Positions 1 through 64,000 of a DNA stretch of 64,000 nt are shown here, one piece after another (the first letter of the stretch is position 1; every line of letters starts with the position of its first letter). The notes beneath the pieces are model-generated. The model was not told where the DNA came from. It did no database searches and was given only the letters and a program-made list of their open reading frames with translations. The translations under genes and the position numbers were made by a program. The stretch is from Beggiatoa alba B18LD (GTDB taxonomy: Bacteria > Pseudomonadota > Gammaproteobacteria > Beggiatoales > Beggiatoaceae). The stretch is taken from NCBI RefSeq assembly GCF_000245015.1, contig NZ_JH600070.1, positions 2,204,634 through 2,268,633 of the forward strand. Reading direction: 5' to 3'.

Positions 1-416
1 ATATCGCCTAAACCAACACGGTTAATATCTGCGCTACCGTTGGTTAATGTGCCTAGAATATAGCGTTTTTGTAAGCGTTTTAGGACGGGGAGCACATCGG
101 GATAAAAAGTGACTTGATGGCGGGCCTGTTGAAAAATTTCAAAGGCTGGTTCGGCTATTTCAGCTTTATAGCCAGCTTCGACGGCAGCTTGTGCTAACCC
201 CATTTTTCGTAATAACCCTAAATTATTTAATAATTCGGGTTGTTCTTCTAATAATCGTTGTCGACGCTTTGCTAATTCGTTCACACTAAATTGCTTAGGA
301 ATTTTTGGATAATGTTGTCGTAACCAATCGAACAAGGCTTTTTCTGCTTGTTTAATCACAGGGTCTATTGACCATAAAGTATTGTCTAAATCAAAACAAA
401 TCGCACGGATAGGCAT
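1..416 (-). CDS. HAD-superfamily hydrolase (N-terminal part, cut by window edge)
   Basis: Reading the minus strand from an ATG at 416 gives an open frame that leaves the window at base 1, so about 138 N-terminal residues are visible. It opens MPIRAICFDLDNTLW, which contains the HAD nucleophile motif DxDxT (D9, D11, T13). This is followed by a helical cap region, then a TLTNG segment near the visible end, which fits HAD motif II (the S/T residue). The family covers small-molecule phosphatases and dehalogenases, and the substrate cannot be told from this fragment. It is divergent from the MerR-type gene at 615, with about 200 bp between them that may carry both promoters. Confidence 0.85.
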   Translation of the reverse strand, partial: MPIRAICFDLDNTLWSIDPVIKQAEKALFDWLRQHYPKIPKQFSVNELAKRRQRLLEEQPELLNNLGLLRKMGLAQAAVEAGYKAEIAEPAFEIFQQARHQVTFYPDVLPVLKRLQKRYILGTLTNGSADINRVGLGD

Positions 417-614
417 AAGTCATTTAATATATTATCAATCAGTTAAAAAATGATGCGTATCAAGATTGCGGAATACCAGTTTTTTAACAAAAATACAAAA
501 TTTCGCAACTTGATAAAACAATCGTCTATTAATATTGTAGCGAAGGAATCTGTTTTGAGCGTGCTACCCTATATTTTACCTAACCGCTGTTAAATTTATC
601 TAAGACATACCAGA

Positions 615-1532
615 ATGTTAAGAGAAGCTATTCAATTAGACGCTTATCGTTATCCTATTCGGACAGTTGCCAGTTTAACGGGCGTTAATCCGATTACCTT
701 GCGTGCATGGGAACGACGGTATGGATTAATTACCCCTTATCGAACGGATAAAGGTCATCGGCTGTATTCGCAACAAGATATTGACTTGATTTGTCGCATT
801 GTTGATTTATTAGACTCAGGTATTCCTATCAGTCAAATGAAACAAGCATTACAGCAACGCTTGCAACAGGGTACAGAAGTGAGGGTCGAATCTGTTTGGG
901 GGCATTATTTGCAACATATGCTTGTCGCAATCAGTCGCTTAGATGAATCCTGTTTAGATGCTACCTATAACGAAGTATTAGCTTTATACCCCATTGATAT
1001 TGTGACGCGAGATTTAATCCTTCCGTTAATGCAATTATTAGGAAATCGGTGGGATACAGCAGAAGGGTGTATTGCGGAAGAACATTTCTTCTCGGTTTAT
1101 ATTCGTAACAAGTTAGGTGCACGTTTTCACCATCGTTTAGGCATGACAAATGGAACTCGCTTACTCTGTGCCTGTGCTGAAGGGGAATGTCATGAAATCG
1201 GTTTACTGCTTTTCGCCCTTACTGCACATACAGAGGGATTTGAAACGGTTATTCTTGGTGCAAATCTGCCTTTAAGTGAACTTCCCATTGCGGTTAAACG
1301 CTCACGCAGTCACGCCATTGTATTATCTAGCCATGCAAATACATTACGACCGCTGTTAAAACATAACTTACCCCTGCTCATTCAAAAAGTACAAATTCCT
1401 GTCTGGATTGGGGGAGAAGCCTCTAGTATCTATCATGATGAAATTCGCCAAATAGGTGCAATGCCATTAGGTGAAGATTTCGCCCAAGGGGTTAAATACA
1501 TTCAACAGCATTTTCAATTACATCTTTCTTAA
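615..1532 (+). CDS. MerR-family regulator with B12-binding domain (CarH/LitR-like)
   Basis: 305 residues. Residues 14-80 form a MerR winged helix (TLRAWERRYGL, then GHRLYSQQDI). Residues about 95-175 match the B12-binding helical cap, with W146 followed by nine residues and then E156-H157. This is the W-x9-EH signature of adenosylcobalamin photoreceptors. Residues 180-300 form a Rossmann-like B12 domain with E191-x-H193-x-x-G196, where His193 sits at the position of the lower axial cobalt ligand, and a later GG pair (266-267). In known CarH/LitR proteins the dark tetramer represses DNA and light releases it. A light-responsive role here is inference from those motifs. No photolyase or carotenoid gene is adjacent in the window. 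There is no clear Shine-Dalgarno, but no better start is available. Confidence 0.85.
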   Translation: MLREAIQLDAYRYPIRTVASLTGVNPITLRAWERRYGLITPYRTDKGHRLYSQQDIDLICRIVDLLDSGIPISQMKQALQQRLQQGTEVRVESVWGHYLQHMLVAISRLDESCLDATYNEVLALYPIDIVTRDLILPLMQLLGNRWDTAEGCIAEEHFFSVYIRNKLGARFHHRLGMTNGTRLLCACAEGECHEIGLLLFALTAHTEGFETVILGANLPLSELPIAVKRSRSHAIVLSSHANTLRPLLKHNLPLLIQKVQIPVWIGGEASSIYHDEIRQIGAMPLGEDFAQGVKYIQQHFQLHLS

Positions 1533-1756
1533 TACACGGCTACGTTACTATCCAATTTCTCCTCTCATGATAAAACTGCCTAATCGCCTCATATTGGTAC
1601 AAATCTTGTTTATATTAGGCGTTACTCCGACAAGGGCTGTCGATTACTCATTGATAAACAAACTTATTAAATAATAATTACTCTTTTTATGTGGTTTAAA
1701 CTGGAGGGTTTACGTTTAAGCGCATAAAATATTTTGTTTCGTGTTAAAGCTTTTAG

Positions 1757-3058
<1,302 letters not shown>

Positions 3059-3061
<3 letters not shown>

Positions 3062-3303
3062 TCTAAACATTAAAACAAAGACCTGCTAGGTTTTCAAAAC
3101 CTAGTAGGTCTGTCGGAACATGCGAAAAGATTAAAACATCGTCTGAATCAGAATTTTCAGAATTAACAGAATTAACAGAATTAACAGAATTTAAACCCTA
3201 AAACCAAAAAGTCAGGTGAATTACGCTTTTTAATTCTGCTAATTCTGTGAATTCTGATTCAGACAAGCTGTTATCTTTTTAAAAACTCGCAGAACTTAGA
3301 TTA
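3059..3303. repeat. Composite palindromic element R1 (modules T-A-B-T)
   Basis: About 245 bp. The ends are a degenerate inverted repeat (TAATCTAA at 3059, TTAGATTA ending at 3303). Module A is the 33-bp palindrome at 3079-3111 (AGACCTGCTAGG, one central base, CCTAGTAGGTCT). Module B spans 3141-3264, from GTCTGAATCAG to CTGATTCAGAC, and its arms are built of 9-base units of the type CAGAATTAA. The sequence CTCGCAGAACTTAG just before the right end is the inner part of module T seen in other copies. The element fills most of the eno-phosphatase gap; the remaining 135 bp up to 3438 is AT-rich and probably holds the promoter for the phosphatase. Confidence 0.85.
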
Positions 3304-3438
3304 GGATTAAAAACACTTAACTCGTTTTATCCACGATAAAAACTCCAATTTAAACAAATAACGATGTCATATTGTTGACACACTGGACTGTCATGATACC
3401 CGCCCGATAAAGACTGTAGCCATGAAAGGGTCAGCACC

Positions 3439-4257
3439 GTGACACCGCCAACTAAACATTATCGAGCAATCTGGTTATCAGATATTCATCTCGGCACGCG
3501 GGGATGTAAAGCGGATTTCCTCCTTGATTTTTTAAAAAATCATGAATCGGAATACCTCTATTTAGTCGGCGATATTATCGACGGCTGGCGATTAAAAAAA
3601 TCTTGGTATTGGTCACAATCTCATAATGATGTGATTCAAAAAGTCTTGAGAAAAGCCCGTAAAGGGACAAAAGTCTTTTTTATCCCTGGTAATCATGACG
3701 AAGCCGCTCGCCAATTTTTAAATATTACCTTTGGCGATATTCATGTCGTGGATGAAATGATACACACTACCGCCGATGGGCGACGCTTATTAGTCATTCA
3801 TGGCGACCAATTTGATGGCGTGATTCAATATGCCCGTTGGTTAGCCTTATTAGGCGATTGGGCTTATGAAATGGTTTTAAGCCTGAATCATTTTTATAAT
3901 CTTTGTCGGCGTAAATTAGGTTATCCCTATTGGTCTTTATCCGCTTATTTAAAACATAAAGTTAAAAATGCGGTGAATTTTATTACAGCCTTTGAACAAG
4001 TGTTAGCCGAAGAAGCACGGCGGCGCGAATTAGACGGCGTTGTCTGCGGTCATATTCATAAAGCTGAAATCCGCATGATTGATGATATTTTGTATTGTAA
4101 TGATGGGGATTGGGTAGAAAGTTGTACCGCGTTAATTGAAGACTGGGACGGCAACTTGTTCATTATGGAATGGACAGATAACCATCAACCTCCACACCAT
4201 AAGAAGCAAGTGCATGAAGATTCTGATAGTATCCGACGCGTGGTTACCTCAAATTAA
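3439..4257 (+). CDS. Metallophosphoesterase, UDP-2,3-diacylglucosamine diphosphatase-like
   Basis: 272 residues from a GTG start with AAAGGG eight bases upstream. It carries the calcineurin-like metal motifs in order: D15-x-H17 (SDIHLGT), G44-D45 (VGDIIDGW), G84-NHDE, an IHGDQFD histidine near residue 120, and GHIHKAE near 200. LpxH-type members hydrolyse UDP-diacylglucosamine in lipid A synthesis; this longer form may be LpxH-like or act on another nucleotide-sugar or lipid. Its last 44 bases overlap the start of the glycosyltransferase gene, so the two are translationally coupled, and this pairing suggests envelope glycolipid work. A six-codon frame starting at the ATG at 3422 ends in a TGA that overlaps the GTG start; it is probably chance. 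Confidence 0.85.
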   Translation: MTPPTKHYRAIWLSDIHLGTRGCKADFLLDFLKNHESEYLYLVGDIIDGWRLKKSWYWSQSHNDVIQKVLRKARKGTKVFFIPGNHDEAARQFLNITFGDIHVVDEMIHTTADGRRLLVIHGDQFDGVIQYARWLALLGDWAYEMVLSLNHFYNLCRRKLGYPYWSLSAYLKHKVKNAVNFITAFEQVLAEEARRRELDGVVCGHIHKAEIRMIDDILYCNDGDWVESCTALIEDWDGNLFIMEWTDNHQPPHHKKQVHEDSDSIRRVVTSN

Positions 4258-5221
4258 TGGGGTTGTGCGGACACTGCTCACCACCCGCCAGTTTTTAGAA
4301 ACGATGGGGCATCAAGTGTTAATGGTCACTCCTGATTTATTTAAAACCATTCCTTGCCCAACTTATCCTGAAATTCGTTTAGCCTTACGTCCAACTAAAA
4401 AAATAGAACAATTAGTTCAAGAGTTTGACCCTGATACAATTCATATTGCCACTGAAGGACCTTTAGGGTTAGCTGCGCGTCTTTTTTGTGCGAGACAACG
4501 TAAACGTTTCACAACCTCTTTTCACACAAAATTTCCTGAGTATGTTCATGCCCGTTTTGGTATTCCAACCCGCTGGAGTTATCGCTTATTGCGTTGGTTT
4601 CATGGCTTATCGAGTCGTGTGATGGTCGCAACGCAGAGTTTACGGCAAGAGCTGGAAACACAAGGATTTCAAAATTTAGCCTTTTGGTCGAGAGGAGTGG
4701 ACATTCATTTATTCCGCCCACAGGCAAAAGATTTTTTAAACGATGTTCGTCCTATCTCTCTTTATGTGGGACGAGTAGCAGTAGAAAAAAATATTGAAGC
4801 GTTTTTAAAATTGAAATTAGCAGGGACAAAATACGTTGTTGGGCATGGCCCTCAGTTAGATTTATTAAAACAGCAATATCCCGATGTGCGTTTTGTGGGC
4901 GCGAAAACGGGGGAAGAATTATCACGTTATTATGCGGCGGCGGATGTGTTTGTATTTCCAAGCCGTACCGATACCTTTGGATTGGTTTTATTAGAATCTT
5001 TAGCATCGGGCACGCCTGTTGCCGCGTACCCTGTGCCAGGCCCTTTAGATGTGATTGGAGAGTCGGGGGCTGGGTGTTTGGATGAAAATTTAGAATTGGC
5101 GGTACAACGCGCTTTAACAATTCCCGCAGAACGTTGTCGTTATCACGCAGAGCAGTATTCATGGCAAGTTTGTACCCAACAATTTTTAGAAAACTTGTGC
5201 CCTATTAAGAAAATATCTTAA
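4214..5221 (+). CDS. Glycosyltransferase family 4 (GT-B fold)
   Basis: 335 residues from the ATG at 4214 (MKILIVSDAWLPQINGVVRT), chosen over a longer frame opening at 4136 because the nucleotide-sugar transferase fold begins exactly here. The N-terminal acceptor domain carries G-V-V-R-T. The C-terminal donor domain carries LYVGRVAVEKN and the E-x7-E-like region PSRTDTFGLVLLESLASGTP. Members of this branch add a sugar to a lipid or nucleotide-linked acceptor, for example glucosyl- or mannosyl-diacylglycerol synthesis. The exact donor is not visible. It overlaps the upstream phosphatase by 44 bp, implying one operon for membrane lipid or lipid A modification. Confidence 0.9.
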   Translation: MKILIVSDAWLPQINGVVRTLLTTRQFLETMGHQVLMVTPDLFKTIPCPTYPEIRLALRPTKKIEQLVQEFDPDTIHIATEGPLGLAARLFCARQRKRFTTSFHTKFPEYVHARFGIPTRWSYRLLRWFHGLSSRVMVATQSLRQELETQGFQNLAFWSRGVDIHLFRPQAKDFLNDVRPISLYVGRVAVEKNIEAFLKLKLAGTKYVVGHGPQLDLLKQQYPDVRFVGAKTGEELSRYYAAADVFVFPSRTDTFGLVLLESLASGTPVAAYPVPGPLDVIGESGAGCLDENLELAVQRALTIPAERCRYHAEQYSWQVCTQQFLENLCPIKKIS

Positions 5222-5237
5222 ATAAACGGTTATTCAC

Positions 5238-6323
5238 TTATTTTGCAATATTCAAGCGGGTAGGCATACGAATCGTGAAAATACTACCGCGCCCAAGTTG
5301 GCTAGTGACTTGAATATGCCCGCCCATCATTTCTGCAAACCGTTTAGTAATCGCTAAGCCTAAGCCTGTTCCGCCATATTTACGGGTTGTTGAACTATCA
5401 GCTTGTGTAAAGGGTTGAAACAGTTTACCGACTTGCTCTTCAGTCATCCCAATGCCTTGGTCAGACACTTTAAAAATAACCCATTCTTTTGCTTCATTAT
5501 CTAAAGTACGTGTAACACTTAAAACAATTTTACCTTTATCAGTAAATTTTGCCGCATTACTTAATAGATTTAATAACATTTGCCGAACTTTGGTTAAATC
5601 TGCGTAAATTTCACCTAAGTCTTGTGGATGCTGTTCAACCGACAACATATTTTCCTTGTGTTGTACAATCGGCAATACTGTTTCTGTGACATCTTGAATC
5701 ACTGCGCTGAGGTTAAAAGATTCATTATGTACATCCATTTTCCCCGCTTCGATTTTGGTAATATCTAAGACATCATTAATTAATCCTAATAAATGCTTGC
5801 CCGCGCCTTGAATTCTTTGTAAATCAGGTAATAACTCATCATAACCCAAATCTGCAATGTCTTCCTGTAACATCTCGCTATAGCCGATAATAGCGTTTAA
5901 AGGCGTGCGCAATTCGTGGCTCATATTCGCTAAGAAAGAAGATTTTGCACGGCTAGCTTGTTCGGCGACATCTCGAGAATGTCTTAGCTCTGCCTCAATT
6001 TTGGTGCGCTCGTAAATTTCTCGCTGTAAATGAATATTTTTTTCGGCGAGTTCTTGCGTGCGGCGGGTAACCTCGCTTTCTAATGAATCGCGTGCTTTAG
6101 TCAATTGCCGTTCAAAGGCATCGGCATGTTCTGTGGTGGTGACTAATAATAATTCTAAGTCGGCTTTTTCCTGTTCTAAATCGCTGATACGACGACGTAA
6201 CCGTTCGATTTCGTCGGTAGTTGGATCGTTTTTGGCAGTGTCATCGAGCAGCATATCAGGTCGTTTTATTGGTAAAAAAGAGGATGGTATTACAGAGAGA
6301 GGTGGTGTAGAAAGCCTATTCAT
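5238..6323 (-). CDS. Cytosolic sensor histidine kinase without sensor domain
   Basis: 361 residues from the ATG at 6323; an in-frame TTG 25 codons upstream looks weaker. After a disordered start, residues about 30-125 form a continuous coiled coil with charged heptads. HisKA follows ([14 protein letters not shown]), then HATPase_c with an N-box ([11 protein letters not shown]), G1 (VSDQGIGM), F (LFQPFTQ) and G2 (GGTGLGL) boxes. There is no membrane segment, PAS, or receiver domain. The signal must come through the coiled coil or a partner protein. No response regulator is adjacent. It is convergent with the glycosyltransferase, 16 bp apart. Confidence 0.93.
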
Positions 6324-6485
6324 AATAATAACCGTCTTATTGTCTGTCTCAAAACAAAATCTGCTTTTTTGTAGAAGCTTAATACAACTGTATGACAATT
6401 TATCAACGTTTTTTAAGTCAATTAATTATCAAATATGGTAAAAGACCTTAATTTACGTTTTACATCCAAAATAAGGGGATTTTTT

Positions 6486-6758
6486 ATGTTACGTTGGTTG
6501 CACGAGTTACCATGGTTTTTTATTATCTTTTTCTGCCTAACCTTAGGACTTGCACCATTTACCCCACAACCCCATCTTTTTGAAAAGCTAACGATGTTAT
6601 GGCAAGGGACATTGAGCAGACCTATCGATATCTTTGATTTATTCCTACACGCAACCCCATTTCTACTAGCATTTTTAAAACTATATATCCTATGGTTCAT
6701 GAAATTTGAGCCTATGACAAGTGCTACAAGCTCATCGGAAACAACAGAACAGAAGTAA
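6486..6758 (+). CDS. Small conserved membrane protein (sometimes labelled RND transporter)
   Basis: 90 residues from the ATG at 6486, which has AAGGGGA upstream, in preference to an earlier in-frame ATG at 6435 with no ribosome site. There are two hydrophobic segments (about 10-28 and 55-72) and a polar Ser/Thr-rich tail. The motif LGLAPFTPQPHL followed by RPIDIFDLFLH is recognisable from similar short proteins in other proteobacteria, where the label RND transporter is only a name. Its TAA is followed directly by the ATG of the acyltransferase, so the two are co-translated. Function unknown. Confidence 0.7.
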   Translation: MLRWLHELPWFFIIFFCLTLGLAPFTPQPHLFEKLTMLWQGTLSRPIDIFDLFLHATPFLLAFLKLYILWFMKFEPMTSATSSSETTEQK

Positions 6759-7643
6759 ATGCGTGACTTTTTAATTAAATTTTTTTTATATCTCTTTGCT
6801 TTTCTTCCTTTGAGCAAAGTACATGCCATTGCTTCTTACATTGGGCGGATATTGGTTTATTTTCCTAATTCGCCCATTGCGTATATTACCCGTAAAAATA
6901 TTACTGTCTGTTATCCTCACCTTTCACCGCAAGCACAACAGCAGTTAATTAAAGCCAGTTTAATTGAAACTTGTAAAACTTTTAGTGAGTTAGGCGCAGT
7001 ATGGCTTTGGTCGCCACGACGTGTCATGTCATTAGTCCGTCAAGTCAGCGGTGAAGGGTATTTAAAACAAGCGATTCAACAAGGACGAGGTGTAATTTTA
7101 TTGACACCACATTTAGGTTCGTGGGAAATGGCAGGGCTTTATGCATCAGCACATTATGAAATTACTAGCTTATATCGTCCCCCGAAAAGAACAGGGTTAA
7201 GTGATTTAATTAAACGCGGACGAGAACGCATTGGAGCGCGTCTTGTTCCTACTGACCAAGCAGGGATTAGAGCGTTATATCAAACCCTAAAGCGCGGTGA
7301 AATTGCAGGGATTTTACCCGACCAAGTGCCACATCAAGAAGGCACAGGGGAATTTGCGCCTTTTTTTCACTGTCCTGCTTATACCATGACGTTAGTCGCA
7401 CGGTTTGCCCGCAAGAACCAATCTCCCGTTATTTTTACCTACGCGGAACGTTTACCCAATGGGGAAGGATTTCACATTCATTTTTTGCCCGCGCCTGATG
7501 ATATTGATTCTGATGATATTCAATTAGCAGTGAGTGCCTTAAATCAAGGGATAGAAAATTGTATTCAACACTGTCCTAGTCAATATCAATGGAGTTATAA
7601 ACGCTTTAAACGCTTACCGAATGGACAAGCCTGTATTTATTAA
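6759..7643 (+). CDS. Lysophospholipid/lipid A acyltransferase, LpxL/HtrB family
   Basis: 294 residues. A hydrophobic N-terminus (residues 1-20) anchors it to the inner membrane. The catalytic H-x4-E of the LPLAT family is H118-LGSW-E123, and a second conserved patch is ILPDQVPHQEG. Family members add secondary acyl chains to Kdo2-lipid A from acyl-ACP; some relatives acylate other lipids such as ornithine lipids. The length is close to the usual 300-310. It starts immediately after the small membrane protein at 6486. Whether it is LpxL or LpxM cannot be decided here. Confidence 0.88.
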   Translation: MRDFLIKFFLYLFAFLPLSKVHAIASYIGRILVYFPNSPIAYITRKNITVCYPHLSPQAQQQLIKASLIETCKTFSELGAVWLWSPRRVMSLVRQVSGEGYLKQAIQQGRGVILLTPHLGSWEMAGLYASAHYEITSLYRPPKRTGLSDLIKRGRERIGARLVPTDQAGIRALYQTLKRGEIAGILPDQVPHQEGTGEFAPFFHCPAYTMTLVARFARKNQSPVIFTYAERLPNGEGFHIHFLPAPDDIDSDDIQLAVSALNQGIENCIQHCPSQYQWSYKRFKRLPNGQACIY

Positions 7644-7730
7644 AATCTGCATTTATCTGGTTTGTATTTAAACCTTATTAAAATACACTAGACTTAAAAT
7701 TTATCGATAAACTGATGTGATGTTAAAAAG

Positions 7731-8423
7731 ATGACAACTGAATACCGTGAGATTATTTATGATGGTTTGTGGCGCAATAACACCAGTTTTGTACAGTTAT
7801 TGGGCTTATGCCCGCTACTGGCGACCACAGGGACATTAGTGAATGGCTTAGGCTTAGGCATTGCGACGACACTCATTTTAATCGTGACCAATGCAAGCGT
7901 GTCTTTAATTCGCCATATTGTGCCGAATGAGGTACGCATCCCGATTTTTGTGTTAATTATTGCCGCTGTTGTAACCGCTGTCGAACTATTGATGAAAGCC
8001 TTTTACTATGATTTATATATGGTTTTAGGCATATTTATCCCTTTAATTGTGACTAACTGCTTTGTCATTGGACGGGCGGAGGCGTTTGCCTCGCGTCATG
8101 CGATTGATAAATCTATGTTAGATGGTTTAATGATGGGGTTAGGGTTTACGCTGGCATTAAGTTTATTAGGGGGTTTACGAGAATTATTAGGACATGGGAC
8201 GCTATTCGCACAAGCAGAAATCATGTTCGGCGAATGGGGACGAGCGATGACCATTACCGTTTTTGAACATTACAAAGGCTTTCTCATTGCAATTTTACCG
8301 CCTGGTGCATTTTTTGGGTTAGCGTTACTAATTGTTTTAAAAAATATGATAGACCAACGTTTAAGCAAAAAAGTGGTTAAGCCTGTAGTCGTGAACGCGC
8401 CAACGGTACAACAATCAATTTAA
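7731..8423 (+). CDS. rsxE: Ion-translocating electron transport complex subunit E
   Basis: 230 residues with six hydrophobic segments. The opening [22 protein letters not shown], then RAEAFASRH and the cytoplasmic-loop segment GLRELLG, are characteristic of RnfE/RsxE. In the Rnf complex this membrane subunit helps couple electron flow between ferredoxin and NAD to ion movement; in E. coli the same complex resets SoxR. The gene normally ends an rnfABCDGE operon, but here it has no rnf neighbours and sits after a lipid acyltransferase. Its TAA stop is embedded in the left terminal repeat of element R2. Confidence 0.95.
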
Positions 8424-8484
8424 CCTGAGTTTTGCGAGATTTTTGTTTAAGGATTTTTAATCCTGCTAATCCTGATTCAGACAA
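8420..8484. repeat. Truncated palindromic element R2
   Basis: It starts with TTAACCTGAGTT at 8420, overlapping the rsxE stop codon, continues TTGCGAGATTT, and then jumps to the right arm of module B (AATCCTGCTAATCCTGATTCAGAC, ending near 8482). The left arm of B, module A and the right terminal repeat are missing, so this is a deletion derivative of the family described at 40175. Confidence 0.75.
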
Positions 8485-8485
8485 T

Positions 8486-8521
8486 AAAAAAGCCTCAGTA
8501 TCAACATACTGAGGCTTTTTT
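8486..8521. terminator. Rho-independent terminator, bidirectional
   Basis: A perfect 10-bp stem (AGCCTCAGTA at 8491-8500, TACTGAGGCT at 8507-8516) with a 6-base loop, flanked by an A-run on the left and a T-run on the right. It ends the rsxE transcript. On the other strand it would stop transcription leaving the CRISPR array. Confidence 0.9.
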
Positions 8522-8535
8522 ATTTCTATTGTCTT

Positions 8536-8708
8536 CAATAAACCGCCTGCTTTGGCGAATCAGCTGTAACCATTGCCCAACAATACAAATCGCTTACGGA
8601 TATGTTTCAACCGCCTGCTTTGGCGAATCAGCTGTAACCAACGGTCGAAATTTCTCCAGCGGTAGTTGAGGAGTTTCAACCGCCTGCTTTGGCGAATCAG
8701 CTGTAACC
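8536..8708 (-). CRISPR. Orphan CRISPR array, three repeats and two spacers
   Basis: The 36-bp repeat appears intact at 8604-8639 and 8673-8708. On the minus strand it begins GGTTACAGC and ends GGTTGAAAC, the ending typical of type I and III repeats. A third copy at 8536-8571 keeps 31 bases (8541-8571) but has lost the 5 bases that would form its minus-strand 3' end. The spacers are 32 bp (8572-8603) and 33 bp (8640-8672). The degenerate last repeat at the low-coordinate end and the AT-rich flank at 8709-8900 agree with minus-strand transcription and a leader above 8708. No cas gene is in the window, so it is a remnant or is served in trans. Confidence 0.88.
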
Positions 8709-9020
8709 CCGACGGTCAAAATAATCGCATATCTTTCACTTGCTTGCAAGCCAAAATTTTCACGAAAAATTGCCCGAAAAAGTAGAACTCTTTTGCATAT
8801 TTCTTGCATAAGAAAATATTTAATTAAATCAATAAAATATAGATATCGTTTTTCAAAAAAACTGCCCATTTTACAACCCTCGAAAAGTAGAACTCTCTTC
8901 TTGATTTTAAAGGACTATTTAATTATTCTCGTTTATTCTTACGAGATGAATAACTCGATATTGATACAACTTCATTTAAAAAACAGCAAAACGATTACCT
9001 ATCAACTGATTTGTTCATAA
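8709..9020 (-). promoter_or_regulatory. AT-rich putative CRISPR leader with a duplicated 16-bp motif
   Basis: No convincing gene lies between the array and the gspG terminator. The sequence CGAAAA(A)GTAGAACTCT occurs at 8775-8791 and again at 8881-8896, 106 bp apart in the same orientation. The remainder is AT-rich with A/T runs. The position next to the intact repeat end fits a leader. The short open frames seen here are not supported by ribosome sites. Confidence 0.45.
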
Positions 9021-9025
9021 ACAAA

Positions 9026-9049
9026 ATTCCCCCTAGTTACAGGGGGAAT
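9026..9049 (-). terminator. Rho-independent terminator of gspG
   Basis: A nine-base stem, ATTCCCCCT (9026-9034) with AGGGGGAAT (9041-9049), and a six-base loop. On the minus strand it is followed by TTTTGTTT, as expected for the end of the gspG message about 45 bp upstream. Confidence 0.85.
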
Positions 9050-9094
9050 ATCTTTTCTCATCCAGCACTAACCCATAGATTGATATTGAAAATT

Positions 9095-9526
9095 TTAATT
9101 TTCCGCCGTAAAGCCAATATCACTATTTTCTTCAGAACCCCCTTTTTGCCCATCTGCCCCAAATGAGTAGAGAGTAAACGGATTGCCACTTGCGCTTTTA
9201 GTATTGCTGTATTGATAAGGACGATTCCAAGGGTCAACAGGAACAGCACCATCAATATAAGGACCTTTCCACAAGGATTTAATCACTTGGTCTTGTGGCG
9301 TGCTCGTCAATAATGCAAGCCCTTCCTCAGTCGTGGGATAACGTCCAATGTCTAAACGCATGGTGTCTAATGAACCTTTAAGCATCTTAATTTGCGTATC
9401 AGTGGTTTTAATTTTCGCAGTTTCTGCTTGTCCCATTAACCGAGGGCCAACAAGTCCTGCTAATAAACCAATGATAACCAGTACAACCAGCATTTCTAAT
9501 AAGGTAAAACCTGTTTGTTTTTGCAT
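9095..9526 (-). CDS. gspG: Type II secretion major pseudopilin GspG
   Basis: 143 residues. The prepilin peptidase site is KQTG|FTLLE with Glu at +5, followed by a hydrophobic helix and the conserved GLAGLVGPRLMG region. The C-terminal part has the GspG landmarks YPTTEEGL, WKGPYI, DPWNRPYQY and SFGADGQKGG, the last belonging to the calcium-binding loop. GspG subunits build the pseudopilus that drives folded exoproteins through the outer membrane. The gene has its own terminator and no gsp neighbours, which is unusual because it normally sits in a gspC-N operon. Confidence 0.95.
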   Translation of the reverse strand: MQKQTGFTLLEMLVVLVIIGLLAGLVGPRLMGQAETAKIKTTDTQIKMLKGSLDTMRLDIGRYPTTEEGLALLTSTPQDQVIKSLWKGPYIDGAVPVDPWNRPYQYSNTKSASGNPFTLYSFGADGQKGGSEENSDIGFTAEN

Positions 9527-9612
9527 ACTTTATAACCTATTTCGTTTAATAAAAATTGTTTTAATTATAGCATGTTATGCGCCTAAGCATCATGACGAAT
9601 TTGTCATATTAT

Positions 9613-10590
9613 TCAGTCTGTACGCCTCTGCAACAGCGGTAAACTCAACAAGGCAAGCATCGCAATAATAAGCGGATAATGATAAAGCGGTGTGCGTTGA
9701 ATATATACCCGACTTTCTGCTGTACTGCGCTGTAGATAGCTATCAATATCAATATAAACCTTGTTTAAGGCGTGCAAATCGCTAGCGGGATAATAACGAC
9801 CTTGCGTTGTATCTGCGATGTTTTGCAACGATTGTGCGTTAAAACCACTATTGCCCGTATTTTCCTGACTGCCTACCCCTATCGTATAAATATGAATACC
9901 ATATTGTTTTGCTAAAGTTGCGGCTTGCTCAGGTTGTAACACCCCTGCATTATTATCCCCATCGGTTAATAAAATTAAAATTCTTGATTTTTCAGGACGT
10001 TCACGTAATTTTTTCACCGCTAAACCAATCGCGTCACCGATAGCGGTATCTCGCCCTGCTATGCCGATTTCTGCGCGTTCTAACATATTAATTACGGCGA
10101 GATTATCCAGCGTTAAAGGTGCTTGCAAATAGGCGTGATTAGCAAAAAGAATTAGACCAATTCGGTCGCCGATACGTTTTTCAATAAAAGGCGTTAAAAC
10201 AGATTTCACCGCTTGCAAACGATTAACCCGTTCCCCTGTTGGTAGAAAAAAATCAGCATTATCCATAGAGCCTGATAAATCGACCGCTAGCATTAAATCA
10301 TAACCTTCTTGTTTAATAACGGTTTGTTGTTCAATCCATTGAGGCTGCATTACAGCAAATACTAATCCTATCCATATCAACCACAATGCCACACATTGCC
10401 CTCGATAAGATTTCGATAAAGGCGTTATTGTCCCCTGTTGAAAAGCTTGTTGTGCACGCTGGATAGTAATAAGTCTTAAATGCGGGGGATTTATCTGATT
10501 AGCTTGATTTCGTTTAACTTTCCAAAAACGATTAATCAAGTAAGGTAAGGGCAGTAAAACAGCAAACCAAACCCATTGAAAAGTAAACAT
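9613..10590 (-). CDS. VWA-domain membrane protein, BatA-like
   Basis: 325 residues from the ATG at 10590, which has GAGG upstream. A longer in-frame opening would overlap the DUF4381 gene. Residues 5-20 and 66-82 are membrane segments. A von Willebrand A domain (about 98-285) has an intact MIDAS motif D104-x-S-x-S108 followed by the TDGDNNAG segment. A last hydrophobic helix lies near the C-terminus. BatA-type proteins work with a MoxR ATPase, DUF58 and DUF4381 proteins in envelope stress or protein maturation. It begins one base after the stop of the DUF4381 gene. MoxR and DUF58 are not present here. Confidence 0.88.
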   Translation of the reverse strand: MFTFQWVWFAVLLPLPYLINRFWKVKRNQANQINPPHLRLITIQRAQQAFQQGTITPLSKSYRGQCVALWLIWIGLVFAVMQPQWIEQQTVIKQEGYDLMLAVDLSGSMDNADFFLPTGERVNRLQAVKSVLTPFIEKRIGDRIGLILFANHAYLQAPLTLDNLAVINMLERAEIGIAGRDTAIGDAIGLAVKKLRERPEKSRILILLTDGDNNAGVLQPEQAATLAKQYGIHIYTIGVGSQENTGNSGFNAQSLQNIADTTQGRYYPASDLHALNKVYIDIDSYLQRSTAESRVYIQRTPLYHYPLIIAMLALLSLPLLQRRTD

Positions 10591-10591
10591 G

Positions 10592-11071
10592 TTAAACCTC
10601 AATCCACGCGCCGACTGCGTGATAAATTGCGGTGATTTCGCTCTTATATTCAAGCAATTGTTGGCATTGTTCAGGGGATGCGTATAACTGCGACTGCAAA
10701 AGATTGCCATCCGTTTGCCAATTAAACCCTTTTGGGTCATGTATCGTCAGCCATACGAGCCATGCTTGACCCGTTAAACCAGCACATTCCGCCCGCCCAT
10801 AACGTTGGATAGCAACGCGCTTTAATAAAATGTTGAGCGTTTGCAAATTCGTCTGTAATTGTTGCGGATTATTTACGGTGAGTGGATTGAGTTGTTGCCA
10901 TATTTGATAAGCAGACCATTGCCAACGCTGGTGTTGTCGATAACGGCGTATCATGCGATAAATCAAGATAAAACAAATAATAGCAATAAGGCTTAAAACA
11001 ATAAGCCAACCATTTGCCAGCGGAAACCATGAAATTTCGCTGAGTCCGCGTATATCGCGTAATTCGTCCAT
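10592..11071 (-). CDS. DUF4381 membrane protein
   Basis: 159 residues. After a short periplasmic start (IRGLSEISWFPLANGW), one membrane helix (about 22-40) is followed by a basic cytoplasmic segment and a helical domain ending in an Asp/Glu- and Tyr-rich part. This order is typical of DUF4381 proteins, which sit between DUF58 and VWA genes in MoxR-Bat operons. Stop and next start are one base apart, so it is translated with the VWA gene. Confidence 0.8.
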   Translation of the reverse strand: MDELRDIRGLSEISWFPLANGWLIVLSLIAIICFILIYRMIRRYRQHQRWQWSAYQIWQQLNPLTVNNPQQLQTNLQTLNILLKRVAIQRYGRAECAGLTGQAWLVWLTIHDPKGFNWQTDGNLLQSQLYASPEQCQQLLEYKSEITAIYHAVGAWIEV

Positions 11072-11107
11072 ATCGCGCCTTGAGATGGTTTAACAGGGTT
11101 ATTTTAT

Positions 11108-12007
11108 TTATAGAGAAGGGATTAAAACCCGTAAACGGCGATGATGAATTTTAAAATGTAAAGGCGGTTTCATTTTATACACTTCGCCATCTACCGCGAG
11201 TTTTAAATAAGTCCGACGACTTTCTACATAAAAATCAGATGTTGTAATATTGGCTAATTCAGGAACTTGTTTTAATGGTTTACCAAATAAGGCTTGAATT
11301 GCCATTTTAAGCAAGGTAAAGCGACTAATTCTGTGAGTATATAAAACACTTAATAAGCCATCATTTAAAGCAATTCGCTTCGGAAACGCTAAAAATTCGC
11401 TTTCATAACTATTATTTCCAACCAATAAAAAAGGCGTTACGATGATTTGCTGTTGCTTATCAGACGTGATTTTCAAGCGTAATTTGGGCGGTCGCCACAC
11501 GGTTTTAAACAGCGCAATACTCACGGCAACGGCTTTGCTCCAGCCCCAGCGACGGCGATATTGTTCCCGAATTTCAATCGCTCGCGGATGAATACCGATA
11601 GACGATTTATTTAAAAATAAATGTCCATTAATTTCCCCTACATCAATGCTTTGTGCTTCTGCTTTTGCTAAAACAAGCAAAGCTTGTTCAATATCCAGTG
11701 GAATGCCTAATTCTCGTGCAAATTGGTTAAATGTGCCTAACGGTAGTACACCAAAAATAATGGATGTTCCTGCGAGTAAATTAACGGCTGTGTTTAATGT
11801 TCCATCGCCCCCACCAACGATAATCCGCTCAAAATCGGCATTGATTAAACGGGTTAATATTGTTTTTAACCATTTGGGTTTAATTACGAAAATTCGCGCA
11901 TTTAACCCTGCTGCATGTGCCCAACGGTGTAATTTTTTCGCTTGGTCTATGGGCGATTTTCCCAGCATACTGCCTGCATAGCGATTGATAATAATAGCGG
12001 TTTTCAT
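11108..12007 (-). CDS. Diacylglycerol kinase-like lipid kinase (DAGK catalytic domain)
   Basis: 299 residues. The nucleotide-binding GGGDGT (65-70) of the DAGK_cat family is followed by PLGTFNQFARELGIP, the typical lipid-kinase loop. The C-terminal beta domain contains NKSSIG and LNDGLL. YegS-type relatives phosphorylate diacylglycerol, phosphatidylglycerol or sphingoid lipids; the substrate is not visible here. It lies 36 bp upstream of the DUF4381 gene on the same strand and may head that operon. Confidence 0.88.
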   Translation of the reverse strand: MKTAIIINRYAGSMLGKSPIDQAKKLHRWAHAAGLNARIFVIKPKWLKTILTRLINADFERIIVGGGDGTLNTAVNLLAGTSIIFGVLPLGTFNQFARELGIPLDIEQALLVLAKAEAQSIDVGEINGHLFLNKSSIGIHPRAIEIREQYRRRWGWSKAVAVSIALFKTVWRPPKLRLKITSDKQQQIIVTPFLLVGNNSYESEFLAFPKRIALNDGLLSVLYTHRISRFTLLKMAIQALFGKPLKQVPELANITTSDFYVESRRTYLKLAVDGEVYKMKPPLHFKIHHRRLRVLIPSL

Positions 12008-12061
12008 GGTTTAAGTGACGTGTAAAAAAAGGGGCGTATTTTCAGTTCCGCGTGTTCCGAC

Positions 12062-12471
12062 AGACCTACTAGGTCTGTTTTTTGTCTGAATCAGAATTCA
12101 CAGAATTTTCAGAATTAGCAGAATTAAAAACAATTAAAAATAATTAAAAATAATTAAAAATATAGTTTTTTATTCTTTTAATTTTCTTGTCTTTTTAATT
12201 CTGGAAATTCTGTTAATTCTGAAAATTCTGATTCAGACAATATTTTAATCTTGCCGATTAAAGTAAGGTCAAACAGACCTACTAGGTTTTCAAAACCTAG
12301 TAGGTCTTTTTTTTGTCTGAATCAGAATTCACAGAATTTTCAGAATTAGCAGAATTAAAAACAATTAAAAATATAATTTTTTATTCTTTTAATTTTCTTG
12401 TCTTTTTAATTCTGAAAATTCTGATTCAGACAAGCTGTTGTCTTTTTAAAATCTCGTAGAACTCAATTTAT
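12062..12471. repeat. Palindromic element R3, tandemly duplicated
   Basis: Two copies of an A-B unit follow each other with a period of about 231 bp. The first A is a contracted 15-bp palindrome at 12062-12076; the second is the full 33-bp form at 12275-12307. Module B lies at 12084-12238 and 12315-12431. The first roughly 60 bases of the two B copies are identical, and they then differ in the number of ten-base AATTAAAAAT units. The tail at 12448-12471 (AAATCTCGTAGAACTCAA) is a decayed right terminal repeat. The element fills the 540 bp between the DAG-kinase-like gene and the 47-residue peptide gene. Confidence 0.8.
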
Positions 12472-12490
12472 ATAATTGATTAATTTCCAT

Positions 12491-12525
12491 AAAAAAAGGC
12501 GATTCATGGTAGAAACGCCTTTTTT
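12491..12525 (-). terminator. Terminator of the C25 protease/peptide operon
   Basis: The stem AAAAAAAGGCG (12491-12501) pairs with CGCCTTTTT (12516-12525) around a 14-base loop. On the minus strand it ends in a T-run 20 bp after the stop of the 47-residue peptide gene. Confidence 0.8.
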
Positions 12526-12547
12526 ATGAGTGAGTTTTATCAATCAC

Positions 12548-12691
12548 TTATTCATCAAATGGACTGCATCCATGAACGGCAACATTTTTCAGTAATTCAT
12601 CTTGTTGAAAAACCTTAATGCTTGGCGGTTCATATAAGGGACGGTCGTCGACGGTTTCTTCTGTCGGTTTAGGTTGTTGCGTGTCGTTCAT
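12548..12691 (-). CDS. 47-residue peptide with YxxPxI motif, candidate modified-peptide precursor
   Basis: A short gene found by reading the gap. The ATG at 12691 is 11 bp after the stop of the FN3-like gene, with GAGG overlapping that stop, so it is translationally coupled; it ends at a TAA 20 bp before a clear terminator. The first 18 residues are acidic/polar (MNDTQQPKPTEETVDDRP). Then come Y20-E-P-P23-S-I25, an acidic-hydrophobic stretch with D31-E-L-L34, and a tail V39-H-G-C42-S-P-F-D-E47 with one Cys. Y-x-x-P-x-[LI] is the leader motif recognised by PqqD-like domains in lasso and some other RiPP precursors. No maturation enzyme is next to it, so a RiPP role is only a hypothesis. It may instead be a small partner of the protease. 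Confidence 0.65.
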   Translation of the reverse strand: MNDTQQPKPTEETVDDRPLYEPPSIKVFQQDELLKNVAVHGCSPFDE

Positions 12692-12702
12692 AAGCCTTGC
12701 CT

Positions 12703-13830
12703 CTATTCAATCGTTAAATGTTGTATTTCGCTATAAGCCTGATTGCCCACTTCATCTTGTCCAACCACACGCCAAATGAGATTAGTCGGTTTTGGTAACT
12801 GTTCGACCAGTGTTTGCCAGTCGTTGAATGGGGGCGTAAATGTGCTGGTTGCTGGAAGTTCGTAAACGGTTTGTCCATTATCAACAGAGTATTGTAGCTT
12901 GAATCCTGTGTAACTCTCTGTTGTCCATGCTAAAGTAGGCGATTGGGTTTTATCCGCCGTGCTGTTATCGGCGGGGCTTAGGATGGTAATGGCGTTAGGC
13001 ATGGCGGTGATAGGTTCATGAAATGTGCTCACGCCGTGCAAATCGATATCTTCCAATTTGTAGTAGTAGCGTTGTCCTACAATCGTGGTGTTATCGGTAA
13101 AGCCATAAGCACTGCCGACACCATCCGCAGGAATCAAGGCACTGGTTAGGCGTTGATATGTGCCGTCTTTGCTGTCACTGCGCCAAATATGAAAGCCTGC
13201 ATTGTCTAGCTCAAACGCGGTTTTCCATGTGAGCTTTACGCTGTCGGGCAAGCTGATGGCGTTGAAACTGGAGAGGGTGACGAGGAGGTCACCGCCAGCT
13301 CCACCCGCGCCGCCTGAAGGGTTTTGGTTTTCTTGGGTAGAGCAGAGGACGCAAGAGTTCAATGTAGTCGATGTGAAAGTGACACTATTAAAAATAATAA
13401 TACCATTGGGATTTGCACCACCGACAAAATTAGCACTGGCAACGGTGGACGCACCTGCATTAAAGTTAGTATTTGTAAAATAGTCAGTGTTGTTTGTTCC
13501 AGCTGGTGCAACGTTACTACATACTAATTTATAGACATTGGGAATGAAAAAATGGGGAATAGGAAAGCCACCAAAACTACTGAAAGTCAAGGTTGCATTT
13601 GAGCAATTGGTTGTATTATCAAATGTCCAATATTGTCTTGTGCAAGCAACTCCAGCAGGTAAATTCGTTGTTAAAACTGCAGTTGTTGTCCCACCACCAA
13701 TTGCAGTATTAGTCACGGTACAAGTTCCCCCGTCAGTCTGTAACTCCACTGCTAACGCATCAAACTGCACACCAGCAGTTAATCCCAGCGTGAAAAATAG
13801 CGGTAAAGCCTGTTTTAAACGTTCTTGCAT
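12703..13830 (-). CDS. Secreted protein with Cys-rich N-terminal region and FN3-like repeats
   Basis: 375 residues from the ATG at 13830, preceded by AGGGAG; a longer frame would start inside the protease gene. Residues 1-28 are a signal peptide. Residues 30-170 are Ser/Thr/Asn-rich with scattered Cys and end in a CVLC pair and a Gly-Ala linker. Residues about 180-275 match the FN3-like stretch LSSFNAISLPDSVKLTWKT followed by DNAGFHIWRS, common in secreted bacterial proteins. A second Ig/FN3-like domain (about 280-375) ends the chain. No membrane anchor is seen. It lies 22 bp after the C25 protease gene, so it may be a substrate, cofactor or surface partner of that enzyme. Confidence 0.75.
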   Translation of the reverse strand: MQERLKQALPLFFTLGLTAGVQFDALAVELQTDGGTCTVTNTAIGGGTTTAVLTTNLPAGVACTRQYWTFDNTTNCSNATLTFSSFGGFPIPHFFIPNVYKLVCSNVAPAGTNNTDYFTNTNFNAGASTVASANFVGGANPNGIIIFNSVTFTSTTLNSCVLCSTQENQNPSGGAGGAGGDLLVTLSSFNAISLPDSVKLTWKTAFELDNAGFHIWRSDSKDGTYQRLTSALIPADGVGSAYGFTDNTTIVGQRYYYKLEDIDLHGVSTFHEPITAMPNAITILSPADNSTADKTQSPTLAWTTESYTGFKLQYSVDNGQTVYELPATSTFTPPFNDWQTLVEQLPKPTNLIWRVVGQDEVGNQAYSEIQHLTIE

Positions 13831-13852
13831 GTTAAATAAACTCCCTAAAAAT

Positions 13853-16603
13853 TTATGGTAATTGGATATGCAAACTCGGTTCACCAAATAAGGTATAAAT
13901 TTCTAAATTATCGATAGAAACCCCATAAGTGGTCACGGCTTCTATTTTCGCACTGGTTACTAACGCACCTAGCTCAGTTTGCTGATTCACAAAAAGATTT
14001 TTAAACAACTCTTCTGACATCGCTGCGTGTTCAATGCTTGCCCCTAACCCTGTTGGTGCTAAAACAGCAATAGCCCCTTTGTTTGCTGTGTTTAATAAGG
14101 CTTCTGCGAGTGGGTTTTCAGTCGCTCGATAATTTGCAAATCGCCCATTAATACAACTTAGTATAACAGCAAATGTTAAGCGGTCTTGATTGGTTAAGGA
14201 AGCCACATCTGATGATTCGAACATGAATTCGCCTGCCCAGTTTTCTACGCCACCATGTCCATTATAACTGGTGACTAATGCGCCCTCATTTAAATATTTG
14301 ATAATATCCGCTTTTGCTAATGAACCACTGTCATTGTAAGCATTTAAATAAACGCTGTGAGCAATTTGATTGGGAATTCGATAAGTAATGAGATAGTTAG
14401 AAACGGCTTCAAATTCGGTTTCATTATCTGCAACAAATAAGACATTTTTTTGCCAATTATCCGTTGTTGTGCTGGGTTGGGTGTAGGCGATAATTTTATC
14501 GGTGACTGCCTCAACTTGTGCTTGTGTACGCACAGGTATTCGTCCTGCGATTAAATCAGGCAGTTGGTCATCACCGCTAACACTCACAAACCAGTTATCG
14601 GAGGCGGTATCGCCTAAACGAGGAGTTTTTAAAATATAAGTAGGTACATAATTAATGCCACCTGCTAAACGGTTTAAATAATCCTGATTCGCATCGCCAA
14701 TAAATAGCACGTAAGCGGGGCGCGGGCTTTGGTAATGCTGATAAGCGTAACTGATAAAGTCTTTAATTGCTTGTGGATTCATGACACCATTGTTGAAATC
14801 GTCATAAATATCTTGCGTCGTTGTACTTAATACTTGATGACCTTGTGTTTTTAAGTGATTCACTAAACGACTCACATCAAAACTTTCATGATAAATGACA
14901 AGATAATCCGCTTGTTGACACGGAGATTTTAACGGCGGGTCGTTGGGGATTTCTAAGTGCATGGCAGTCGGTTGATGGAGTAAAGCGACATCTAAGCCTA
15001 AGGCAAGCCATTTTTTAGCTGTGCTGAGGGTATCACCGAATAATAAGCTGTAAGTGCCATTGGTTTGGCGGGTGATTTGGGTATTAATATAAGGCTTTAC
15101 ATTATCAGGGTCGGTAATATCAACTAAAACGATAAAATCTGAGGTAAAGCCGTTGAGTTGGATGTTTATTTGCCCTGTTTCAGCCGTTGTAAAGGTCAGT
15201 TGATTATTTTCAGCGGTATAACTTGCGGTGTAATCCACTTCTAAGGCATCAACATAGAGTTCATCAACACTTGCGCCTGTTTTGCCTAAAGACGATAAAG
15301 TAATGGTATTTCTACCTTGAATCAGTTTATCTTGTGTAACTTCAATTTGATGGACAAAAGTCTCTTGTTCATCCCAATACGCATCTTGAATATTATCTTG
15401 ATTTAAAAAGACTAAGGTATGATGGTCAGGTGTGTAGTAAACATCGCCCGCCCGCCCTTGTAAATAAACACGCAAGTTAGCAGTTTCAGTCGCTTCTTTG
15501 ATTAGATTGGATAAAGTTACGGGCATCGCTTGTGAACCACCTGCGATTAAACGCGCCCAAAACCAGCCATTACTATCTTCTGTCGGCACTGCTCCCCAAT
15601 ATTCTTTATCCTCTTCGACCCGTTTACTCGCGCGAAATTGCGTTAATGGGGTTAAATCAGCGTGAGGCGTGCCATCTGCAAGACTCATGCGGGTTGTGCC
15701 ATCAAATTTTAGGGTTAAATCATAAACATTAGTGCGGGTATATTCGCCTGTCATGGCTTGTGCGTAGAAAAAAATCGCGTCGCTATCGTTAAATACGCCA
15801 TCCTCTTCCCCTAAAACATACAAGGGAATAGCTTGCCCCTGTAAACTCATTTCTATCCATCGCGGGTCAAATTGACTGATATCTAAACCGATTTTAAGAA
15901 AATCTTGTTTCGTTAAAAAATAAATCCCGTCTTTTTCTAGCATTAGCTGCAAGCGAATATTGCCTGCGGGGCAAGTTGTGCTTGTGGTCAATGCCCGCGT
16001 CTTGTTAGCGGATACAGTAACAGGGGAATAATTGAGCAAGGTTTGCTGTAAAACTTGATTAAAAACGGGTTGTGCTTCTGTCTCTGTTGATGACAAATTG
16101 CGTGTTGTGGGAGCGTTAAACCAGACTTTAACCGTTAATTGTTGATAAAAAGTTATTTGTTGCGCGTTTGCATCGTATAAAACGGGGTTAAAAATCACTT
16201 GCGTGATGGATTGCTCACGAATTTTTCCTGTTATTCCAAACTTAACGGGAGTTTGTGGTAAACCGTTTGTATCCGTGATAGCTAAACGGGCGGGCATGGT
16301 TTGTACGACACTGTCTAAAATTTCAATACGAGGCGTTGCGCCTTCTGGCGTTGCTAATAGCGTTCCGCGTAACGGGAGCGGTGCATCAGGGCGATAACTT
16401 GCGCCTGCTAATTGAACTTGGTATTGCGTTTCGCCTATCTCATCAGTGGTCGGGATAAGCTGTAAGCCATCACTGATTAACTGTAAGGTTGCAAATTGCG
16501 AATTGCTTTCAAGCAATTGAATCTCTGTTGTTGCAAAAGCCAGCGATTGAAACGATAAGAGCCAGAGGCTGATAAAAAAGCGGATGGTATTCAAATGAAA
16601 CAC
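13853..16603 (-). CDS. Secreted C25-family (gingipain-like) cysteine peptidase
   Basis: 916 residues. The signal peptide is residues 1-24 (cleavage near AFA-TTE). A long beta-rich propeptide-like region includes the Peptidase_C25 N-terminal pattern. The catalytic domain (about 560-870) has GDANQDYL, ASDNWFVSVSGDD, PDLIAGRIPVRT, the catalytic His783 in NGHGG and Cys817 in LSCINGRF. Family members cleave after Arg or Lys, or act as self-processing sortase-like enzymes in type IX secretion; no T9SS is expected in this lineage. It heads a three-gene minus-strand operon with the FN3-like protein and the 47-residue peptide. Confidence 0.9.
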   Translation of the reverse strand: MFHLNTIRFFISLWLLSFQSLAFATTEIQLLESNSQFATLQLISDGLQLIPTTDEIGETQYQVQLAGASYRPDAPLPLRGTLLATPEGATPRIEILDSVVQTMPARLAITDTNGLPQTPVKFGITGKIREQSITQVIFNPVLYDANAQQITFYQQLTVKVWFNAPTTRNLSSTETEAQPVFNQVLQQTLLNYSPVTVSANKTRALTTSTTCPAGNIRLQLMLEKDGIYFLTKQDFLKIGLDISQFDPRWIEMSLQGQAIPLYVLGEEDGVFNDSDAIFFYAQAMTGEYTRTNVYDLTLKFDGTTRMSLADGTPHADLTPLTQFRASKRVEEDKEYWGAVPTEDSNGWFWARLIAGGSQAMPVTLSNLIKEATETANLRVYLQGRAGDVYYTPDHHTLVFLNQDNIQDAYWDEQETFVHQIEVTQDKLIQGRNTITLSSLGKTGASVDELYVDALEVDYTASYTAENNQLTFTTAETGQINIQLNGFTSDFIVLVDITDPDNVKPYINTQITRQTNGTYSLLFGDTLSTAKKWLALGLDVALLHQPTAMHLEIPNDPPLKSPCQQADYLVIYHESFDVSRLVNHLKTQGHQVLSTTTQDIYDDFNNGVMNPQAIKDFISYAYQHYQSPRPAYVLFIGDANQDYLNRLAGGINYVPTYILKTPRLGDTASDNWFVSVSGDDQLPDLIAGRIPVRTQAQVEAVTDKIIAYTQPSTTTDNWQKNVLFVADNETEFEAVSNYLITYRIPNQIAHSVYLNAYNDSGSLAKADIIKYLNEGALVTSYNGHGGVENWAGEFMFESSDVASLTNQDRLTFAVILSCINGRFANYRATENPLAEALLNTANKGAIAVLAPTGLGASIEHAAMSEELFKNLFVNQQTELGALVTSAKIEAVTTYGVSIDNLEIYTLFGEPSLHIQLP

Positions 16604-16740
16604 TCACTCAGTTACGTTATGAATAAATAGGTATTTGCACTAATCAACGGGTTGATGATTGATAATCTTATTCTATTTATAACAAACTTTTGGATTGAGG
16701 AATAAATCAATAAAGTCTTAGTTTAAATTGTACTAATATA

Positions 16741-16755
16741 GACTATACTATAGTC
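16741..16755. promoter_or_regulatory. 15-bp perfect palindrome upstream of the pirin gene
   Basis: GACTATA-C-TATAGTC lies about 78 bp before the pirin ATG, inside an AT-rich stretch that could hold a promoter. A 7-1-7 palindrome of this kind is a plausible operator for a dimeric repressor or LysR-type regulator. The regulator is not visible. Confidence 0.4.
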
Positions 16756-16832
16756 AACTTTTAAACAGGTCGTTTATTACGTTTCTATCGTTGATGTTTT
16801 AGCATATTAGTGACTCTTTAAGGGGGTTAATC

Positions 16833-17531
16833 ATGTTTAGTTTACGTCCTTCTCAAGAACGCGGGCACGCAAATCACGGTTGGTTAGATACCTATCACAG
16901 TTTTTCTTTTGCTGATTATTATGACCCTCAGCATATGCAATTTGGCGCATTGCGGGTGATTAATGAAGACACTGTTATTCCCGCCGCTGGCTTTCCTATG
17001 CATGGTCATAGCAATATGGAAATCGTGACTTATATTTTAGAAGGTCAATTAGCGCATCGGGATAGCATGGGCAATAGTGCGGTGATTCGTAAAGGCGAAG
17101 TACAACGCATGAGTGCAGGCACAGGGGTAAATCACAGCGAATATAATGCTTCTTCTCAAGAAAATGTGCATTTATTACAGATTTGGATTAAACCCAATCA
17201 GTTAAACCTTCCGCCAAGTTATGAGCAGAAAGCCTTTACTGTGGCAGAACAAGCAGGCGAATTTGTCCTCGTAGGTTCACCCGATGGGCGTTTTGGTTCT
17301 GTAACGATTCATCAAGATGTCTTGTTATACGCAGCACAGTTAAAGCAGGGACAAACAACCGTCATGACATTAAGCCCTAACCGTCGGATTTATTTGCACA
17401 TCGCACGCGGTACGCTTGAAGCTAATGGACATGTCTTGCAAAGTGGTGACGCAATGACTATTGAAGCGGAGACAAACTTGCAATTAACTGCTATGGAACA
17501 TGCTGAAGTTTTACTCTTTGATTTAGCATAA
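16833..17531 (+). CDS. Pirin-family cupin protein (YhhW-like quercetinase)
   Basis: 232 residues in two cupin domains. The N-terminal one holds the metal ligands H57, H59, H101 and E103 (MHGHSN and GVNHSEYN), the same set as E. coli YhhW. AGGGGG lies ahead of the ATG. Characterised relatives open the ring of quercetin with O2; in bacteria the natural role is often oxidative-stress related. A palindromic candidate operator lies upstream. The gene is monocistronic and followed by element R4. Confidence 0.93.
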   Translation: MFSLRPSQERGHANHGWLDTYHSFSFADYYDPQHMQFGALRVINEDTVIPAAGFPMHGHSNMEIVTYILEGQLAHRDSMGNSAVIRKGEVQRMSAGTGVNHSEYNASSQENVHLLQIWIKPNQLNLPPSYEQKAFTVAEQAGEFVLVGSPDGRFGSVTIHQDVLLYAAQLKQGQTTVMTLSPNRRIYLHIARGTLEANGHVLQSGDAMTIEAETNLQLTAMEHAEVLLFDLA

Positions 17532-17553
17532 CTCCAGTTTTATAAAAAAATAG

Positions 17554-17863
17554 AGACCTACTAGGTTTTAAAAACCTAGTAGGTCTGTCAGAACATGTGA
17601 AAAGGATTCATCAGAGAAGATTAAATATTGTCTGAATCAAGATTTTCAGGATTAACAGGATTTAAAACCCTTAAACCAAAAAACTAAGGCGAATAACGCT
17701 TTTTAATTCTGCTAATTCTGAAAATTCTGTGAATTCTGATTCAGACAAAAAAAGACCTAACAAGATTAAAACATTGTCTGAATCAGGATTTTCAGGATAA
17801 CTAAGGTGAATAATGCTTTTTAATTCTGCTAATTCTGAAAATTCTGTGAATTCTGATTCAGAC
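17554..17863. repeat. Palindromic element R4 with two module B copies
   Basis: Module A is at 17554-17586. Module B copies lie at 17630-17746 and 17776-17863, each bounded by GTCTGAATCA and CTGATTCAGAC. In both B copies the left arm uses GGATT units and the right arm AATTCTG units, so the arms are mismatched at the variable base, unlike R1, R3 and R8. The second B is internally shortened. Clear terminal repeats are missing; the pirin stop is followed by AACTCCAGTTTT, a possible relic. The element fills the 382 bp between pirin and the nitroreductase gene. Confidence 0.8.
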
Positions 17864-17913
17864 AAATAGCTGATATTTCATCCCGTTATCTCTACATTGA
17901 AAGGAAACCAAAC

Positions 17914-18516
17914 ATGCAACCAAATCCAGCCACAGCAAACGCACCGATTCATGAATTAATCGCACATCGTTGGAGTCCTCGGGCTTATGATTCGACAAAA
18001 ATAGTCAGTCGCGAACAGATTTTAGCCTTAGTCGAAGCTGCTCGTTGGGCTCCCTCTTGCTTTGGGGATGAACCTTGGCGGTTTGTCATTTGTGATAAAA
18101 ACAGCAACCCGACGGCTTGGCAACATGCGTTTGATTGTTTAGTTGAAGGTAATCAAGTATGGGTGAAAAATGCCCCCGTGATTATTTTGGCAACTGCCAG
18201 CGATAATTTTAAACACAATGGACATGCAAACCGTTGGGCAAGTTATGATACAGGTGCGGCCAGCGAAAACTTATGTTTACAAGCGGTTGCTTTAGGTTTA
18301 GTGGCACATCAAATGGGTGGTTTTGACCCTGCAAAAGCGAAAACTGTGTTTAATATTCCTGATGGCATCACCTGTATGGCAATGATTGCCGTGGGATATC
18401 AAGCAGAAGCAGACACATTAACAGGGGATATGAAAGCGCGGGAAACTGCACCCCGTCAACGGGTTGCTTTAGAAAAACAATTCTTTGATGGGACTTGGGA
18501 TAAAGGGATTATTTAA
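17914..18516 (+). CDS. Nitroreductase-family FMN oxidoreductase
   Basis: 200 residues, a typical length for the family. The FMN-binding start HRWSPRAYD, the segment AARWAPSCFGDEPWRFVI and the later GAASENLCLQAVALGL with MIAVGY are diagnostic. Members transfer electrons from NAD(P)H to nitro compounds, quinones or flavins, usually as dimers. AAAGGAAA precedes the ATG. The substrate is unknown. Confidence 0.93.
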   Translation: MQPNPATANAPIHELIAHRWSPRAYDSTKIVSREQILALVEAARWAPSCFGDEPWRFVICDKNSNPTAWQHAFDCLVEGNQVWVKNAPVIILATASDNFKHNGHANRWASYDTGAASENLCLQAVALGLVAHQMGGFDPAKAKTVFNIPDGITCMAMIAVGYQAEADTLTGDMKARETAPRQRVALEKQFFDGTWDKGII

Positions 18517-18530
18517 ACACACAGGTGGGA

Positions 18531-18573
18531 AAACTCACGCACACGGGGGCATTGTGATAGGGTGCGTGAGTTT
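18531..18573. terminator. Hairpin between convergent nitroreductase and rpmG
   Basis: A 12-bp perfect stem, AAACTCACGCAC (18531-18542) with GTGCGTGAGTTT (18562-18573), and a 19-base loop. It sits between converging genes and probably ends both messages, although the T-runs are short. Confidence 0.6.
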
Positions 18574-18587
18574 AAAGCGCAAGGAGA

Positions 18588-18743
18588 TTATTTAATCTTT
18601 GCTTCTTTATATTCAACGTGTTTACGAACAACAGGGTCAAACTTTTTGATTGACATTTTTTCAGGCATTGTCCGTTTATTTTTGGTCGTGGTGTAAAAAT
18701 GACCTGTTCCAGCACTAGAAACCAGTTTAATTTTATCGCGCAT
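18588..18743 (-). CDS. rpmG: 50S ribosomal protein L33
   Basis: 51 residues read from the ATG at 18743: [19 protein letters not shown], then [15 protein letters not shown] and an ending KEAKIK. The length and sequence match bacterial L33. It lacks the CxxC pairs, so it is the zinc-free form, whereas L31 in this window keeps its zinc cysteines. It follows rpmB by 27 bp, the conserved rpmB-rpmG order. Confidence 0.95.
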
Positions 18744-18770
18744 AATACGCCTCGGCTCATGTTAAAAAGA

Positions 18771-19007
18771 TTAGATTTTCATTCCGCGACTGCGTAAATC
18801 TGCTAAAACGACATCAATTCCTTGCTTATCAATCGTGCGCATGGCATTGCTGGTTAAACGTAAACGCACCCAACGGTTTTCGCTGGCTACCCAAAAACGA
18901 TGGATGTGTAAGTTAGGCAGAAAACGGCGACGGCTTTTATTATTCGCGTGAGAAACTTTGTTCCCTGAAATAGGGCGTTTCCCAGTAACTTGACATACTC
19001 TAGACAT
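18771..19007 (-). CDS. rpmB: 50S ribosomal protein L28
   Basis: 78 residues, standard length. [24 protein letters not shown] is the hallmark N-terminus, followed by NLHIHRFWV and [15 protein letters not shown] strong ribosome site (AGGAAGGAA) precedes the ATG. It is the first gene of the rpmB-rpmG operon. Confidence 0.97.
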
Positions 19008-19043
19008 GTTTAAGATTCCTTCCTGTTACTGTTAAAAACAGGG

Positions 19044-22040
19044 CTAAGTGAAACTTGTCTTTTTAACAGATTTTTCTTCGCTATGCAAGTCCAATTGCTC
19101 TGTAGAACGTTGTATCGAAGCCACATCAACATAACTATATAATAAATCACAAATTTTCTTATTCTGAAAATTTTTCGCCAAAATACGAATACGTTCTAAA
19201 AAGGGGGTTAAATCAGGATAGTTTTTAATTAAATCCTCGACTTCATTTAAAACCCGCTTAGTTTTTCCTGTTAACGCCAATTGATACAAATTCTCTATTA
19301 AATGCGTGGGTAGCGATAATGTTTCCGTGAGTGCGGGCAGGGTTGCAATAGACGTTGTATCTTCTTCATAAACCCATGTGAGATTAAGATTTTTTCTAAT
19401 TATTTCTAATAAGTTATTAATATAGATAGGCTTACCAACAAAAACGTTACAACCTGCTGAATAACTGGCTGTTTGTATATGCTCAAATGTACTAGCAGAA
19501 ATCGCAATGATTAACGTGTTTTTAAAGGCTGGCAATTCTCGCAAATGGCGGATTAATGCAAAACCATCCATTTCAGGCATCAATAAATCAACTAATATCG
19601 CATCAGGATAAACTTGCAAGGCTTTTTCTAAACCTTCTACGCCATTACTCGCTTCTGCAAGAATAAACTCTAATGGGGAAAGCAAGTTGACCAACATATA
19701 TCGGTTTTCAGCCGAATCATCGATAATTAAAACTTTTTTCTTACCTTCTTGATAACCAATAATTTTTTGTGGTGAGGGGATTGCCTCTACCACCATGACT
19801 GTTTGCGTTGTTAAAGACGGTAAATGAATATCAAACCAAAATTGACTTCCAACCCCAATAGTACTACTCACTTGTAAACAACCGCCCATCATCTCAACCA
19901 ATGTACGGCTAATGGTTAAGCCTAAGCCTGTCCCTTCAGCAGCATTGATTTGATGATGAATTTTGTTATCAGCCTGTTGAAAGGGTAAAAAAATCTTATC
20001 TAATTGTTCCTGAGGAATACCAATCCCCGTATCACTGATGAGAAAACGGATTTTTTGCTCGTCTGTGCTCGGTATTTCTGCGTCAGTTGTGACATAACCA
20101 ACATTTAACGTGATACGCCCGCCTTGCTCTGTAAATTTAACCGCATTTCCTAATAAGTTAATTAATACTTGCCGTAAGCGTTTCTCATCTCCGCGAACAA
20201 CCGTTGGTAAATGACTGCTCATGTTATAAAAAAATGCCACGCCTTTCTGTGTCGAACGCATGGAAAATAAGCTATTTAAATCATTTAAAAATTGATGAAA
20301 TCGAATTTCGCCTAATTGCAGTTCAAACCGTCCCGCCTCAATCTTTGCAAGGTCTAACACATCATTGATTAGGGTCAGTAAATGCTCGCCACTTCGTTGG
20401 ATAATGCTTAAACCCTCAAGTTGCTTTTGATTAAACTCATAATTTTGTTGCAATAACTGCGCATAACCTAAAATACCGTTTAATGGCGTACGCAATTCAT
20501 GACTCATGCTGGCTAAAAACTGACTTTTCGCTTTATTTGCCCGTTCTGCGGATTCTTTTGCATTTTGTAAATTCATTTCGGTTTGTTTACGTTGCGTAAT
20601 GTCCTCTAACATGGTTAAGAGACCGATAACTCGATGTTGCGCATCATGTAGTGGAATTTTATTAATTTCTACCCAAATTTCTTGCCCATTGGGTAAATGC
20701 AAAATATCGGTTAAATGATAAGCAGGTTGATTAGTCTGCATCACCCGTTCATCAGATTGACGTACAAGGTGCGGGTTGACTGACACGCTTAAGGGCAAAT
20801 CATAATCGGTTTTTTGCAACAACTGTTCAGGCGTTTCTACGCCTACAAAATCAGCAAAATTTTGATTGCAACCTAAAAAGTGACCATGAACATCTTTCCA
20901 AGCAATATAGTGAGGAATACTATTGATAACTAAACGTAATAAATGTTCTTGTGCAAATAATTGCTTTTCAAAACGCTTATGAATTTGAGCAATTAATAAA
21001 GCACGAATTAATAATACTAAAAAAGTGGCAATGACAATGCCTAAAAAAATTAATTTCAATGTATATAAAGGATTAAATACGGCATCTTTCTCAAGTGTGC
21101 TAATAATCAGCCAATAATTTGCATCTGTGGTATTTAGAAAAAATTTATAAAAAGCAACAATCTCATTACGCTTGGCATCCCAATCAGTCATGGTTTGCAG
21201 TTTTTGCGAGTTTTTATATAACGCCAATAAAGGAAAATCGACTAATGCACTGTTATTAGTGTTTTCTGATGAACCGATACTATGTTGTGGTGTATAAAGA
21301 TAATTACCTGCCGCATCAGTAATATAAATTTGCTGATTATTCAATATACGATTATTGAGCAAAGTACGCATTGCAATGTCTAATACTAAAACGCCTTTAA
21401 ATTGTTGATGTGTATCATACAAAGGCGTACTTAACTGAATGCGTACAGGCGTAGATATTGGCGTGCTTGCCATATTTTGGGGAGGCTTTACAGCGGAATA
21501 AACGACTTTTCCTGCTTCTAACTGACGTGCATGATTAAATATTTCTATTTGTTCCTGTGTTAAAACAGTGTCTTTTATGGGAATTGCGACTGTTTGCCCT
21601 TTTTGAATAATAACGTCTGCAACAGGCTGACCCACAGCATTGATATATTGAAGTTGCTGATAACCCTGTTTACTGTTCAAAACGGTAATAAATAATTGTG
21701 TTAACTGCGCTAATGTTGTGGCTTCATCGATGACGGGATTTAAATTGATTAAATTTTCTAAAGGTGCAACACGAGTAAGCAATAATAAATCGCTGGAAAA
21801 ATTGGCTAATTGTTTATGTAATTCATGACTGGTTCGTGTCACGTCACTATTCGCTTGTGCCAGCCCTGCACTCAATAAACTATCGTAAGCAATCCGATAA
21901 CTAAAAAACATCGCAATGCCCAACGGTAATAGCATAAAGAGTAATAATGCTGAGACAAATTGATAACGACCAAAATAACGCTGAAATAACTGTTTCACGT
22001 TGCCTACCCCTCTTTTTAAGCGGTTTCCGAATTTATCCAT
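19044..22040 (-). CDS. Hybrid sensor histidine kinase (extracytoplasmic sensor, PAS, HisKA, HATPase, receiver)
   Basis: 998 residues. A membrane helix (about 28-50) and a second (about 327-350) bracket a periplasmic Cache-like sensor of about 275 residues. A PAS domain (about 362-490) contains the [16 protein letters not shown] pattern. HisKA has its phospho-His near 511 ([14 protein letters not shown]). HATPase_c has N (LLGNAVKF), G1 (SDTGIGIPQ) and G2 (GTGLGL) boxes. A receiver domain has its phospho-Asp near 816 ([11 protein letters not shown]). About 120 C-terminal residues are helical with no Hpt histidine pattern I recognise. It lies 36 bp after rpmB. No output regulator is adjacent; the ligand is unknown. 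Confidence 0.93.
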
Positions 22041-22059
22041 TTAGAACACTTCAATTATT

Positions 22060-22121
22060 AGGGCGTGCTAAACAGGTCGGGTTTTACTCATTTAAAACCC
22101 TGCTTCTTAGCATGTCCTACT
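22060..22121. other. Long imperfect hairpin upstream of the hybrid kinase
   Basis: Outer arms AGGGCGTGCTAA and TTAGCATGTCCT pair with three mismatches, and inner arms GGGTTTT (22079-22085) and AAAACCC (22094-22100) pair perfectly. It lies just before the kinase start and could be a leader structure or a decayed repeat. Confidence 0.4.
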
Positions 22122-22168
22122 TTTAATTCTATCTGGTAAATCCTGATGAAAAACAAGAAGGAAGAAAA

Positions 22169-22263
22169 TATAGTAAACGTACCACAAAGTGATTTAAATT
22201 TAGGACTGGCAGTCCTCACAGGACTACCAGTCATTCGCATCGTTTTATAGTGTGTTTACTATA
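22169..22263. repeat. Palindromic element, family C, copy 1
   Basis: 95 bp. The ends are inverted repeats TATAGTAAAC (22169-22178) and GTTTACTATA (22254-22263). The interior holds GTGATTTAAATTTAGGACTGGCAGTCC. A second copy at 31686-31762 shares the same outer and inner sequence but lacks about 17 bp of internal GGACT/AGTCC duplication. It is unrelated to the T-A-B family in sequence but lies next to a T element in both places. Confidence 0.75.
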
Positions 22264-22271
22264 ATTTATCT

Positions 22272-22299
22272 GCGTAAAATAGCTGATGCTATTTTACGC
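22272..22299. other. Perfect 12-bp hairpin between family C and T elements
   Basis: GCGTAAAATAGC, loop TGAT, GCTATTTTACGC. It has no T-run, so it is not a typical terminator. It stands between the family C copy and the minimal T element. Confidence 0.6.
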
Positions 22300-22318
22300 C
22301 TGAACCTCACGATTTAAT

Positions 22319-22373
22319 TTAACCTGAATTTGGCGAGTTTCTGTTAAAAAAACTGGCAGAACTCAGGTTATAA
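22319..22373. repeat. Minimal palindromic element R5 (two T modules only)
   Basis: TTAACCTGAATTTGGCGAGTTT on the left and GGCAGAACTCAGGTTATAA on the right are joined by only a few bases, so the element is just its two terminal inverted repeats, foldable into one hairpin. It shows that T is a separable unit. Confidence 0.7.
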
Positions 22374-22383
22374 ATAACACAAA

Positions 22384-22413
22384 ACCCAACTCATTATTAA
22401 AAACGAGTTGGGT
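22384..22413 (-). terminator. Terminator of the tpiA-secG operon
   Basis: The stem ACCCAACTC (22384-22392) pairs with GAGTTGGGT (22405-22413). On the minus strand it is followed by TTTTG, 30 bp after the secG stop. Confidence 0.7.
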
Positions 22414-22441
22414 CTTGTAAGACGACTACTATACAAAATCG

Positions 22442-22996
22442 TTATTGATTTGCAGGAGGCGCGGGTTGAGCAGGTTGTGATTGTGCAGATGCTTCTGGCG
22501 CGGAAGCTGGTGCAACCGCAGGCGCGTTATTGGTTGGTGTTGCGGGTGTTGTGCTCACTTCTACACTCGGCACAGGTGAATTACCCGAAACGGGTGTTGT
22601 CGTTACTTCCACGCTTGGCGTTGTCCCACTGGCTGGCTGCGGTGGTAAATCACCACCATTCACAGGAATCGTAATGGTATTACTATTGGTTGTCGGTGCT
22701 GGTGTATTCGTTGTAACGGGCGCGACGGGTTGAATAATGTCTGTCACGCTTTGACTTTTTGTACTGCTATGACTAACGAAATACACTAAAACCAGACTTA
22801 AGATAAAAAAAGCAGTTGCTAATCCAGCGGTTAAACGGGTTAGAAATGAGCCTGAACCTTGACTCCCAAACACTGTCGAAGAAGCCCCACTGCCAAAAGC
22901 AGCACCCGCATCAGCCCCTTTACCATGTTGGATTAATACCAAGCCAATCAAACCAATACAAACAAAAATATAGAGAACAATCAATACAGCGTGCAT
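22442..22996 (-). CDS. secG: Protein translocase subunit SecG with extended tail
   Basis: 184 residues. The first 80 are classic SecG: a membrane helix, LIQHGKGADAGAAFGSG, GSQGSGSFLTRLT and a second helix. SecG assists SecYE in preprotein export. Residues about 85-184 form a low-complexity tail rich in Thr, Pro, Ser and Ala (TTTP, PSVEV, APASAP), making it much longer than the usual 110-130. The tail has two near-copies of a PSVEV(T/S)TTP segment and is probably disordered. It is 12 bp after tpiA, the usual tpiA-secG pairing. Confidence 0.95.
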   Translation of the reverse strand: MHAVLIVLYIFVCIGLIGLVLIQHGKGADAGAAFGSGASSTVFGSQGSGSFLTRLTAGLATAFFILSLVLVYFVSHSSTKSQSVTDIIQPVAPVTTNTPAPTTNSNTITIPVNGGDLPPQPASGTTPSVEVTTTPVSGNSPVPSVEVSTTPATPTNNAPAVAPASAPEASAQSQPAQPAPPANQ

Positions 22997-23008
22997 AATA
23001 ATAGATAC

Positions 23009-23770
23009 CTAAACTAAGTGAGCCGCTTGGCATATTGCAAGAAATTCATCTGCTTTTAAAGACGCGCCACCAATCAAACCGCCATCAATATCAGGCATGG
23101 CAAATAATTCTGTGGCATTGTTTGCTTTAACACTTCCGCCGTATAAAATTTGCACGGTTTGCGCAACGCTTGCCCCCGCTGTTTGACTCGCCAAATGTTG
23201 ACGAATAAACGCATGAACTGCCTGCGCTTGTTCAGGACTTGCGGTTTTTCCCGTCCCAATTGCCCAAACAGGTTCATAAGCAATCACAGCACGACGAAAC
23301 GCATCAACCCCTGCAACCGTTAAAACCGCATCTAACTGACGTTTAACGATTTTTTCTGTTTCCCCAGTTTCACGCTCATGCAAAGACTCGCCCACACACA
23401 AGACAGGAATTAACCCTGCTTTCTGTGCCACGACAAACTTTTCTGCAACGCGTTCATCCGTTTCTGCATACAAAGCACGCCGTTCAGAATGACCGACTAA
23501 GACATAAGTACACGCTAAATCGACCAACATAGCAGCCGAAACTTCGCCCGTAAATGCGCCATCAGCCTCGTGCGATACATTCTGCGCCCCATAACGAATA
23601 TGAGAACCTTGTAATAAAGCTTGAACCTGCTGAAGATAGGGAAATGGCGGACAAACCGCAATGTCTGCGCGAATATCAGTAATACCTTGCTTGAGACTTT
23701 CTAACAATTGCTGATTAGCTTTTATTGACCCATTCATTTTCCAGTTGCCAGCTACCAGTTTTTGCCGCAT
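23009..23770 (-). CDS. tpiA: Triosephosphate isomerase
   Basis: 253 residues from the ATG at 23770 (MRQKLVAGNWKMNG), preceded by GGGGA; an upstream in-frame opening adds residues foreign to the family. Catalytic residues are visible as K11 (GNWKMN), the His of VGHSERR and the Glu of AYEPVWAIGTG; the phosphate loop GGSVKANN is intact. It interconverts DHAP and glyceraldehyde-3-phosphate. It is upstream of secG in one operon. Confidence 0.97.
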   Translation of the reverse strand: MRQKLVAGNWKMNGSIKANQQLLESLKQGITDIRADIAVCPPFPYLQQVQALLQGSHIRYGAQNVSHEADGAFTGEVSAAMLVDLACTYVLVGHSERRALYAETDERVAEKFVVAQKAGLIPVLCVGESLHERETGETEKIVKRQLDAVLTVAGVDAFRRAVIAYEPVWAIGTGKTASPEQAQAVHAFIRQHLASQTAGASVAQTVQILYGGSVKANNATELFAMPDIDGGLIGGASLKADEFLAICQAAHLV

Positions 23771-23880
23771 ATTCCCCAAGCCCTCGCCATTGTGGTTTAT
23801 TGAAGTGAATTGGGAATCGTACCCATTTTTTATATAAAAAGCAATTACTCCCACCCAATACAACAATCATTTTTCCCGAC

Positions 23881-25377
23881 TTAAACAAGCGGTTGTCGCA
23901 CTTTATAACGTAAGCCTAAACCCAACAAAATACCGCCAGCCGTTAATAACACAACGAATATATCCCCCCACTGAATATAAGGCGTGACCCCCTGATAAGG
24001 ATGCACCTCCGCCCGTAACACATGAACCTGAAATTGTGGAGACAATGCTTCTAATTTTCCTTGCGGATTGATAATCGCTGAAATTCCCGTATTCGTTGCC
24101 CGCAATAAATAACGCCCCGCCTCTAACGCCCGCATCCGCGCAATCTCCAAATGCTGATGAGGCGCGATAGAATCCCCAAACCAAGCATCATTACTCACAT
24201 TTACCAATAAAGTTGCCTCAGGCAAACTCGTCCGCACCCGCTCGCCAAAAGCATCCTCATAACAAATAGAAATCCCTATCGACTGACGAGCTGCAAACAA
24301 ATTTTCTTGCACCGACTCCCCCGCCGAAAATTCCGATAACGGCGCGTTTAAAAAATTTAAAATCGCGCCAATAAAACGACTAAACGGAATATATTCCCCA
24401 AAAGGGACTAAATGATGTTTATGATAAAACCGAACAGGCGCGCTACTCACATTCGTGACACTATTAAAATACCGACCATCCGCCGTCGAATAAGGCACAC
24501 CTACCAAAAAATCCACCTGCGCATTTTTATGTTGCAACGCCATCCACTCGAATAAAGTGCGCATATGCTCATAAAACCAAGGAATTGCCGTTTCAGGCCA
24601 AATAATCAAATCTGCATCCAAATTCTGCTGACTCAACTCCGCATAACGGCGCACACTCTCCTCACGCTTCCCTTCTAACCACTTAAACTCCTGCGGAATA
24701 TTCCCTTGAATCAACGCAACTTTAATCGGATTATCAATAGACTGAGTCCACGACTCCTGCATCAACAACCATCCTGCTACCCAAACCGCAGGCAACAACG
24801 ACAAGACCAAAATCCGCCACCGCCCCATCAAGCCAACCGTGACCAACACACCCGCCGAAAAAATCACCGCCAAACTAACCCCATACACCCCCACAACAGG
24901 CGCGAACCCCGCTAAGGGCGAATCAATCTGACTATATCCCAAACTCAACCACGGAAAACCCGATAAAAACCAACTCCGCACCCACTCCAAAAACACCCAA
25001 GCACACGGCAACACCAACAACCATTTCACAAAAGTATGCTGAGGAAAATATCGCGTTATAAACCAACCCAACAACAACGGATACAACGACAAAATAAAAA
25101 TAAACCCTGCTGTCAACCCCAATGCCGCCAACAACGGCATTCCCCCAAAACTATAAAAACTCACATTCACCCACGAAACACCCACCCCAAACATCCCTAC
25201 CCCATACAAAAAACCCCGCCATCCCGCCCGCGCTGGCGACACATCCAACCACAAACACGCCAACAAAAACGGCGACAAAACTGCTAAGGGATACCACCCA
25301 AAAGGCGCGAAAGCGAGCGGCAACAAAGCCCCAACCAACAAAGCGAAAAAATCGCCTAAATAACGAGAAGTCAGCAT
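23881..25377 (-). CDS. lnt: Apolipoprotein N-acyltransferase
   Basis: 498 residues. The N-terminal part (about 1-215) has several membrane helices, including PLAFAPFGWYPLA. The C-terminal part is a periplasmic nitrilase fold with the triad E262 (WPETAIPW), K320 (YHKHHLVPFGEY) and C372 (GISICYED). It adds the third acyl chain to outer-membrane lipoproteins. It is 110 bp upstream of tpiA and divergent from the desaturase gene. The 5' half is strongly G-biased at third positions on its coding strand, unlike most genes here (see findings). Confidence 0.96.
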   Translation of the reverse strand: MLTSRYLGDFFALLVGALLPLAFAPFGWYPLAVLSPFLLACLWLDVSPARAGWRGFLYGVGMFGVGVSWVNVSFYSFGGMPLLAALGLTAGFIFILSLYPLLLGWFITRYFPQHTFVKWLLVLPCAWVFLEWVRSWFLSGFPWLSLGYSQIDSPLAGFAPVVGVYGVSLAVIFSAGVLVTVGLMGRWRILVLSLLPAVWVAGWLLMQESWTQSIDNPIKVALIQGNIPQEFKWLEGKREESVRRYAELSQQNLDADLIIWPETAIPWFYEHMRTLFEWMALQHKNAQVDFLVGVPYSTADGRYFNSVTNVSSAPVRFYHKHHLVPFGEYIPFSRFIGAILNFLNAPLSEFSAGESVQENLFAARQSIGISICYEDAFGERVRTSLPEATLLVNVSNDAWFGDSIAPHQHLEIARMRALEAGRYLLRATNTGISAIINPQGKLEALSPQFQVHVLRAEVHPYQGVTPYIQWGDIFVVLLTAGGILLGLGLRYKVRQPLV

Positions 25378-25464
25378 AAAATATAAAAAAATCGGTGATT
25401 AAAAAAAGAACCGCTATTATAAAGGACGATTATGGAATTCTAATGGCAAACTCAAGGAAAAAAC

Positions 25465-26286
25465 ATGATAAGCGACTGGCTCATTCAACACGAAAACACC
25501 TTACGACTTAGCTGCTTTTTTAGCCTATTCATCAGCATGGCAATCTGGGAACAATACGCCCCCCGCAAAACCCTCACCACATCCAAAACCACCCGCTGGC
25601 TCAACAACATCGCCCTGACCTTCCTCAATACCCTACTACTCCGCCTTATCTTTCCCCTAACAGCCGTCAGCCTCGCCCTACAACTAGAAACCCACAACAT
25701 AGGACTACTTCCCCGCCTTTTTCTTCCCGATTGGCTAACTATCATCCTCACTATCATTCTTTTAGACCTCGCTATTTACTGGCAACACCGCCTATTCCAC
25801 CAAATTCCCCTTTGCTGGCGACTCCACCGAATGCACCACGCTGACACCGATATCGATGTCACCACAGGCGCACGCTTTCACCCCTTAGAAATTATCCTAT
25901 CAATGCTGATTAAATTCCTAATTATTCTAATCATGGGAATCCCTGCTGTTGCGGTATTACTATTCGAAATCATCCTAAACGGCATGGCAATGTTTAACCA
26001 CAGCAATATCAAACTGCCACAACGCTGGGACAATCGTTTGCGTCAACTATTCGTCACGCCCGATATGCACCGCGTTCACCACTCTGTGCTTGAAACCGAA
26101 ATGAACAGTAATTTTGGATTTAACTTAGCGATATGGGACAGGATTTTTAACAGTTATCAAGCCCAACCAACCGCAGGACACGAGGAAATGCTGATAGGAT
26201 TGGATAAATTTAGAGAGGCGAAGTATTTAACCTTGCCTTATTTATTGTGGTTGCCTGTGGCGGATATTAAAAAATTTGAAAAATAG
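25465..26286 (+). CDS. Sterol desaturase / fatty acid hydroxylase-superfamily membrane protein
   Basis: 273 residues with four or so membrane helices. The di-iron histidine clusters of the superfamily are present: H108-x3-H112, H121-x2-H124-H125, and RVHHS near residue 213. Members hydroxylate or desaturate lipids using O2. The lipid substrate is not evident. It starts 87 bp from lnt on the other strand. Its 3' end overlaps the converging nuclease-like gene by 20 bp. Codons in the first half favour C at third positions. Confidence 0.88.
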   Translation: MISDWLIQHENTLRLSCFFSLFISMAIWEQYAPRKTLTTSKTTRWLNNIALTFLNTLLLRLIFPLTAVSLALQLETHNIGLLPRLFLPDWLTIILTIILLDLAIYWQHRLFHQIPLCWRLHRMHHADTDIDVTTGARFHPLEIILSMLIKFLIILIMGIPAVAVLLFEIILNGMAMFNHSNIKLPQRWDNRLRQLFVTPDMHRVHHSVLETEMNSNFGFNLAIWDRIFNSYQAQPTAGHEEMLIGLDKFREAKYLTLPYLLWLPVADIKKFEK

Positions 26287-26873
26287 GAACTGTCATATCA
26301 TCTTTAACAAGATGTTTATCAGGATTATTAGGCTGATTTTTATTTTTTGATTCTTTTCCTGCACGTGTACCGCGTTTTCGTATGCTTGGTATTTCATTGC
26401 TTTTATCTGTATGAAAGACAACAAATCTTTCCTGTCCTATTTGCATTTTTACCTGATAAAGTTCATTTACCACTTCACAAATATAACGAACAAAACAAGC
26501 TGTACTTTTAAATTGCCCTTCATAACCGCTAGGAAAATCAGACTTTAATTCAATGTAAATAAAGTCACATATTCCATCATCTTGCTCACGTAACAATAAA
26601 CCGTCACAGGCTCGATTATGATTACCAATGTCCGTTGTTGAAAATAAAGGAGACAGACAAATAGCAATTACCTTGTTGTTTGTTGCTTTTACTTTTCGTC
26701 CTATATCAGGGGGCTAAACACAACATATTTGGTTCAAGCTCTTTTAATGTTAATTTTTTTAATTTTGCGGATGAATCATCTTCACGTAATTGCACATGCG
26801 CATGTTGTGCGCCATTTGCAATAATCACTTGAGAATTAAACAACTTCTCTAACGCATCAATAACTACTCCCAT
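26267..26873 (-). pseudogene. PD-(D/E)XK nuclease-like protein, reading frame broken at CCC-TGA
   Basis: The ATG at 26873 directly follows the stop of the ATPase gene. The first frame gives 55 residues ending LCLAP, where GCC CCC is followed by TGA (26706-26708). Shifting +1 at that point continues with DIGRKVKA through to a stop at 26267, about 201 residues in all. In the joined product D90 (ACDGLLL) and E108-x-K110 (YIELKS) form a PD-(D/E)XK nuclease core, with Q120 nearby. The tail is Lys/Asn-rich. Either a one-base change in the C5 run broke the gene, or the CCC-TGA is a +1 frameshift site. No good internal start exists after the break. The gene is coupled to the ATPase as an effector would be. 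Confidence 0.7.
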
Positions 26874-28229
26874 TTATTTATTCCCATCTAACTGATGGCT
26901 ATAATAAATTTCATCTTGTATCGCATTCATTTCATCTATTGTGTTATCAAAAGTTGGTACTTCTATACCAAATGTTGGCGTTATTTTCGCGGGAGTAACG
27001 GTACAGATAGGGCGTTTCTTTTTGCCACGTCCTGCTGATATTAATTCTTCTCTTAATATATATAACTTCACTTTTTCTATAGCTAAACGTTCATCATCTG
27101 TGTAATGCCATTTTTCTCGAATTTTTTGCAAGCGATTACTACCATTATTTAGCATAATCATTGTATTAAATTCTTTAACAATATAATCACTATGCGTGGT
27201 TACAAAAACTTTAATGCCTAAATTAACTAAACGTACTAATAAACGCGCTAATTTACGTTGATTCGCAGGATGTAAGTTTAATTCAGGCTCATCAATCATT
27301 AATAAATCACCTTTTTTAGCGAGGTGTTTTAAGTAATAGCCTAAAATGACCAATGCCCGCACAACGCTAGAACTTTCATTCATGCGTAATTCTGTATTTT
27401 TATTCGGTTGGAAATGTAAAACACCATTATTTAGCCTGTAATCACCGCCAATAATATCCTTGAATTGGATTAATAAATCAGGATATTCCATTAATAATGG
27501 GCTAGTTTCTTTCTCAAAAATGGATAATGAATTGATAAAGTCAATATTGTCACGAATTGGCTGGGCTTGGGCGTGATAATCTATTTGTTTACCTTGATTC
27601 AGTAATTCTAATAAACGGCTTTTTCCTAGATTTAAGTCGTTTTGAAAAGCGATTGCACCTGTCCGTTCAGTGCTGATAATGAAAGGGTACGGAAAAAAAG
27701 GTGCAAAACATATATATTTAATTGCTAACTGGTTGTAAATAGCATTTATGTTTGGTTGTTCTTTTGTTGAACTGAAGTCAAATTGTAATATAGGGCTATT
27801 TTCTTGCTTCTTGAGTCCAACAAGATGGCTTTCATTTCGTTGAAGTTCAATATGATGCAGTGATTTTATAACAATATCTAAATTATCAATATTAAAACTT
27901 AAATGTGTTGTAGAAAATCGTTCAACAAATGTTCCAAAAACAGTATGTAATAAATTTTTTTGATAATCTTTCGTTGCTTCATCTAAAATAGATTGAATTT
28001 TTGGGAAAAGCTGTTTTTCTAAATCAATTTCATACAAATTATTATTTAATTTATTCCACTCTAATGATGGAATTTTAGTTAGGTTACGCCAGTTTTTTAA
28101 AAAACCATATAACGCATAAGTAATATATGTTTTCCCTGTATTATTTGCGCCACATAAAACGGTTAAATCGGCAAGTTCAATTTCACCCTTTGGCAAAACA
28201 CCTAAATTCTCAAAAGAAAAACGCATCAT
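26874..28229 (-). CDS. OLD/SMC-like AAA ATPase, probable defence-system ATPase
   Basis: 451 residues. The N-terminus is RFSFENLGVLPKGEIELADLTVLCGANNTGKT with Walker A at 27-34. The signature-like NESSSVVRAL is near 284, Walker B LLMIDEP at 309-315, and TTHSDYIV at 344-351. The middle (about 45-260) is helical and variable. There is no TOPRIM domain after the ATPase, so it is not an OLD nuclease in itself. Such ATPases act as sensors or regulators for a separate nuclease in two-gene anti-phage modules; the next gene, with no gap, encodes a PD-(D/E)XK-like protein. It is divergent from the restriction-modification gene, 123 bp away. Confidence 0.85.
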   Translation of the reverse strand: MMRFSFENLGVLPKGEIELADLTVLCGANNTGKTYITYALYGFLKNWRNLTKIPSLEWNKLNNNLYEIDLEKQLFPKIQSILDEATKDYQKNLLHTVFGTFVERFSTTHLSFNIDNLDIVIKSLHHIELQRNESHLVGLKKQENSPILQFDFSSTKEQPNINAIYNQLAIKYICFAPFFPYPFIISTERTGAIAFQNDLNLGKSRLLELLNQGKQIDYHAQAQPIRDNIDFINSLSIFEKETSPLLMEYPDLLIQFKDIIGGDYRLNNGVLHFQPNKNTELRMNESSSVVRALVILGYYLKHLAKKGDLLMIDEPELNLHPANQRKLARLLVRLVNLGIKVFVTTHSDYIVKEFNTMIMLNNGSNRLQKIREKWHYTDDERLAIEKVKLYILREELISAGRGKKKRPICTVTPAKITPTFGIEVPTFDNTIDEMNAIQDEIYYSHQLDGNK

Positions 28230-28352
28230 GAATCCTTTATTATTAACAAATAAATCTTAATGCTATTTTATCATCAATGTCAGTTCAATGACTTTGAAAT
28301 AAACTATAAAAATTTAGTAGCACTACCAAATCTCAAACGGATTTTATAAAAA

Positions 28353-30740
28353 ATGCCAACCCTCTATGAACAACTCCAGCAAGCCAAAAGCGAAGAAGAC
28401 GTAAAAGATATTTATATCAAAGCATTGGGGTTAAAACGTTATACCAAAGGGTTGATTGATATTCGCACGGATGAAATTTGGTTTGAAGCCAAAGACACAG
28501 GCAAATATTCCAGCTATGCGATGTTTACCCAACTATTACACTACGTACAAGACGCACTTAATAAAGGCGAAACTATCCCCCCTTTTCTCGCCGTGATAGA
28601 TACCGAAAAAGCTGCACTCATGAAAACAGCTGATGTCTTACCCTTCTTAGAAAAGAAAACCGTTAAATGGGGAAAGTCTGCAAGCCAATATCCTAAAGAG
28701 GCGTTGGCTGAAGTCTCCGCCCACATCGGGACGCATTTTGTCTCATTTCGAATTGCGACGCATGAAGAAGAATTTATTAGTACAGTTAAAGAGGCGATTC
28801 GGTCAGGCGATATTATTCGCACACAAATTACGCCTGATAATTTAAAGCAGGTATTTGATAAATGGGTAGAAATGATAGGGCGAGAAATTGATGGCGTACC
28901 CGAAGAAGATTACGCACTCCTGTTTTTTGCTGACATCATGCATGACGGCACTGTCTCAACGCATACAAATTTACCCGCCGAATTACTGCATAAAAACAAT
29001 GCTCCCGTATTCACTTTAAACGGGCAATTATATGAATTAAATAATAAAGAAGGCTATCGGCGGTTTTGGCAAATTTATCATCGTCCGCCTAAATCTGAAT
29101 ATCGTAATTATTTGTTGGAGCGGCGCGATAGTTTAATTCCGTTGGATGAGCGCAGTTTTAAGGGGGCGTATTATACTCCGTTGAATGTGGTAGAAAAAGC
29201 GTATGACAAACTCACTGAAGTGTTGGGGAAAAATTGGCAAAAAAACTATATTGTCTGGGACATGTGTTGTGGCGTGGGCAATTTGGAAGTGAAGCATTCG
29301 AATCCGCGCAATATTTTTATGAGCACGCTCGACCAAGCAGATATTGATGTGATGAAAGCCACCAAAACTTGCGTTGCCGCGTATCGGTTTCAATATGATT
29401 ATTTGAATGATGATATTACTGATGAGGGCAAAATTGATTACAGCCTAACCAATAAAGTTCCCAAAGAATTGCAACTGGCGATTAAAGAAGGGAAAAAGAT
29501 TTTAGTTTTAATGAATCCTCCTTATGGAGAAACAGGGTCTGGCATAGCTAAAGGTGATACAAACAAAAAAGGTGTAGAGCAGACGCAAATTAATAATTCC
29601 ATGCAGTTGGGATATGCCAGTAAAGAATTATTTGTTCAGTTTTTATCACGAATTGCACAAGAAATTCCTAATGTCACTTTAGCTATGTTTAGTAAATTAA
29701 AGTATGTCAATTCGCCTAACTTTGAAAAATTTAGGGGTATTTGGAATGCCGAGTATTTAGGTGGTTTTCTTGTACACAGCAAAGTTTTTGATGGTTTGAA
29801 AGGTGATTTTCCAATTGGCTTTTTAATCTGGAAAACTAATCAAAATGCCAAGAAAAAAACATCCATCACAGAAATTACTGTTGAAGTTTTTGATAAAAAA
29901 GTACAACCAATTGGTGAAAAAAGGTTTTACAACTCACCAAGTAATACTTATCTAAATGTTTGGCTTGATAAGCCTGAGACAAATGACGAACTAGCTTTAC
30001 CGCTATCAAATGCGGTAAAGGTTTCAAGTAACCCTAGGCTTAAAAAATCGTGCAATGCCATGATTGGATTTTTGTACGCGAGCAATAATGATCTGCAACA
30101 TACAGGACGGGAAACTTTGGTTACCTCTTCCATTTTTACTGGAGGTAACGGAGGAGGCTCATATATAACACCTGAAAACCTCTGGCAAGCCGCTATTATT
30201 TTTTCAGTTCGTCGTTTAATTAAACCCACATGGCTCAATGACCGCGACCAATTTTTACAACCGACGGGCGAACTCACTGACGAATTCAAAAATGACTGCT
30301 TAATTTGGATGCTCTTTAACGGCAGCAATTTAACCGCCAGCGCGAATGATTTGGAATGGAACGGAAAAAAATGGAATATTGTCAATCACTTCATTCCATT
30401 TACAGAAAGCGAAGTCAATGCCCCCGCGCGTTTTGAATCCGATTTCATGGTGCAATATTTAAAGAAAAAGAAACTCTCAAAAGAAGCCAAAGCCGTATTA
30501 AACGCAGGGCGCGAACTCTGGCAAGCCTACTTTGCCCACACTGATGTCCGTAGCATCCGCGACGAATTCAAACTAAACCGCCCCGATGTCGGCTGGTATC
30601 AAATCCGCAATGCTTTGAAAAAACGCAACGAAAGCGGCGATTTCGTCCCTGTCAGCTTTACTGAATTTGAAACAGCATACAAAGAATTAACTGAAAAATT
30701 ACAACCCTTAGTGTTTGAGTTGGGATTTTTGCGGGAGTAG
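28353..30740 (+). CDS. Type IIG-like restriction-modification enzyme (nuclease-methyltransferase fusion)
   Basis: 795 residues. The N-terminal domain has D36 and E45-A-K47 (IDIRTDEIWFEAKD), fitting a PD-(D/E)XK nuclease site. The central N6-adenine methyltransferase has motif X-like FKGAYYTP (269-276), motif I WDMCCGVGN (302-310) and catalytic motif IV NPPYG (388-392). The C-terminal region (about 560-795) would be the target-recognition part. One chain with cleavage and methylation activity is the type IIG plan. Recognition sequence unknown. It is the best-supported defence gene in the window and stands alone on its strand. Confidence 0.85.
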   Translation: MPTLYEQLQQAKSEEDVKDIYIKALGLKRYTKGLIDIRTDEIWFEAKDTGKYSSYAMFTQLLHYVQDALNKGETIPPFLAVIDTEKAALMKTADVLPFLEKKTVKWGKSASQYPKEALAEVSAHIGTHFVSFRIATHEEEFISTVKEAIRSGDIIRTQITPDNLKQVFDKWVEMIGREIDGVPEEDYALLFFADIMHDGTVSTHTNLPAELLHKNNAPVFTLNGQLYELNNKEGYRRFWQIYHRPPKSEYRNYLLERRDSLIPLDERSFKGAYYTPLNVVEKAYDKLTEVLGKNWQKNYIVWDMCCGVGNLEVKHSNPRNIFMSTLDQADIDVMKATKTCVAAYRFQYDYLNDDITDEGKIDYSLTNKVPKELQLAIKEGKKILVLMNPPYGETGSGIAKGDTNKKGVEQTQINNSMQLGYASKELFVQFLSRIAQEIPNVTLAMFSKLKYVNSPNFEKFRGIWNAEYLGGFLVHSKVFDGLKGDFPIGFLIWKTNQNAKKKTSITEITVEVFDKKVQPIGEKRFYNSPSNTYLNVWLDKPETNDELALPLSNAVKVSSNPRLKKSCNAMIGFLYASNNDLQHTGRETLVTSSIFTGGNGGGSYITPENLWQAAIIFSVRRLIKPTWLNDRDQFLQPTGELTDEFKNDCLIWMLFNGSNLTASANDLEWNGKKWNIVNHFIPFTESEVNAPARFESDFMVQYLKKKKLSKEAKAVLNAGRELWQAYFAHTDVRSIRDEFKLNRPDVGWYQIRNALKKRNESGDFVPVSFTEFETAYKELTEKLQPLVFELGFLRE

Positions 30741-30818
30741 AATGTATTTCCATCTTATAAACAAAACAATGGGATAATAAGGGACATTTATGGATTGGGC
30801 ATCAGTTATCAACCACCA

Positions 30819-31652
30819 TTAATACTCAACAGGAAGCGGTTTAGGCTCTATCATTTTTAACTCTTCTCCATCTTCAAACCGAATCAAACGCGGTTCCCAT
30901 TTCACCACAACCTCACTATCAGGCATTGCTACAACCGCGCGGTCTTTCGCAGATGCCTCATTTCTCACATTACCACACCGAAAAGATGTCATGGCTTGCG
31001 GGGCTAAAACTTGGAGGTTATTTGGTAATCCACTCAGAAAACAACTGGCAATCTTATTGAATTCTGTTGGCTTATCCTGTTTTCTAAAAAAACTTGCCGT
31101 CGCTTCAAAAAAAACTATGGCACGATTTGATTGATTTTTAACTTCATAACTGGTTATAAATACAGGAGTTTTATCAATTAAAGAAGAGTTTGGGGTTTTC
31201 GCCCGTGTGACTTGTAAAGCCTCAGGCGGTAAGACAAGCTCCGCACGGGGAACAATTGCCCGTTTCGCTGACGCTAGGGCTAAAACGGCTCGTAATGGTG
31301 CGAGTGCTTCTTCACGCATTGCTTCAAAGGCTTTTTGTCGTGCCGCTTGTTTTTCTTCTGCCACTAAAAATTCTTTTTGTAATTTAATGGCATCAGCGAC
31401 ATTGCGAGCGGTGAATCGGTAGGGGTCTTTTGGGTCAACCATTGAGGGTGGCAACACGTCACCATTACTACGTTTTACATAGGCGAAAACTAAGCCGTAT
31501 TCGTCTGCGGGTAAATTATCCAGTTGTGACAAAATCGGGGTTAAATCGGTTGAGCCAAACGGTAAAGGGGTGTAGTAAACTCCATAAACTCGATAAGCCC
31601 ACCATAGCCCTAAACCTAAGGCAATTAAGAGTAAATTTTTACGATTGAGCAT
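30819..31652 (-). CDS. Uncharacterised membrane-anchored protein
   Basis: 277 residues from the ATG at 31652 (MLNRKNLLLIALGLGLWW); a longer frame has an implausible N-terminus. One helix near residues 6-22 anchors a soluble periplasmic domain. A basic helical stretch with repeated Ala/Arg/Glu (about 90-135) is followed by a beta-rich domain holding the segment VFITSYEVKNQSNRAIVFF, reminiscent of proteins that describe themselves only by a conserved beta-sandwich. Two Cys lie near 225 and 245. I do not recognise a family. It is followed by 78 bp before the restriction gene end. Confidence 0.65.
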   Translation of the reverse strand: MLNRKNLLLIALGLGLWWAYRVYGVYYTPLPFGSTDLTPILSQLDNLPADEYGLVFAYVKRSNGDVLPPSMVDPKDPYRFTARNVADAIKLQKEFLVAEEKQAARQKAFEAMREEALAPLRAVLALASAKRAIVPRAELVLPPEALQVTRAKTPNSSLIDKTPVFITSYEVKNQSNRAIVFFEATASFFRKQDKPTEFNKIASCFLSGLPNNLQVLAPQAMTSFRCGNVRNEASAKDRAVVAMPDSEVVVKWEPRLIRFEDGEELKMIEPKPLPVEY

Positions 31653-31685
31653 GGTTGAATCAGCATAAATAAGGAAGGAAAAGGG

Positions 31686-31762
31686 TATCGTAAACGTATC
31701 ATAAAGTGATTTAAATTTAGGACTGCCAGTCATCGGTATCGTTTTATAGTACGTTTACTATA
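31686..31762. repeat. Palindromic element, family C, copy 2
   Basis: 77 bp. The inverted ends TATCGTAAACGTA and GTACGTTTACTATA match copy 1 at 22169. The interior (AAAGTGATTTAAATTTAGGACTG) is nearly identical to copy 1, then shorter. It abuts element R6. Confidence 0.75.
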
Positions 31763-31764
31763 AG

Positions 31765-31911
31765 TTAATCTGAGTTTGGCGAGATGGAGAAAAAGGACTG
31801 CCAGTCCTCTAAGGGTTGGCAGTCCTTTAGCGCATTTTAATGGACTTGCTAGGATTTCAAAGCCTAGTAGGTCTCTATTTTATTTTAGAAAATTTGCTGA
31901 GCTTAGGTTAA
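31765..31911. repeat. Palindromic element R6
   Basis: 147 bp between TTAATCTGAG (31765) and GCTTAGGTTAA (ending 31911). It carries an extra perfect hairpin (AAAGGACTGCCA at 31792-31803, TGGCAGTCCTTT at 31817-31828) whose sequence echoes the GGACTG core of family C. A decayed module A lies at 31843-31873. Module B is absent. The right end is 5 bp from the accD stop codon. Confidence 0.75.
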
Positions 31912-31915
31912 TCTA

Positions 31916-32836
31916 TTAATCGGCTTCGTTATCATTTTCGTCTTCATTGGCTTTATGAGACAGTAACGCAACGAGAGGCGAGGGTTGGCGGGTCAACATC
32001 CCTAAAATACTGGCTAAGGTATCGCGCATTTCACGGCGGTCGACAATCATATCAATCACACCATGTTTTAATAAAAACTCGCTGCGTTGGAAACCTTCTG
32101 GCAAGGTTTCGCGTACCGTTTGCTCAATAACTCTAGGACCTGCAAAGCCAATTAATGCGTTAGGTTCTGCGATATTGATATCGCCTAACATGGCAAAACT
32201 GGCAGATACGCCCCCTGTGGTGGGGTCCGTTAAGACGGAAATAAACGGGACACCATTTTTTCCCAAACGATTTAATATCGCGCTGGTTTTTGCCATTTGC
32301 ATCAGGGAAAACAGGGCTTCTTGCATCCGCGCACCACCGCTGGCAGAAAAGCAGATAAAGGGAATTTTTTGCTCTAATGCGACTTGCGCGCCCCGAACAA
32401 AGCGTTCGCCGACCACGCTTCCCATAGAACCGCCCATAAAGTTAAATTCAAATGCACAGGCAACAACTGGCAGGCTGTGTACCGCGCCTTTCATCACTAT
32501 CAGTGCGTCTTTTTCCCCTGTAGCTTTTTGGGCTTGAACAATGCGGTCTTTGTATTTTTTGCTATCGCGGAATTTTAATTTATCCGTAGGTGATAGGCTT
32601 GCGCCAATTTCTTCACGTGGACTGGGGTCTAAAAAACTATCCAAGCGTTGACGTGCATTAATGCGAATATGATGACTACATTTCGGACAAACGTGAAAAT
32701 TACGTTCTAGTTCAGACTTATATAAAACTGCCTGACAGATTGGGCATTTATTCCATAAGCCTTCAGGGACAGTATGGGTACTTTTTTTACCGTCCGTGCG
32801 GATACGGGAGGGCAGAAGTTTTTCAAACCAGCTCAT
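31916..32836 (-). CDS. accD: Acetyl-CoA carboxylase carboxyltransferase subunit beta
   Basis: 306 residues. A zinc ribbon (C31, C34, C50, C53) is followed by the crotonase-fold carboxyltransferase domain with [22 protein letters not shown] and [16 protein letters not shown]. With AccA it transfers the carboxyl group from biotin to acetyl-CoA, the first step of fatty acid synthesis. An acidic tail ([10 protein letters not shown]) is seen. folC, its frequent neighbour, is not present. Confidence 0.97.
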
Positions 32837-32881
32837 TTTGCGTTTTTGTCTTAAAAAGTGAAGATAAAAAACAGAAGCAAC

Positions 32882-34486
32882 TTAAACAGTAACATTGAGG
32901 CTTGTCAGTATTGCATTGCCGTCGTTTGTATAAGTATTCCGTTCATAGTGTTGAATGGTTAAATTGACCATTTTAATGGTGGCTTCAATGGCTGCCATAA
33001 TCTGGTCAGAGTCCACCCCGCGAGTCGTGAGCATTTTGCTGTCGCCATTGTGTTGTACTTGCCAAGTGATAATGGTTTGCACCAATGCATCAGTTTTGCC
33101 GCCTGGTGGGATGGTCACAATGTAATCAATCAGTTGCGGGATAGGCAATTGAAAGGCGGTTAAGATGTCTTTCATGGCATTCATAAATGCATCGTAGCCA
33201 CCATCCCCTTTTGCATAGCCTTCTTGGGTTTGACCCAGATAACAGCAGCGAACCACTGCCAGTGATTTAAAGCCATAGGTGGAATTTACGGAACAGTGTA
33301 GGAGTTTAAACGGGAGTTCGCCTGTTGTGCCAAAAATATCGCTGATGAGATAGGGTAAATCTTCTTTGGTAATAACTTCTTTACGGTCGCCGATTTCGAC
33401 GATTTTTTGCAGTAAGACTTTTTTCTCATCTTCAGTCAGTTCTATTTCTAAGGCTTGCAATGCCATTTCTAAATTGGCACGTCCTGAAAGTTTTCCCAGT
33501 GCATAGTCGCGTTTACGGTTGAAGCGTTCAGGCATTAAGGGATTTGCGTATAAATTGCCTTTTTTATCGCCATCGGCATGAATGCCCGCCGTTTGGGTAA
33601 AGACATTTTTCCCATAAATTGGCTTATTATTCGCCATGCGTTGTCCTGAAAACATTTCTACGTATTGCGAGGCTTTATATAGCATTTTTTCATCGATGTT
33701 TAAGCGCACGTCCAGAAAATCTCTGAGCGCGACAGCGACCTCATCTAGCGCGGCATTGCCTGCCCGTTCGCCCATGCCGTTAATCGTTGCATGAATGCCA
33801 TGAATCCCCGCTTTAACCGCTGCCAGTGCATTCGCAGTGCCTAAACCATAATCATCATGCGGATGAAAATCGAAATGGGCTTGAGGATAGCGACAAATCA
33901 CATCGCTGATATGTTCGTAAGTTGCGAAGGGGTTTAAAATCCCTAAGGTATCAGGCAGTAAAATTCGTTTAATGGGGAGTTTTAACAGTGCCTCAATGAT
34001 TTGATAGACATAGGCTGGTGAGTTTTTTATCCCATTGGAAAAGTCTTCTAAATAGACGTTAACAGCAACGCCATTTTCTAAGGCGTAATCGATGGTTTTT
34101 TGAATATCGGCAATGTGCTGTTCAGGGGTTTTACGCAACTGTTCCGTACAATGTTTGTGAGAACCTTTTGTTAATAAATTAATGCGTTGAATGCCAACTG
34201 CTTTCGCCCAGTCTATGGATTTATTGCCATCAACAAAACTGAGAATTTCTAAGCGGTCAACGAGGTTGACACTTTTCGCCCAGTTGACAACTTGAATCAC
34301 CGATTTACGCTCGCCTTCAGAGGCTTTCGCGGAGGCAATTTCTAGCCTATCGACCTTTACTTCGGTCAATAAGATTTTAGAAATAGTGAGCTTTTCCTCT
34401 GGGGTATAAGAGACATTTTGCATTTGCTCGCCGTCTCTCAAGGTTGTATCCATGATTTCGACGGTACGTTTTTCCTGCGTATTCAC
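32882..34486 (-). CDS. LeuA/CimA-family Claisen-condensing enzyme (citramalate or isopropylmalate synthase-like)
   Basis: 534 residues from a GTG start. The DRE-TIM barrel begins with EIMDTTLRDGEQMQ; metal ligands appear in DFHPHDDYGLGTAN. A NGMGERAGNAALDEV loop and the segment GIHADGDKKG are typical. The C-terminal part (about 390-520) is an allosteric LeuA-like domain. The family makes 2-isopropylmalate, citramalate or homocitrate from acetyl-CoA and a keto acid. The relatively short barrel-to-regulatory linkage resembles citramalate-type proteins, but the substrate cannot be fixed. It is 45 bp upstream of accD on the same strand. Confidence 0.85.
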   Translation of the reverse strand: MNTQEKRTVEIMDTTLRDGEQMQNVSYTPEEKLTISKILLTEVKVDRLEIASAKASEGERKSVIQVVNWAKSVNLVDRLEILSFVDGNKSIDWAKAVGIQRINLLTKGSHKHCTEQLRKTPEQHIADIQKTIDYALENGVAVNVYLEDFSNGIKNSPAYVYQIIEALLKLPIKRILLPDTLGILNPFATYEHISDVICRYPQAHFDFHPHDDYGLGTANALAAVKAGIHGIHATINGMGERAGNAALDEVAVALRDFLDVRLNIDEKMLYKASQYVEMFSGQRMANNKPIYGKNVFTQTAGIHADGDKKGNLYANPLMPERFNRKRDYALGKLSGRANLEMALQALEIELTEDEKKVLLQKIVEIGDRKEVITKEDLPYLISDIFGTTGELPFKLLHCSVNSTYGFKSLAVVRCCYLGQTQEGYAKGDGGYDAFMNAMKDILTAFQLPIPQLIDYIVTIPPGGKTDALVQTIITWQVQHNGDSKMLTTRGVDSDQIMAAIEATIKMVNLTIQHYERNTYTNDGNAILTSLNVTV

Positions 34487-34655
34487 GATGATTCCTCAGC
34501 ACTCAACAACAAATTTTTCAAGGGTAAATCTGCTTATTGTAGCGAACTATGAGAAATATGCGAAATCGGAAAAAGGGATTAAAACAATTTCCGATAGGGA
34601 AAGTTTGTTATCCGTGCAATATCAAGGTAACGGTGTTGGACTTGTGAAAAAGAAA

Positions 34656-34689
34656 AAGGGTGAATCATTCAAGAAAATGACTCACCCTT
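34656..34689 (-). terminator. Terminator of phoX
   Basis: A 14-bp stem with one mismatch (AAGGGTGAATCATT with AATGACTCACCCTT) and a six-base loop. On the minus strand it is followed by TTTTTCTTTTTC, 29 bp after the phoX stop. Confidence 0.85.
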
Positions 34690-34717
34690 AATGATTTTAT
34701 CAACTCAAAACAGGTTA

Positions 34718-36727
34718 TTAACTGCCGATTTTCCCGCTGTTATTTTTCGTAATCACGATGGTTGAAGAACGTGGGCGACCATTAGATTCAAAGTCGGGCC
34801 AATTACTGGCAACATGCGGATTTGCAGGAGTTGGACGGCTTGTCCCTAATTGGGTTTGCAAGCCTTTTGGCACATCCCCTGGATGTTGTATGTTGATAAA
34901 CATGGTTTTCTGGTCTGGTGTGGTAATCACGCCTGTGACTTCGCAACCGATAGGACCTGTAAAGAAGCGACGAATTTCGCCTGTAGTTGGGTCAGAGGCT
35001 AACATTTGGTTATTGCCAAAGGCTGCCATTTCTCCATCTAGCATAACGCTGTCGCTCATGTCCGTTTGAATCCATAAACGTCCAGTGTCATCAAACCATA
35101 AGCCATCAGGACAGGCAAAAATATCACCTTTGATATTGCCTTTATTTTCAGCAACGCTACTAGAAGGATTACCTGCTAAAACATAGATATCCCACTTCAT
35201 TGTTAAAGCAGCAGGATCATTATTGGTTTCTGTCCAGCGCAGAATATGCCCCATGATGTTTTTTGCACGGGGGTTTGCTGCATCTGTTGCGGGGTTGTTG
35301 GTTGTGCCACGACCAGAGTTATTGGTTAGCGTGATATAAACCTGTTTATTTTTAGGATTGATTGCGACCCATTCAGGTCTATCCATGGGGGTTGCACCCA
35401 CTAAGGTTGCCGCAATGCGGGTTTTAATCAGTACTTCGGCTTGATCGGCAAAACCATTTTCGGCGGTTAAACCATTTTGTCCATGAATCAACGGTAGCCA
35501 AACGCCTGTACCATCTGCTTTATACTGTGCAACGTATAAAATGCCATCGTCTAAAATGCCCGTTCCCACTGCCATATTGGCTGTACGGTTGTTTTTATCA
35601 TAAGCACGATTACTAACAAATTTATAAATAAATTCATTGGTTTTATCGTCACCTAAGTAAACGACCACACGGTTATCATTGGTTAGAACGTATGCGGCGT
35701 TTTCGTGGCTAAAACGTCCTAAGGCTGTACGTTTGATAGGTTTAGAAGTTGGGTTAAAGGGGTCAATTTCGACAACCCAGCCAAAACGGTTGACTTCATG
35801 GGGTTCTTTATTAACATTAAAACGGTCATAGTGGACTTCCCATGAATAATTTGTTCCGCTACTGCTGACGCGGTCACGACTAATAATGGCTTGCATTTCA
35901 GTCGTTAATTCGCTGGCATTGGGCACAATAAAGTAGTTTTGATAGTTTTCTTCACAGGTTAAATAAGTGCCCCAAGGAGTCATGCCGTTAGCACAATTAT
36001 TAATTGTGCCAATTACTTCACGCCCTGTTGCATCTGCGCTGGTTTGCATTAAGCGTGAACCAGCCGCAGGGCCACTCAAGGTCATCGGGGTATGAGTACT
36101 AATCCGACGTGCATAGTTAGAGGGACGAACAACAACCCAATCACTGCCACTTTTACGCACTTCAATGACGCTAACCCCATGTGCAGCCATTTCTTTATTG
36201 GCTTTTTCAATGGTATAGCCCGCTTTATCGTCGCGGTATCCACCCGTTGTATTTAACAAGGCATCGTCTATATATTCATGGTTCATGACTAATAAGCCAT
36301 GACTAGAGGAGTTACCACCTGTTAATTGGTCGATGGGGAAGTAGTGCATCCCATCATGATGCGCGCCAGCTTGTACCATTTGTTCCGCTGCGGTATTGGA
36401 GGCATCAAAGCGGAATGCAGGACCATCAGAAACAGGGTCTCCCCAGCGATATAACACTTTCGCGCTATAGCCTTCAGGGACAACATGTTTATCTTCTGCA
36501 CTGACAGGAACGGATTTAAAACCGAGACTGGGTAAATCTTCTTCGTCATCATCACTATTACAACCAGCAAGGCTAACACCAAACATGGAGGTAATGGCTA
36601 AACCTAAGCTTCCTTGTAACACTTGGCGACGAGATAAGCGAATTTCTAAAATATCGTTAAAGTGTGGATTATTTGGGTGTGGATTGCCAATTTCTTCTGG
36701 TAAATCATAAAATTGTCTGTCTTTCAT
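34718..36727 (-). CDS. phoX: PhoX-family alkaline phosphatase, TAT-exported
   Basis: 669 residues. The twin-arginine signal is SRRQVLQGSLGL (32-43), followed by a lipobox-like LAGC (53-56), so the product may be a TAT lipoprotein. The mature part is the PhoX beta-propeller (DUF839) with GNNQMLASDPTTGEIRRF and CEVTGVITTPD near the end. PhoX is a calcium/iron-dependent phosphatase that frees phosphate from organic esters. A Pho box lies upstream and a good terminator downstream, so it is a single-gene phosphate-regulated unit. Confidence 0.93.
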   Translation of the reverse strand: MKDRQFYDLPEEIGNPHPNNPHFNDILEIRLSRRQVLQGSLGLAITSMFGVSLAGCNSDDDEEDLPSLGFKSVPVSAEDKHVVPEGYSAKVLYRWGDPVSDGPAFRFDASNTAAEQMVQAGAHHDGMHYFPIDQLTGGNSSSHGLLVMNHEYIDDALLNTTGGYRDDKAGYTIEKANKEMAAHGVSVIEVRKSGSDWVVVRPSNYARRISTHTPMTLSGPAAGSRLMQTSADATGREVIGTINNCANGMTPWGTYLTCEENYQNYFIVPNASELTTEMQAIISRDRVSSSGTNYSWEVHYDRFNVNKEPHEVNRFGWVVEIDPFNPTSKPIKRTALGRFSHENAAYVLTNDNRVVVYLGDDKTNEFIYKFVSNRAYDKNNRTANMAVGTGILDDGILYVAQYKADGTGVWLPLIHGQNGLTAENGFADQAEVLIKTRIAATLVGATPMDRPEWVAINPKNKQVYITLTNNSGRGTTNNPATDAANPRAKNIMGHILRWTETNNDPAALTMKWDIYVLAGNPSSSVAENKGNIKGDIFACPDGLWFDDTGRLWIQTDMSDSVMLDGEMAAFGNNQMLASDPTTGEIRRFFTGPIGCEVTGVITTPDQKTMFINIQHPGDVPKGLQTQLGTSRPTPANPHVASNWPDFESNGRPRSSTIVITKNNSGKIGS

Positions 36728-36794
36728 AATTCTGGCTCATGCTATAACGGGTTCTTAAGGACGGGTTAAGCTAGCATAGGCGTATGAAATAACC

Positions 36795-36823
36795 TTGACA
36801 GTTTAATGACAATTAGATGACAA
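36795..36823 (-). promoter_or_regulatory. Pho box upstream of phoX (three PhoB half-sites)
   Basis: On the minus strand the order is TTGTCAT-CTAA-TTGTCAT-TAAA-CTGTCAA: three 7-bp half-sites with 4-bp spacers, the 11-bp spacing bound by PhoB dimers. It starts 68 bp upstream of the phoX ATG. Induction under phosphate starvation is the expected consequence. Confidence 0.8.
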
Positions 36824-36853
36824 GCTGGAATTATATTAATTTAATACAATTAA

Positions 36854-37543
36854 TTAGTCTTGAGTTGGTTCAATTTTTTGATAACGCAAATCCCAAACGC
36901 CATGCCCGTGGCGTTGCCCGCGCAATTCAAATTTTGTTAAGGGACGGTCAGCAGGACGGGGGGCGTAACTGTTTGGAGCGGTTAGATTTTGAAAGTGTGG
37001 GCAGGCTTCGACAACTTGCAACATTTGTTCAGCATAATCTTGCCAATCTGTTGCTAAATGAAAGAGTCCTCCAACTTTTAAACGACTTGCGAGTAATTCG
37101 ACAAAATCGGGTTGAACTAAACGGCGTTTATTGTGGCGTTTTTTATGCCAAGGGTCAGGAAAGAAGAGATAGACCGCATCTAAGCTAGCGATAGCAAGAT
37201 GATGTTGCAACAACAAGACGGCATCACCATTGATTAAGCGAATATTACTTAATTGTTCGGCTTCAATTTGCTTTAAGACTTTACCAAAACCCGGTAAGTG
37301 AACATCAATGCCGATGTAGTCAACGTCAGGATGTTGTTGTGCCATAGCAATCAAAGCATCTCCCATACCAAAACCGATTTCTAAATGTTTCGGTTGCGTT
37401 CGTGCAAAAATAGCATTTAAATCAAGCACGCCATCAGGTTCAATACCGTAGTGCGACCACAGGTCAGTATAAGCCAGTTGTTGAGAAGGGGTCATGCGTC
37501 CATTACGACGGACAAAACTACGAATATGAGAAGGCGATTGCAT
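36854..37543 (-). CDS. trmB: tRNA (guanine-N7-)-methyltransferase
   Basis: 229 residues from the ATG at 37543 (MQSPSHIRSFVRRNGR); a TTG three codons upstream is also possible. The SAM site is HLEIGFGMGD, followed by IGIDVH, LFFPDPWHKKRHNKRR and TKFELRGQRHGHGVWDL, all diagnostic of TrmB. It makes m7G46 in tRNA variable loops. It is convergent with nothing and sits upstream of phoX with its own promoter likely beyond 37550. Confidence 0.96.
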   Translation of the reverse strand: MQSPSHIRSFVRRNGRMTPSQQLAYTDLWSHYGIEPDGVLDLNAIFARTQPKHLEIGFGMGDALIAMAQQHPDVDYIGIDVHLPGFGKVLKQIEAEQLSNIRLINGDAVLLLQHHLAIASLDAVYLFFPDPWHKKRHNKRRLVQPDFVELLASRLKVGGLFHLATDWQDYAEQMLQVVEACPHFQNLTAPNSYAPRPADRPLTKFELRGQRHGHGVWDLRYQKIEPTQD

Positions 37544-37579
37544 GTCAGACAAAGGCAGGAATAAGGAGACTAGCGGAAA

Positions 37580-37644
37580 TTTTTCCCGGCTAACTGGAAC
37601 AAATTCAGTCTGATTCTTTCAGGGAGAACGATTGCCGGGAAAAA
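37580..37644. other. Long-range 11-bp inverted repeat upstream of trmB
   Basis: TTTTTCCCGGC (37580-37590) and GCCGGGAAAAA (37634-37644) are perfectly complementary, with a 43-base interior. It lies between rpmE and trmB on the minus strand. It could end the rpmE message (the minus copy ends in a T-run) or act in the trmB leader. Confidence 0.5.
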
Positions 37645-37705
37645 GGATGGTAGGCGTGTTTCAAGGAAAACAGGACAACACCATAATAAGCGACAAAGTA
37701 CAAAA

Positions 37706-37915
37706 TTATGCGGCTTTGCTACCATATTTACGACGGAATTTATCAACGCGACCGCCCGTATCTAAAATCTTTTGCTTACCTGTATAAAAAGGATGGCAGG
37801 CAGAGCACACATCGATGTGTAAGTCTTTTTTAGTAGTAGAGCGGGTTTTAAAGGTGTTACCACAGCTACACGTCACATTGATTTCAGCGTAGGCGGGATG
37901 AATTTCAGGCTTCAT
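37706..37915 (-). CDS. rpmE: 50S ribosomal protein L31 (zinc type)
   Basis: 69 residues from the ATG at 37915 ([19 protein letters not shown]). Zinc ligands appear in CSCG and [13 protein letters not shown], followed by the typical [11 protein letters not shown] end. A longer upstream frame has no L31-like sequence and is ignored. In many bacteria the zinc form is swapped for a cysteine-less paralogue under zinc limitation; no paralogue is in the window. Confidence 0.95.
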
Positions 37916-38095
37916 AATAACTAAAAACCTCAATATTTTATGCTGGGTGTGTAATTCTAAGGGGTAAACAAAATGGCAATATATTTTAATGAAGTTACCC
38001 CCAAACAGCAAGTTATTTATTCTTTTTGATAGCAAAAAGTTATACACACCTATTACATCTCATACCTCTCAGGTTTTAAACGCATAAAACCTGAT

Positions 38096-38135
38096 TGTCT
38101 GAATCAGGATTTTCAGGATTAATGGGATTAAAAAC
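38096..38135. repeat. Half of palindromic module B (R7)
   Basis: GTCTGAATCAGGATTTTCAG and the following GGATTAATGGGATT match the left arm of module B, but the right arm and modules A and T are absent. It lies in the 380-bp gap between rpmE and the DMT-like gene, on the 5' side of both; the rest of that gap shows only a short TCAGGTTTTAAACGCATAAAACCTGA hairpin-like stretch just before it. Confidence 0.7.
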
Positions 38136-38295
38136 CCTCAAATAAAAAACTAATATGTTAGATGATATTCTATCGCTACTTTCTCGCTATACACACAGCT
38201 AGCAATCTCCTCAAAAATACGTTATATAACAATTTTATGCCTGTGACTATTGGCAAAGATTCTAGGAATTTATTTCATTACATGGTTAAACCGTT

Positions 38296-38637
38296 ATGCC
38301 CGTTATTCTACAAACTGTGATATTGTTAAGTTTATCCAATATTTTTATGACATTTGCGTGGTACGCGCATCTTAAGCATTTAAATACGCAAGCTTGGTAC
38401 ATAGCTGCCTTGTTAAGCTGGGGGGTTGCCTTATTTGAATATTTATTACAAGTACCTGCAAACCGTATTGGTTACACCGAGTTAAGTTTGCCACAACTCA
38501 AGATTTTGCAAGAATTCATCACATTAAGCATTTTTGTGCCTTTTTCCCTTTTTTACATGCAACAACCGTTAAAGCTAGATTACTTATGGGCGGCACTTTG
38601 TTTAATGGGAGCGGTTTACTTTATTTTTCGTAGCTAA
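38296..38637 (+). CDS. DUF486 / DMT-type small membrane protein
   Basis: 113 residues with four predicted helices. The pattern FMTFAWYAHL, LLSWGVALFEYLLQVPANRIGY, and the final YLWAALCLMGAVYFIF is that of the DUF486 family, related to small drug/metabolite transporters. Transport substrate unknown. It is the first of three genes on this strand. Confidence 0.85.
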   Translation: MPVILQTVILLSLSNIFMTFAWYAHLKHLNTQAWYIAALLSWGVALFEYLLQVPANRIGYTELSLPQLKILQEFITLSIFVPFSLFYMQQPLKLDYLWAALCLMGAVYFIFRS

Positions 38638-38684
38638 CAATGATTTTATAACAATAAAATAGTGACGATGGAGATATACCACTT

Positions 38685-39428
38685 ATGAGCAGACCTAAAG
38701 TTGCAATTACCCTCAGTATCGACACAAATCACGGTGTATTAGGACATACTGTTGCGTTACTCATTGAATCAGGAATGAAATATGAGCGGCATCGCCTGAG
38801 TAATAACGGCGCGGAAACCTTTCTCACATTAGAAGCAACAGGTGATGTACCTGATTCATTGCGGAAAAATTTAGTCGCCATTCCAGGTGTTCATGCCGTT
38901 GTCAGCATTGAAGCCAATCAAGAAAAATCTCCCGAAGCGTTGTTACAACCTGACCAACCCACCGTTGAAAATATTCTGAAGTTTTGGCAAACACCGCGAG
39001 CACTTGAGCTGATTCAACAGTTTGAAAGCGAGTTTAAAAGTAAAGAGCGTGAACAAAAATCTGTCCCATTTGGCGAGTTAATTGGCATACAGTTAGCTCA
39101 AGAATATCGTGATGCCTTATCCGCCCAAGATACGATTGAAGCAGCATTGCAACAGGTTGTTATTCCTGCACTGGGCACATTTATAGAAGCTGAGATTAAA
39201 GACAATGCCTTACATCTTATTCGCTCTGATTTTGTCAGTGTGCCAAGCAGTAAATTAAAAATGCTATTCGGTTTAGACCAAGAACGTTGTTATGTGATTA
39301 GTGGAATCGTGCAAGGCATACTCAACCAACACCCAAGCCTGCCAAAAACATGCGTTCGTCGCGCTAAATGCGTTGCTGCGGGTGACTCTCTTTGTGTATT
39401 GAAAGTTGAAGCGGCAAAATCTGTATAA
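38685..39428 (+). CDS. Two-domain protein: ACT-like N-terminus, V4R-like C-terminus
   Basis: 247 residues. Residues 1-80 read as an ACT-type ligand domain (ITLSIDTNHGVLGHTVALLIESG then a beta strand with SIEAN). Residues about 165-245 contain SKLKMLFGLDQERCYVISGIVQGIL and a closing C-V-x-AGDSLCVLKV, resembling V4R (4-vinyl reductase) domains that bind small hydrophobic or tetrapyrrole-like ligands. A coupled sensor role is inference. AGATATACC is only a weak ribosome site. The ABC ATPase starts five bases downstream. Confidence 0.6.
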   Translation: MSRPKVAITLSIDTNHGVLGHTVALLIESGMKYERHRLSNNGAETFLTLEATGDVPDSLRKNLVAIPGVHAVVSIEANQEKSPEALLQPDQPTVENILKFWQTPRALELIQQFESEFKSKEREQKSVPFGELIGIQLAQEYRDALSAQDTIEAALQQVVIPALGTFIEAEIKDNALHLIRSDFVSVPSSKLKMLFGLDQERCYVISGIVQGILNQHPSLPKTCVRRAKCVAAGDSLCVLKVEAAKSV

Positions 39429-39433
39429 ATATC

Positions 39434-40156
39434 ATGCCTGAAGAGATAGTGATTGAATTACAAGCGGTGAGTAAACACTACACCCAGAAACATCCTGTTT
39501 TTACTGATATTAATTTGCAAGTAAAGCAAGGGGAGTTTTTCGGCTTAGTAGGGGTTAATGGTGCAGGAAAAACGACTTTAATCAAAAGCCTTTTAGATTT
39601 TTGCAATATTAATCAAGGAAATATCTATTTATTTAATCAAGCACATACCAATCCTAATGCAAGACAACAATTGGCATTTTTTCCTGAACAGTTTGCCCCG
39701 CCTGCATTTTTAACAGGACAAGGATTTTTACAGTATATGGCACGACTGCATCAACAACCTTATGAAATTGAAAGAATCATATCAATTTGTCAGGCAATTG
39801 ATTTAGCAGTTGATGCACTCCAACGACCGATAAAAAGTTATTCTAAAGGCATGGCGCAAAAATTAGGGTTAGCGGCTTGTTTTGCCGCACAAAAAAAATT
39901 ATTGGTCATGGATGAACCTATGAGCGGTTTAGACCCTAAAGCACGCGCTTATTTAAAGCGTTATTTATTGGACTTAAAAGTTCAAGGGGTGAGCCTATTT
40001 TTTAGTACGCATTTATTAGTAGATGTTGAAAACTTATGCGACCGCATGGCAATTTTACACGCGGGACAATTACGTTTTGTGGGAACGCCTGCCGACTGTT
40101 GCGCACAATTCAACAGTCCGAATATCGAACAGGCTTATTTAAATTGTATTGCTTAA
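39434..40156 (+). CDS. ABC-2 type transporter ATP-binding protein, orphan
   Basis: 240 residues with Walker A GVNGAGKTT, signature YSKGMAQ, Walker B LLVMDEP and H-loop STH. It belongs to the group that pairs with ABC-2 permeases for drug, polysaccharide or lipid export. The gap of five bases from the ACT/V4R gene argues for one operon. No permease gene is adjacent; the following gene is on the other strand. Confidence 0.9.
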   Translation: MPEEIVIELQAVSKHYTQKHPVFTDINLQVKQGEFFGLVGVNGAGKTTLIKSLLDFCNINQGNIYLFNQAHTNPNARQQLAFFPEQFAPPAFLTGQGFLQYMARLHQQPYEIERIISICQAIDLAVDALQRPIKSYSKGMAQKLGLAACFAAQKKLLVMDEPMSGLDPKARAYLKRYLLDLKVQGVSLFFSTHLLVDVENLCDRMAILHAGQLRFVGTPADCCAQFNSPNIEQAYLNCIA

Positions 40157-40174
40157 TAGTCTGTATTTTCTAAT

Positions 40175-40477
40175 TAATTAACCTGAGTTCTGCGAGATTT
40201 ATAAAATAAAACAGAGACCTGTTAGGTTTTGAAAACCTAGCAGGTCTGTCGGAACACGCGAAAAGGGTTGAAGGACTGGCAGAGATTATTCTCTTGTTTT
40301 TCATCTGGATTCACCAGACAAGATTAAAACATTGTCTGAATCAGGATTTTCAGGATTAACAGGATTTAAAATCCTCAAACCCAAAAGTCAGGTGAATCAC
40401 GCCTTTTAATCCTGCTAATCCTGATTCAGACAAACGCTTGTCTTTTTAAAAGAAACTCACCAACCTCAGGTTAATTA
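40175..40477. repeat. Palindromic element R8, complete T-A-B-T copy (type example)
   Basis: About 300 bp. Left end TTAACCTGAGTTCTGCGAG and right end AACCTCAGGTTAATTA are inverted repeats. Module A is at 40215-40247. A linker with ACTGGCAGAGATT and AACATTGTCTG follows. Module B spans 40334-40431, with both arms using the GGATT/AATCC variant, so they pair. Then come CTTGTCTTTTTAAAAGAAACTC and the right T. The right end overlaps the TAA stop (40475-40477) of the converging GT-C-like gene. The element fills the whole gap after the ABC gene. No transposase is inside it. Confidence 0.85.
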
Positions 40478-42130
40478 GAAATTAATATGATAAATCGGAC
40501 TAACCCAACATTCTCCCGTCTCTCCTGTAAAGTAAAAACGATAGGGTTCTCCCTGACGGGCACGACTGACTCGCGCTGTAAATGCCCGTAAAGGCGCGAC
40601 ATGTTGACGATCAATAAAAAAAACGCCTGCCTCTCCTGTACGCCCCTGCAATTGAATATCCCACATCAGTTGCCCTGAAATTTCATAGCGAAATACAGCT
40701 TGAATTGCGTCACTGGGCAAATAGGTTTGACAGTGTTGTGGCGGAGTTTCTAACAATTTCACACAATGACAAGCTGGGTCAACATAACCGACCCGTTTTC
40801 CTGTTTGTAAGCGTTGCACAATATCCTGCTCTAACCATAATAATTCTGGCGTGCTACCGTGAAAATAACGGACAGTCCAGTGCAATTCCCCCATCACAAA
40901 ACCTTTAGGCGCAACTAAGGCATCATAAGTAACGGGAACCGTTAATAATGCATTGGTGATTAAATCATTCGCAGATTGCTGTGTTTTTTCAGCACGGGCA
41001 TGATTTTGTACGCTTCCCCATACGCCCCAACTAAACACGAACAATAAGCTGATAATCACTAAACGTGTTTGTGTTTGTTCCGTAAAGCGTTGACGATAAT
41101 GTGCAAACCCTATCGGAAGCGTCACAGCGGTAAAAAGAATTAAAAATAAATAGCTTGATAATAAAATACGGGCGGCATGTTCTTCAGGACTACGCCACAT
41201 ATGCGGGGCAAAAATGGATGGTAAGATTAAAAAGGCACTGGCGAGTATGAGGAAAAAAGATAATTTAAGGCGTGATTGACTTAAGACTAACGCCAGTAAG
41301 GTCGCGCTCAAAACCAGCATATTTTGCGCGGTAAACCAAGTTGTTACGTTTGTTAATCCTTGAAATACTTCGGTTAATAAAGGTTGCAAACTCATCCCTT
41401 CCATGCCCCCCCCAACCGTACTTAATAGGGTTTGACGTAACAAGAGATAAGCAACAGCAATGCAGAAATAACCTGCAATTAATCCTGTAATACGGCGTAA
41501 ATTCACCCACGACAGTTGAAATTGTGGTAGCCAGAAATACAGTAATGGAACGATTAAATAAATTTCCTTTGCCAACACTGCCAAGGCATAAAAAAATAAG
41601 CAAAGTCCCAACCAACGTGCTTGTGCAGTTCGCCACCACTGCAATAACGCCAAACTCGATACGGTGATACTAATGCCACCTTCGACATAGTGACGGGTAT
41701 AATTTTCTGTTAATAATTGAAATAAACTAGGATGGGTGAGTAAGAGTAATAACGCAATGACACCCGCTTGATAACGTCCTGCAATTCGCCACGCCAATAA
41801 ACTGATTAATAAAATTAAAACCGTCAGAGATAGCCATTGATGGATAAAAAAAATATCAGGATTTGCATCTCCTGCTAACCCTAAATCCAGTTGATAGCTC
41901 CATAAGACCCATGGCATATAATGCGCGGTTGATAATTCTTGATACGCTGCGGGGTCTGTTAAAAATGTATGCCACGGATAACTTAAAGCAACCCGCATCA
42001 CATGCCCATCATCATCATGAAAGGTAAAAGAAAAAACAGGCAACCAAGCAGTAAGCCATAACCCAAGAAAAAACACCAGCAGGCAACAGATTTGGAAGCG
42101 GGGAGAACGTAAAATAGCGGTAGCAGACAT
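40475..42130 (-). CDS. GT-C-like polytopic membrane glycosyltransferase
   Basis: 551 residues with about ten membrane helices. After the first helix comes TFHDDDGHV, an acidic loop of the kind that binds metal or donor in GT-C enzymes such as PMT and ArnT relatives. The last 150 residues are soluble and contain a CHC-type Cys cluster. Donor would be a polyprenyl-phosphate sugar. No family-specific name can be given. It stands alone and runs toward the ABC gene; element R8 separates them. Confidence 0.65.
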   Translation of the reverse strand: MSATAILRSPRFQICCLLVFFLGLWLTAWLPVFSFTFHDDDGHVMRVALSYPWHTFLTDPAAYQELSTAHYMPWVLWSYQLDLGLAGDANPDIFFIHQWLSLTVLILLISLLAWRIAGRYQAGVIALLLLLTHPSLFQLLTENYTRHYVEGGISITVSSLALLQWWRTAQARWLGLCLFFYALAVLAKEIYLIVPLLYFWLPQFQLSWVNLRRITGLIAGYFCIAVAYLLLRQTLLSTVGGGMEGMSLQPLLTEVFQGLTNVTTWFTAQNMLVLSATLLALVLSQSRLKLSFFLILASAFLILPSIFAPHMWRSPEEHAARILLSSYLFLILFTAVTLPIGFAHYRQRFTEQTQTRLVIISLLFVFSWGVWGSVQNHARAEKTQQSANDLITNALLTVPVTYDALVAPKGFVMGELHWTVRYFHGSTPELLWLEQDIVQRLQTGKRVGYVDPACHCVKLLETPPQHCQTYLPSDAIQAVFRYEISGQLMWDIQLQGRTGEAGVFFIDRQHVAPLRAFTARVSRARQGEPYRFYFTGETGECWVSPIYHINF

Positions 42131-42231
42131 GAGTGATGAAAGGCGTTAAACAGTAAAAAATAGGGTAAACAGGATAATCAGAAACCAGACGTTTGGAAAG
42201 ACAAGCGAGTGACAAGGGTAGTTGTAAAACA

Positions 42232-42873
42232 ATGACGTATCATATAAAAGAAATTTTTTATACCTTACAAGGTGAAGGTGCTCAAACTGGCAGAGCCTCC
42301 GTGTTTTGTCGTTTTACGGGCTGCAATTTATGGTCAGGACAAGAAATAGACAGAGCGACCGCAACCTGTCAGTTTTGTGATACTGATTTCAATGGTATTA
42401 CAGGGGAAGGCGGTGGCAAATTTAAAACAGCCAATGAACTTGCTGCTGCAATTGCACAAACATGGTCAGCGCAACAAGACGCACGCGCTCAACCTTATGT
42501 TGTATGCACAGGGGGCGAACCCTTATTGCAACTCGATAGCGCGCTAGTTTCTGCATTGCACCGTGCAGGATTTAGCGTTGCCATAGAAACCAATGGAACA
42601 CTGCCAGCCCCCGCAGGCATTGATTGGATTTGTGTCAGTCCAAAAGCGAATACCCAATTAGTGTTAACCAGTGGGCAAGAATTAAAATTAGTGTACCCTC
42701 AATACCACGCGATGCCTGAACGGTTTGCACACTTAAATTTCCAACATTTTTTTTTACAACCACTGGATAACGAAAACCATCAGCTAAACACACAGCAAGC
42801 AATTCAGTATTGTTTAACACATCCACAATGGCGGTTGAGTTTGCAAACACATAAATTATTAGGCATTCCTTAA
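42232..42873 (+). CDS. queE: 7-carboxy-7-deazaguanine synthase
   Basis: 213 residues from the ATG at 42232; a longer opening lacks family sequence. The radical SAM cluster ligands are C31, C46 and C49 in a C-x14-C-x2-C arrangement, as in QueE from Burkholderia. YTLQGEGAQTGRASVFCRFTG, VCTGGEPLLQ and IETNGT match the family. It makes the 7-deazaguanine core for queuosine. The other que genes are not nearby. Confidence 0.93.
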   Translation: MTYHIKEIFYTLQGEGAQTGRASVFCRFTGCNLWSGQEIDRATATCQFCDTDFNGITGEGGGKFKTANELAAAIAQTWSAQQDARAQPYVVCTGGEPLLQLDSALVSALHRAGFSVAIETNGTLPAPAGIDWICVSPKANTQLVLTSGQELKLVYPQYHAMPERFAHLNFQHFFLQPLDNENHQLNTQQAIQYCLTHPQWRLSLQTHKLLGIP

Positions 42874-42885
42874 GATTAAGACTGC

Positions 42886-43383
42886 TTATTTTAACGGTGC
42901 TTGCTGGGCGTGAGCTTGTTTAAAACAAGCCAGAATAAAAGCACGTAATTCATCAGACATCGCCTGAACAGGAATATTGATATAGCCTGAGCGTGCATAA
43001 ATCAGCAACCACGCTTGCTTAAATTGGAGAATTTCATCGAATGCTAACCATTTTAATTCGCTTGAGCCTAAGCTCGAAGAGACAATGACATGCTGGGGCG
43101 TGAATGTCATTTGTGCAACAGGGCAAGACATTTTAGAAAGAATTAATTCACTTTGACGCAGACGTAATAGATAAATAATCCCCCATAGACTAACCCCCAG
43201 CCATAAACCAATGGTAAACATTAATAAAATTAAATTATTCCAAAAAATCAACAAAATAGGCATACAAAACAGAGCGGCAATAGTGAGTAATAATGTCCAT
43301 ACACCAATCCGTTGCAACATAAAGCGATTCAACGCATAACGAATCATCGCCCGATTATAATGAACCTCTATTTGATAAGACAT
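42886..43383 (-). CDS. YcxB-like membrane protein
   Basis: 165 residues. Two membrane helices (about 28-45 and 50-70) precede a C-terminal domain with FDEILQFKQAWLLIYARSGYINIP, the YcxB-like pattern. Unknown role. It is downstream of the DUF3592 gene on the same strand (47 bp). Confidence 0.75.
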   Translation of the reverse strand: MSYQIEVHYNRAMIRYALNRFMLQRIGVWTLLLTIAALFCMPILLIFWNNLILLMFTIGLWLGVSLWGIIYLLRLRQSELILSKMSCPVAQMTFTPQHVIVSSSLGSSELKWLAFDEILQFKQAWLLIYARSGYINIPVQAMSDELRAFILACFKQAHAQQAPLK

Positions 43384-43430
43384 GATTAATATTTCACTCA
43401 GGGCATATATTTTGCGTACAAGAATATTAA

Positions 43431-43901
43431 CTACTTTTTATAGTGCTTTCTCAGTAAAAATGAACCCAGAACCAATAGAAAAACACCTAAAATCAAAGGT
43501 TCATAGTTTTGCTGACTTGCGCCAACTTCTAAAACAGCCAGTTGTAAATTATCAGGATTACAATAAACCGTAACGATTTTACCAACGGGATAGCGTTGGC
43601 TAACCGCTTCTGCATCTACTTGTGTTGTACTTTGAGGCAAAAAATTAACACGGTCAGATTGATAAATACGACCTTCAAATGTGTATTCATAACGAATTTG
43701 TGGAATGTACATCAGTTGTTCATGTTGATCACGACTCACGGATTTTTGACTCACATGAGACTGAATGATTTTTCCTGTTGTTTCTAGCCAATTCACACTA
43801 TCGCGGGCGTGATTAAATTCTATAAAGCCGACGGCTAATAAGCTAACACCCATCAGCATGATTAAACCAGCAAAAATGGGGAAAAGATAATGTTTACGCA
43901 T
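43431..43901 (-). CDS. DUF3592 membrane protein
   Basis: 156 residues with an N-terminal helix and a C-terminal helix around a beta-domain (TTGKIIQSHVSQ to VTVYCNPDNLQLAVLE), the DUF3592 layout. A paralogue with the same layout is at 47208. Function unknown. Confidence 0.8.
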   Translation of the reverse strand: MRKHYLFPIFAGLIMLMGVSLLAVGFIEFNHARDSVNWLETTGKIIQSHVSQKSVSRDQHEQLMYIPQIRYEYTFEGRIYQSDRVNFLPQSTTQVDAEAVSQRYPVGKIVTVYCNPDNLQLAVLEVGASQQNYEPLILGVFLLVLGSFLLRKHYKK

Positions 43902-44037
43902 CTTTTACAATTTTCCTCGTTGCTATCCCTAAGTGTATCAACTTTAACAATACAATAAATTTTAACTTATTCTTATTACTCCTGTTATTTTAATTGATAC
44001 TAAACCCAATTTTAATTTTTGATGAGTTAAGCACGTT

Positions 44038-46014
44038 ATGTTCAATCACCTTTCTATACTCCCTCTCTTGAGCCTACTACTACCTTATAGCTCCTTGACC
44101 ATTGCATACACCACGAATGCTAATACTGATGATGAAATCATTGATTTATCAATAGAAGAGCTAATGCATGTTAAGGTTCAAGTTGCGACTAAAACGCTAG
44201 AAAAGAATTTAGCAGAAACACCGAGCATCGTAACCATTGTGACAGAAGAAGAAATTGCAAACAGTGGCGCGCGGGATTTAATCGATATTCTCCGCCTTGT
44301 GCCAGGGTTTAACTTTGGTGTCGATGTGAGCAATATTGTTGGCTTAGGTATGCGGGGCAGTTGGGCACATGAAGGAAAAATTTTATTGCTCATCGATGGG
44401 ATAGAAATGACCGAACGACGTTTCGGCAATAATCCATTGGGCAATCATTATCCTGTTGAACAAATTAAACGTATAGAAATTATTCGTGGGGCAGGCTCTG
44501 TGCTCTATGGCGGTTTTGCTGAACTAGGCGTTATTAATATTATTAGTAAGCAAGCAAGTGATTTAAACGGGGTTCATGCCTCTGTCACTTATGGCAAAAT
44601 GGAATCGGCAACAGCACGACAATCTATAAATTTAATGGCAGGAAAAAGTCTTGGAGACGCTAAATTCACCGCAATGGGTTATCTTGGCACAGGACGACGG
44701 AGCGACCGCGATTATATCGACCCTTATGGCGACCGTTTTTCACTGGCAAATGAAAATACATTAGACCCTGCATTTTTAAATTTAGGTTTTCAATATAAAA
44801 ATTTTAGCAGTCGCTTATTAGTTGATAATTATCGAACTACTAACCGCGATTTATTTGGCACAATTGAACCGATTGCATGGAATAATGATTTTCGTACCCT
44901 TGCATGGCAAAACCGCTATATTGAGCATATTAACCCTAAACTTTCCATCGACACGCAAGTGACTCTATCGCACCAAGATACATGGAATCAATTATTAATA
45001 GACCAATATCAAACCCGTGCAACAACTGACCGTATTTTACTCAATATTAATCCCCGTTATTTATTCAGTGATACGCTAGCCCTATCTAGCGGTTTAGAAA
45101 TGTTTTATGACCGCAATATAGACCGCTCGACCGAAGTACGGCATTTATCCAACTATCACAACCTCACCGCTTTTTTAGAAGGTGCGTGGCAAAGTCCATG
45201 GGGAAATTTTACCCTAGGAGCACGCTATGACAAACATAGCAAATTTGGGGATGATTTATCACCACGCCTTGCTTATACCAAATATTTTAATAATCAATGG
45301 CATTTTAAACTGTTATACAGTGGGGCGTATCGTAGTCCAACGGTAGAAAATGACTACTTAAATCCCGATATAAAGCCAGAGCAGACCGATGTATTTGAAA
45401 CAGAAGTAGGTTATCAATTCAATAAAGAAATGGTTTTAACCATTAACCTCTTTCATATCCAAACCAAAGATACGATTGTTTATGATGTTATCCCCAACAC
45501 CATTACGCAAACCTATTTCAATGCAGAACAATCGGGAACACAAGGATTAGAAGCAGAATTTCGTTTGATAAAGTCGTGGGGATACGCAACGCTCAATTAC
45601 AGCTATGCCATCCCTAATGATAGTGCTAATACTTATAAATCAATGAACTGGCAAACAGGAGAAGAGCACGACCTTAATTTAGCCTTTCCTGCCCATAAAA
45701 TTACGCTGAATAGCCATATTAAATTATCTGCTTCATGGTCGATTAATCCCTCGTGGATTTTCCTCAGTCAGCGTTATGGTTATGCCCGAGTAGATGAAAC
45801 AGAAACCCCCATTTTATTTGAATCGCCGAATACAATGCTGACAAATCTCTTTTTTCGTTATCAGCCTAAATCTGCCAAACAATGGGAGTTTGGCTTAGGC
45901 ATTTATGATATTTTTGCAGAAAATTTAGAACTGATTCAGCCCTACAATGGCGGACACGCGCCGTTACCTGTCACTTCTCGGGAAGTCGCTTTACAAGTAC
46001 ATTATCAATTTTAA
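44038..46014 (+). CDS. TonB-dependent outer membrane receptor
   Basis: 658 residues. A signal peptide (about 1-25), then a plug domain (AETPSIVTIVTEEEIANSGARDLIDIL, RGSWAHEGKILLLIDGIEM, IIRGAGSVLYGGFAELGVINI) and a 22-strand barrel ending in the aromatic C-terminus HYQF. It imports a ligand using TonB energy; siderophores, B12 and sugars are all possible. No substrate-specific gene is nearby, and no cobalamin riboswitch is seen upstream. It ends two bases from the converging hslR. Confidence 0.93.
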   Translation: MFNHLSILPLLSLLLPYSSLTIAYTTNANTDDEIIDLSIEELMHVKVQVATKTLEKNLAETPSIVTIVTEEEIANSGARDLIDILRLVPGFNFGVDVSNIVGLGMRGSWAHEGKILLLIDGIEMTERRFGNNPLGNHYPVEQIKRIEIIRGAGSVLYGGFAELGVINIISKQASDLNGVHASVTYGKMESATARQSINLMAGKSLGDAKFTAMGYLGTGRRSDRDYIDPYGDRFSLANENTLDPAFLNLGFQYKNFSSRLLVDNYRTTNRDLFGTIEPIAWNNDFRTLAWQNRYIEHINPKLSIDTQVTLSHQDTWNQLLIDQYQTRATTDRILLNINPRYLFSDTLALSSGLEMFYDRNIDRSTEVRHLSNYHNLTAFLEGAWQSPWGNFTLGARYDKHSKFGDDLSPRLAYTKYFNNQWHFKLLYSGAYRSPTVENDYLNPDIKPEQTDVFETEVGYQFNKEMVLTINLFHIQTKDTIVYDVIPNTITQTYFNAEQSGTQGLEAEFRLIKSWGYATLNYSYAIPNDSANTYKSMNWQTGEEHDLNLAFPAHKITLNSHIKLSASWSINPSWIFLSQRYGYARVDETETPILFESPNTMLTNLFFRYQPKSAKQWEFGLGIYDIFAENLELIQPYNGGHAPLPVTSREVALQVHYQF

Positions 46015-46016
46015 CT

Positions 46017-46448
46017 TTAATCCTTTTTCCCGCCTTCGTCCTGCGTAAAGCGATGAATCAAGCGTCTATCGCGTTTCGTGGGACGACCTGCTTTTGTAGG
46101 ACGTACTAACCTCTCTAACTGATGTTGCTCTTGCTGAGTTTGACGTTTTGCAAGACTCTCTGTGGTTTCCTCATATAATAAAGCCGCCTCAGCGGCGGGG
46201 CGACGTTGTTTTAATAAACCTTTTATAATCACTGTGCGTTCAAAATAGCCTTGCTGAATACGCACCTCATCACCAATATGCACCTCTTTTGCAGGTTTAG
46301 TGCGTTGCTGATTAATATGGACTTTTCCACCAGTAATCGCATCAATGGCTAAACTGCGCGTTTTAAAAAAACGGGCAGCCCATAACCATTTATCTAAACG
46401 TACCTTATCGTCTAAATCATCATCTTCATCACGCATGATAAAACCCAT
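46017..46448 (-). CDS. hslR: Heat-shock protein Hsp15 (S4 RNA-binding)
   Basis: 143 residues with an S4 domain VRLDKWLWAARFFKTRSLA and KVHINQQRTKPAKEVHIGDEVRI, followed by a basic tail (RPTKAGRPTKRDRR). Hsp15 binds 50S subunits carrying stalled nascent chains. Start is ATG at 46448; an ATG four codons later is also possible. It ends 2 bp from the TonB receptor stop. Confidence 0.9.
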   Translation of the reverse strand: MGFIMRDEDDDLDDKVRLDKWLWAARFFKTRSLAIDAITGGKVHINQQRTKPAKEVHIGDEVRIQQGYFERTVIIKGLLKQRRPAAEAALLYEETTESLAKRQTQQEQHQLERLVRPTKAGRPTKRDRRLIHRFTQDEGGKKD

Positions 46449-46467
46449 TCTTAAATAATTATCGCGC

Positions 46468-46510
46468 TATGACGCGATTTATCATCGATGAATGGCTAAA
46501 TCGCGTCATA
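46468..46510. other. Perfect 14-bp hairpin upstream of hslR
   Basis: TATGACGCGATTTA and TAAATCGCGTCATA pair around a 15-base loop. It sits between the UPF0114 and hslR genes, both on the minus strand. No T-run follows; it may be a leader structure or a transcription attenuator. Confidence 0.5.
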
Positions 46511-46534
46511 CAACTTATATTATTCAATAATAGC

Positions 46535-47074
46535 TTAGTGGTGAGGCTTATCTGCTGTTGCGGTAGCAGGTTCAGGATGAGCAGGATGGGATAAACGCTC
46601 CATCACCGCAAATAACACTCCAGAAATTACAAAGGTTAAATGCACAATCACTAACCACATTAAATCCTCCTTATCATAATGCTCAATCGCAAAAAAGGCT
46701 TTGAGCAAATCAATAGAAGAAATCGCCACAATAGAACCAATTACTTTAATTTTTAAAGAGCCATAATCGACATTGCCCATCCAATCAGGGCGGTCATCAT
46801 GTGTTTTCGCTTCGTCAATCTTAGAAACAAAATTTTCATACCCACTAAAAATAATTAGAATCAGCAGATTACTGACTAAAACAAGGTCAACTAATCCTAA
46901 AATAGGCAAGACTAACGCCGTTCCCTCCATGCTCCAGATACTAAACAGCATCTCCACGAACTTAAATAGGAACTTGACTAATAACACGACTAAGGTTGCA
47001 ACAAGACCAATATAAAACGGGGCAAGCAACCAGCGACTGCCAAAAATTACACGTTCAATCTGTTTTTCAATCAT
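46535..47074 (-). CDS. UPF0114 (YqhA-like) membrane protein
   Basis: 179 residues with four membrane helices. EKQIERVIFGSRWLLAPFYIGL, LILIIFSGYENFVSKI and the final His-rich tail (HPAHPEP...KPHH) match YqhA/UPF0114. Function unknown; it is widespread in proteobacteria. Confidence 0.9.
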   Translation of the reverse strand: MIEKQIERVIFGSRWLLAPFYIGLVATLVVLLVKFLFKFVEMLFSIWSMEGTALVLPILGLVDLVLVSNLLILIIFSGYENFVSKIDEAKTHDDRPDWMGNVDYGSLKIKVIGSIVAISSIDLLKAFFAIEHYDKEDLMWLVIVHLTFVISGVLFAVMERLSHPAHPEPATATADKPHH

Positions 47075-47207
47075 AATGCCTCTAATATCAAAGTTGTTTA
47101 TTGCAAACCAGTTATAATAATAAATCTGTCCGACCTGACAGCGGTTAAGATATAAAGTGCATAATGACTAAAACCAATATTCCCCTCCACAAAAATATGA
47201 GGACTCT

Positions 47208-47624
47208 ATGATTACATTATTATTTTTACTGGCACTCATGGTAACATTACTGATGGTAGCGGGCATGATGTTTGTCTTTTTGTCCAGTAAAATTGCTGAT
47301 TTACAATTACTTGAGCGTGCAGGACAACGTGTTCGTGCGCAAATTATGCAAAAGCAAGCGAGAAGTCGTACTACGGCTGTGAGTTATGTTTTTAACATTA
47401 ATCAACAAACTTATCAGAATACTGTGTTATTCCCCACACCAAAGCTGGCTTATTTAGGCAATGACGACACTGTCGAAGTCGTTTATCAAGCGGATGACCC
47501 CAGCGAAAATTATGCAACTAGCGTCATTAGCGATAAAATCAACGACTACCATCAAATTTTACGCATTGTCGGTATCGCGCCGATAGTCCTGTTCCTGATA
47601 GTGATTATTTACTGGTACGCCTAA
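47208..47624 (+). CDS. DUF3592-like membrane protein
   Basis: 138 residues with an N-terminal helix, a beta-domain with SYVFNINQQTYQNTVLF and VEVVYQADDPSENYATS, and a C-terminal helix. Same layout as the gene at 43431. Its last four bases overlap the converging EH_Signature gene. Confidence 0.7.
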   Translation: MITLLFLLALMVTLLMVAGMMFVFLSSKIADLQLLERAGQRVRAQIMQKQARSRTTAVSYVFNINQQTYQNTVLFPTPKLAYLGNDDTVEVVYQADDPSENYATSVISDKINDYHQILRIVGIAPIVLFLIVIIYWYA

Positions 47625-49045
47625 ATTTTCGGCATATAGTCGGCGGGTGACATGTCTATACGGGTTTGTTCATAAATAAAATGTTCTAGCTCAGTTTGCC
47701 AGCCACCCGCTTCATTATTGTAATGTGTAATCCCTGCTTGACGATTTTTCTCTTTTAACTTCAGTGAATTAGCCGTGACCATATCGCGCAAATAAGTTTC
47801 TTGATAAAACAAAGGTTTATCAGGACTATCCGTGAGCCATACATGACATTTTCCGCCATGACTCCATTCCGCGATAATCACATTCCGAATTCGGAACAAT
47901 AAAACGGTTTGATTCCCGCGCACCCCTGCCCCATCTAATGTGCCGTAAGCATTTTGCAGGCTTTGTGCTAATTCTGGACGTTTTGCTAGAAATTTCTGAA
48001 TGGTTTTACCCACGGCAAGCCATGCTTCATCGATATATTGCCGTTCATAATATGCCCACCAAAACGCTCGGCGGTATCGCCATTGTGCATCTAATGCACA
48101 TTGGTCTAGGATACTGAAAAAAGTTTCTAGGGTAGAACCTACCATCCAGCGGTAAAATACTTGTAAAGCCTCTGTTTGCACACCTTGCCATAATGCAGGA
48201 GAGACACGCGGGTCTTGTAAATATTGCAATAAAAAAATTTGAATTCGTTGTTTTAGTGCGGGGGTTGGTTCGTTCAGTTGCCAAGGGAGTAGTAAGGCAT
48301 GAGCTAATTCGCGCCGACAACTGGGATAACGCAAGCGTCCACCGTCATCTGTCCATGCTAATAAGCGCGAGAGTTCTTTTTCTGAACCCTGTAATAAATA
48401 TTCCTCCAACTCTTCAAGGGCTTTACGGTAAGCGACACGGGCATAGCCGCTGTTTAACAATTCCCCTGTTAAACCTGCATCCGTCAATATTTGCGCCGTA
48501 TCAGCATGTAAACAGGCTTGTGCTAATTTATCAATCCCATTGCCTTGCGGGATAAATATCTGATATACCTCATTATACTGTTTCCAGCGTGCCAGCATAG
48601 AATCTGCTGGTGCTTTGAGCACTTGCGCAAGAATGAATTGCGAAATTTCTAATAAATTCGGCGGTTGTTGGTCAAATTCGCGTAAATATACACGGATAAG
48701 CCGTTTAATTGCCGCCGCATTGCCACGTAGTTGTCGCCAGAAATATTTTAAAAATAAGTCATTTTCAGCTAATGTGCGCCCGCGCTGACCATACCACAGC
48801 ACCCACGCCGCCCGTCGCCAATCACGTGCGGTAATGGTTTGCCACTGCTGGTTTTGAATCGCTTGTTGAAATTTTTCATATAGCAGTAATAGCTCGCTTT
48901 CTTTAGGTATTTTGGCTTCCATCGCAAAATCTGGTAGGGCTTTAGCCGTAGCGACCAGTCGAAAGTCATTGAGTACCCGTAAATGATGCGTGTGAAACTT
49001 TTTCACGGTCTCTTGGCAATCTTGCAAAGCTCGACGCAGTTTCAT
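47621..49045 (-). CDS. EH_Signature-domain protein, ZorC-like, orphan
   Basis: 474 residues, all-helical in the first 370. The C-terminal part carries the domain for which the family is named: FFSILDQCALDAQWRYRRAFWWAYYER (309-335), AEWSHGGKCHVW with E393, and ITHYNNEAGGWQ with H441. The same Glu-His pair, about 45 residues apart, marks ZorC of type I Zorya anti-phage systems, where it works with the ZorAB proton-driven motor and ZorD helicase. None of those is in the window; neighbours are a DUF3592 gene and a PAS protein. Whether it is a relic or an independent protein is open. Family assignment is by motif, so moderately sure. Confidence 0.7.
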   Translation of the reverse strand: MKLRRALQDCQETVKKFHTHHLRVLNDFRLVATAKALPDFAMEAKIPKESELLLLYEKFQQAIQNQQWQTITARDWRRAAWVLWYGQRGRTLAENDLFLKYFWRQLRGNAAAIKRLIRVYLREFDQQPPNLLEISQFILAQVLKAPADSMLARWKQYNEVYQIFIPQGNGIDKLAQACLHADTAQILTDAGLTGELLNSGYARVAYRKALEELEEYLLQGSEKELSRLLAWTDDGGRLRYPSCRRELAHALLLPWQLNEPTPALKQRIQIFLLQYLQDPRVSPALWQGVQTEALQVFYRWMVGSTLETFFSILDQCALDAQWRYRRAFWWAYYERQYIDEAWLAVGKTIQKFLAKRPELAQSLQNAYGTLDGAGVRGNQTVLLFRIRNVIIAEWSHGGKCHVWLTDSPDKPLFYQETYLRDMVTANSLKLKEKNRQAGITHYNNEAGGWQTELEHFIYEQTRIDMSPADYMPKI

Positions 49046-49068
49046 AGCGATGTATCTATATTTATTAC

Positions 49069-51450
49069 TTAAGATTTATGGAGTGCTTGTAAGGCAAGGT
49101 TATAAAACAGGCATTGGTCACCGCCTAACTGTTGCGCTTGTTGGGTTGCCAGTTCAACCATGGTTAGTAATTCATTGACTTCTCCTTGGTCTTGTGGATA
49201 AACCACGATGCCAATGCTGGCTTTAGATTGTAATAAGCAATCTTCTAAATTCAGTGGTTGGGTTGCTTTAAACAGGAGCATTTCTCCCACTAATCCCGCG
49301 TGTTGTGGCTCGCTGATTTCACCCAAGGCAATGATAAATTGTGCACCGTCATAACGTGCGACTAAATCGCTATGTCTTAAAATTTCCTCAAAACTCGTGC
49401 CTAAGCGTTGTAAAAATTTATCCCCTAATACGTAGCCAAATTGTTGATTAATATCTGCCATGTTATCGATATTAATCAGTAGTAAGGCGAAGGTTTTATG
49501 ATTGCGCTTTGCCGAAGTAAGGGTTTTATTGAGGTTATGACAGAATAACGCACGATTCGCCAATTGCGTTAAGGGGTCATGTAAAGCAGAACGTTGGTTA
49601 TGAAGTTGGTTAAGAATGACGATATAGCGTCGTTCAGGGAGCGACGCGGGCTGATAGGGTTGAACGGTTAAATGGCATTGATAAATACCGCCACGTTTAT
49701 GTCGTTGCCATACCATGCCTTGCCAATGGCGATTATGTTGTAACGCGCTGGTAATTGCTTCATTAATATGATTATCTAACCATTCAACTTGTAAATCTTG
49801 TAAAAAACGTTCGGTCAATTCTGCTTCAAAGTAACCTGTAAAATGGGTCGCGGCAGGATTTGCGCGGAGAATTCGGTGTTCACTATCAAGTAGAAAAACG
49901 GCGTTATCACTATTTGTCCAAACAATATCTGCAATTGCAAGCGATTCTTGTGTTTGTTGTTTAACTGTCAAGTCTTCAACCAGCCATAGGGTTTTTTGGG
50001 TTTGGCTGGGTTGTAAGCGAATATGCGCATAAAACGTGGTTTCATCTTTGCGACGTAACCATTGGCGCGGTTGATAATCGAAATTTTTTTCAGTGATGAG
50101 ATGATTGATATAGTCATAATCCCTTGAATCTACAAATAGCTGTTGTATAGACAGACTCAGCAATTCAATTTGACTATACCCGAATAACGATTCGCAACGC
50201 GGATTAACGCGAGTGATGTATTGCCCTTGTGTTGTGAGCAATCCTAGTTCTGCATGAGTTATGAGTAAATTAGTTTCTTGGGTTAGGGTTTTAACACGGG
50301 CAGAGAGGCGATGCTGTTCGGTGGTGTCTTGTAAAAGCAGTAAGAGACCAACACAGAAATCTAAATCCATGAGTGGCAAGAAATGTAGATTAAACAATCG
50401 ATTATTTTGCTGAAAAGTTTCTTGTAATGTCTCGCCAAGCAAAGCTTGTTTGATTTGGGCAGAAAAACGCAGGATAGGGGAGTCAGTTTTAAACAGGGGT
50501 TGTTCTAAATCATCGGCATGAATACCTAAAATTTCTAAATTATCGCCTTGAGCAAAAACTAAAATACCTCGTTTATCAACACTGAGTAATGTAATGGATA
50601 AAGCCCGTAACAGTTGCGGTAGCCACATCGTATAGTGACTTAAATCAGGTAAAATCAGGTTATTATGTTGATAATAATGTTGTAAATTGGTAATTGTGGT
50701 GATTTTAAATAAATGTCCTTTCTCGTCCATTAATTGACTTTCGGCAATATGATGGCGTAACAGGTGTTTGTCACGGTGCTGTAATGGCCAATTACCACTA
50801 TTACTGGAGGCATTTGTCAAATATCTGACATGCCATTGCATTGCCTTAGTGTGCAATTCGGGGGCTAATAAACAGGTAAAAGGCTGGTGAATCAATTCTT
50901 CAAAACGATAGCCAAACAGGTCGCAAAAAGCCGTATTCAGATAAACAAATTGTCCTTGAATATCGGTAATTGCCATGCCAACAGTGGTATTTTCAAATAA
51001 TTGGGTAAAAAAATTGAGTTTGGTTGATAAAGATTCTTCACGTTGGATATAAGTGCTGATATCAACAAATTTACAAATCACACATTGTTCTTGATGGTTA
51101 ATATTCAGTGGATAAGCGGTGACTAATGTCCAAATCAGTTGGTCGTCAGCGCGATAAATACCAATTAATTGATTCGCATAAAGTTGTTTTGTTTGTAGCA
51201 CAATATGAGCAGGAAAATCTTCTGGACTAATTTCCATTCCGTTTTCCCAAATACAGGAACAGGGTAAATGCGTTTGTTCCAATAATTGTTCTGCACGAAC
51301 CCCCAATAATTGTGTCATTTGTGGGTTACACGCAATGATTTTACCGTCTTGCTGGTAAACGAGTAGTGCTTCTGCTAACTGTGGGATTAATTCTAAAAAA
51401 GGCTGTTGCTGGTCATATAACGCGCTCATTAACCGTCCTGCCATAGTCAT
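49069..51450 (-). CDS. Multi-PAS protein with degenerate GGDEF domain
   Basis: 793 residues with four to five PAS domains (about 15-130, 145-260, 385-500, 505-620 being the clearest, each with a C-x-F or G-x-P core) and a C-terminal GGDEF fold from about 625 (DPLTQLANRALFCHNL). Where GGDEF should be, the sequence is DGAQF (701-705), so c-di-GMP synthesis is unlikely; the I-site is also not seen. It is probably a scaffold or sensor. It ends 24 bp before the EH_Signature gene start; the two could be cotranscribed. Confidence 0.88.
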   Translation of the reverse strand: MTMAGRLMSALYDQQQPFLELIPQLAEALLVYQQDGKIIACNPQMTQLLGVRAEQLLEQTHLPCSCIWENGMEISPEDFPAHIVLQTKQLYANQLIGIYRADDQLIWTLVTAYPLNINHQEQCVICKFVDISTYIQREESLSTKLNFFTQLFENTTVGMAITDIQGQFVYLNTAFCDLFGYRFEELIHQPFTCLLAPELHTKAMQWHVRYLTNASSNSGNWPLQHRDKHLLRHHIAESQLMDEKGHLFKITTITNLQHYYQHNNLILPDLSHYTMWLPQLLRALSITLLSVDKRGILVFAQGDNLEILGIHADDLEQPLFKTDSPILRFSAQIKQALLGETLQETFQQNNRLFNLHFLPLMDLDFCVGLLLLLQDTTEQHRLSARVKTLTQETNLLITHAELGLLTTQGQYITRVNPRCESLFGYSQIELLSLSIQQLFVDSRDYDYINHLITEKNFDYQPRQWLRRKDETTFYAHIRLQPSQTQKTLWLVEDLTVKQQTQESLAIADIVWTNSDNAVFLLDSEHRILRANPAATHFTGYFEAELTERFLQDLQVEWLDNHINEAITSALQHNRHWQGMVWQRHKRGGIYQCHLTVQPYQPASLPERRYIVILNQLHNQRSALHDPLTQLANRALFCHNLNKTLTSAKRNHKTFALLLINIDNMADINQQFGYVLGDKFLQRLGTSFEEILRHSDLVARYDGAQFIIALGEISEPQHAGLVGEMLLFKATQPLNLEDCLLQSKASIGIVVYPQDQGEVNELLTMVELATQQAQQLGGDQCLFYNLALQALHKS

Positions 51451-51701
51451 CTGTCTTTCATAAAATGATTGACAGTCATATTAAGGGTGTTGGTTTATCA
51501 TACTTTAACGTGAATTATTCATTATATAGCGTTTATCCCTTTCCGTTACGATTGCAAAATAGGTATTTATTATTTAATAAAATACTTTATATATAATAGA
51601 GTTACCCTGATATCGTGCTAATCTTTAAACGATGGCATGTTTTCTGCTAAAAGGGGAAATCAAGGTATTTCAGAACAATCGGACTTTAGGAGTTATCTAT
51701 C

Positions 51702-52052
51702 ATGTTTAAGAAATTAAAAGCAGAAGATTATCGTATTGAAAGCAATATGTTCACGGGAACAGTGACATTTCAGGGAAAATTGCAATTACAAGACAGCAAG
51801 GCTTATACCCCTATTTTAGAAATGCTAAACGAATTAGCTGCGAAAGATTTACCTAAAATTACTATTGATTTACGTGCATTAGAGCTGATGAATAGCTCAG
51901 GGATTAATACCTTATCTAAATTCCTCATGCTCATGGAACGCAAACAACAAACGCAAGTTGTGGTGCATGGATTACGAGATATTACTTGGCAAGACCGTAT
52001 GTTGACGAATATCAAACGTGTTTTACCCAGTTTTCAACTTTCTTTACAGTAA
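51702..52052 (+). CDS. STAS-domain protein (slr1659-like anti-anti-sigma fold)
   Basis: 116 residues. The core IDLRALELMNSSGINTLSKFL has the STAS fold, with S65-S66-G67 where anti-anti-sigma factors are phosphorylated. A regulator of an anti-sigma kinase or of PAS-type signalling is the usual role. AGGAG precedes the ATG. No partner kinase is adjacent. Confidence 0.75.
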   Translation: MFKKLKAEDYRIESNMFTGTVTFQGKLQLQDSKAYTPILEMLNELAAKDLPKITIDLRALELMNSSGINTLSKFLMLMERKQQTQVVVHGLRDITWQDRMLTNIKRVLPSFQLSLQ

Positions 52053-52142
52053 AAACGGGAAATACCTACGGATTCCACGCTCAGTGTGTAACGTGTTACA
52101 CCTGTCATAAAAATGACGGTTACGAAAAAGGTCACAGCGGAT

Positions 52143-53444
52143 TTAAAGTGAAGGGATGAGCCACTTTAACCAACGTAGCCATAAATAATTAATCCAAGCC
52201 TCTACATGTCCTTGTTCTGCTGCTTTTTGATACCACTGCTTTGCTAAAACAAAATCTTTTTTAATCACATCGTCGCCGTTTTCATAACCATACTCATACA
52301 ACAAGCCTAATTGAAATTGGGCTTGTTCGTCGCCTTGTTGGGCGACTAGCGAGTAGTAATGCAATGCTTGCTGCATATCTATCCCAATATTACCGCTACC
52401 TGTTTGATACAATTTTGCTAAACGTATCTGTGCATCTTTTGCGTCTTTAATATCAGCGGCTGCGGCTTTTTTTAAGTATTTAACCGCCTCCTCCATATTT
52501 TTACGCAATCCCCCCATGCCATTTAAATAAAACAGTCCTAAATGATATTGTGCATCACAATCATCTTTTTCGGCAGATTTTCGATACCACTCTAAGGCTT
52601 GTTTTTCATCAGTATTTAATCCGCCTAATCCCTGTTCATACATTACCCCAAGATGATATTGTCCACGAACATGCCCTTGCTCTGCGGCTTTACGATACCA
52701 TTCAACTGCCTTCACTTTATCAGCGGTTGTTCCAATCCCATAACTATATCCAAAACCAACCTGATTTTGTGCCTCTGCAATCCCTAGCTCACCTGCTTTT
52801 AAGAAATAACGAAACGCTAACAGCTGATTTTTTTCTGTAAAACCAAAACCATTGTTATACATCATGGCGAGATTAAAGCCACCGTATTTATAACCCTGTT
52901 GCGCGGCTTGTTGAAACCAAAACACGGCACGTTCTGTATTTACAGGCACACCCCAGCCTAAACAATGAAATAGACCTAATAAATTTTGTGCTTCTGGGCT
53001 ACCCTGTTGTGCGGATTTAGTCACCCAATAAACGGCTTGTTCTTCATCTTTAGGTAAGCCACGACCACGATAACAAAATAATCCTAAATTGTACTGTGCG
53101 CGGTAATGCCCACGTTGTGCCGCTTCCCGAAACCAATAGCCCGCTTTTTTATAATCCACGTCGGTATTTTTACCTAACGCATAAATAAGTCCGAGTTGGT
53201 TCTGCGCTTCGGGGATGCCTAACTCTGCCTCTTTACGATATAACTCAAGGCTTTTTGCCAAATCTTGGACTAATAAACCAACAACATCATCACCGTATAA
53301 TTCAAATCGGTCAGCTGCCAAACCTTTCAGCAAATAAGTATTTTTATTGGTAGAAGATTCGTAAACAGATGAAGGAAAATTTTGAATTGGTGGTGATGCA
53401 GGGACGGGTGGGGCGGAATTTACGGGGGCTTTTTCTTCAGTCAT
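52143..53444 (-). CDS. Sel1-repeat (TPR-like) protein
   Basis: 433 residues. After a disordered proline-rich start, ten or so Sel1 repeats of about 36 residues follow, recognisable by AxxGxxxAQxxLGxxYxxGxG with EAVKWY/FRKAAEQG (for example GHYRAQYNLGLFCYRGRGLP). They make a helical scaffold for protein binding. No signal peptide is evident, so it acts in the cytosol. Partner unknown. Confidence 0.9.
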   Translation of the reverse strand: MTEEKAPVNSAPPVPASPPIQNFPSSVYESSTNKNTYLLKGLAADRFELYGDDVVGLLVQDLAKSLELYRKEAELGIPEAQNQLGLIYALGKNTDVDYKKAGYWFREAAQRGHYRAQYNLGLFCYRGRGLPKDEEQAVYWVTKSAQQGSPEAQNLLGLFHCLGWGVPVNTERAVFWFQQAAQQGYKYGGFNLAMMYNNGFGFTEKNQLLAFRYFLKAGELGIAEAQNQVGFGYSYGIGTTADKVKAVEWYRKAAEQGHVRGQYHLGVMYEQGLGGLNTDEKQALEWYRKSAEKDDCDAQYHLGLFYLNGMGGLRKNMEEAVKYLKKAAAADIKDAKDAQIRLAKLYQTGSGNIGIDMQQALHYYSLVAQQGDEQAQFQLGLLYEYGYENGDDVIKKDFVLAKQWYQKAAEQGHVEAWINYLWLRWLKWLIPSL

Positions 53445-53591
53445 GGCTTACAACATCAAGGATATGCGTTTAACAGGGGAATGACCAAAGTATCTGTTTT
53501 AGTCTCAATAAACCAAAATTTATTAAGCTTTTAGGATAAAGTGTAGGTTTAGCAAATCATAACGTGTCTGCTAAACCTGTCTTGATAAAAA

Positions 53592-54737
53592 TTAGTGTGT
53601 TGTTGGTAAAAGCTGTTGCTGAAATATTTCCAAAGAGTCGACTACGATAGCTTGACACGTTAATTGCTCTAACTGTGCTACATCCTGAATGGTATCGATA
53701 TTTTGTTGTATCGTAGGAGATATTTCACCAAAACGCATGGTTAAAATAGCCATTAACGCAGTTTTGATGCCCTTTAATGTGCCTTTTGCTTCACCTTCTG
53801 CAAGACCTTCAAGTTTGCCTTGTTGTACACCTTTTTGCACACCCTGCTGTATGCCTTGTTGTATGCCCTGCTGTATACCCTGCTGTATGCCTTGTTCTAT
53901 TCCCCGTTGTATCCCTTCTTGTAAACCTTTTTGTGTTGCTGATTCATACCAGTTGGCGACTCGTTCCGCTAACATAACGTTTATCTCCTGTAAGTCTACT
54001 AATTCTGAGATTGTGCTCTTCGGTAAATGGTGTGGTAGGTAAACCCGATTTAACCATGCTGCAAAAGTGCGTCTTATCTCTTGTTGTGCAGGCTCTTTTA
54101 GCCACTTAATCAATAAGTCTAGTACTTGCGACACTTCTATTTCATTTTGGGCTTTTTCTAAACGAAATAATGCTGCAACTAGGTTATGTAAACTTGATAA
54201 GTCGCTCGGGTTATAAACACCTTCGTCAATTAATAAGTAATGTAGTTGAGGTTGATATTTTTGAAGGGGAGAAGGTTCAATTAAATCAGAAACATTGAGC
54301 GGTGCGTTCCAACGACTTTGTCCATTGTAGAGCACAATCGGTAATACAGGCGGGAGTTTTTTGTTAGTAATAATTTTTGCGTCTAATAGGTCTTGATAGA
54401 GTAAACCAATATAAACCATTAAACGCACTGCCATGTAATCATCAACCGTAGATTGAAACTCCAGCAAAATATAGACATATAACCAATTACCTTTCCAACG
54501 AATTCGCCAAATCACATCATTATCACGGCTTCTTAAATCGTGGCTGGTAAATTGTCCGCTGACTTTTTCTAATGTATTAAAATCTAATTCTTTTACCCAT
54601 TCTTCATGCACAAACCCTTCTAATAAATCTTTTACCATTTCAGGATAGGAAAAAAAACGTTTATAGCTTGGGTCGTGTTCAGGTTTATTTTTATCGCTTT
54701 TTTTGGCGGATGTGTTTGGATTTTTCTTTGTGGGCAT
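53592..54737 (-). CDS. Rpn-family PD-(D/E)XK nuclease (YhgA-like, transposase_31)
   Basis: 381 residues. DPSYKRFFSYPEMVKDLLEGFV, D72/D74 and E93-x-Q95 (LLEFQS) form the Rpn nuclease core; VVNSLxx-like helical part follows. Residues about 275-330 are a repeat tract of G-I-Q-Q type (EGIQRGIEQGIQQGIQQG) encoded by 12-base tandem units. Rpn proteins stimulate RecA-independent recombination and have anti-phage roles; they spread as gene families. No terminal repeats or target duplications are visible here. Confidence 0.9.
   Translation of the reverse strand: MPTKKNPNTSAKKSDKNKPEHDPSYKRFFSYPEMVKDLLEGFVHEEWVKELDFNTLEKVSGQFTSHDLRSRDNDVIWRIRWKGNWLYVYILLEFQSTVDDYMAVRLMVYIGLLYQDLLDAKIITNKKLPPVLPIVLYNGQSRWNAPLNVSDLIEPSPLQKYQPQLHYLLIDEGVYNPSDLSSLHNLVAALFRLEKAQNEIEVSQVLDLLIKWLKEPAQQEIRRTFAAWLNRVYLPHHLPKSTISELVDLQEINVMLAERVANWYESATQKGLQEGIQRGIEQGIQQGIQQGIQQGIQQGVQKGVQQGKLEGLAEGEAKGTLKGIKTALMAILTMRFGEISPTIQQNIDTIQDVAQLEQLTCQAIVVDSLEIFQQQLLPTTH
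53816..53935. repeat. 12-bp tandem repeats inside the Rpn gene
   Basis: Nine or ten near-copies of a 12-base unit of the type CCTTGTTGTATG / CCCTGCTGTATA, coding for the repeated Gly-Ile-Gln-Gln. Copy number changes would keep the frame, so the tract could vary in length without breaking the gene. Confidence 0.75.
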
Positions 54738-54820
54738 AGTGCATGGCGTTTGGCAGGTTTAATCAGAATTCCTCGTTTTCATCCACTCGATGAAAACGAG
54801 ATGAAAATGAAGCGATTTAT

Positions 54821-56203
54821 TTATTCATTTTGTTCAGAGTTAGAATGCAATTTAAATTTAGTCAGGCGGTAGCGTAATGCGCCAAAACTGATGCCTAATA
54901 AACGTGCGGCACGGGTTTTATTACCTTTTGTTTTTTCTAGGGCTTTCATGATTTTATCGCGTTCTAAATCTTCAAGTAAAGGGTCTAAACCTGCGCTATT
55001 TTCTTCTAATGTGGCGATGCTCAGTAAATCATCTTCGGTATATTCATCATGGTTATTTGAGGCTTCCTCTAATTTGGGTAACTGTAAGTCATCTATTTGA
55101 ATGACATTATCATCACACAGTGTCATTGCACGTTCTAAAATATTTTCTAATTCACGTACATTCCCCGGAAAATGATAGCTTTGTAAAAATGCCATCGCAT
55201 TGGCGGACAAGCGTAATTTTGCATTGCCGTTGCCTTCAGTGAGTTTTTGTAAAATGCGTTCAACCAGTAAGGGAATATCTTGTGTACGCTCTCGCAATGG
55301 TGGGACATGTAGCTCAATTACGTTGATTCGATAAAATAAGTCTTGGCGGAATTTGCCTTGTTTGACTAAATCAGCAAGGTCTCGGTGTGTTGCGCTGAGA
55401 ATGCGGACATCGACGGGTATTTCTTTGGTCGCGCCAACAGGTCGCATTTGCTTTTCTTGGATGACGCGCAAGAGTTTGACTTGCATATGTAATGGGAGGT
55501 CGGCAACTTCATCTAAAAATAAAGTGCCTCCTTGTGCAATTTGGAATAAGCCTTGTTTGTCGGCCGTCGCGCCTGTGAAACTGCCTTTTTTATGTCCGAA
55601 AAATTCGCTTTCCATCAATTCAGTGGGAATTGCACCGCAGTTGACGGGGACAAAGGGTTTACTGGCACGTGCGCCTTGTGCGTGAAGTAATCGGGCAACG
55701 ACTTCTTTGCCAACACCTGATTCACCGCGAATGTAAACAGGGGCTTGGCTACGCGCTAATTTGGCAATTTTAACCCGCAGGGCTTGAATGGCTGTGGATT
55801 CGCCGACCAGTGAGGAAAAACTTTCTTCATGTTTTTCCGCGAGTTTTAGGGCAGTGGCAACAAGATTACGTAATTCTTTAATATCGACAGGTTTGGTGAC
55901 AAAATCAAACGCGCCTGCTTTTAAGGCTTGTACGGCAGATTCAACGCTACCAAAAGCAGTAATGACGGCAACAGGGATGTTGCTATATTCCCGTTGAATA
56001 AGGTTGACTAAATCAATGCCATTACCATCAGGTAAGTGCATATCGGTTAAACACAAATCAAAGGTTTGTGTCTTCAGTTGTTCGCAGGCATCTGTGTATG
56101 TGCCAACACCGACACAATCAATATTCATCGGACTAAGTGTCTGTGCTGAGAGTTCAAGAATGATGGGTTCATCATCAACAACAAGACATTTCGGACGTGA
56201 CAT
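54821..56203 (-). CDS. pilR: Sigma-54-dependent response regulator PilR
   Basis: 460 residues. Receiver domain with D54 (CLTDMHLPDG); sigma-54 AAA domain with Walker A GESGVGKE (160-167) and the sigma-54 contact loop GSFTGA (207-212); Fis-type HTH at the end (ARLLGISFGALRYRLTKF). It activates pilA and other type IV pilus genes from sigma-54 promoters after phosphorylation by PilS. It follows pilS by 72 bp. The pilus structural genes are not in the window. Confidence 0.94.
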   Translation of the reverse strand: MSRPKCLVVDDEPIILELSAQTLSPMNIDCVGVGTYTDACEQLKTQTFDLCLTDMHLPDGNGIDLVNLIQREYSNIPVAVITAFGSVESAVQALKAGAFDFVTKPVDIKELRNLVATALKLAEKHEESFSSLVGESTAIQALRVKIAKLARSQAPVYIRGESGVGKEVVARLLHAQGARASKPFVPVNCGAIPTELMESEFFGHKKGSFTGATADKQGLFQIAQGGTLFLDEVADLPLHMQVKLLRVIQEKQMRPVGATKEIPVDVRILSATHRDLADLVKQGKFRQDLFYRINVIELHVPPLRERTQDIPLLVERILQKLTEGNGNAKLRLSANAMAFLQSYHFPGNVRELENILERAMTLCDDNVIQIDDLQLPKLEEASNNHDEYTEDDLLSIATLEENSAGLDPLLEDLERDKIMKALEKTKGNKTRAARLLGISFGALRYRLTKFKLHSNSEQNE

Positions 56204-56275
56204 AATTTTTCTCAGTATTTGTTAAAAATGACAGGAACTAAAGACAACGGTGAGGCAGATAAAATAATCGCTTTT

Positions 56276-57904
56276 TTACATCATGTAAGAAATGGCGTTG
56301 TCTGTATGATTGGTCAATAAAATACGAAAACAACAGCCTTGTTCACTGTTGTTCACTACCTGTAAAACGGCTTGGTTTGCTTCGCAAATTTCACGCGCTA
56401 AATACAGTCCTAAGCCTGTACCTTTTGCTTCTGTGGTGAAAAACGGTTCGAAAATTTGGGCTGCAACGGCTTCAGGCATCCCTTTACCTGTGTCAATCAC
56501 TTCTAAATAGGGACGTTTAGAGTCTTCTGTATCGCCTAATGCGAGGGTTAATAATGGTTCATGTTGGCTGTAACGCAGACCATTATCACAGAGGTTGCTA
56601 ACGACTTGGTAAAGTTGGGTCGGGTCAAAGTAGCCAAATAGGGGTTGATTTGGGGTTTCTACGACGAATTGTGTATTCGTTAAACCGTGTTGTATGCGGT
56701 ATTCTTCGGCAAATTCTAATAGCCATTCGCTGAGTGAGAATTGTTGGGTATTGGTTTCGCGGCGGCTGAGTTGGAGTACGTTTTCAATAATATTGTTGAC
56801 TCGTTGTGCTTGGGTCACGACGATTTGTACTAAGCGTGTTTCACTGGCATTTAATTGGATTGACTCTGCAAGGAGTTGTCCTGCTTGGCTGATTGCGCCT
56901 AAGGGGTTACGAATTTCGTGCGCAATGCTAGCAGTTAAACGTCCTAATGAGGCAAGTTTAAGTTGTTGGGCGCGTCGGGTTGTGAGGGTGGCATCATCCA
57001 ATACGATTAGAACGCTTAGGGATTCTCCACGATTTAGATAGGTAAAGGTTGCAATAATTTCTGTTTCACCGCGTGGAGGACGGAATACTTCGGAGGTGTT
57101 GAAGCGTTTTGTTTGCCAATGGGTAAATTGTTTTGCTAATTCAGGAGAAACCGCAGTGAGTGTGCGTCCTGAAGGGTCCTCTGGGAGAGATAATAATCGC
57201 GTAGCGGCTTCATTGAATAGGCGAACACGTTCTACTACGTCAATGACTAAAATGCCTGATTGGATGTGTTGCACAATTTCGGCATTTAGTTGGGCGAGAT
57301 ATTGAACATGCAAGCCGCGTTGTCGTGCTAAAGCTTCGCTGATTCTAACACGTTTTGCCAGTGTGTAGGCTGAAAATGCAGTTGCGAAAAAGGTTGCCCC
57401 TAACATGCTGGCGTGTGTATAGCTGGTTGTTTGAAACCAGTTAAAGGCATCTGCGTAAAAAACATGTCCTAATACGCAAAGACTAGCAATTGCAGCGAAA
57501 AAAAACGCCGTGCGTCCTTCAGACAGTAAACTCCCCCCTGCCACTGAAACAACTAATAACATGCCCATACCACTACTAACCCCGCCACTGGTGTGCATTA
57601 ATAGGGTGATGAGTAAGATATCAATGGGGATTTGTCCTAGCACTTGCAGATTAAAAGAGGGGTAGCGGTAGTCGGTCATAAAGATGCAAGTCAGGGCAAA
57701 GCCAAGATAAACCCACGCAACAATTAGGAATAGGGGTTCGTCATAGCGTCCTAAAAAGCTTGGAGCAGAGTCTGTAATAAAGGTGATGACAAATAAAAGA
57801 GCTATGATTAAGCGATAAAAATTAAAGAGATATAGGGCTGTCCAATCGGGGGAGCGGCTTATATCTGGGTTTTCGCTGGTCACATCAAGGGTATTCGTCA
57901 ACAT
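56276..57904 (-). CDS. pilS: Sensor histidine kinase PilS
   Basis: 542 residues. Six membrane helices at the N-terminus (about 28-200), a PAS domain (VFNEAATRLLSLP), HisKA with IAHEIRNPLGAISQAGQLL and HATPase_c with N (LVSNLCDNGLRYS), G1 (VIDTGKGMP) and G2 (GTGLGLYLAREI) boxes. This layout is that of PilS, the partner of PilR. It is the first gene of the pair. Confidence 0.93.
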   Translation of the reverse strand: MLTNTLDVTSENPDISRSPDWTALYLFNFYRLIIALLFVITFITDSAPSFLGRYDEPLFLIVAWVYLGFALTCIFMTDYRYPSFNLQVLGQIPIDILLITLLMHTSGGVSSGMGMLLVVSVAGGSLLSEGRTAFFFAAIASLCVLGHVFYADAFNWFQTTSYTHASMLGATFFATAFSAYTLAKRVRISEALARQRGLHVQYLAQLNAEIVQHIQSGILVIDVVERVRLFNEAATRLLSLPEDPSGRTLTAVSPELAKQFTHWQTKRFNTSEVFRPPRGETEIIATFTYLNRGESLSVLIVLDDATLTTRRAQQLKLASLGRLTASIAHEIRNPLGAISQAGQLLAESIQLNASETRLVQIVVTQAQRVNNIIENVLQLSRRETNTQQFSLSEWLLEFAEEYRIQHGLTNTQFVVETPNQPLFGYFDPTQLYQVVSNLCDNGLRYSQHEPLLTLALGDTEDSKRPYLEVIDTGKGMPEAVAAQIFEPFFTTEAKGTGLGLYLAREICEANQAVLQVVNNSEQGCCFRILLTNHTDNAISYMM

Positions 57905-58102
57905 AGGTTATGTTTGTGTTAAATCGTGGCTAATTGAATAAGCATTATAGGCGTTGTATTAAAGCTTAAATTTTTTAAACGTATCGTAACATCAAGGTGC
58001 ATGAGCAATGATTTTGTGCTTTTTATCCTTGGGCTGAGTAGATAAAATCCTGCTTTTATCGATACTTTCCCTATTACTCTTAGCATTATTATCTGGCACA
58101 CA

Positions 58103-58789
58103 ATGACACTGTTTTTTTTTCCTTGCCTATTTATTTCGGGGTTATTTATTGACCAATATGTTCCTGATTATGGTCAACTGGGCGTTAATCTGATTGTTTG
58201 GGCAATTTTTTTACGCATTCTTTGGCAACACAGTCCTGTGCTTCGCGTTAAGCTCATCCTGTGCCTTGTTTATGCCACGTTAGGGGAGCTTTTTCTCTCA
58301 TTAGTATGGGGATTGTATATTTATCGTTTGGATAATGTGCCTTTATTTGTTCCAGCAGGGCATGTTTTATTATTCATCACGGGGCTATTAGTTGCACGAC
58401 GGTTGCCAAATTGGATTATTTGGGTTGTCCCCAGTTTAACCTTGCCTTTAGTAATATTTAATGTTTTCCATCAAATAGATACATTAAGCAGTTTGCTGTC
58501 ATTAATTTTTATGTTGTGCATATTGTTTGGACGTTGGAAGAAATTATATGCCAGCATGTTTGTCATGGCATTAAGCTTGGAAATTGTAGGTACAGGGTTA
58601 GGGAATTGGTACTGGTTGCCAGAAGTCGCTTGGTTAGGGATAAATAGCCATAATCCGCCCTTAGGTGCGGGTGCATTTTATTGTTTACTAGATTTATTAG
58701 TTGTTTTAACCATGCAGTTTATAAAACGCTATCCGTTCTTGTTTCGCCCTTTCTCTCGAGCTATTCCTGCCACTGAACAAGCCTCGTAG
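58103..58789 (+). CDS. Conserved polytopic membrane protein
   Basis: 228 residues with seven or so helices and short loops. Recognisable but unnamed is the C-terminal segment GTGLGNWYWLPEVAWLGINSHNPPLGAGAFYCLLD. No catalytic motif is clear. It is the first gene of a plus-strand run with nth, surE and a quinone oxidoreductase. Function unknown. Confidence 0.7.
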   Translation: MTLFFFPCLFISGLFIDQYVPDYGQLGVNLIVWAIFLRILWQHSPVLRVKLILCLVYATLGELFLSLVWGLYIYRLDNVPLFVPAGHVLLFITGLLVARRLPNWIIWVVPSLTLPLVIFNVFHQIDTLSSLLSLIFMLCILFGRWKKLYASMFVMALSLEIVGTGLGNWYWLPEVAWLGINSHNPPLGAGAFYCLLDLLVVLTMQFIKRYPFLFRPFSRAIPATEQAS

Positions 58790-58820
58790 CTTACTTTATC
58801 TTTATGAATGATGAGACATA

Positions 58821-59453
58821 ATGAACGCAACACAATGTCAGGCACTTTTTGCCCGTTTAGAAGCACAAAACCCAACCCCACAAACAGAATTAGTCTATCG
58901 CTCTACCTTTGAATTATTAATTGCGGTTATTCTTTCAGCACAGGCAACCGATGTGAGCGTGAATAAAGCAACGGCTCGCTTATATGCAGTCGCAAATACG
59001 CCACAAGCCATACTTGCCTTAGGTGAGGAAGGTTTAAAAGCGTATATTAAAACGATTGGCTTATATAATGCTAAAGCAAAGAATATTTTAAAAACCTGTG
59101 AAACATTGATAGAAAAATATCAGGGAGAAGTCCCACGTGAACGAGCGGCTTTAGAAGCATTAGCAGGTGTAGGACGGAAAACCGCAAATGTCATTTTAAA
59201 CACAGCGTTTGGCGAGCCAACGATTGCCGTTGATACACATATTTTCCGCGTTTCCAATCGGACAGGTTTAGCCAAAGGAAAAACGGTGCGTGAGGTGGAG
59301 GATAAACTGTTAAAAGTCGTTCCTCCCGCTTATCAAATGGGTGCACATCATTGGCTAATCTTACAGGGTCGTTATACCTGCACAGCACGCAATCCTAAAT
59401 GTGTACAGTGCAAGATTGCTGAATTTTGCGAGTTTGAAGAAAAAACACTTTAA
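58821..59453 (+). CDS. nth: Endonuclease III
   Basis: 210 residues. HhH motif LAGVGRKTANVI with catalytic K120, catalytic D138 (VDTHIFRVSNR), and the 4Fe-4S ligands C187, C194, C197 and C203 at the same positions as in E. coli. A DNA glycosylase/AP lyase for oxidised pyrimidines. GATGAG precedes the ATG. Confidence 0.97.
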   Translation: MNATQCQALFARLEAQNPTPQTELVYRSTFELLIAVILSAQATDVSVNKATARLYAVANTPQAILALGEEGLKAYIKTIGLYNAKAKNILKTCETLIEKYQGEVPRERAALEALAGVGRKTANVILNTAFGEPTIAVDTHIFRVSNRTGLAKGKTVREVEDKLLKVVPPAYQMGAHHWLILQGRYTCTARNPKCVQCKIAEFCEFEEKTL

Positions 59454-59515
59454 GTTAGCTCACGCAAATCATTCAATCATTCCTTTAACACTTAATTGAT
59501 ATCGACAAATTACTC

Positions 59516-60286
59516 ATGAAAATATTAGTCAGTAATGATGATGGTTATCGCGCTGCGGGTCTTGCGTGTTTAGTTAAGAAATTGAAAAACTTTGCCGATG
59601 TTACCGTTGTCGCGCCCGATAGAAATCGCAGCGGAGCCAGTAATTCATTAACGCTAGAAAATCCTTTACGTGCTTATACCGCAGAAAATGGTTTTTTATA
59701 TGTAGATGGAACGCCGACAGATTGTGTGCATTTAGCCATTACAGGCTTATTGGAAGAATTACCCGATATTGTTGTGTCAGGCATTAATGAAGGAGCGAAT
59801 TTAGGGGATGATGTGATTTATTCAGGCACTGTTGCCGCTGCAATGGAAGGGCGATTTTTAGGCTTACCCGCGATTGCGGTTTCATTGGCAGGTTATCCAA
59901 ACCCCCAACATTATGAAACGGCTGCCACTGTTGTCGAACTGTTACTGCAACAATTTCACGGCGGTGATTTACCTCTACCTGTTGATACAATTTTAAATGT
60001 CAACGTGCCAAATGTCGCTTTTCAGGAATTACAAGGGATGCAAGTCACCCGTTTAGGCAGTCGCCACCGTGCCGCCCCTGTAATTAAAGACCAAGACCCG
60101 CGCGGACGGAATATTTACTGGGTCGGTGCACCAGGTGCAGAACAAGATGCAGGCGTTGGCACTGATTTTCATGCAATTCGTCATGGCTTTGTTTCTATCA
60201 CCCCACTACATGTAGATTTAACCCGTTATTCGGCATTAGATGCAACACGCGGATGGTTAAAACCGATTGAGACCTTGAAGCGTTAA
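59516..60286 (+). CDS. surE: 5'/3'-nucleotidase SurE
   Basis: 256 residues. N7-D8-D9 (SNDDGY), [21 protein letters not shown] and [25 protein letters not shown] are diagnostic of SurE. It hydrolyses nucleoside 5' and 3' phosphates and polyphosphate and helps stationary-phase survival. The usual partners pcm and nlpD are absent; here it follows nth. Confidence 0.97.
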
Positions 60287-60341
60287 TGATTCAACATCAA
60301 TATGCAATGACCTTTTCCTTGATTGTAGAGAGTCAATACTC

Positions 60342-61316
60342 ATGAGTCATGCAATACAAATTCATCAAACGGGTGGCATCGATGTATTACGTTGGGAAGC
60401 TGTCAACGTTGGCGAGCCTGCTCCGCAACAAGTGCGCATTCGTCACACGGCAATAGGGCTGAACTACATCGACGTTTACTTCCGAACAGGGCTTTATAAA
60501 GCAGCAAACTATCCTTTTATCCCTGGAATGGAAGCGGCGGGTATTGTTGAAGCGGTTGGCTCTGCCGTTACAGATTTAGCGGTTGGCGACCGTGTTGCTT
60601 ATGGGGTTAGCCTTGGCGCGTATGCCGAAACCCGTCTGATTGATGCGGAACGAGTCGTTAAAATTCCGCAAGGTGTGAGTGATTCTGTTGCTGCGGCAAT
60701 GATGCTTAAAGGCATGACTGCACAGTATTTATTACGTCAAACCTACCCTGTAAAAGCAGGCGATACAATTTTATTTCACGCAATTGCGGGCGGTGTGGGA
60801 TTAATTGCTTGTCAGTGGGCGAAAAAGCTCGGTGCGACGGTTATCGGTACTGTTAGTAGTGCGGAAAAAGCGGAATTAGCCAAAGCGCATGGTTGCGACC
60901 ATACGATTATTTACACGAAAGAAAATTTCGTTGAACGGGTAAAAGCATTAACCGATGGGAAAGGCGTAGCCGTCGTTTATGATTCGGTGGGCAATGATAC
61001 CTTTATGCAATCCTTAGATTGTTTGCAACCGTTAGGCATGTTAGTCAGTTTTGGGCAATCATCTGGCGTTGTCCCCCCCTTAGATATTGGCATACTCAGC
61101 GCGAAAGGTTCATTATTCTTAACCCGTCCTACTTTAATGAGTTATACCGCTACCCGCCAACAATTTTTGACTTGTGCGACAGATTTATTCTCCGTCGTTG
61201 CGTCAGGGGCAGTCAAGATTGATGTCAATCAAACTTTTGCGTTAAAAGATGCGGCTAAAGCGCATGAGGCTTTAGAATCTCGGCAAACGACAGGGTCAAC
61301 CGTGTTATTACCTTAA
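60342..61316 (+). CDS. NADPH:quinone oxidoreductase (zinc-less MDR family)
   Basis: 324 residues. The MDR fold with GROES-like start (FRTGLYKAANYPFIPGMEAAGIVEAVG) and the nucleotide-binding AIAGGVGLIACQWAKKLGA. It lacks zinc-ligand cysteines, as quinone reductases do. It reduces quinones or similar compounds with NADPH. The stop is followed by element R9. Confidence 0.9.
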   Translation: MSHAIQIHQTGGIDVLRWEAVNVGEPAPQQVRIRHTAIGLNYIDVYFRTGLYKAANYPFIPGMEAAGIVEAVGSAVTDLAVGDRVAYGVSLGAYAETRLIDAERVVKIPQGVSDSVAAAMMLKGMTAQYLLRQTYPVKAGDTILFHAIAGGVGLIACQWAKKLGATVIGTVSSAEKAELAKAHGCDHTIIYTKENFVERVKALTDGKGVAVVYDSVGNDTFMQSLDCLQPLGMLVSFGQSSGVVPPLDIGILSAKGSLFLTRPTLMSYTATRQQFLTCATDLFSVVASGAVKIDVNQTFALKDAAKAHEALESRQTTGSTVLLP

Positions 61317-61330
61317 AATTTAGGCAAAAA

Positions 61331-61592
61331 AGACCTGCTAGGTTTTAAAAACCTAGCAGGTCTCTGTTTTGTTTTATAAAACTCGCCGAACTCAAGTTGC
61401 TAGCTTTTCAAATCCTAGCAGGTCTTTTTTTGTCTGAATCAGAATTCACAGAATTTTCAGAATTAGCAGAATTAAAAAGCGTGATTCGCATTAATTTCTT
61501 GGTTTGAGGGTTTTAAATCCTGCTAATCCTGAAAATCCTGATTCAGACAAGCTGTTGTCTTTTTAAAATAAACTCGTAGAACTCAGGTTAGC
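61331..61592. repeat. Palindromic element R9, right end in the MFS stop codon
   Basis: Module A at 61331-61363, then a right-hand T-like end (ACTCGCCGAACTCAAG, 61378-61396), a second decayed A (61399-61425), module B at 61432-61548 and a final T (ACTCGTAGAACTCAGGTTAG). The B arms are chimeric: left AGAATT units, right AATCC units. The last T supplies the final codons LT and the TGA stop (61583) of the converging MFS gene. Confidence 0.8.
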
Positions 61593-62761
61593 TTATTTTT
61601 ACCCGTTTTAATCTCTTCTAATCCCCAAGCACATAATATCATTGCAATAATACACAACAATGCTGCAAGGGTAAAACTGATTTGCGCCCCCAAGAATGAC
61701 CAACTATAACCACTCAACCATGTGCCCATCGCGCCACCTGCTCCATATCCTAAACCACTGTATAGTGCTTGTCCTCGACTACTGGTGTTGCCTATAAAGT
61801 AATGATGCATAAATTGCACAGCAACACCGTGATAGAGTCCAAAGCTAGCCGCATGTAAAAGTTGCGAAAAGACAATCACTATCATCAGTTCTGCATAATA
61901 ACCAACGACTAACCAGCGTATTGCTGCTAATGCAAAACAGAGAATTAAGAGCGTTTTTAACTGAAAATGTCGCAGTAGATGATGCATACCCCAGAAAACT
62001 ATTACCTCTGCAGCCACACTTAATGCCCATAAATAGCCAATAATTTCACGGCTATAGTGATTCTCTTCTAAATGTAATGTGAAAAAGGTGTAGTAAGGGG
62101 TATGGCTGGCTTGCATGAGAAAAAAAGCAATGATTAACACAATTACAGGACGGCGTTTTAAAAGTTGCCAAAAAATAACGCTGTCAGCTTTATGCGTTGT
62201 TGCGGTGGTGTTGGCGAGCGTGTGCTCAGGGGGAGCAGGAACGGTAAAGCTGGCGATAAAAATCAGTGCAAATGTGCTGGCGAGTAAATAAGGTACTAAA
62301 TATACACCATATTTATCAAGTAAATATCCCGTTGTAGTAACAGTAATAATAAATCCGATAGACCCCCATAGACGAATACGGGTGTATTGGTGTTTTTTTT
62401 CGCCAAGATGGGCAAGTGTTGTCACTTCCATTTGTGGAATGCAGGCGTTCCAAAAAAAGCTAAAGCCTATCATCACGGTCACAAAGGCAAGAAAATGTTC
62501 TACATAGAAAACCCCTAAAAAACAGAATAATGCGCCAATAGAACCTAAGCGGATAAGACGGACATGTTCGCCTGTTCGATCCGCTATCCAGCTCCATAAA
62601 GTGGGCGCAATAATTTTTGTCGCCATTGGAATCGCAACAAGTTGTCCAATGGTTTGCGCATCAAAACCCAGTGAGTGTAAATATAACCCCCAGTAAGGTA
62701 ATAGCACGCCAAGACTGGTAAAGTAAATGAGGTAAAAACTGGAAAGTCGCCAGTAGAGCAT
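61583..62761 (-). CDS. MFS transporter, HcaT-like (3-phenylpropionate permease family)
   Basis: 392 residues with twelve membrane helices. MLYWRLSSFYLIYFTSLGVLLPYWGLYLHSLGF and the GIGAxxR-like loop SWIADRTGE place it in the HcaT/LacY-like MFS_1 group. Substrate unknown. Its C-terminus KNKLT and stop lie inside the terminal repeat of R9. Confidence 0.85.
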   Translation of the reverse strand: MLYWRLSSFYLIYFTSLGVLLPYWGLYLHSLGFDAQTIGQLVAIPMATKIIAPTLWSWIADRTGEHVRLIRLGSIGALFCFLGVFYVEHFLAFVTVMIGFSFFWNACIPQMEVTTLAHLGEKKHQYTRIRLWGSIGFIITVTTTGYLLDKYGVYLVPYLLASTFALIFIASFTVPAPPEHTLANTTATTHKADSVIFWQLLKRRPVIVLIIAFFLMQASHTPYYTFFTLHLEENHYSREIIGYLWALSVAAEVIVFWGMHHLLRHFQLKTLLILCFALAAIRWLVVGYYAELMIVIVFSQLLHAASFGLYHGVAVQFMHHYFIGNTSSRGQALYSGLGYGAGGAMGTWLSGYSWSFLGAQISFTLAALLCIIAMILCAWGLEEIKTGKNKLT

Positions 62762-62798
62762 AACGCATTAACTATCTAAATAAGTTGGTGAATGAAGG

Positions 62799-64000
62799 CT
62801 AGGGCGTGTTAATTGTCCCTGTTGGGTTCAGGGTTTCTCGGTAGGTGGTTGCCCATTTGGAAAAGTCTTCGTGATTGATAGGGGGGGAGTAAAAGTAGCC
62901 TTGTGCACAGTCACAACCATGGTCGCGGAGAAAATCGCGTTGTTCCTCGTTTTCTACCCCTTCAGCAATCACATTTAAGCCTAAGGCATGTGCCATGTCG
63001 ATAGTTGCAACCGTAATGGCGATATCTTCAGGTTCAGAAACAACGCCTTTTATGAAAGATTTATCAATCTTAAGACTATCAACAGGGAAGCGACGTAAAT
63101 AACTGAGGGATGAGTAACCCGTTCCAAAGTCGTCAATGGTCACACGAATTCCCATATCTTTAAATTGTTTAAGGGTTCTTACAGCAGATTCGGTATCCTC
63201 AAGCAGTAAACTTTCAGTGAGTTCTAGTTCTAAATATTCAGCGGCTACTCCTGACATGGTTAAGGCTTCTTTCACTGATTCGAGTAGATGTTTATTGCGA
63301 AATTGGGTTGCTGAGAGATTAACAGCGACATGTTTAATGGATAAGCCTTCGTCTTGCCACTTTTTCAGTTGTTTTAACGCTGTTTGTAAAATCCATTCTC
63401 CAATTTTAATGATGATGCCTGTGTCTTCTAAGATAGGAATAAATTTTAATGGGGACATCAGTCCATATTTAGGGTGATAAAAGCGGACTAGGGCTTCTAC
63501 CCCTAATAATGCTTTATTTTGTAAGTCAATTTGAGGTTGATATACCAGTACAAAATTGTTTTGTTCTATCCCGCGATTGAGTTCTGCTTCAATTTGTAAG
63601 CGCGACATGGCTTCAGCGTGCATATTACTATTGAACACGCTATAACAGGATTTTCCGCCCGCTTTTGCCCGATACATGGCAATGTCAGCATCGCGTAATA
63701 AGTCATTGCTAGATTGATGATAGGTGCTGTAAGCAATGCCAATGCTGGCAGAAGTTTGGACTTCGTAGCCGTCTAGTAAAAAGGCTTGAGCGACTTCATT
63801 GTTAATGGTACGTGCAAGACGAATGGCATCGGTTAAATTAGAAAGTTCGTCCAGCAGTATCATGAATTCGTCACCGCCCGAGCGTGCAAGTAGTCCATTA
63901 GATGGTAAGCAGTTTTGTAGGCGTAGTGCGATTTCCATAATCAGCCAGTCGCCCATGTCGGGGCCTAGACTTTCGTTGACAACTCTAAACCTATCTAAAT
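62799..64000 (-). CDS. GGDEF-EAL diguanylate cyclase/phosphodiesterase (C-terminal part, cut by window edge)
   Basis: About 400 C-terminal residues; the frame is open through base 64000 (codons encoding LDRFRVVNESLGPDMGD). The visible part has GGDEF (ARSGGDEFMIL) and an EAL domain with EALVRF, the metal ligands of NLSATQFRN, ELTESLLLED, and DDFGTGYSSLSYL. Both domains look active. It controls c-di-GMP, which in this group links to surface motility and attachment. The start lies outside the window. Confidence 0.92.
   Translation of the reverse strand, partial: LDRFRVVNESLGPDMGDWLIMEIALRLQNCLPSNGLLARSGGDEFMILLDELSNLTDAIRLARTINNEVAQAFLLDGYEVQTSASIGIAYSTYHQSSNDLLRDADIAMYRAKAGGKSCYSVFNSNMHAEAMSRLQIEAELNRGIEQNNFVLVYQPQIDLQNKALLGVEALVRFYHPKYGLMSPLKFIPILEDTGIIIKIGEWILQTALKQLKKWQDEGLSIKHVAVNLSATQFRNKHLLESVKEALTMSGVAAEYLELELTESLLLEDTESAVRTLKQFKDMGIRVTIDDFGTGYSSLSYLRRFPVDSLKIDKSFIKGVVSEPEDIAITVATIDMAHALGLNVIAEGVENEEQRDFLRDHGCDCAQGYFYSPPINHEDFSKWATTYRETLNPTGTINTP

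Follow-up and report, generated by a model that had tools for sequence, protein, structure and literature searches.

A probable precursor of a phosphorylated RiPP shares an operon with a C25 protease in Beggiatoa alba

In Beggiatoa alba B18LD, the gene of a 47-residue peptide follows the genes of a C25 protease and an FN3 protein. We conclude that a phosphorylated RiPP is probably made from this peptide in a PqqD-dependent way, by a logic like that of the linear polyphosphorylated peptides (LPPs), with the C25 protease perhaps acting outside the cytoplasm. Sequence comparison supports its assignment as a RiPP-type precursor well; we infer its chemistry and the role of C25. Because its relatives adjoin peptide-modification genes, the most likely product is a modified and secreted peptide belonging to a type about which little has been reported. 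The window analysed is a stretch of 64,000 nucleotides (contig NZ_JH600070.1, positions 2,204,634 to 2,268,633), and coordinates are counted from its first letter. The three genes form a minus-strand operon at 12548-16603, in the order C25 protease, FN3 protein, peptide:

13853-16603, minus strand: C25 (gingipain/PorU superfamily) cysteine protease, secreted-looking, 916 aa, GTG start
12703-13830, minus strand: FN3 protein, secreted-looking, 375 aa, tandem C-terminal FN3; alternative TTG start at 13887
12548-12691, minus strand: precursor-like peptide, 47 aa, from frame and homologue comparison
12617-12634, minus strand: leader motif Y20-E-P-P23-S-I25 (Y-x-x-P-x-I), predicted PqqD/RRE-binding site, with invariant Y, P and I
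12572-12616, minus strand: spacer from leader motif to core, peptide residues 26-40, of fixed length in Thiotrichaceae
12563-12568, minus strand: core Cys42-Ser43, from the peptide alignment
12700-12704, minus strand: AGAGG, Shine-Dalgarno-like, read by eye
12484-12528, minus strand: terminator-like hairpin and T-run, 3' of the peptide gene, from folding energy and z-score

All three frames and a terminator-like hairpin past the peptide gene were thus recovered, as the preliminary description had it. The hairpin folds on the minus strand with -16.9 kcal/mol (z -6.2) and was not among the calls of a simple terminator scan. The AGAGG lies 8 nt 5' of the peptide ATG and overlaps the FN3 stop codon (by eye). 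The listed FN3 frame opens with a TTG and spans 12703-13887; a start at the ATG of 13830 is more probable, since the homologue in the genus-mate has its first Met there. The model of the FN3 protein is confident only at residues 183-375, and this part matches tandem FN3 domains (at about residues 180-280 and 281-375). No T9SS C-terminal domain was among the matches listed, which excludes nothing.

Codon comparison with the genus-mate (G001) indicates a genuine peptide gene, maintained by purifying selection. Of 47 aligned codons 27 differ and 11 change the residue, with 7, 8 and 25 differences at codon positions 1, 2 and 3; the last 28 codons contain 12 of the differences, one of them with a changed residue. 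The frame is short and has no Pfam or NCBIfam match, which would suit a chance or untranslated frame. However, the codon-position bias, the near-perfect C-terminal conservation in the genus-mate and the fixed motif spacing in homologues make a chance frame very unlikely; we rejected it on the codon comparison and allow it next to no probability.

The residues first described (Y20, P23, I25, C42 and S43) were confirmed, with Y-x-x-P-x-I at 20-25 and a Cys-containing tail. Y, P and I, as well as the Ser43 position, are invariant in 14/14 aligned peptides. Cys42 is kept in all eight aligned class-1 peptides, where Lys35 is also invariant. The Tyr-to-Ser distance is 23 in 13/13 Thiotrichaceae peptides, and across homologues the invariant Ser stands 23–24 residues further along, usually within G/A-C-S. 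YxxP is named as an RRE motif in two papers (PMC12710340, PMC13381572).

Homologues of the peptide occur in Thiotrichaceae, Desulfobacteraceae, Myxococcota and Aminicenantes. At E <1e-3, matches were found in nine of 42 family genomes (B. alba, i.e. G000, and G001, G004, G017, G028, G031, G035, G061 and G062), some of them broken or ended by a contig edge. Among 369 evenly drawn gammaproteobacterial genomes, few of them from the family, the B. alba genome was the sole match of profile A3. An HMM trained without them detected, over 39 loci, the peptides of L137, L143 and L145 (E 3e-7, 5e-4 and 6e-5), which adjoin HprK-like, PqqD and C25 genes. Weak tblastn matches in frames of 582-641 aa (G001, G006, G015, G019, G021, G025 and G033), which have one sequence context in common, belong to a different protein; a match at G019:C5:341711 (E 0.006), which has no leader motif, was set aside.

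The preliminary description survived a check of whether the peptide is present where the protease is kept. A close C25 homologue occurs in seven genomes, and the peptide lies near it in five (G000, G001, G017, G031 and, with an interrupted frame, G035); no peptide was found in G002 and G029, both fragmented MAGs. The modelled chance of a peptide near the close C25, taken per genome in 26-kb windows, is 0.006 for both B. alba and G001, which have a common history, and 3e-5, 9e-4 and 0.005 for G017, G031 and G035.

The neighbours of the homologues bear out the RiPP-type reading of the leader. Genes for PqqD, an HprK-like kinase, a radical SAM enzyme, an S26 protease, NTP_transf_5, ABC and C25 lie near the peptides in varying combinations. 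In G017 (C400) and G031 (C199), the homologues have a trio of genes beside them, for a PqqD-family protein, HprK-like kinase and radical SAM/SPASM enzyme; at loci L055 and L059 the peptide's neighbours are of these three kinds. Those of L056, L057 and L058 have HprK and/or NTP_transf_5 as neighbours, and L060 has adjacent ABC genes. PqqD is linked to the peptide in L055, L059, L137, L143 and L145. In the genus-mate, an ABC ATPase, an S26 protease, C25, FN3 and the peptide follow one another on the same strand. The linked ABC genes encode an ATPase (best NCBIfam model drrA, below its cut-off), and at L060, L067 and L140 the permease is a separate protein; the L055 S26 protease is just over the TIGR02228 cut-off (52.3 vs 51.85 bits). 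At least one cassette gene is present at 18 of 39 C25 loci. None was found at L152, near the close C25 genes of L063, L064 and L068, or at any of 20 loci of a divergent C25 subfamily in the same family, 15 of these stretches being only 2.9-5.7 kb and some overlapping. At L061 and L062 the peptide is accompanied by neither C25 nor any modification gene.

These neighbours also bear on whether the peptide could stay unmodified in the cytoplasm and hold C25 inactive until export, as a regulator or as the inhibitor of an inhibitor-protease pair. The tight operon coupling would fit such a role, as would the lack of a signal-like segment in the peptide (by eye). Against it, homologues adjoin PqqD, HprK, radical SAM and S26 genes, some loci have no C25, the protease already contains a propeptide-like domain, and conservation is focused on the short core and on a leader motif of the RRE type. 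We regard it as quite improbable.

There is also a second peptide class. The Cys-less class-2 peptides (..GFSF; L084, L088, L116 and L118) have PqqD and HprK at 4/4 loci and S26 at three, and none of the four loci gave a match to the radical SAM or C25 HMMs. Their lack of both Cys and a radical SAM match fits radical SAM action at Cys. Among 36 genomes, an intact close radical SAM orthologue is present in G000, G001 and G017, the same three that have intact class-1 peptides. In other phyla, the peptides adjoin PqqD, HprK-like and radical SAM genes, the last of another subfamily: a local HMM of the Thiotrichaceae enzyme matched only weakly in L143 and L146 and not at all in L137 and L145, so by sequence these enzymes are of another kind. 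The closest NCBIfam models of the Thiotrichaceae enzymes are the SCIFF/PapB/Nif11 maturases, and the SPASM cysteines are present; however, the scores are far under the curated cut-offs, and for the enzymes of other phyla the top-scoring models are different ones. The radical SAM proteins of L055, L111, L137, L143 and L145 stay under the cut-off of each of the 25 top NCBIfam models listed.

The B. alba genome holds all the cassette parts, but dispersed: PqqD/HprK lies ~1.4 Mb, the ABC-S26 pair ~1.6 Mb and the radical SAM gene ~2.1 Mb from the peptide. Thus, the pairing of peptide and enzymes rests on orthology. The suggested search for PqqD-like or radical SAM genes elsewhere in the genome yielded two PqqD genes (PF05402), one adjoining the HprK-like kinase gene and one in a pqq-like operon (L076, judged from neighbours by eye), and a radical SAM orthologue (L111) of the radical SAM/SPASM enzyme beside the peptide homologues. 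By eye, the L111 protein contains C105-x3-C-x2-C and the SPASM pattern C409-x2-C-x5-C-x3-C422. The HprK motif ADSGCGKTT is intact, and the S26 protease (L112) has the Ser/His/Asp pattern (both by eye); the ABC-S26 pair is 61% and 55% identical to that of the genus-mate. The NTP_transf_5 gene (PF14907, E 2e-62) is unlinked to the peptide; we assume that LppN of the LPP pathway belongs to this family.

The closest likeness in logic is to the LPPs, a RiPP family of Bacillota described in 2026. According to that report (Popov et al. 2026, PMC13381572), LPPs are restricted to Bacillota, their clusters occur in capsule loci, their full consensus is YxxPxVLxHQxIxFETxxS, and the S26-type LppS suffices for leader removal. 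Both systems have a discrete PqqD-family RRE and a short precursor whose leader carries YxxPx(V/I); here, candidates by sequence stand for the HprK-like kinase, the archaeal-type signal-peptidase-like protease, the NTP transferase and the ABC transporter of the LPPs. The motif YxxPx(V/L/I) is present in 14/14 aligned peptides, and the B. alba HprK/PqqD and NTP_transf_5 genes (L075, L077) lie amid polysaccharide-looking genes (by eye), much like the capsule loci. The differences are the phyla (Pseudomonadota and others), the addition of C25, an FN3 protein and a radical SAM enzyme, and what appears to be an ABC ATPase with a separate permease instead of an MsbA-like exporter. The tail is V/A-x-G/A-C-S in place of FETxxS and the Tyr-to-Ser distance is longer; the window peptide, with its distance of 23, has neither HQ nor FET and does not match the full consensus.

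The phosphorylated lasso peptides paeninodin and pseudomycoidin offer a second parallel, since PMC8498205 describes an RRE leader motif, an HprK-like kinase acting on a core Ser and a nucleotidyltransferase. However, no cyclase or B2 protease was noticed by eye in the ORF lists of the peptide cassettes. Separately, G017 has a lasso-like locus (L083) that seems to carry a lasso cyclase and a B2 protease. HPr-rel-A (TIGR04352/TIGR04353) and SynChlorMet (TIGR04248-04251) also combine a PqqD-family protein with an HprK-like kinase. The B. alba PqqD is over the TIGR04353 (PqqD_rel_X) cut-off (37.4 vs 35 bits), but the kinase is far under that of TIGR04352 (HprK_rel_A; 59.4 vs 200 bits) and PqqD does not reach the ScmD cut-off. 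A precursor, S26 and C25 are not known to be part of these models. Searches of the open-access literature for HPr-rel-A/PF14907 and SynChlorMet gave no match.

Taken together, these parallels suggest the following pathway. The PqqD protein encoded beside the HprK-like kinase very probably binds Y20-x-x-P23-x-I25. By analogy with LPP and lasso chemistry, the kinase would phosphorylate Ser43, and the NTP_transf_5 protein may decorate the phosphate. The radical SAM/SPASM enzyme would modify the core at or near Cys42, the S26 signal-peptidase-like protease would take off the leader, and the ABC transporter would export the product. The least certain step is that of the secreted C25, a hydrolase whose extracytoplasmic substrate may be either the exported peptide or the FN3 partner.

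C25 itself was correctly recognised as a gingipain-like peptidase with H783 and C817. It matches Peptidase_C25 (PF01364; E 2.4e-78, 264.4 bits vs a gathering score of 23), has a propeptide-like region (Propeptide_C25, E 1.4e-7) and an N-terminal signal-like segment (by eye), and His783 and Cys817 are kept in 14/14 aligned homologues. Unlike gingipains and PorU, it has a peptide as operon partner. With a mean pLDDT of 62.5, its predicted structure was not considered good enough for searching by fold. Cutting by C25 after Lys35 was considered and dropped: at the position of the S1 Asp of RgpB the homologues vary (acidic in 12/14, Gln in G001, Lys in L056), and distant C25-linked peptides have Glu in place of the Lys. 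Among the open-access matches listed, no title or abstract opening was recognised as describing a C25 enzyme that takes part in RiPP biosynthesis.

A PorU-like transpeptidase, joining the modified peptide to FN3-domain surface proteins, would be in keeping with profile matches both to PorU (6za2, E 9e-21) and to RgpB (4ief, E 4e-24) and with the FN3-like domain toward the C-terminus of many partner proteins. However, the score for the PorU model NF033707 is 248.5 against a cut-off of 420 bits, and PorU orthologues share a conserved Arg 32 residues past their catalytic Cys (PMC4560394), a position occupied here by Gly852, which is invariant in 14/14 members. We consider transpeptidation highly improbable.

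It is also conceivable that the peptide is a RiPP precursor and that C25 and FN3 are merely co-regulated surface cargo that never touches it. The peptides of L061 and L062 and of the four class-2 loci, seen there without C25, are in line with this, as is the sufficiency of LppS in LPP leader removal (PMC13381572); by analogy, S26 is the better candidate for leader removal. On the other hand, C25, an FN3-like domain and the peptide are together in L137 and L143 too, and in the window the Shine-Dalgarno-like site of the peptide gene overlaps the end of the FN3 gene that precedes it. We find cargo alone not very likely. L061 and L062, together with S26, leave the earlier proposal, in which the protease cuts back the peptide, exports it or is under its control, conjectural. 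Thus, of the first reading, the RiPP-type leader stood, and the functional link between protease and peptide is at most a possibility.

A broader proposal is a cross-phylum RiPP class, with a phosphorylated, radical SAM-modified, exported peptide handled by C25 and FN3 surface proteins. We think this unlikely; if it were true, the peptide might be joined to FN3 surface proteins or freed by cutting them, and this would be a peptide-based maturation of surface proteins that uses C25 outside type IX secretion. The phosphorylated precursor reading places LPP-like machinery with a recognisable precursor, and with a radical SAM enzyme and C25 added, in giant sulfur bacteria, Desulfobacteraceae, Myxococcota and Aminicenantes. 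It provides a defined precursor family for cassettes with PqqD, an HprK-like kinase and NTP_transf_5, and makes the role of C25 enzymes beyond gingipains and PorU directly testable.

The preliminary description had placed a C25 protease, a secreted FN3-like protein and a 47-residue peptide in one operon (12548-16603), and this arrangement held. The genes lie on the minus strand, the FN3 protein looks secreted, and a hairpin lies 3' of the peptide gene. The genes are as follows:

13853-16603, minus strand, C25 protease
12703-13830, minus strand, FN3 protein
12548-12691, minus strand, 47-residue peptide

A profile search of the PDB pairs the protease with RgpB, PorU and Kgp. Residues 183-375 of the FN3 protein were modelled confidently and match tandem FN3 domains, and its first 182 residues were modelled without confidence. 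A pirin-like gene (16833-17531) is divergent from the operon. Short frames coding for repeated SESEFTEFSELAELK lie on both sides of it (12313-12459, plus strand; 17671-17865, minus strand) and again at L077 of the same genome; they look like a dispersed repeat family.

When compared to its counterpart in the genus-mate, the peptide gene differs mainly at third codon positions, with one difference in the last 28 residues. Judging by sequence, the peptide is a real gene. Y20, P23, I25, L34, K35, V39, G41, C42 and S43 are common to eight aligned class-1 (Cys-containing) sequences, the window's included. M1, Y20, P23, I25 and S43 are invariant in all 14 peptides of a wider alignment, which adds to these eight one further class-1 sequence, three distant ones and two of class 2, the Cys-less type. 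Tyr and Ser are 23 positions apart in each of the 13 Thiotrichaceae peptides examined.

At several Thiotrichaceae loci, the peptide lies among modification genes. The order at L055 (G017:C400) is three consecutive C25 genes, S26 protease, radical SAM/SPASM enzyme, peptide, HprK-like kinase and PqqD, with secreted-looking proteins interspersed; L059 (genome G031) has C25, radical SAM, peptide, HprK and PqqD. At L056, L057 and L058, NTP_transf_5 accompanies the peptide next to C25, with HprK frames at two of the three. At L060, an interrupted peptide frame is followed by an ABC ATPase and a permease. The genus-mate carries ABC ATPase, S26 protease, C25, FN3 and peptide consecutively on one strand. 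The class-2 loci L084, L088, L116 and L118 all have PqqD and HprK, three have S26 and two NTP_transf_5; the radical SAM and C25 HMMs gave no match at these four (L116 is a 4.6-kb contig). Within this bacterial family, a divergent C25 subfamily has cassette genes at 0 of 20 loci, 15 of these stretches being short.

FN3-like domain copies number one in B. alba, one in the genus-mate and 21 in G017, with matches in 11 of 36 genomes. At L061 and L062, where C25 is absent, the domain is encoded immediately 5' of the peptide. Since it is common in G017, single FN3 neighbourhoods there prove little. L061 and L062 (G017:C166 and C191) hold class-1 peptides just 3' of secreted-looking FN3-domain proteins, and no modification gene. 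G017 also has a lasso-type locus by sequence (L083, G017:C479; asparagine-synthase-like, PqqD and HprK-like frames) besides LPP-like cassettes; such coexistence is reported for Bacilli in the LPP paper (PMC13381572). In genome G022, two short peptides (YHTPKL..ELG; L087:9224-9762) adjoin PqqD and NTP_transf_5 frames and are another RiPP precursor type.

The leader motif had suggested looking for PqqD or radical SAM genes elsewhere in the B. alba genome, and both are present. The genome has overlapping HprK-like (372 aa) and PqqD (90 aa) genes (L075:7845-9183), which share 45% and 46% identity with their counterparts next to the G017:C400 peptide; a radical SAM gene (L111:8741-10144), whose product is 44% identical to that of G017 across 458 aa; an ABC ATPase with S26 (L112:8826-10242); and NTP_transf_5 with a permease resembling that of L060 (L077). 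The rows of the local HMMs included the genome's own genes. The peptide profile, at E up to 1, matched only the window peptide in this genome. By eye, no convincing Y-x-x-P-x-I short frame was seen near these PqqD/HprK, radical SAM, ABC-S26 and NTP_transf_5 genes; thus, the window peptide is the sole candidate substrate found.

When named genomes were scanned with the C25 alignment, 39 loci emerged, and local HMMs detect one or more cassette genes at 18 of them: 9 of 14 in Thiotrichaceae and 9 of 25 in others, the latter including L157 with a single PqqD match and L140 with a weak peptide (E 0.32). L137 (Desulfobacteraceae), L143 (Myxococcota) and L145 (Aminicenantes) each combine an HprK-like kinase, PqqD and C25 with a peptide that contains YEPP(K/R)I and ACSP; S26 and NTP_transf_5 are additionally present in L137 and L143. 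Here the Tyr-to-Ser distance, counted by eye, is 24. FN3-like domains adjoin C25 in L137 and L146 and lie within the C25 protein itself in L143. A radical SAM gene directly follows each of the three peptides; the Thiotrichaceae HMM has no match at two of these loci and a weak one at L143. By sequence, these enzymes are of another kind than the Thiotrichaceae one. The Coatesbacteria genome G412 encodes a short peptide with Y-x-x-P-x-I (E 4e-4) ahead of two C25-like genes. Short peptides YERPTIKI..LGPSLSCTGFGGSANC and YEVPRVI..FGGAAIC (L169, 9760-9882 and 1623-1736) adjoin C25-like genes and FN3-like domains there.

A C25 tree was built from 54 rows. The window clade comprises 17 of these (Thiotrichaceae by kinship or by their records), and 13 of the 17 carry the label cassette-linked. 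On the tree, this label requires 11 changes vs 17.6 in shuffles, a contrast inflated by near-copies, and the labels vary with the flank length covered per locus.

For one of the linear polyphosphorylated peptides (LPP), Popov et al. 2026 (PMC13381572) showed that the YxxP leader is bound by the RRE, that an HprK-like kinase adds several phosphates to one core Ser, and that a signal-peptidase-like protease requires the RRE for leader cleavage; the NTP transferase had no visible effect in the host used. Similar parts are present in our cassettes, and by analogy their proteins would carry out RRE binding, phosphorylation and leader cleavage. The radical SAM enzyme may act at the Cys region, because Cys-less peptides sit at loci without a match to it and because, of 36 genomes, the three with an intact enzyme (two of them from one genus) are also the three with an intact class-1 peptide. 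In G004, the class-1 peptide is broken and the radical SAM match is absent. In G018, which gives no peptide match, one contig carries a broken radical SAM gene close to a fragment of C25; this locus (L114, G018:C19) looks like the remains of a cassette.

The catalytic His/Cys pair read earlier in the protease is kept in aligned homologues; the PorU Arg is not kept in window-type C25. From sequence, hydrolysis is likelier than transpeptidation, and the candidate substrate would be either the peptide after export or the FN3 protein.

The odds of this reading are unchanged, since the precursor claim rests on neither the cross-phylum radical SAM likeness nor the exporter type. The window system departs from the full LPP consensus and is therefore not classed as LPP. 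By analogy, it apparently works like LPP; what is new here are the phyla, the radical SAM enzymes and the C25/FN3 partners.
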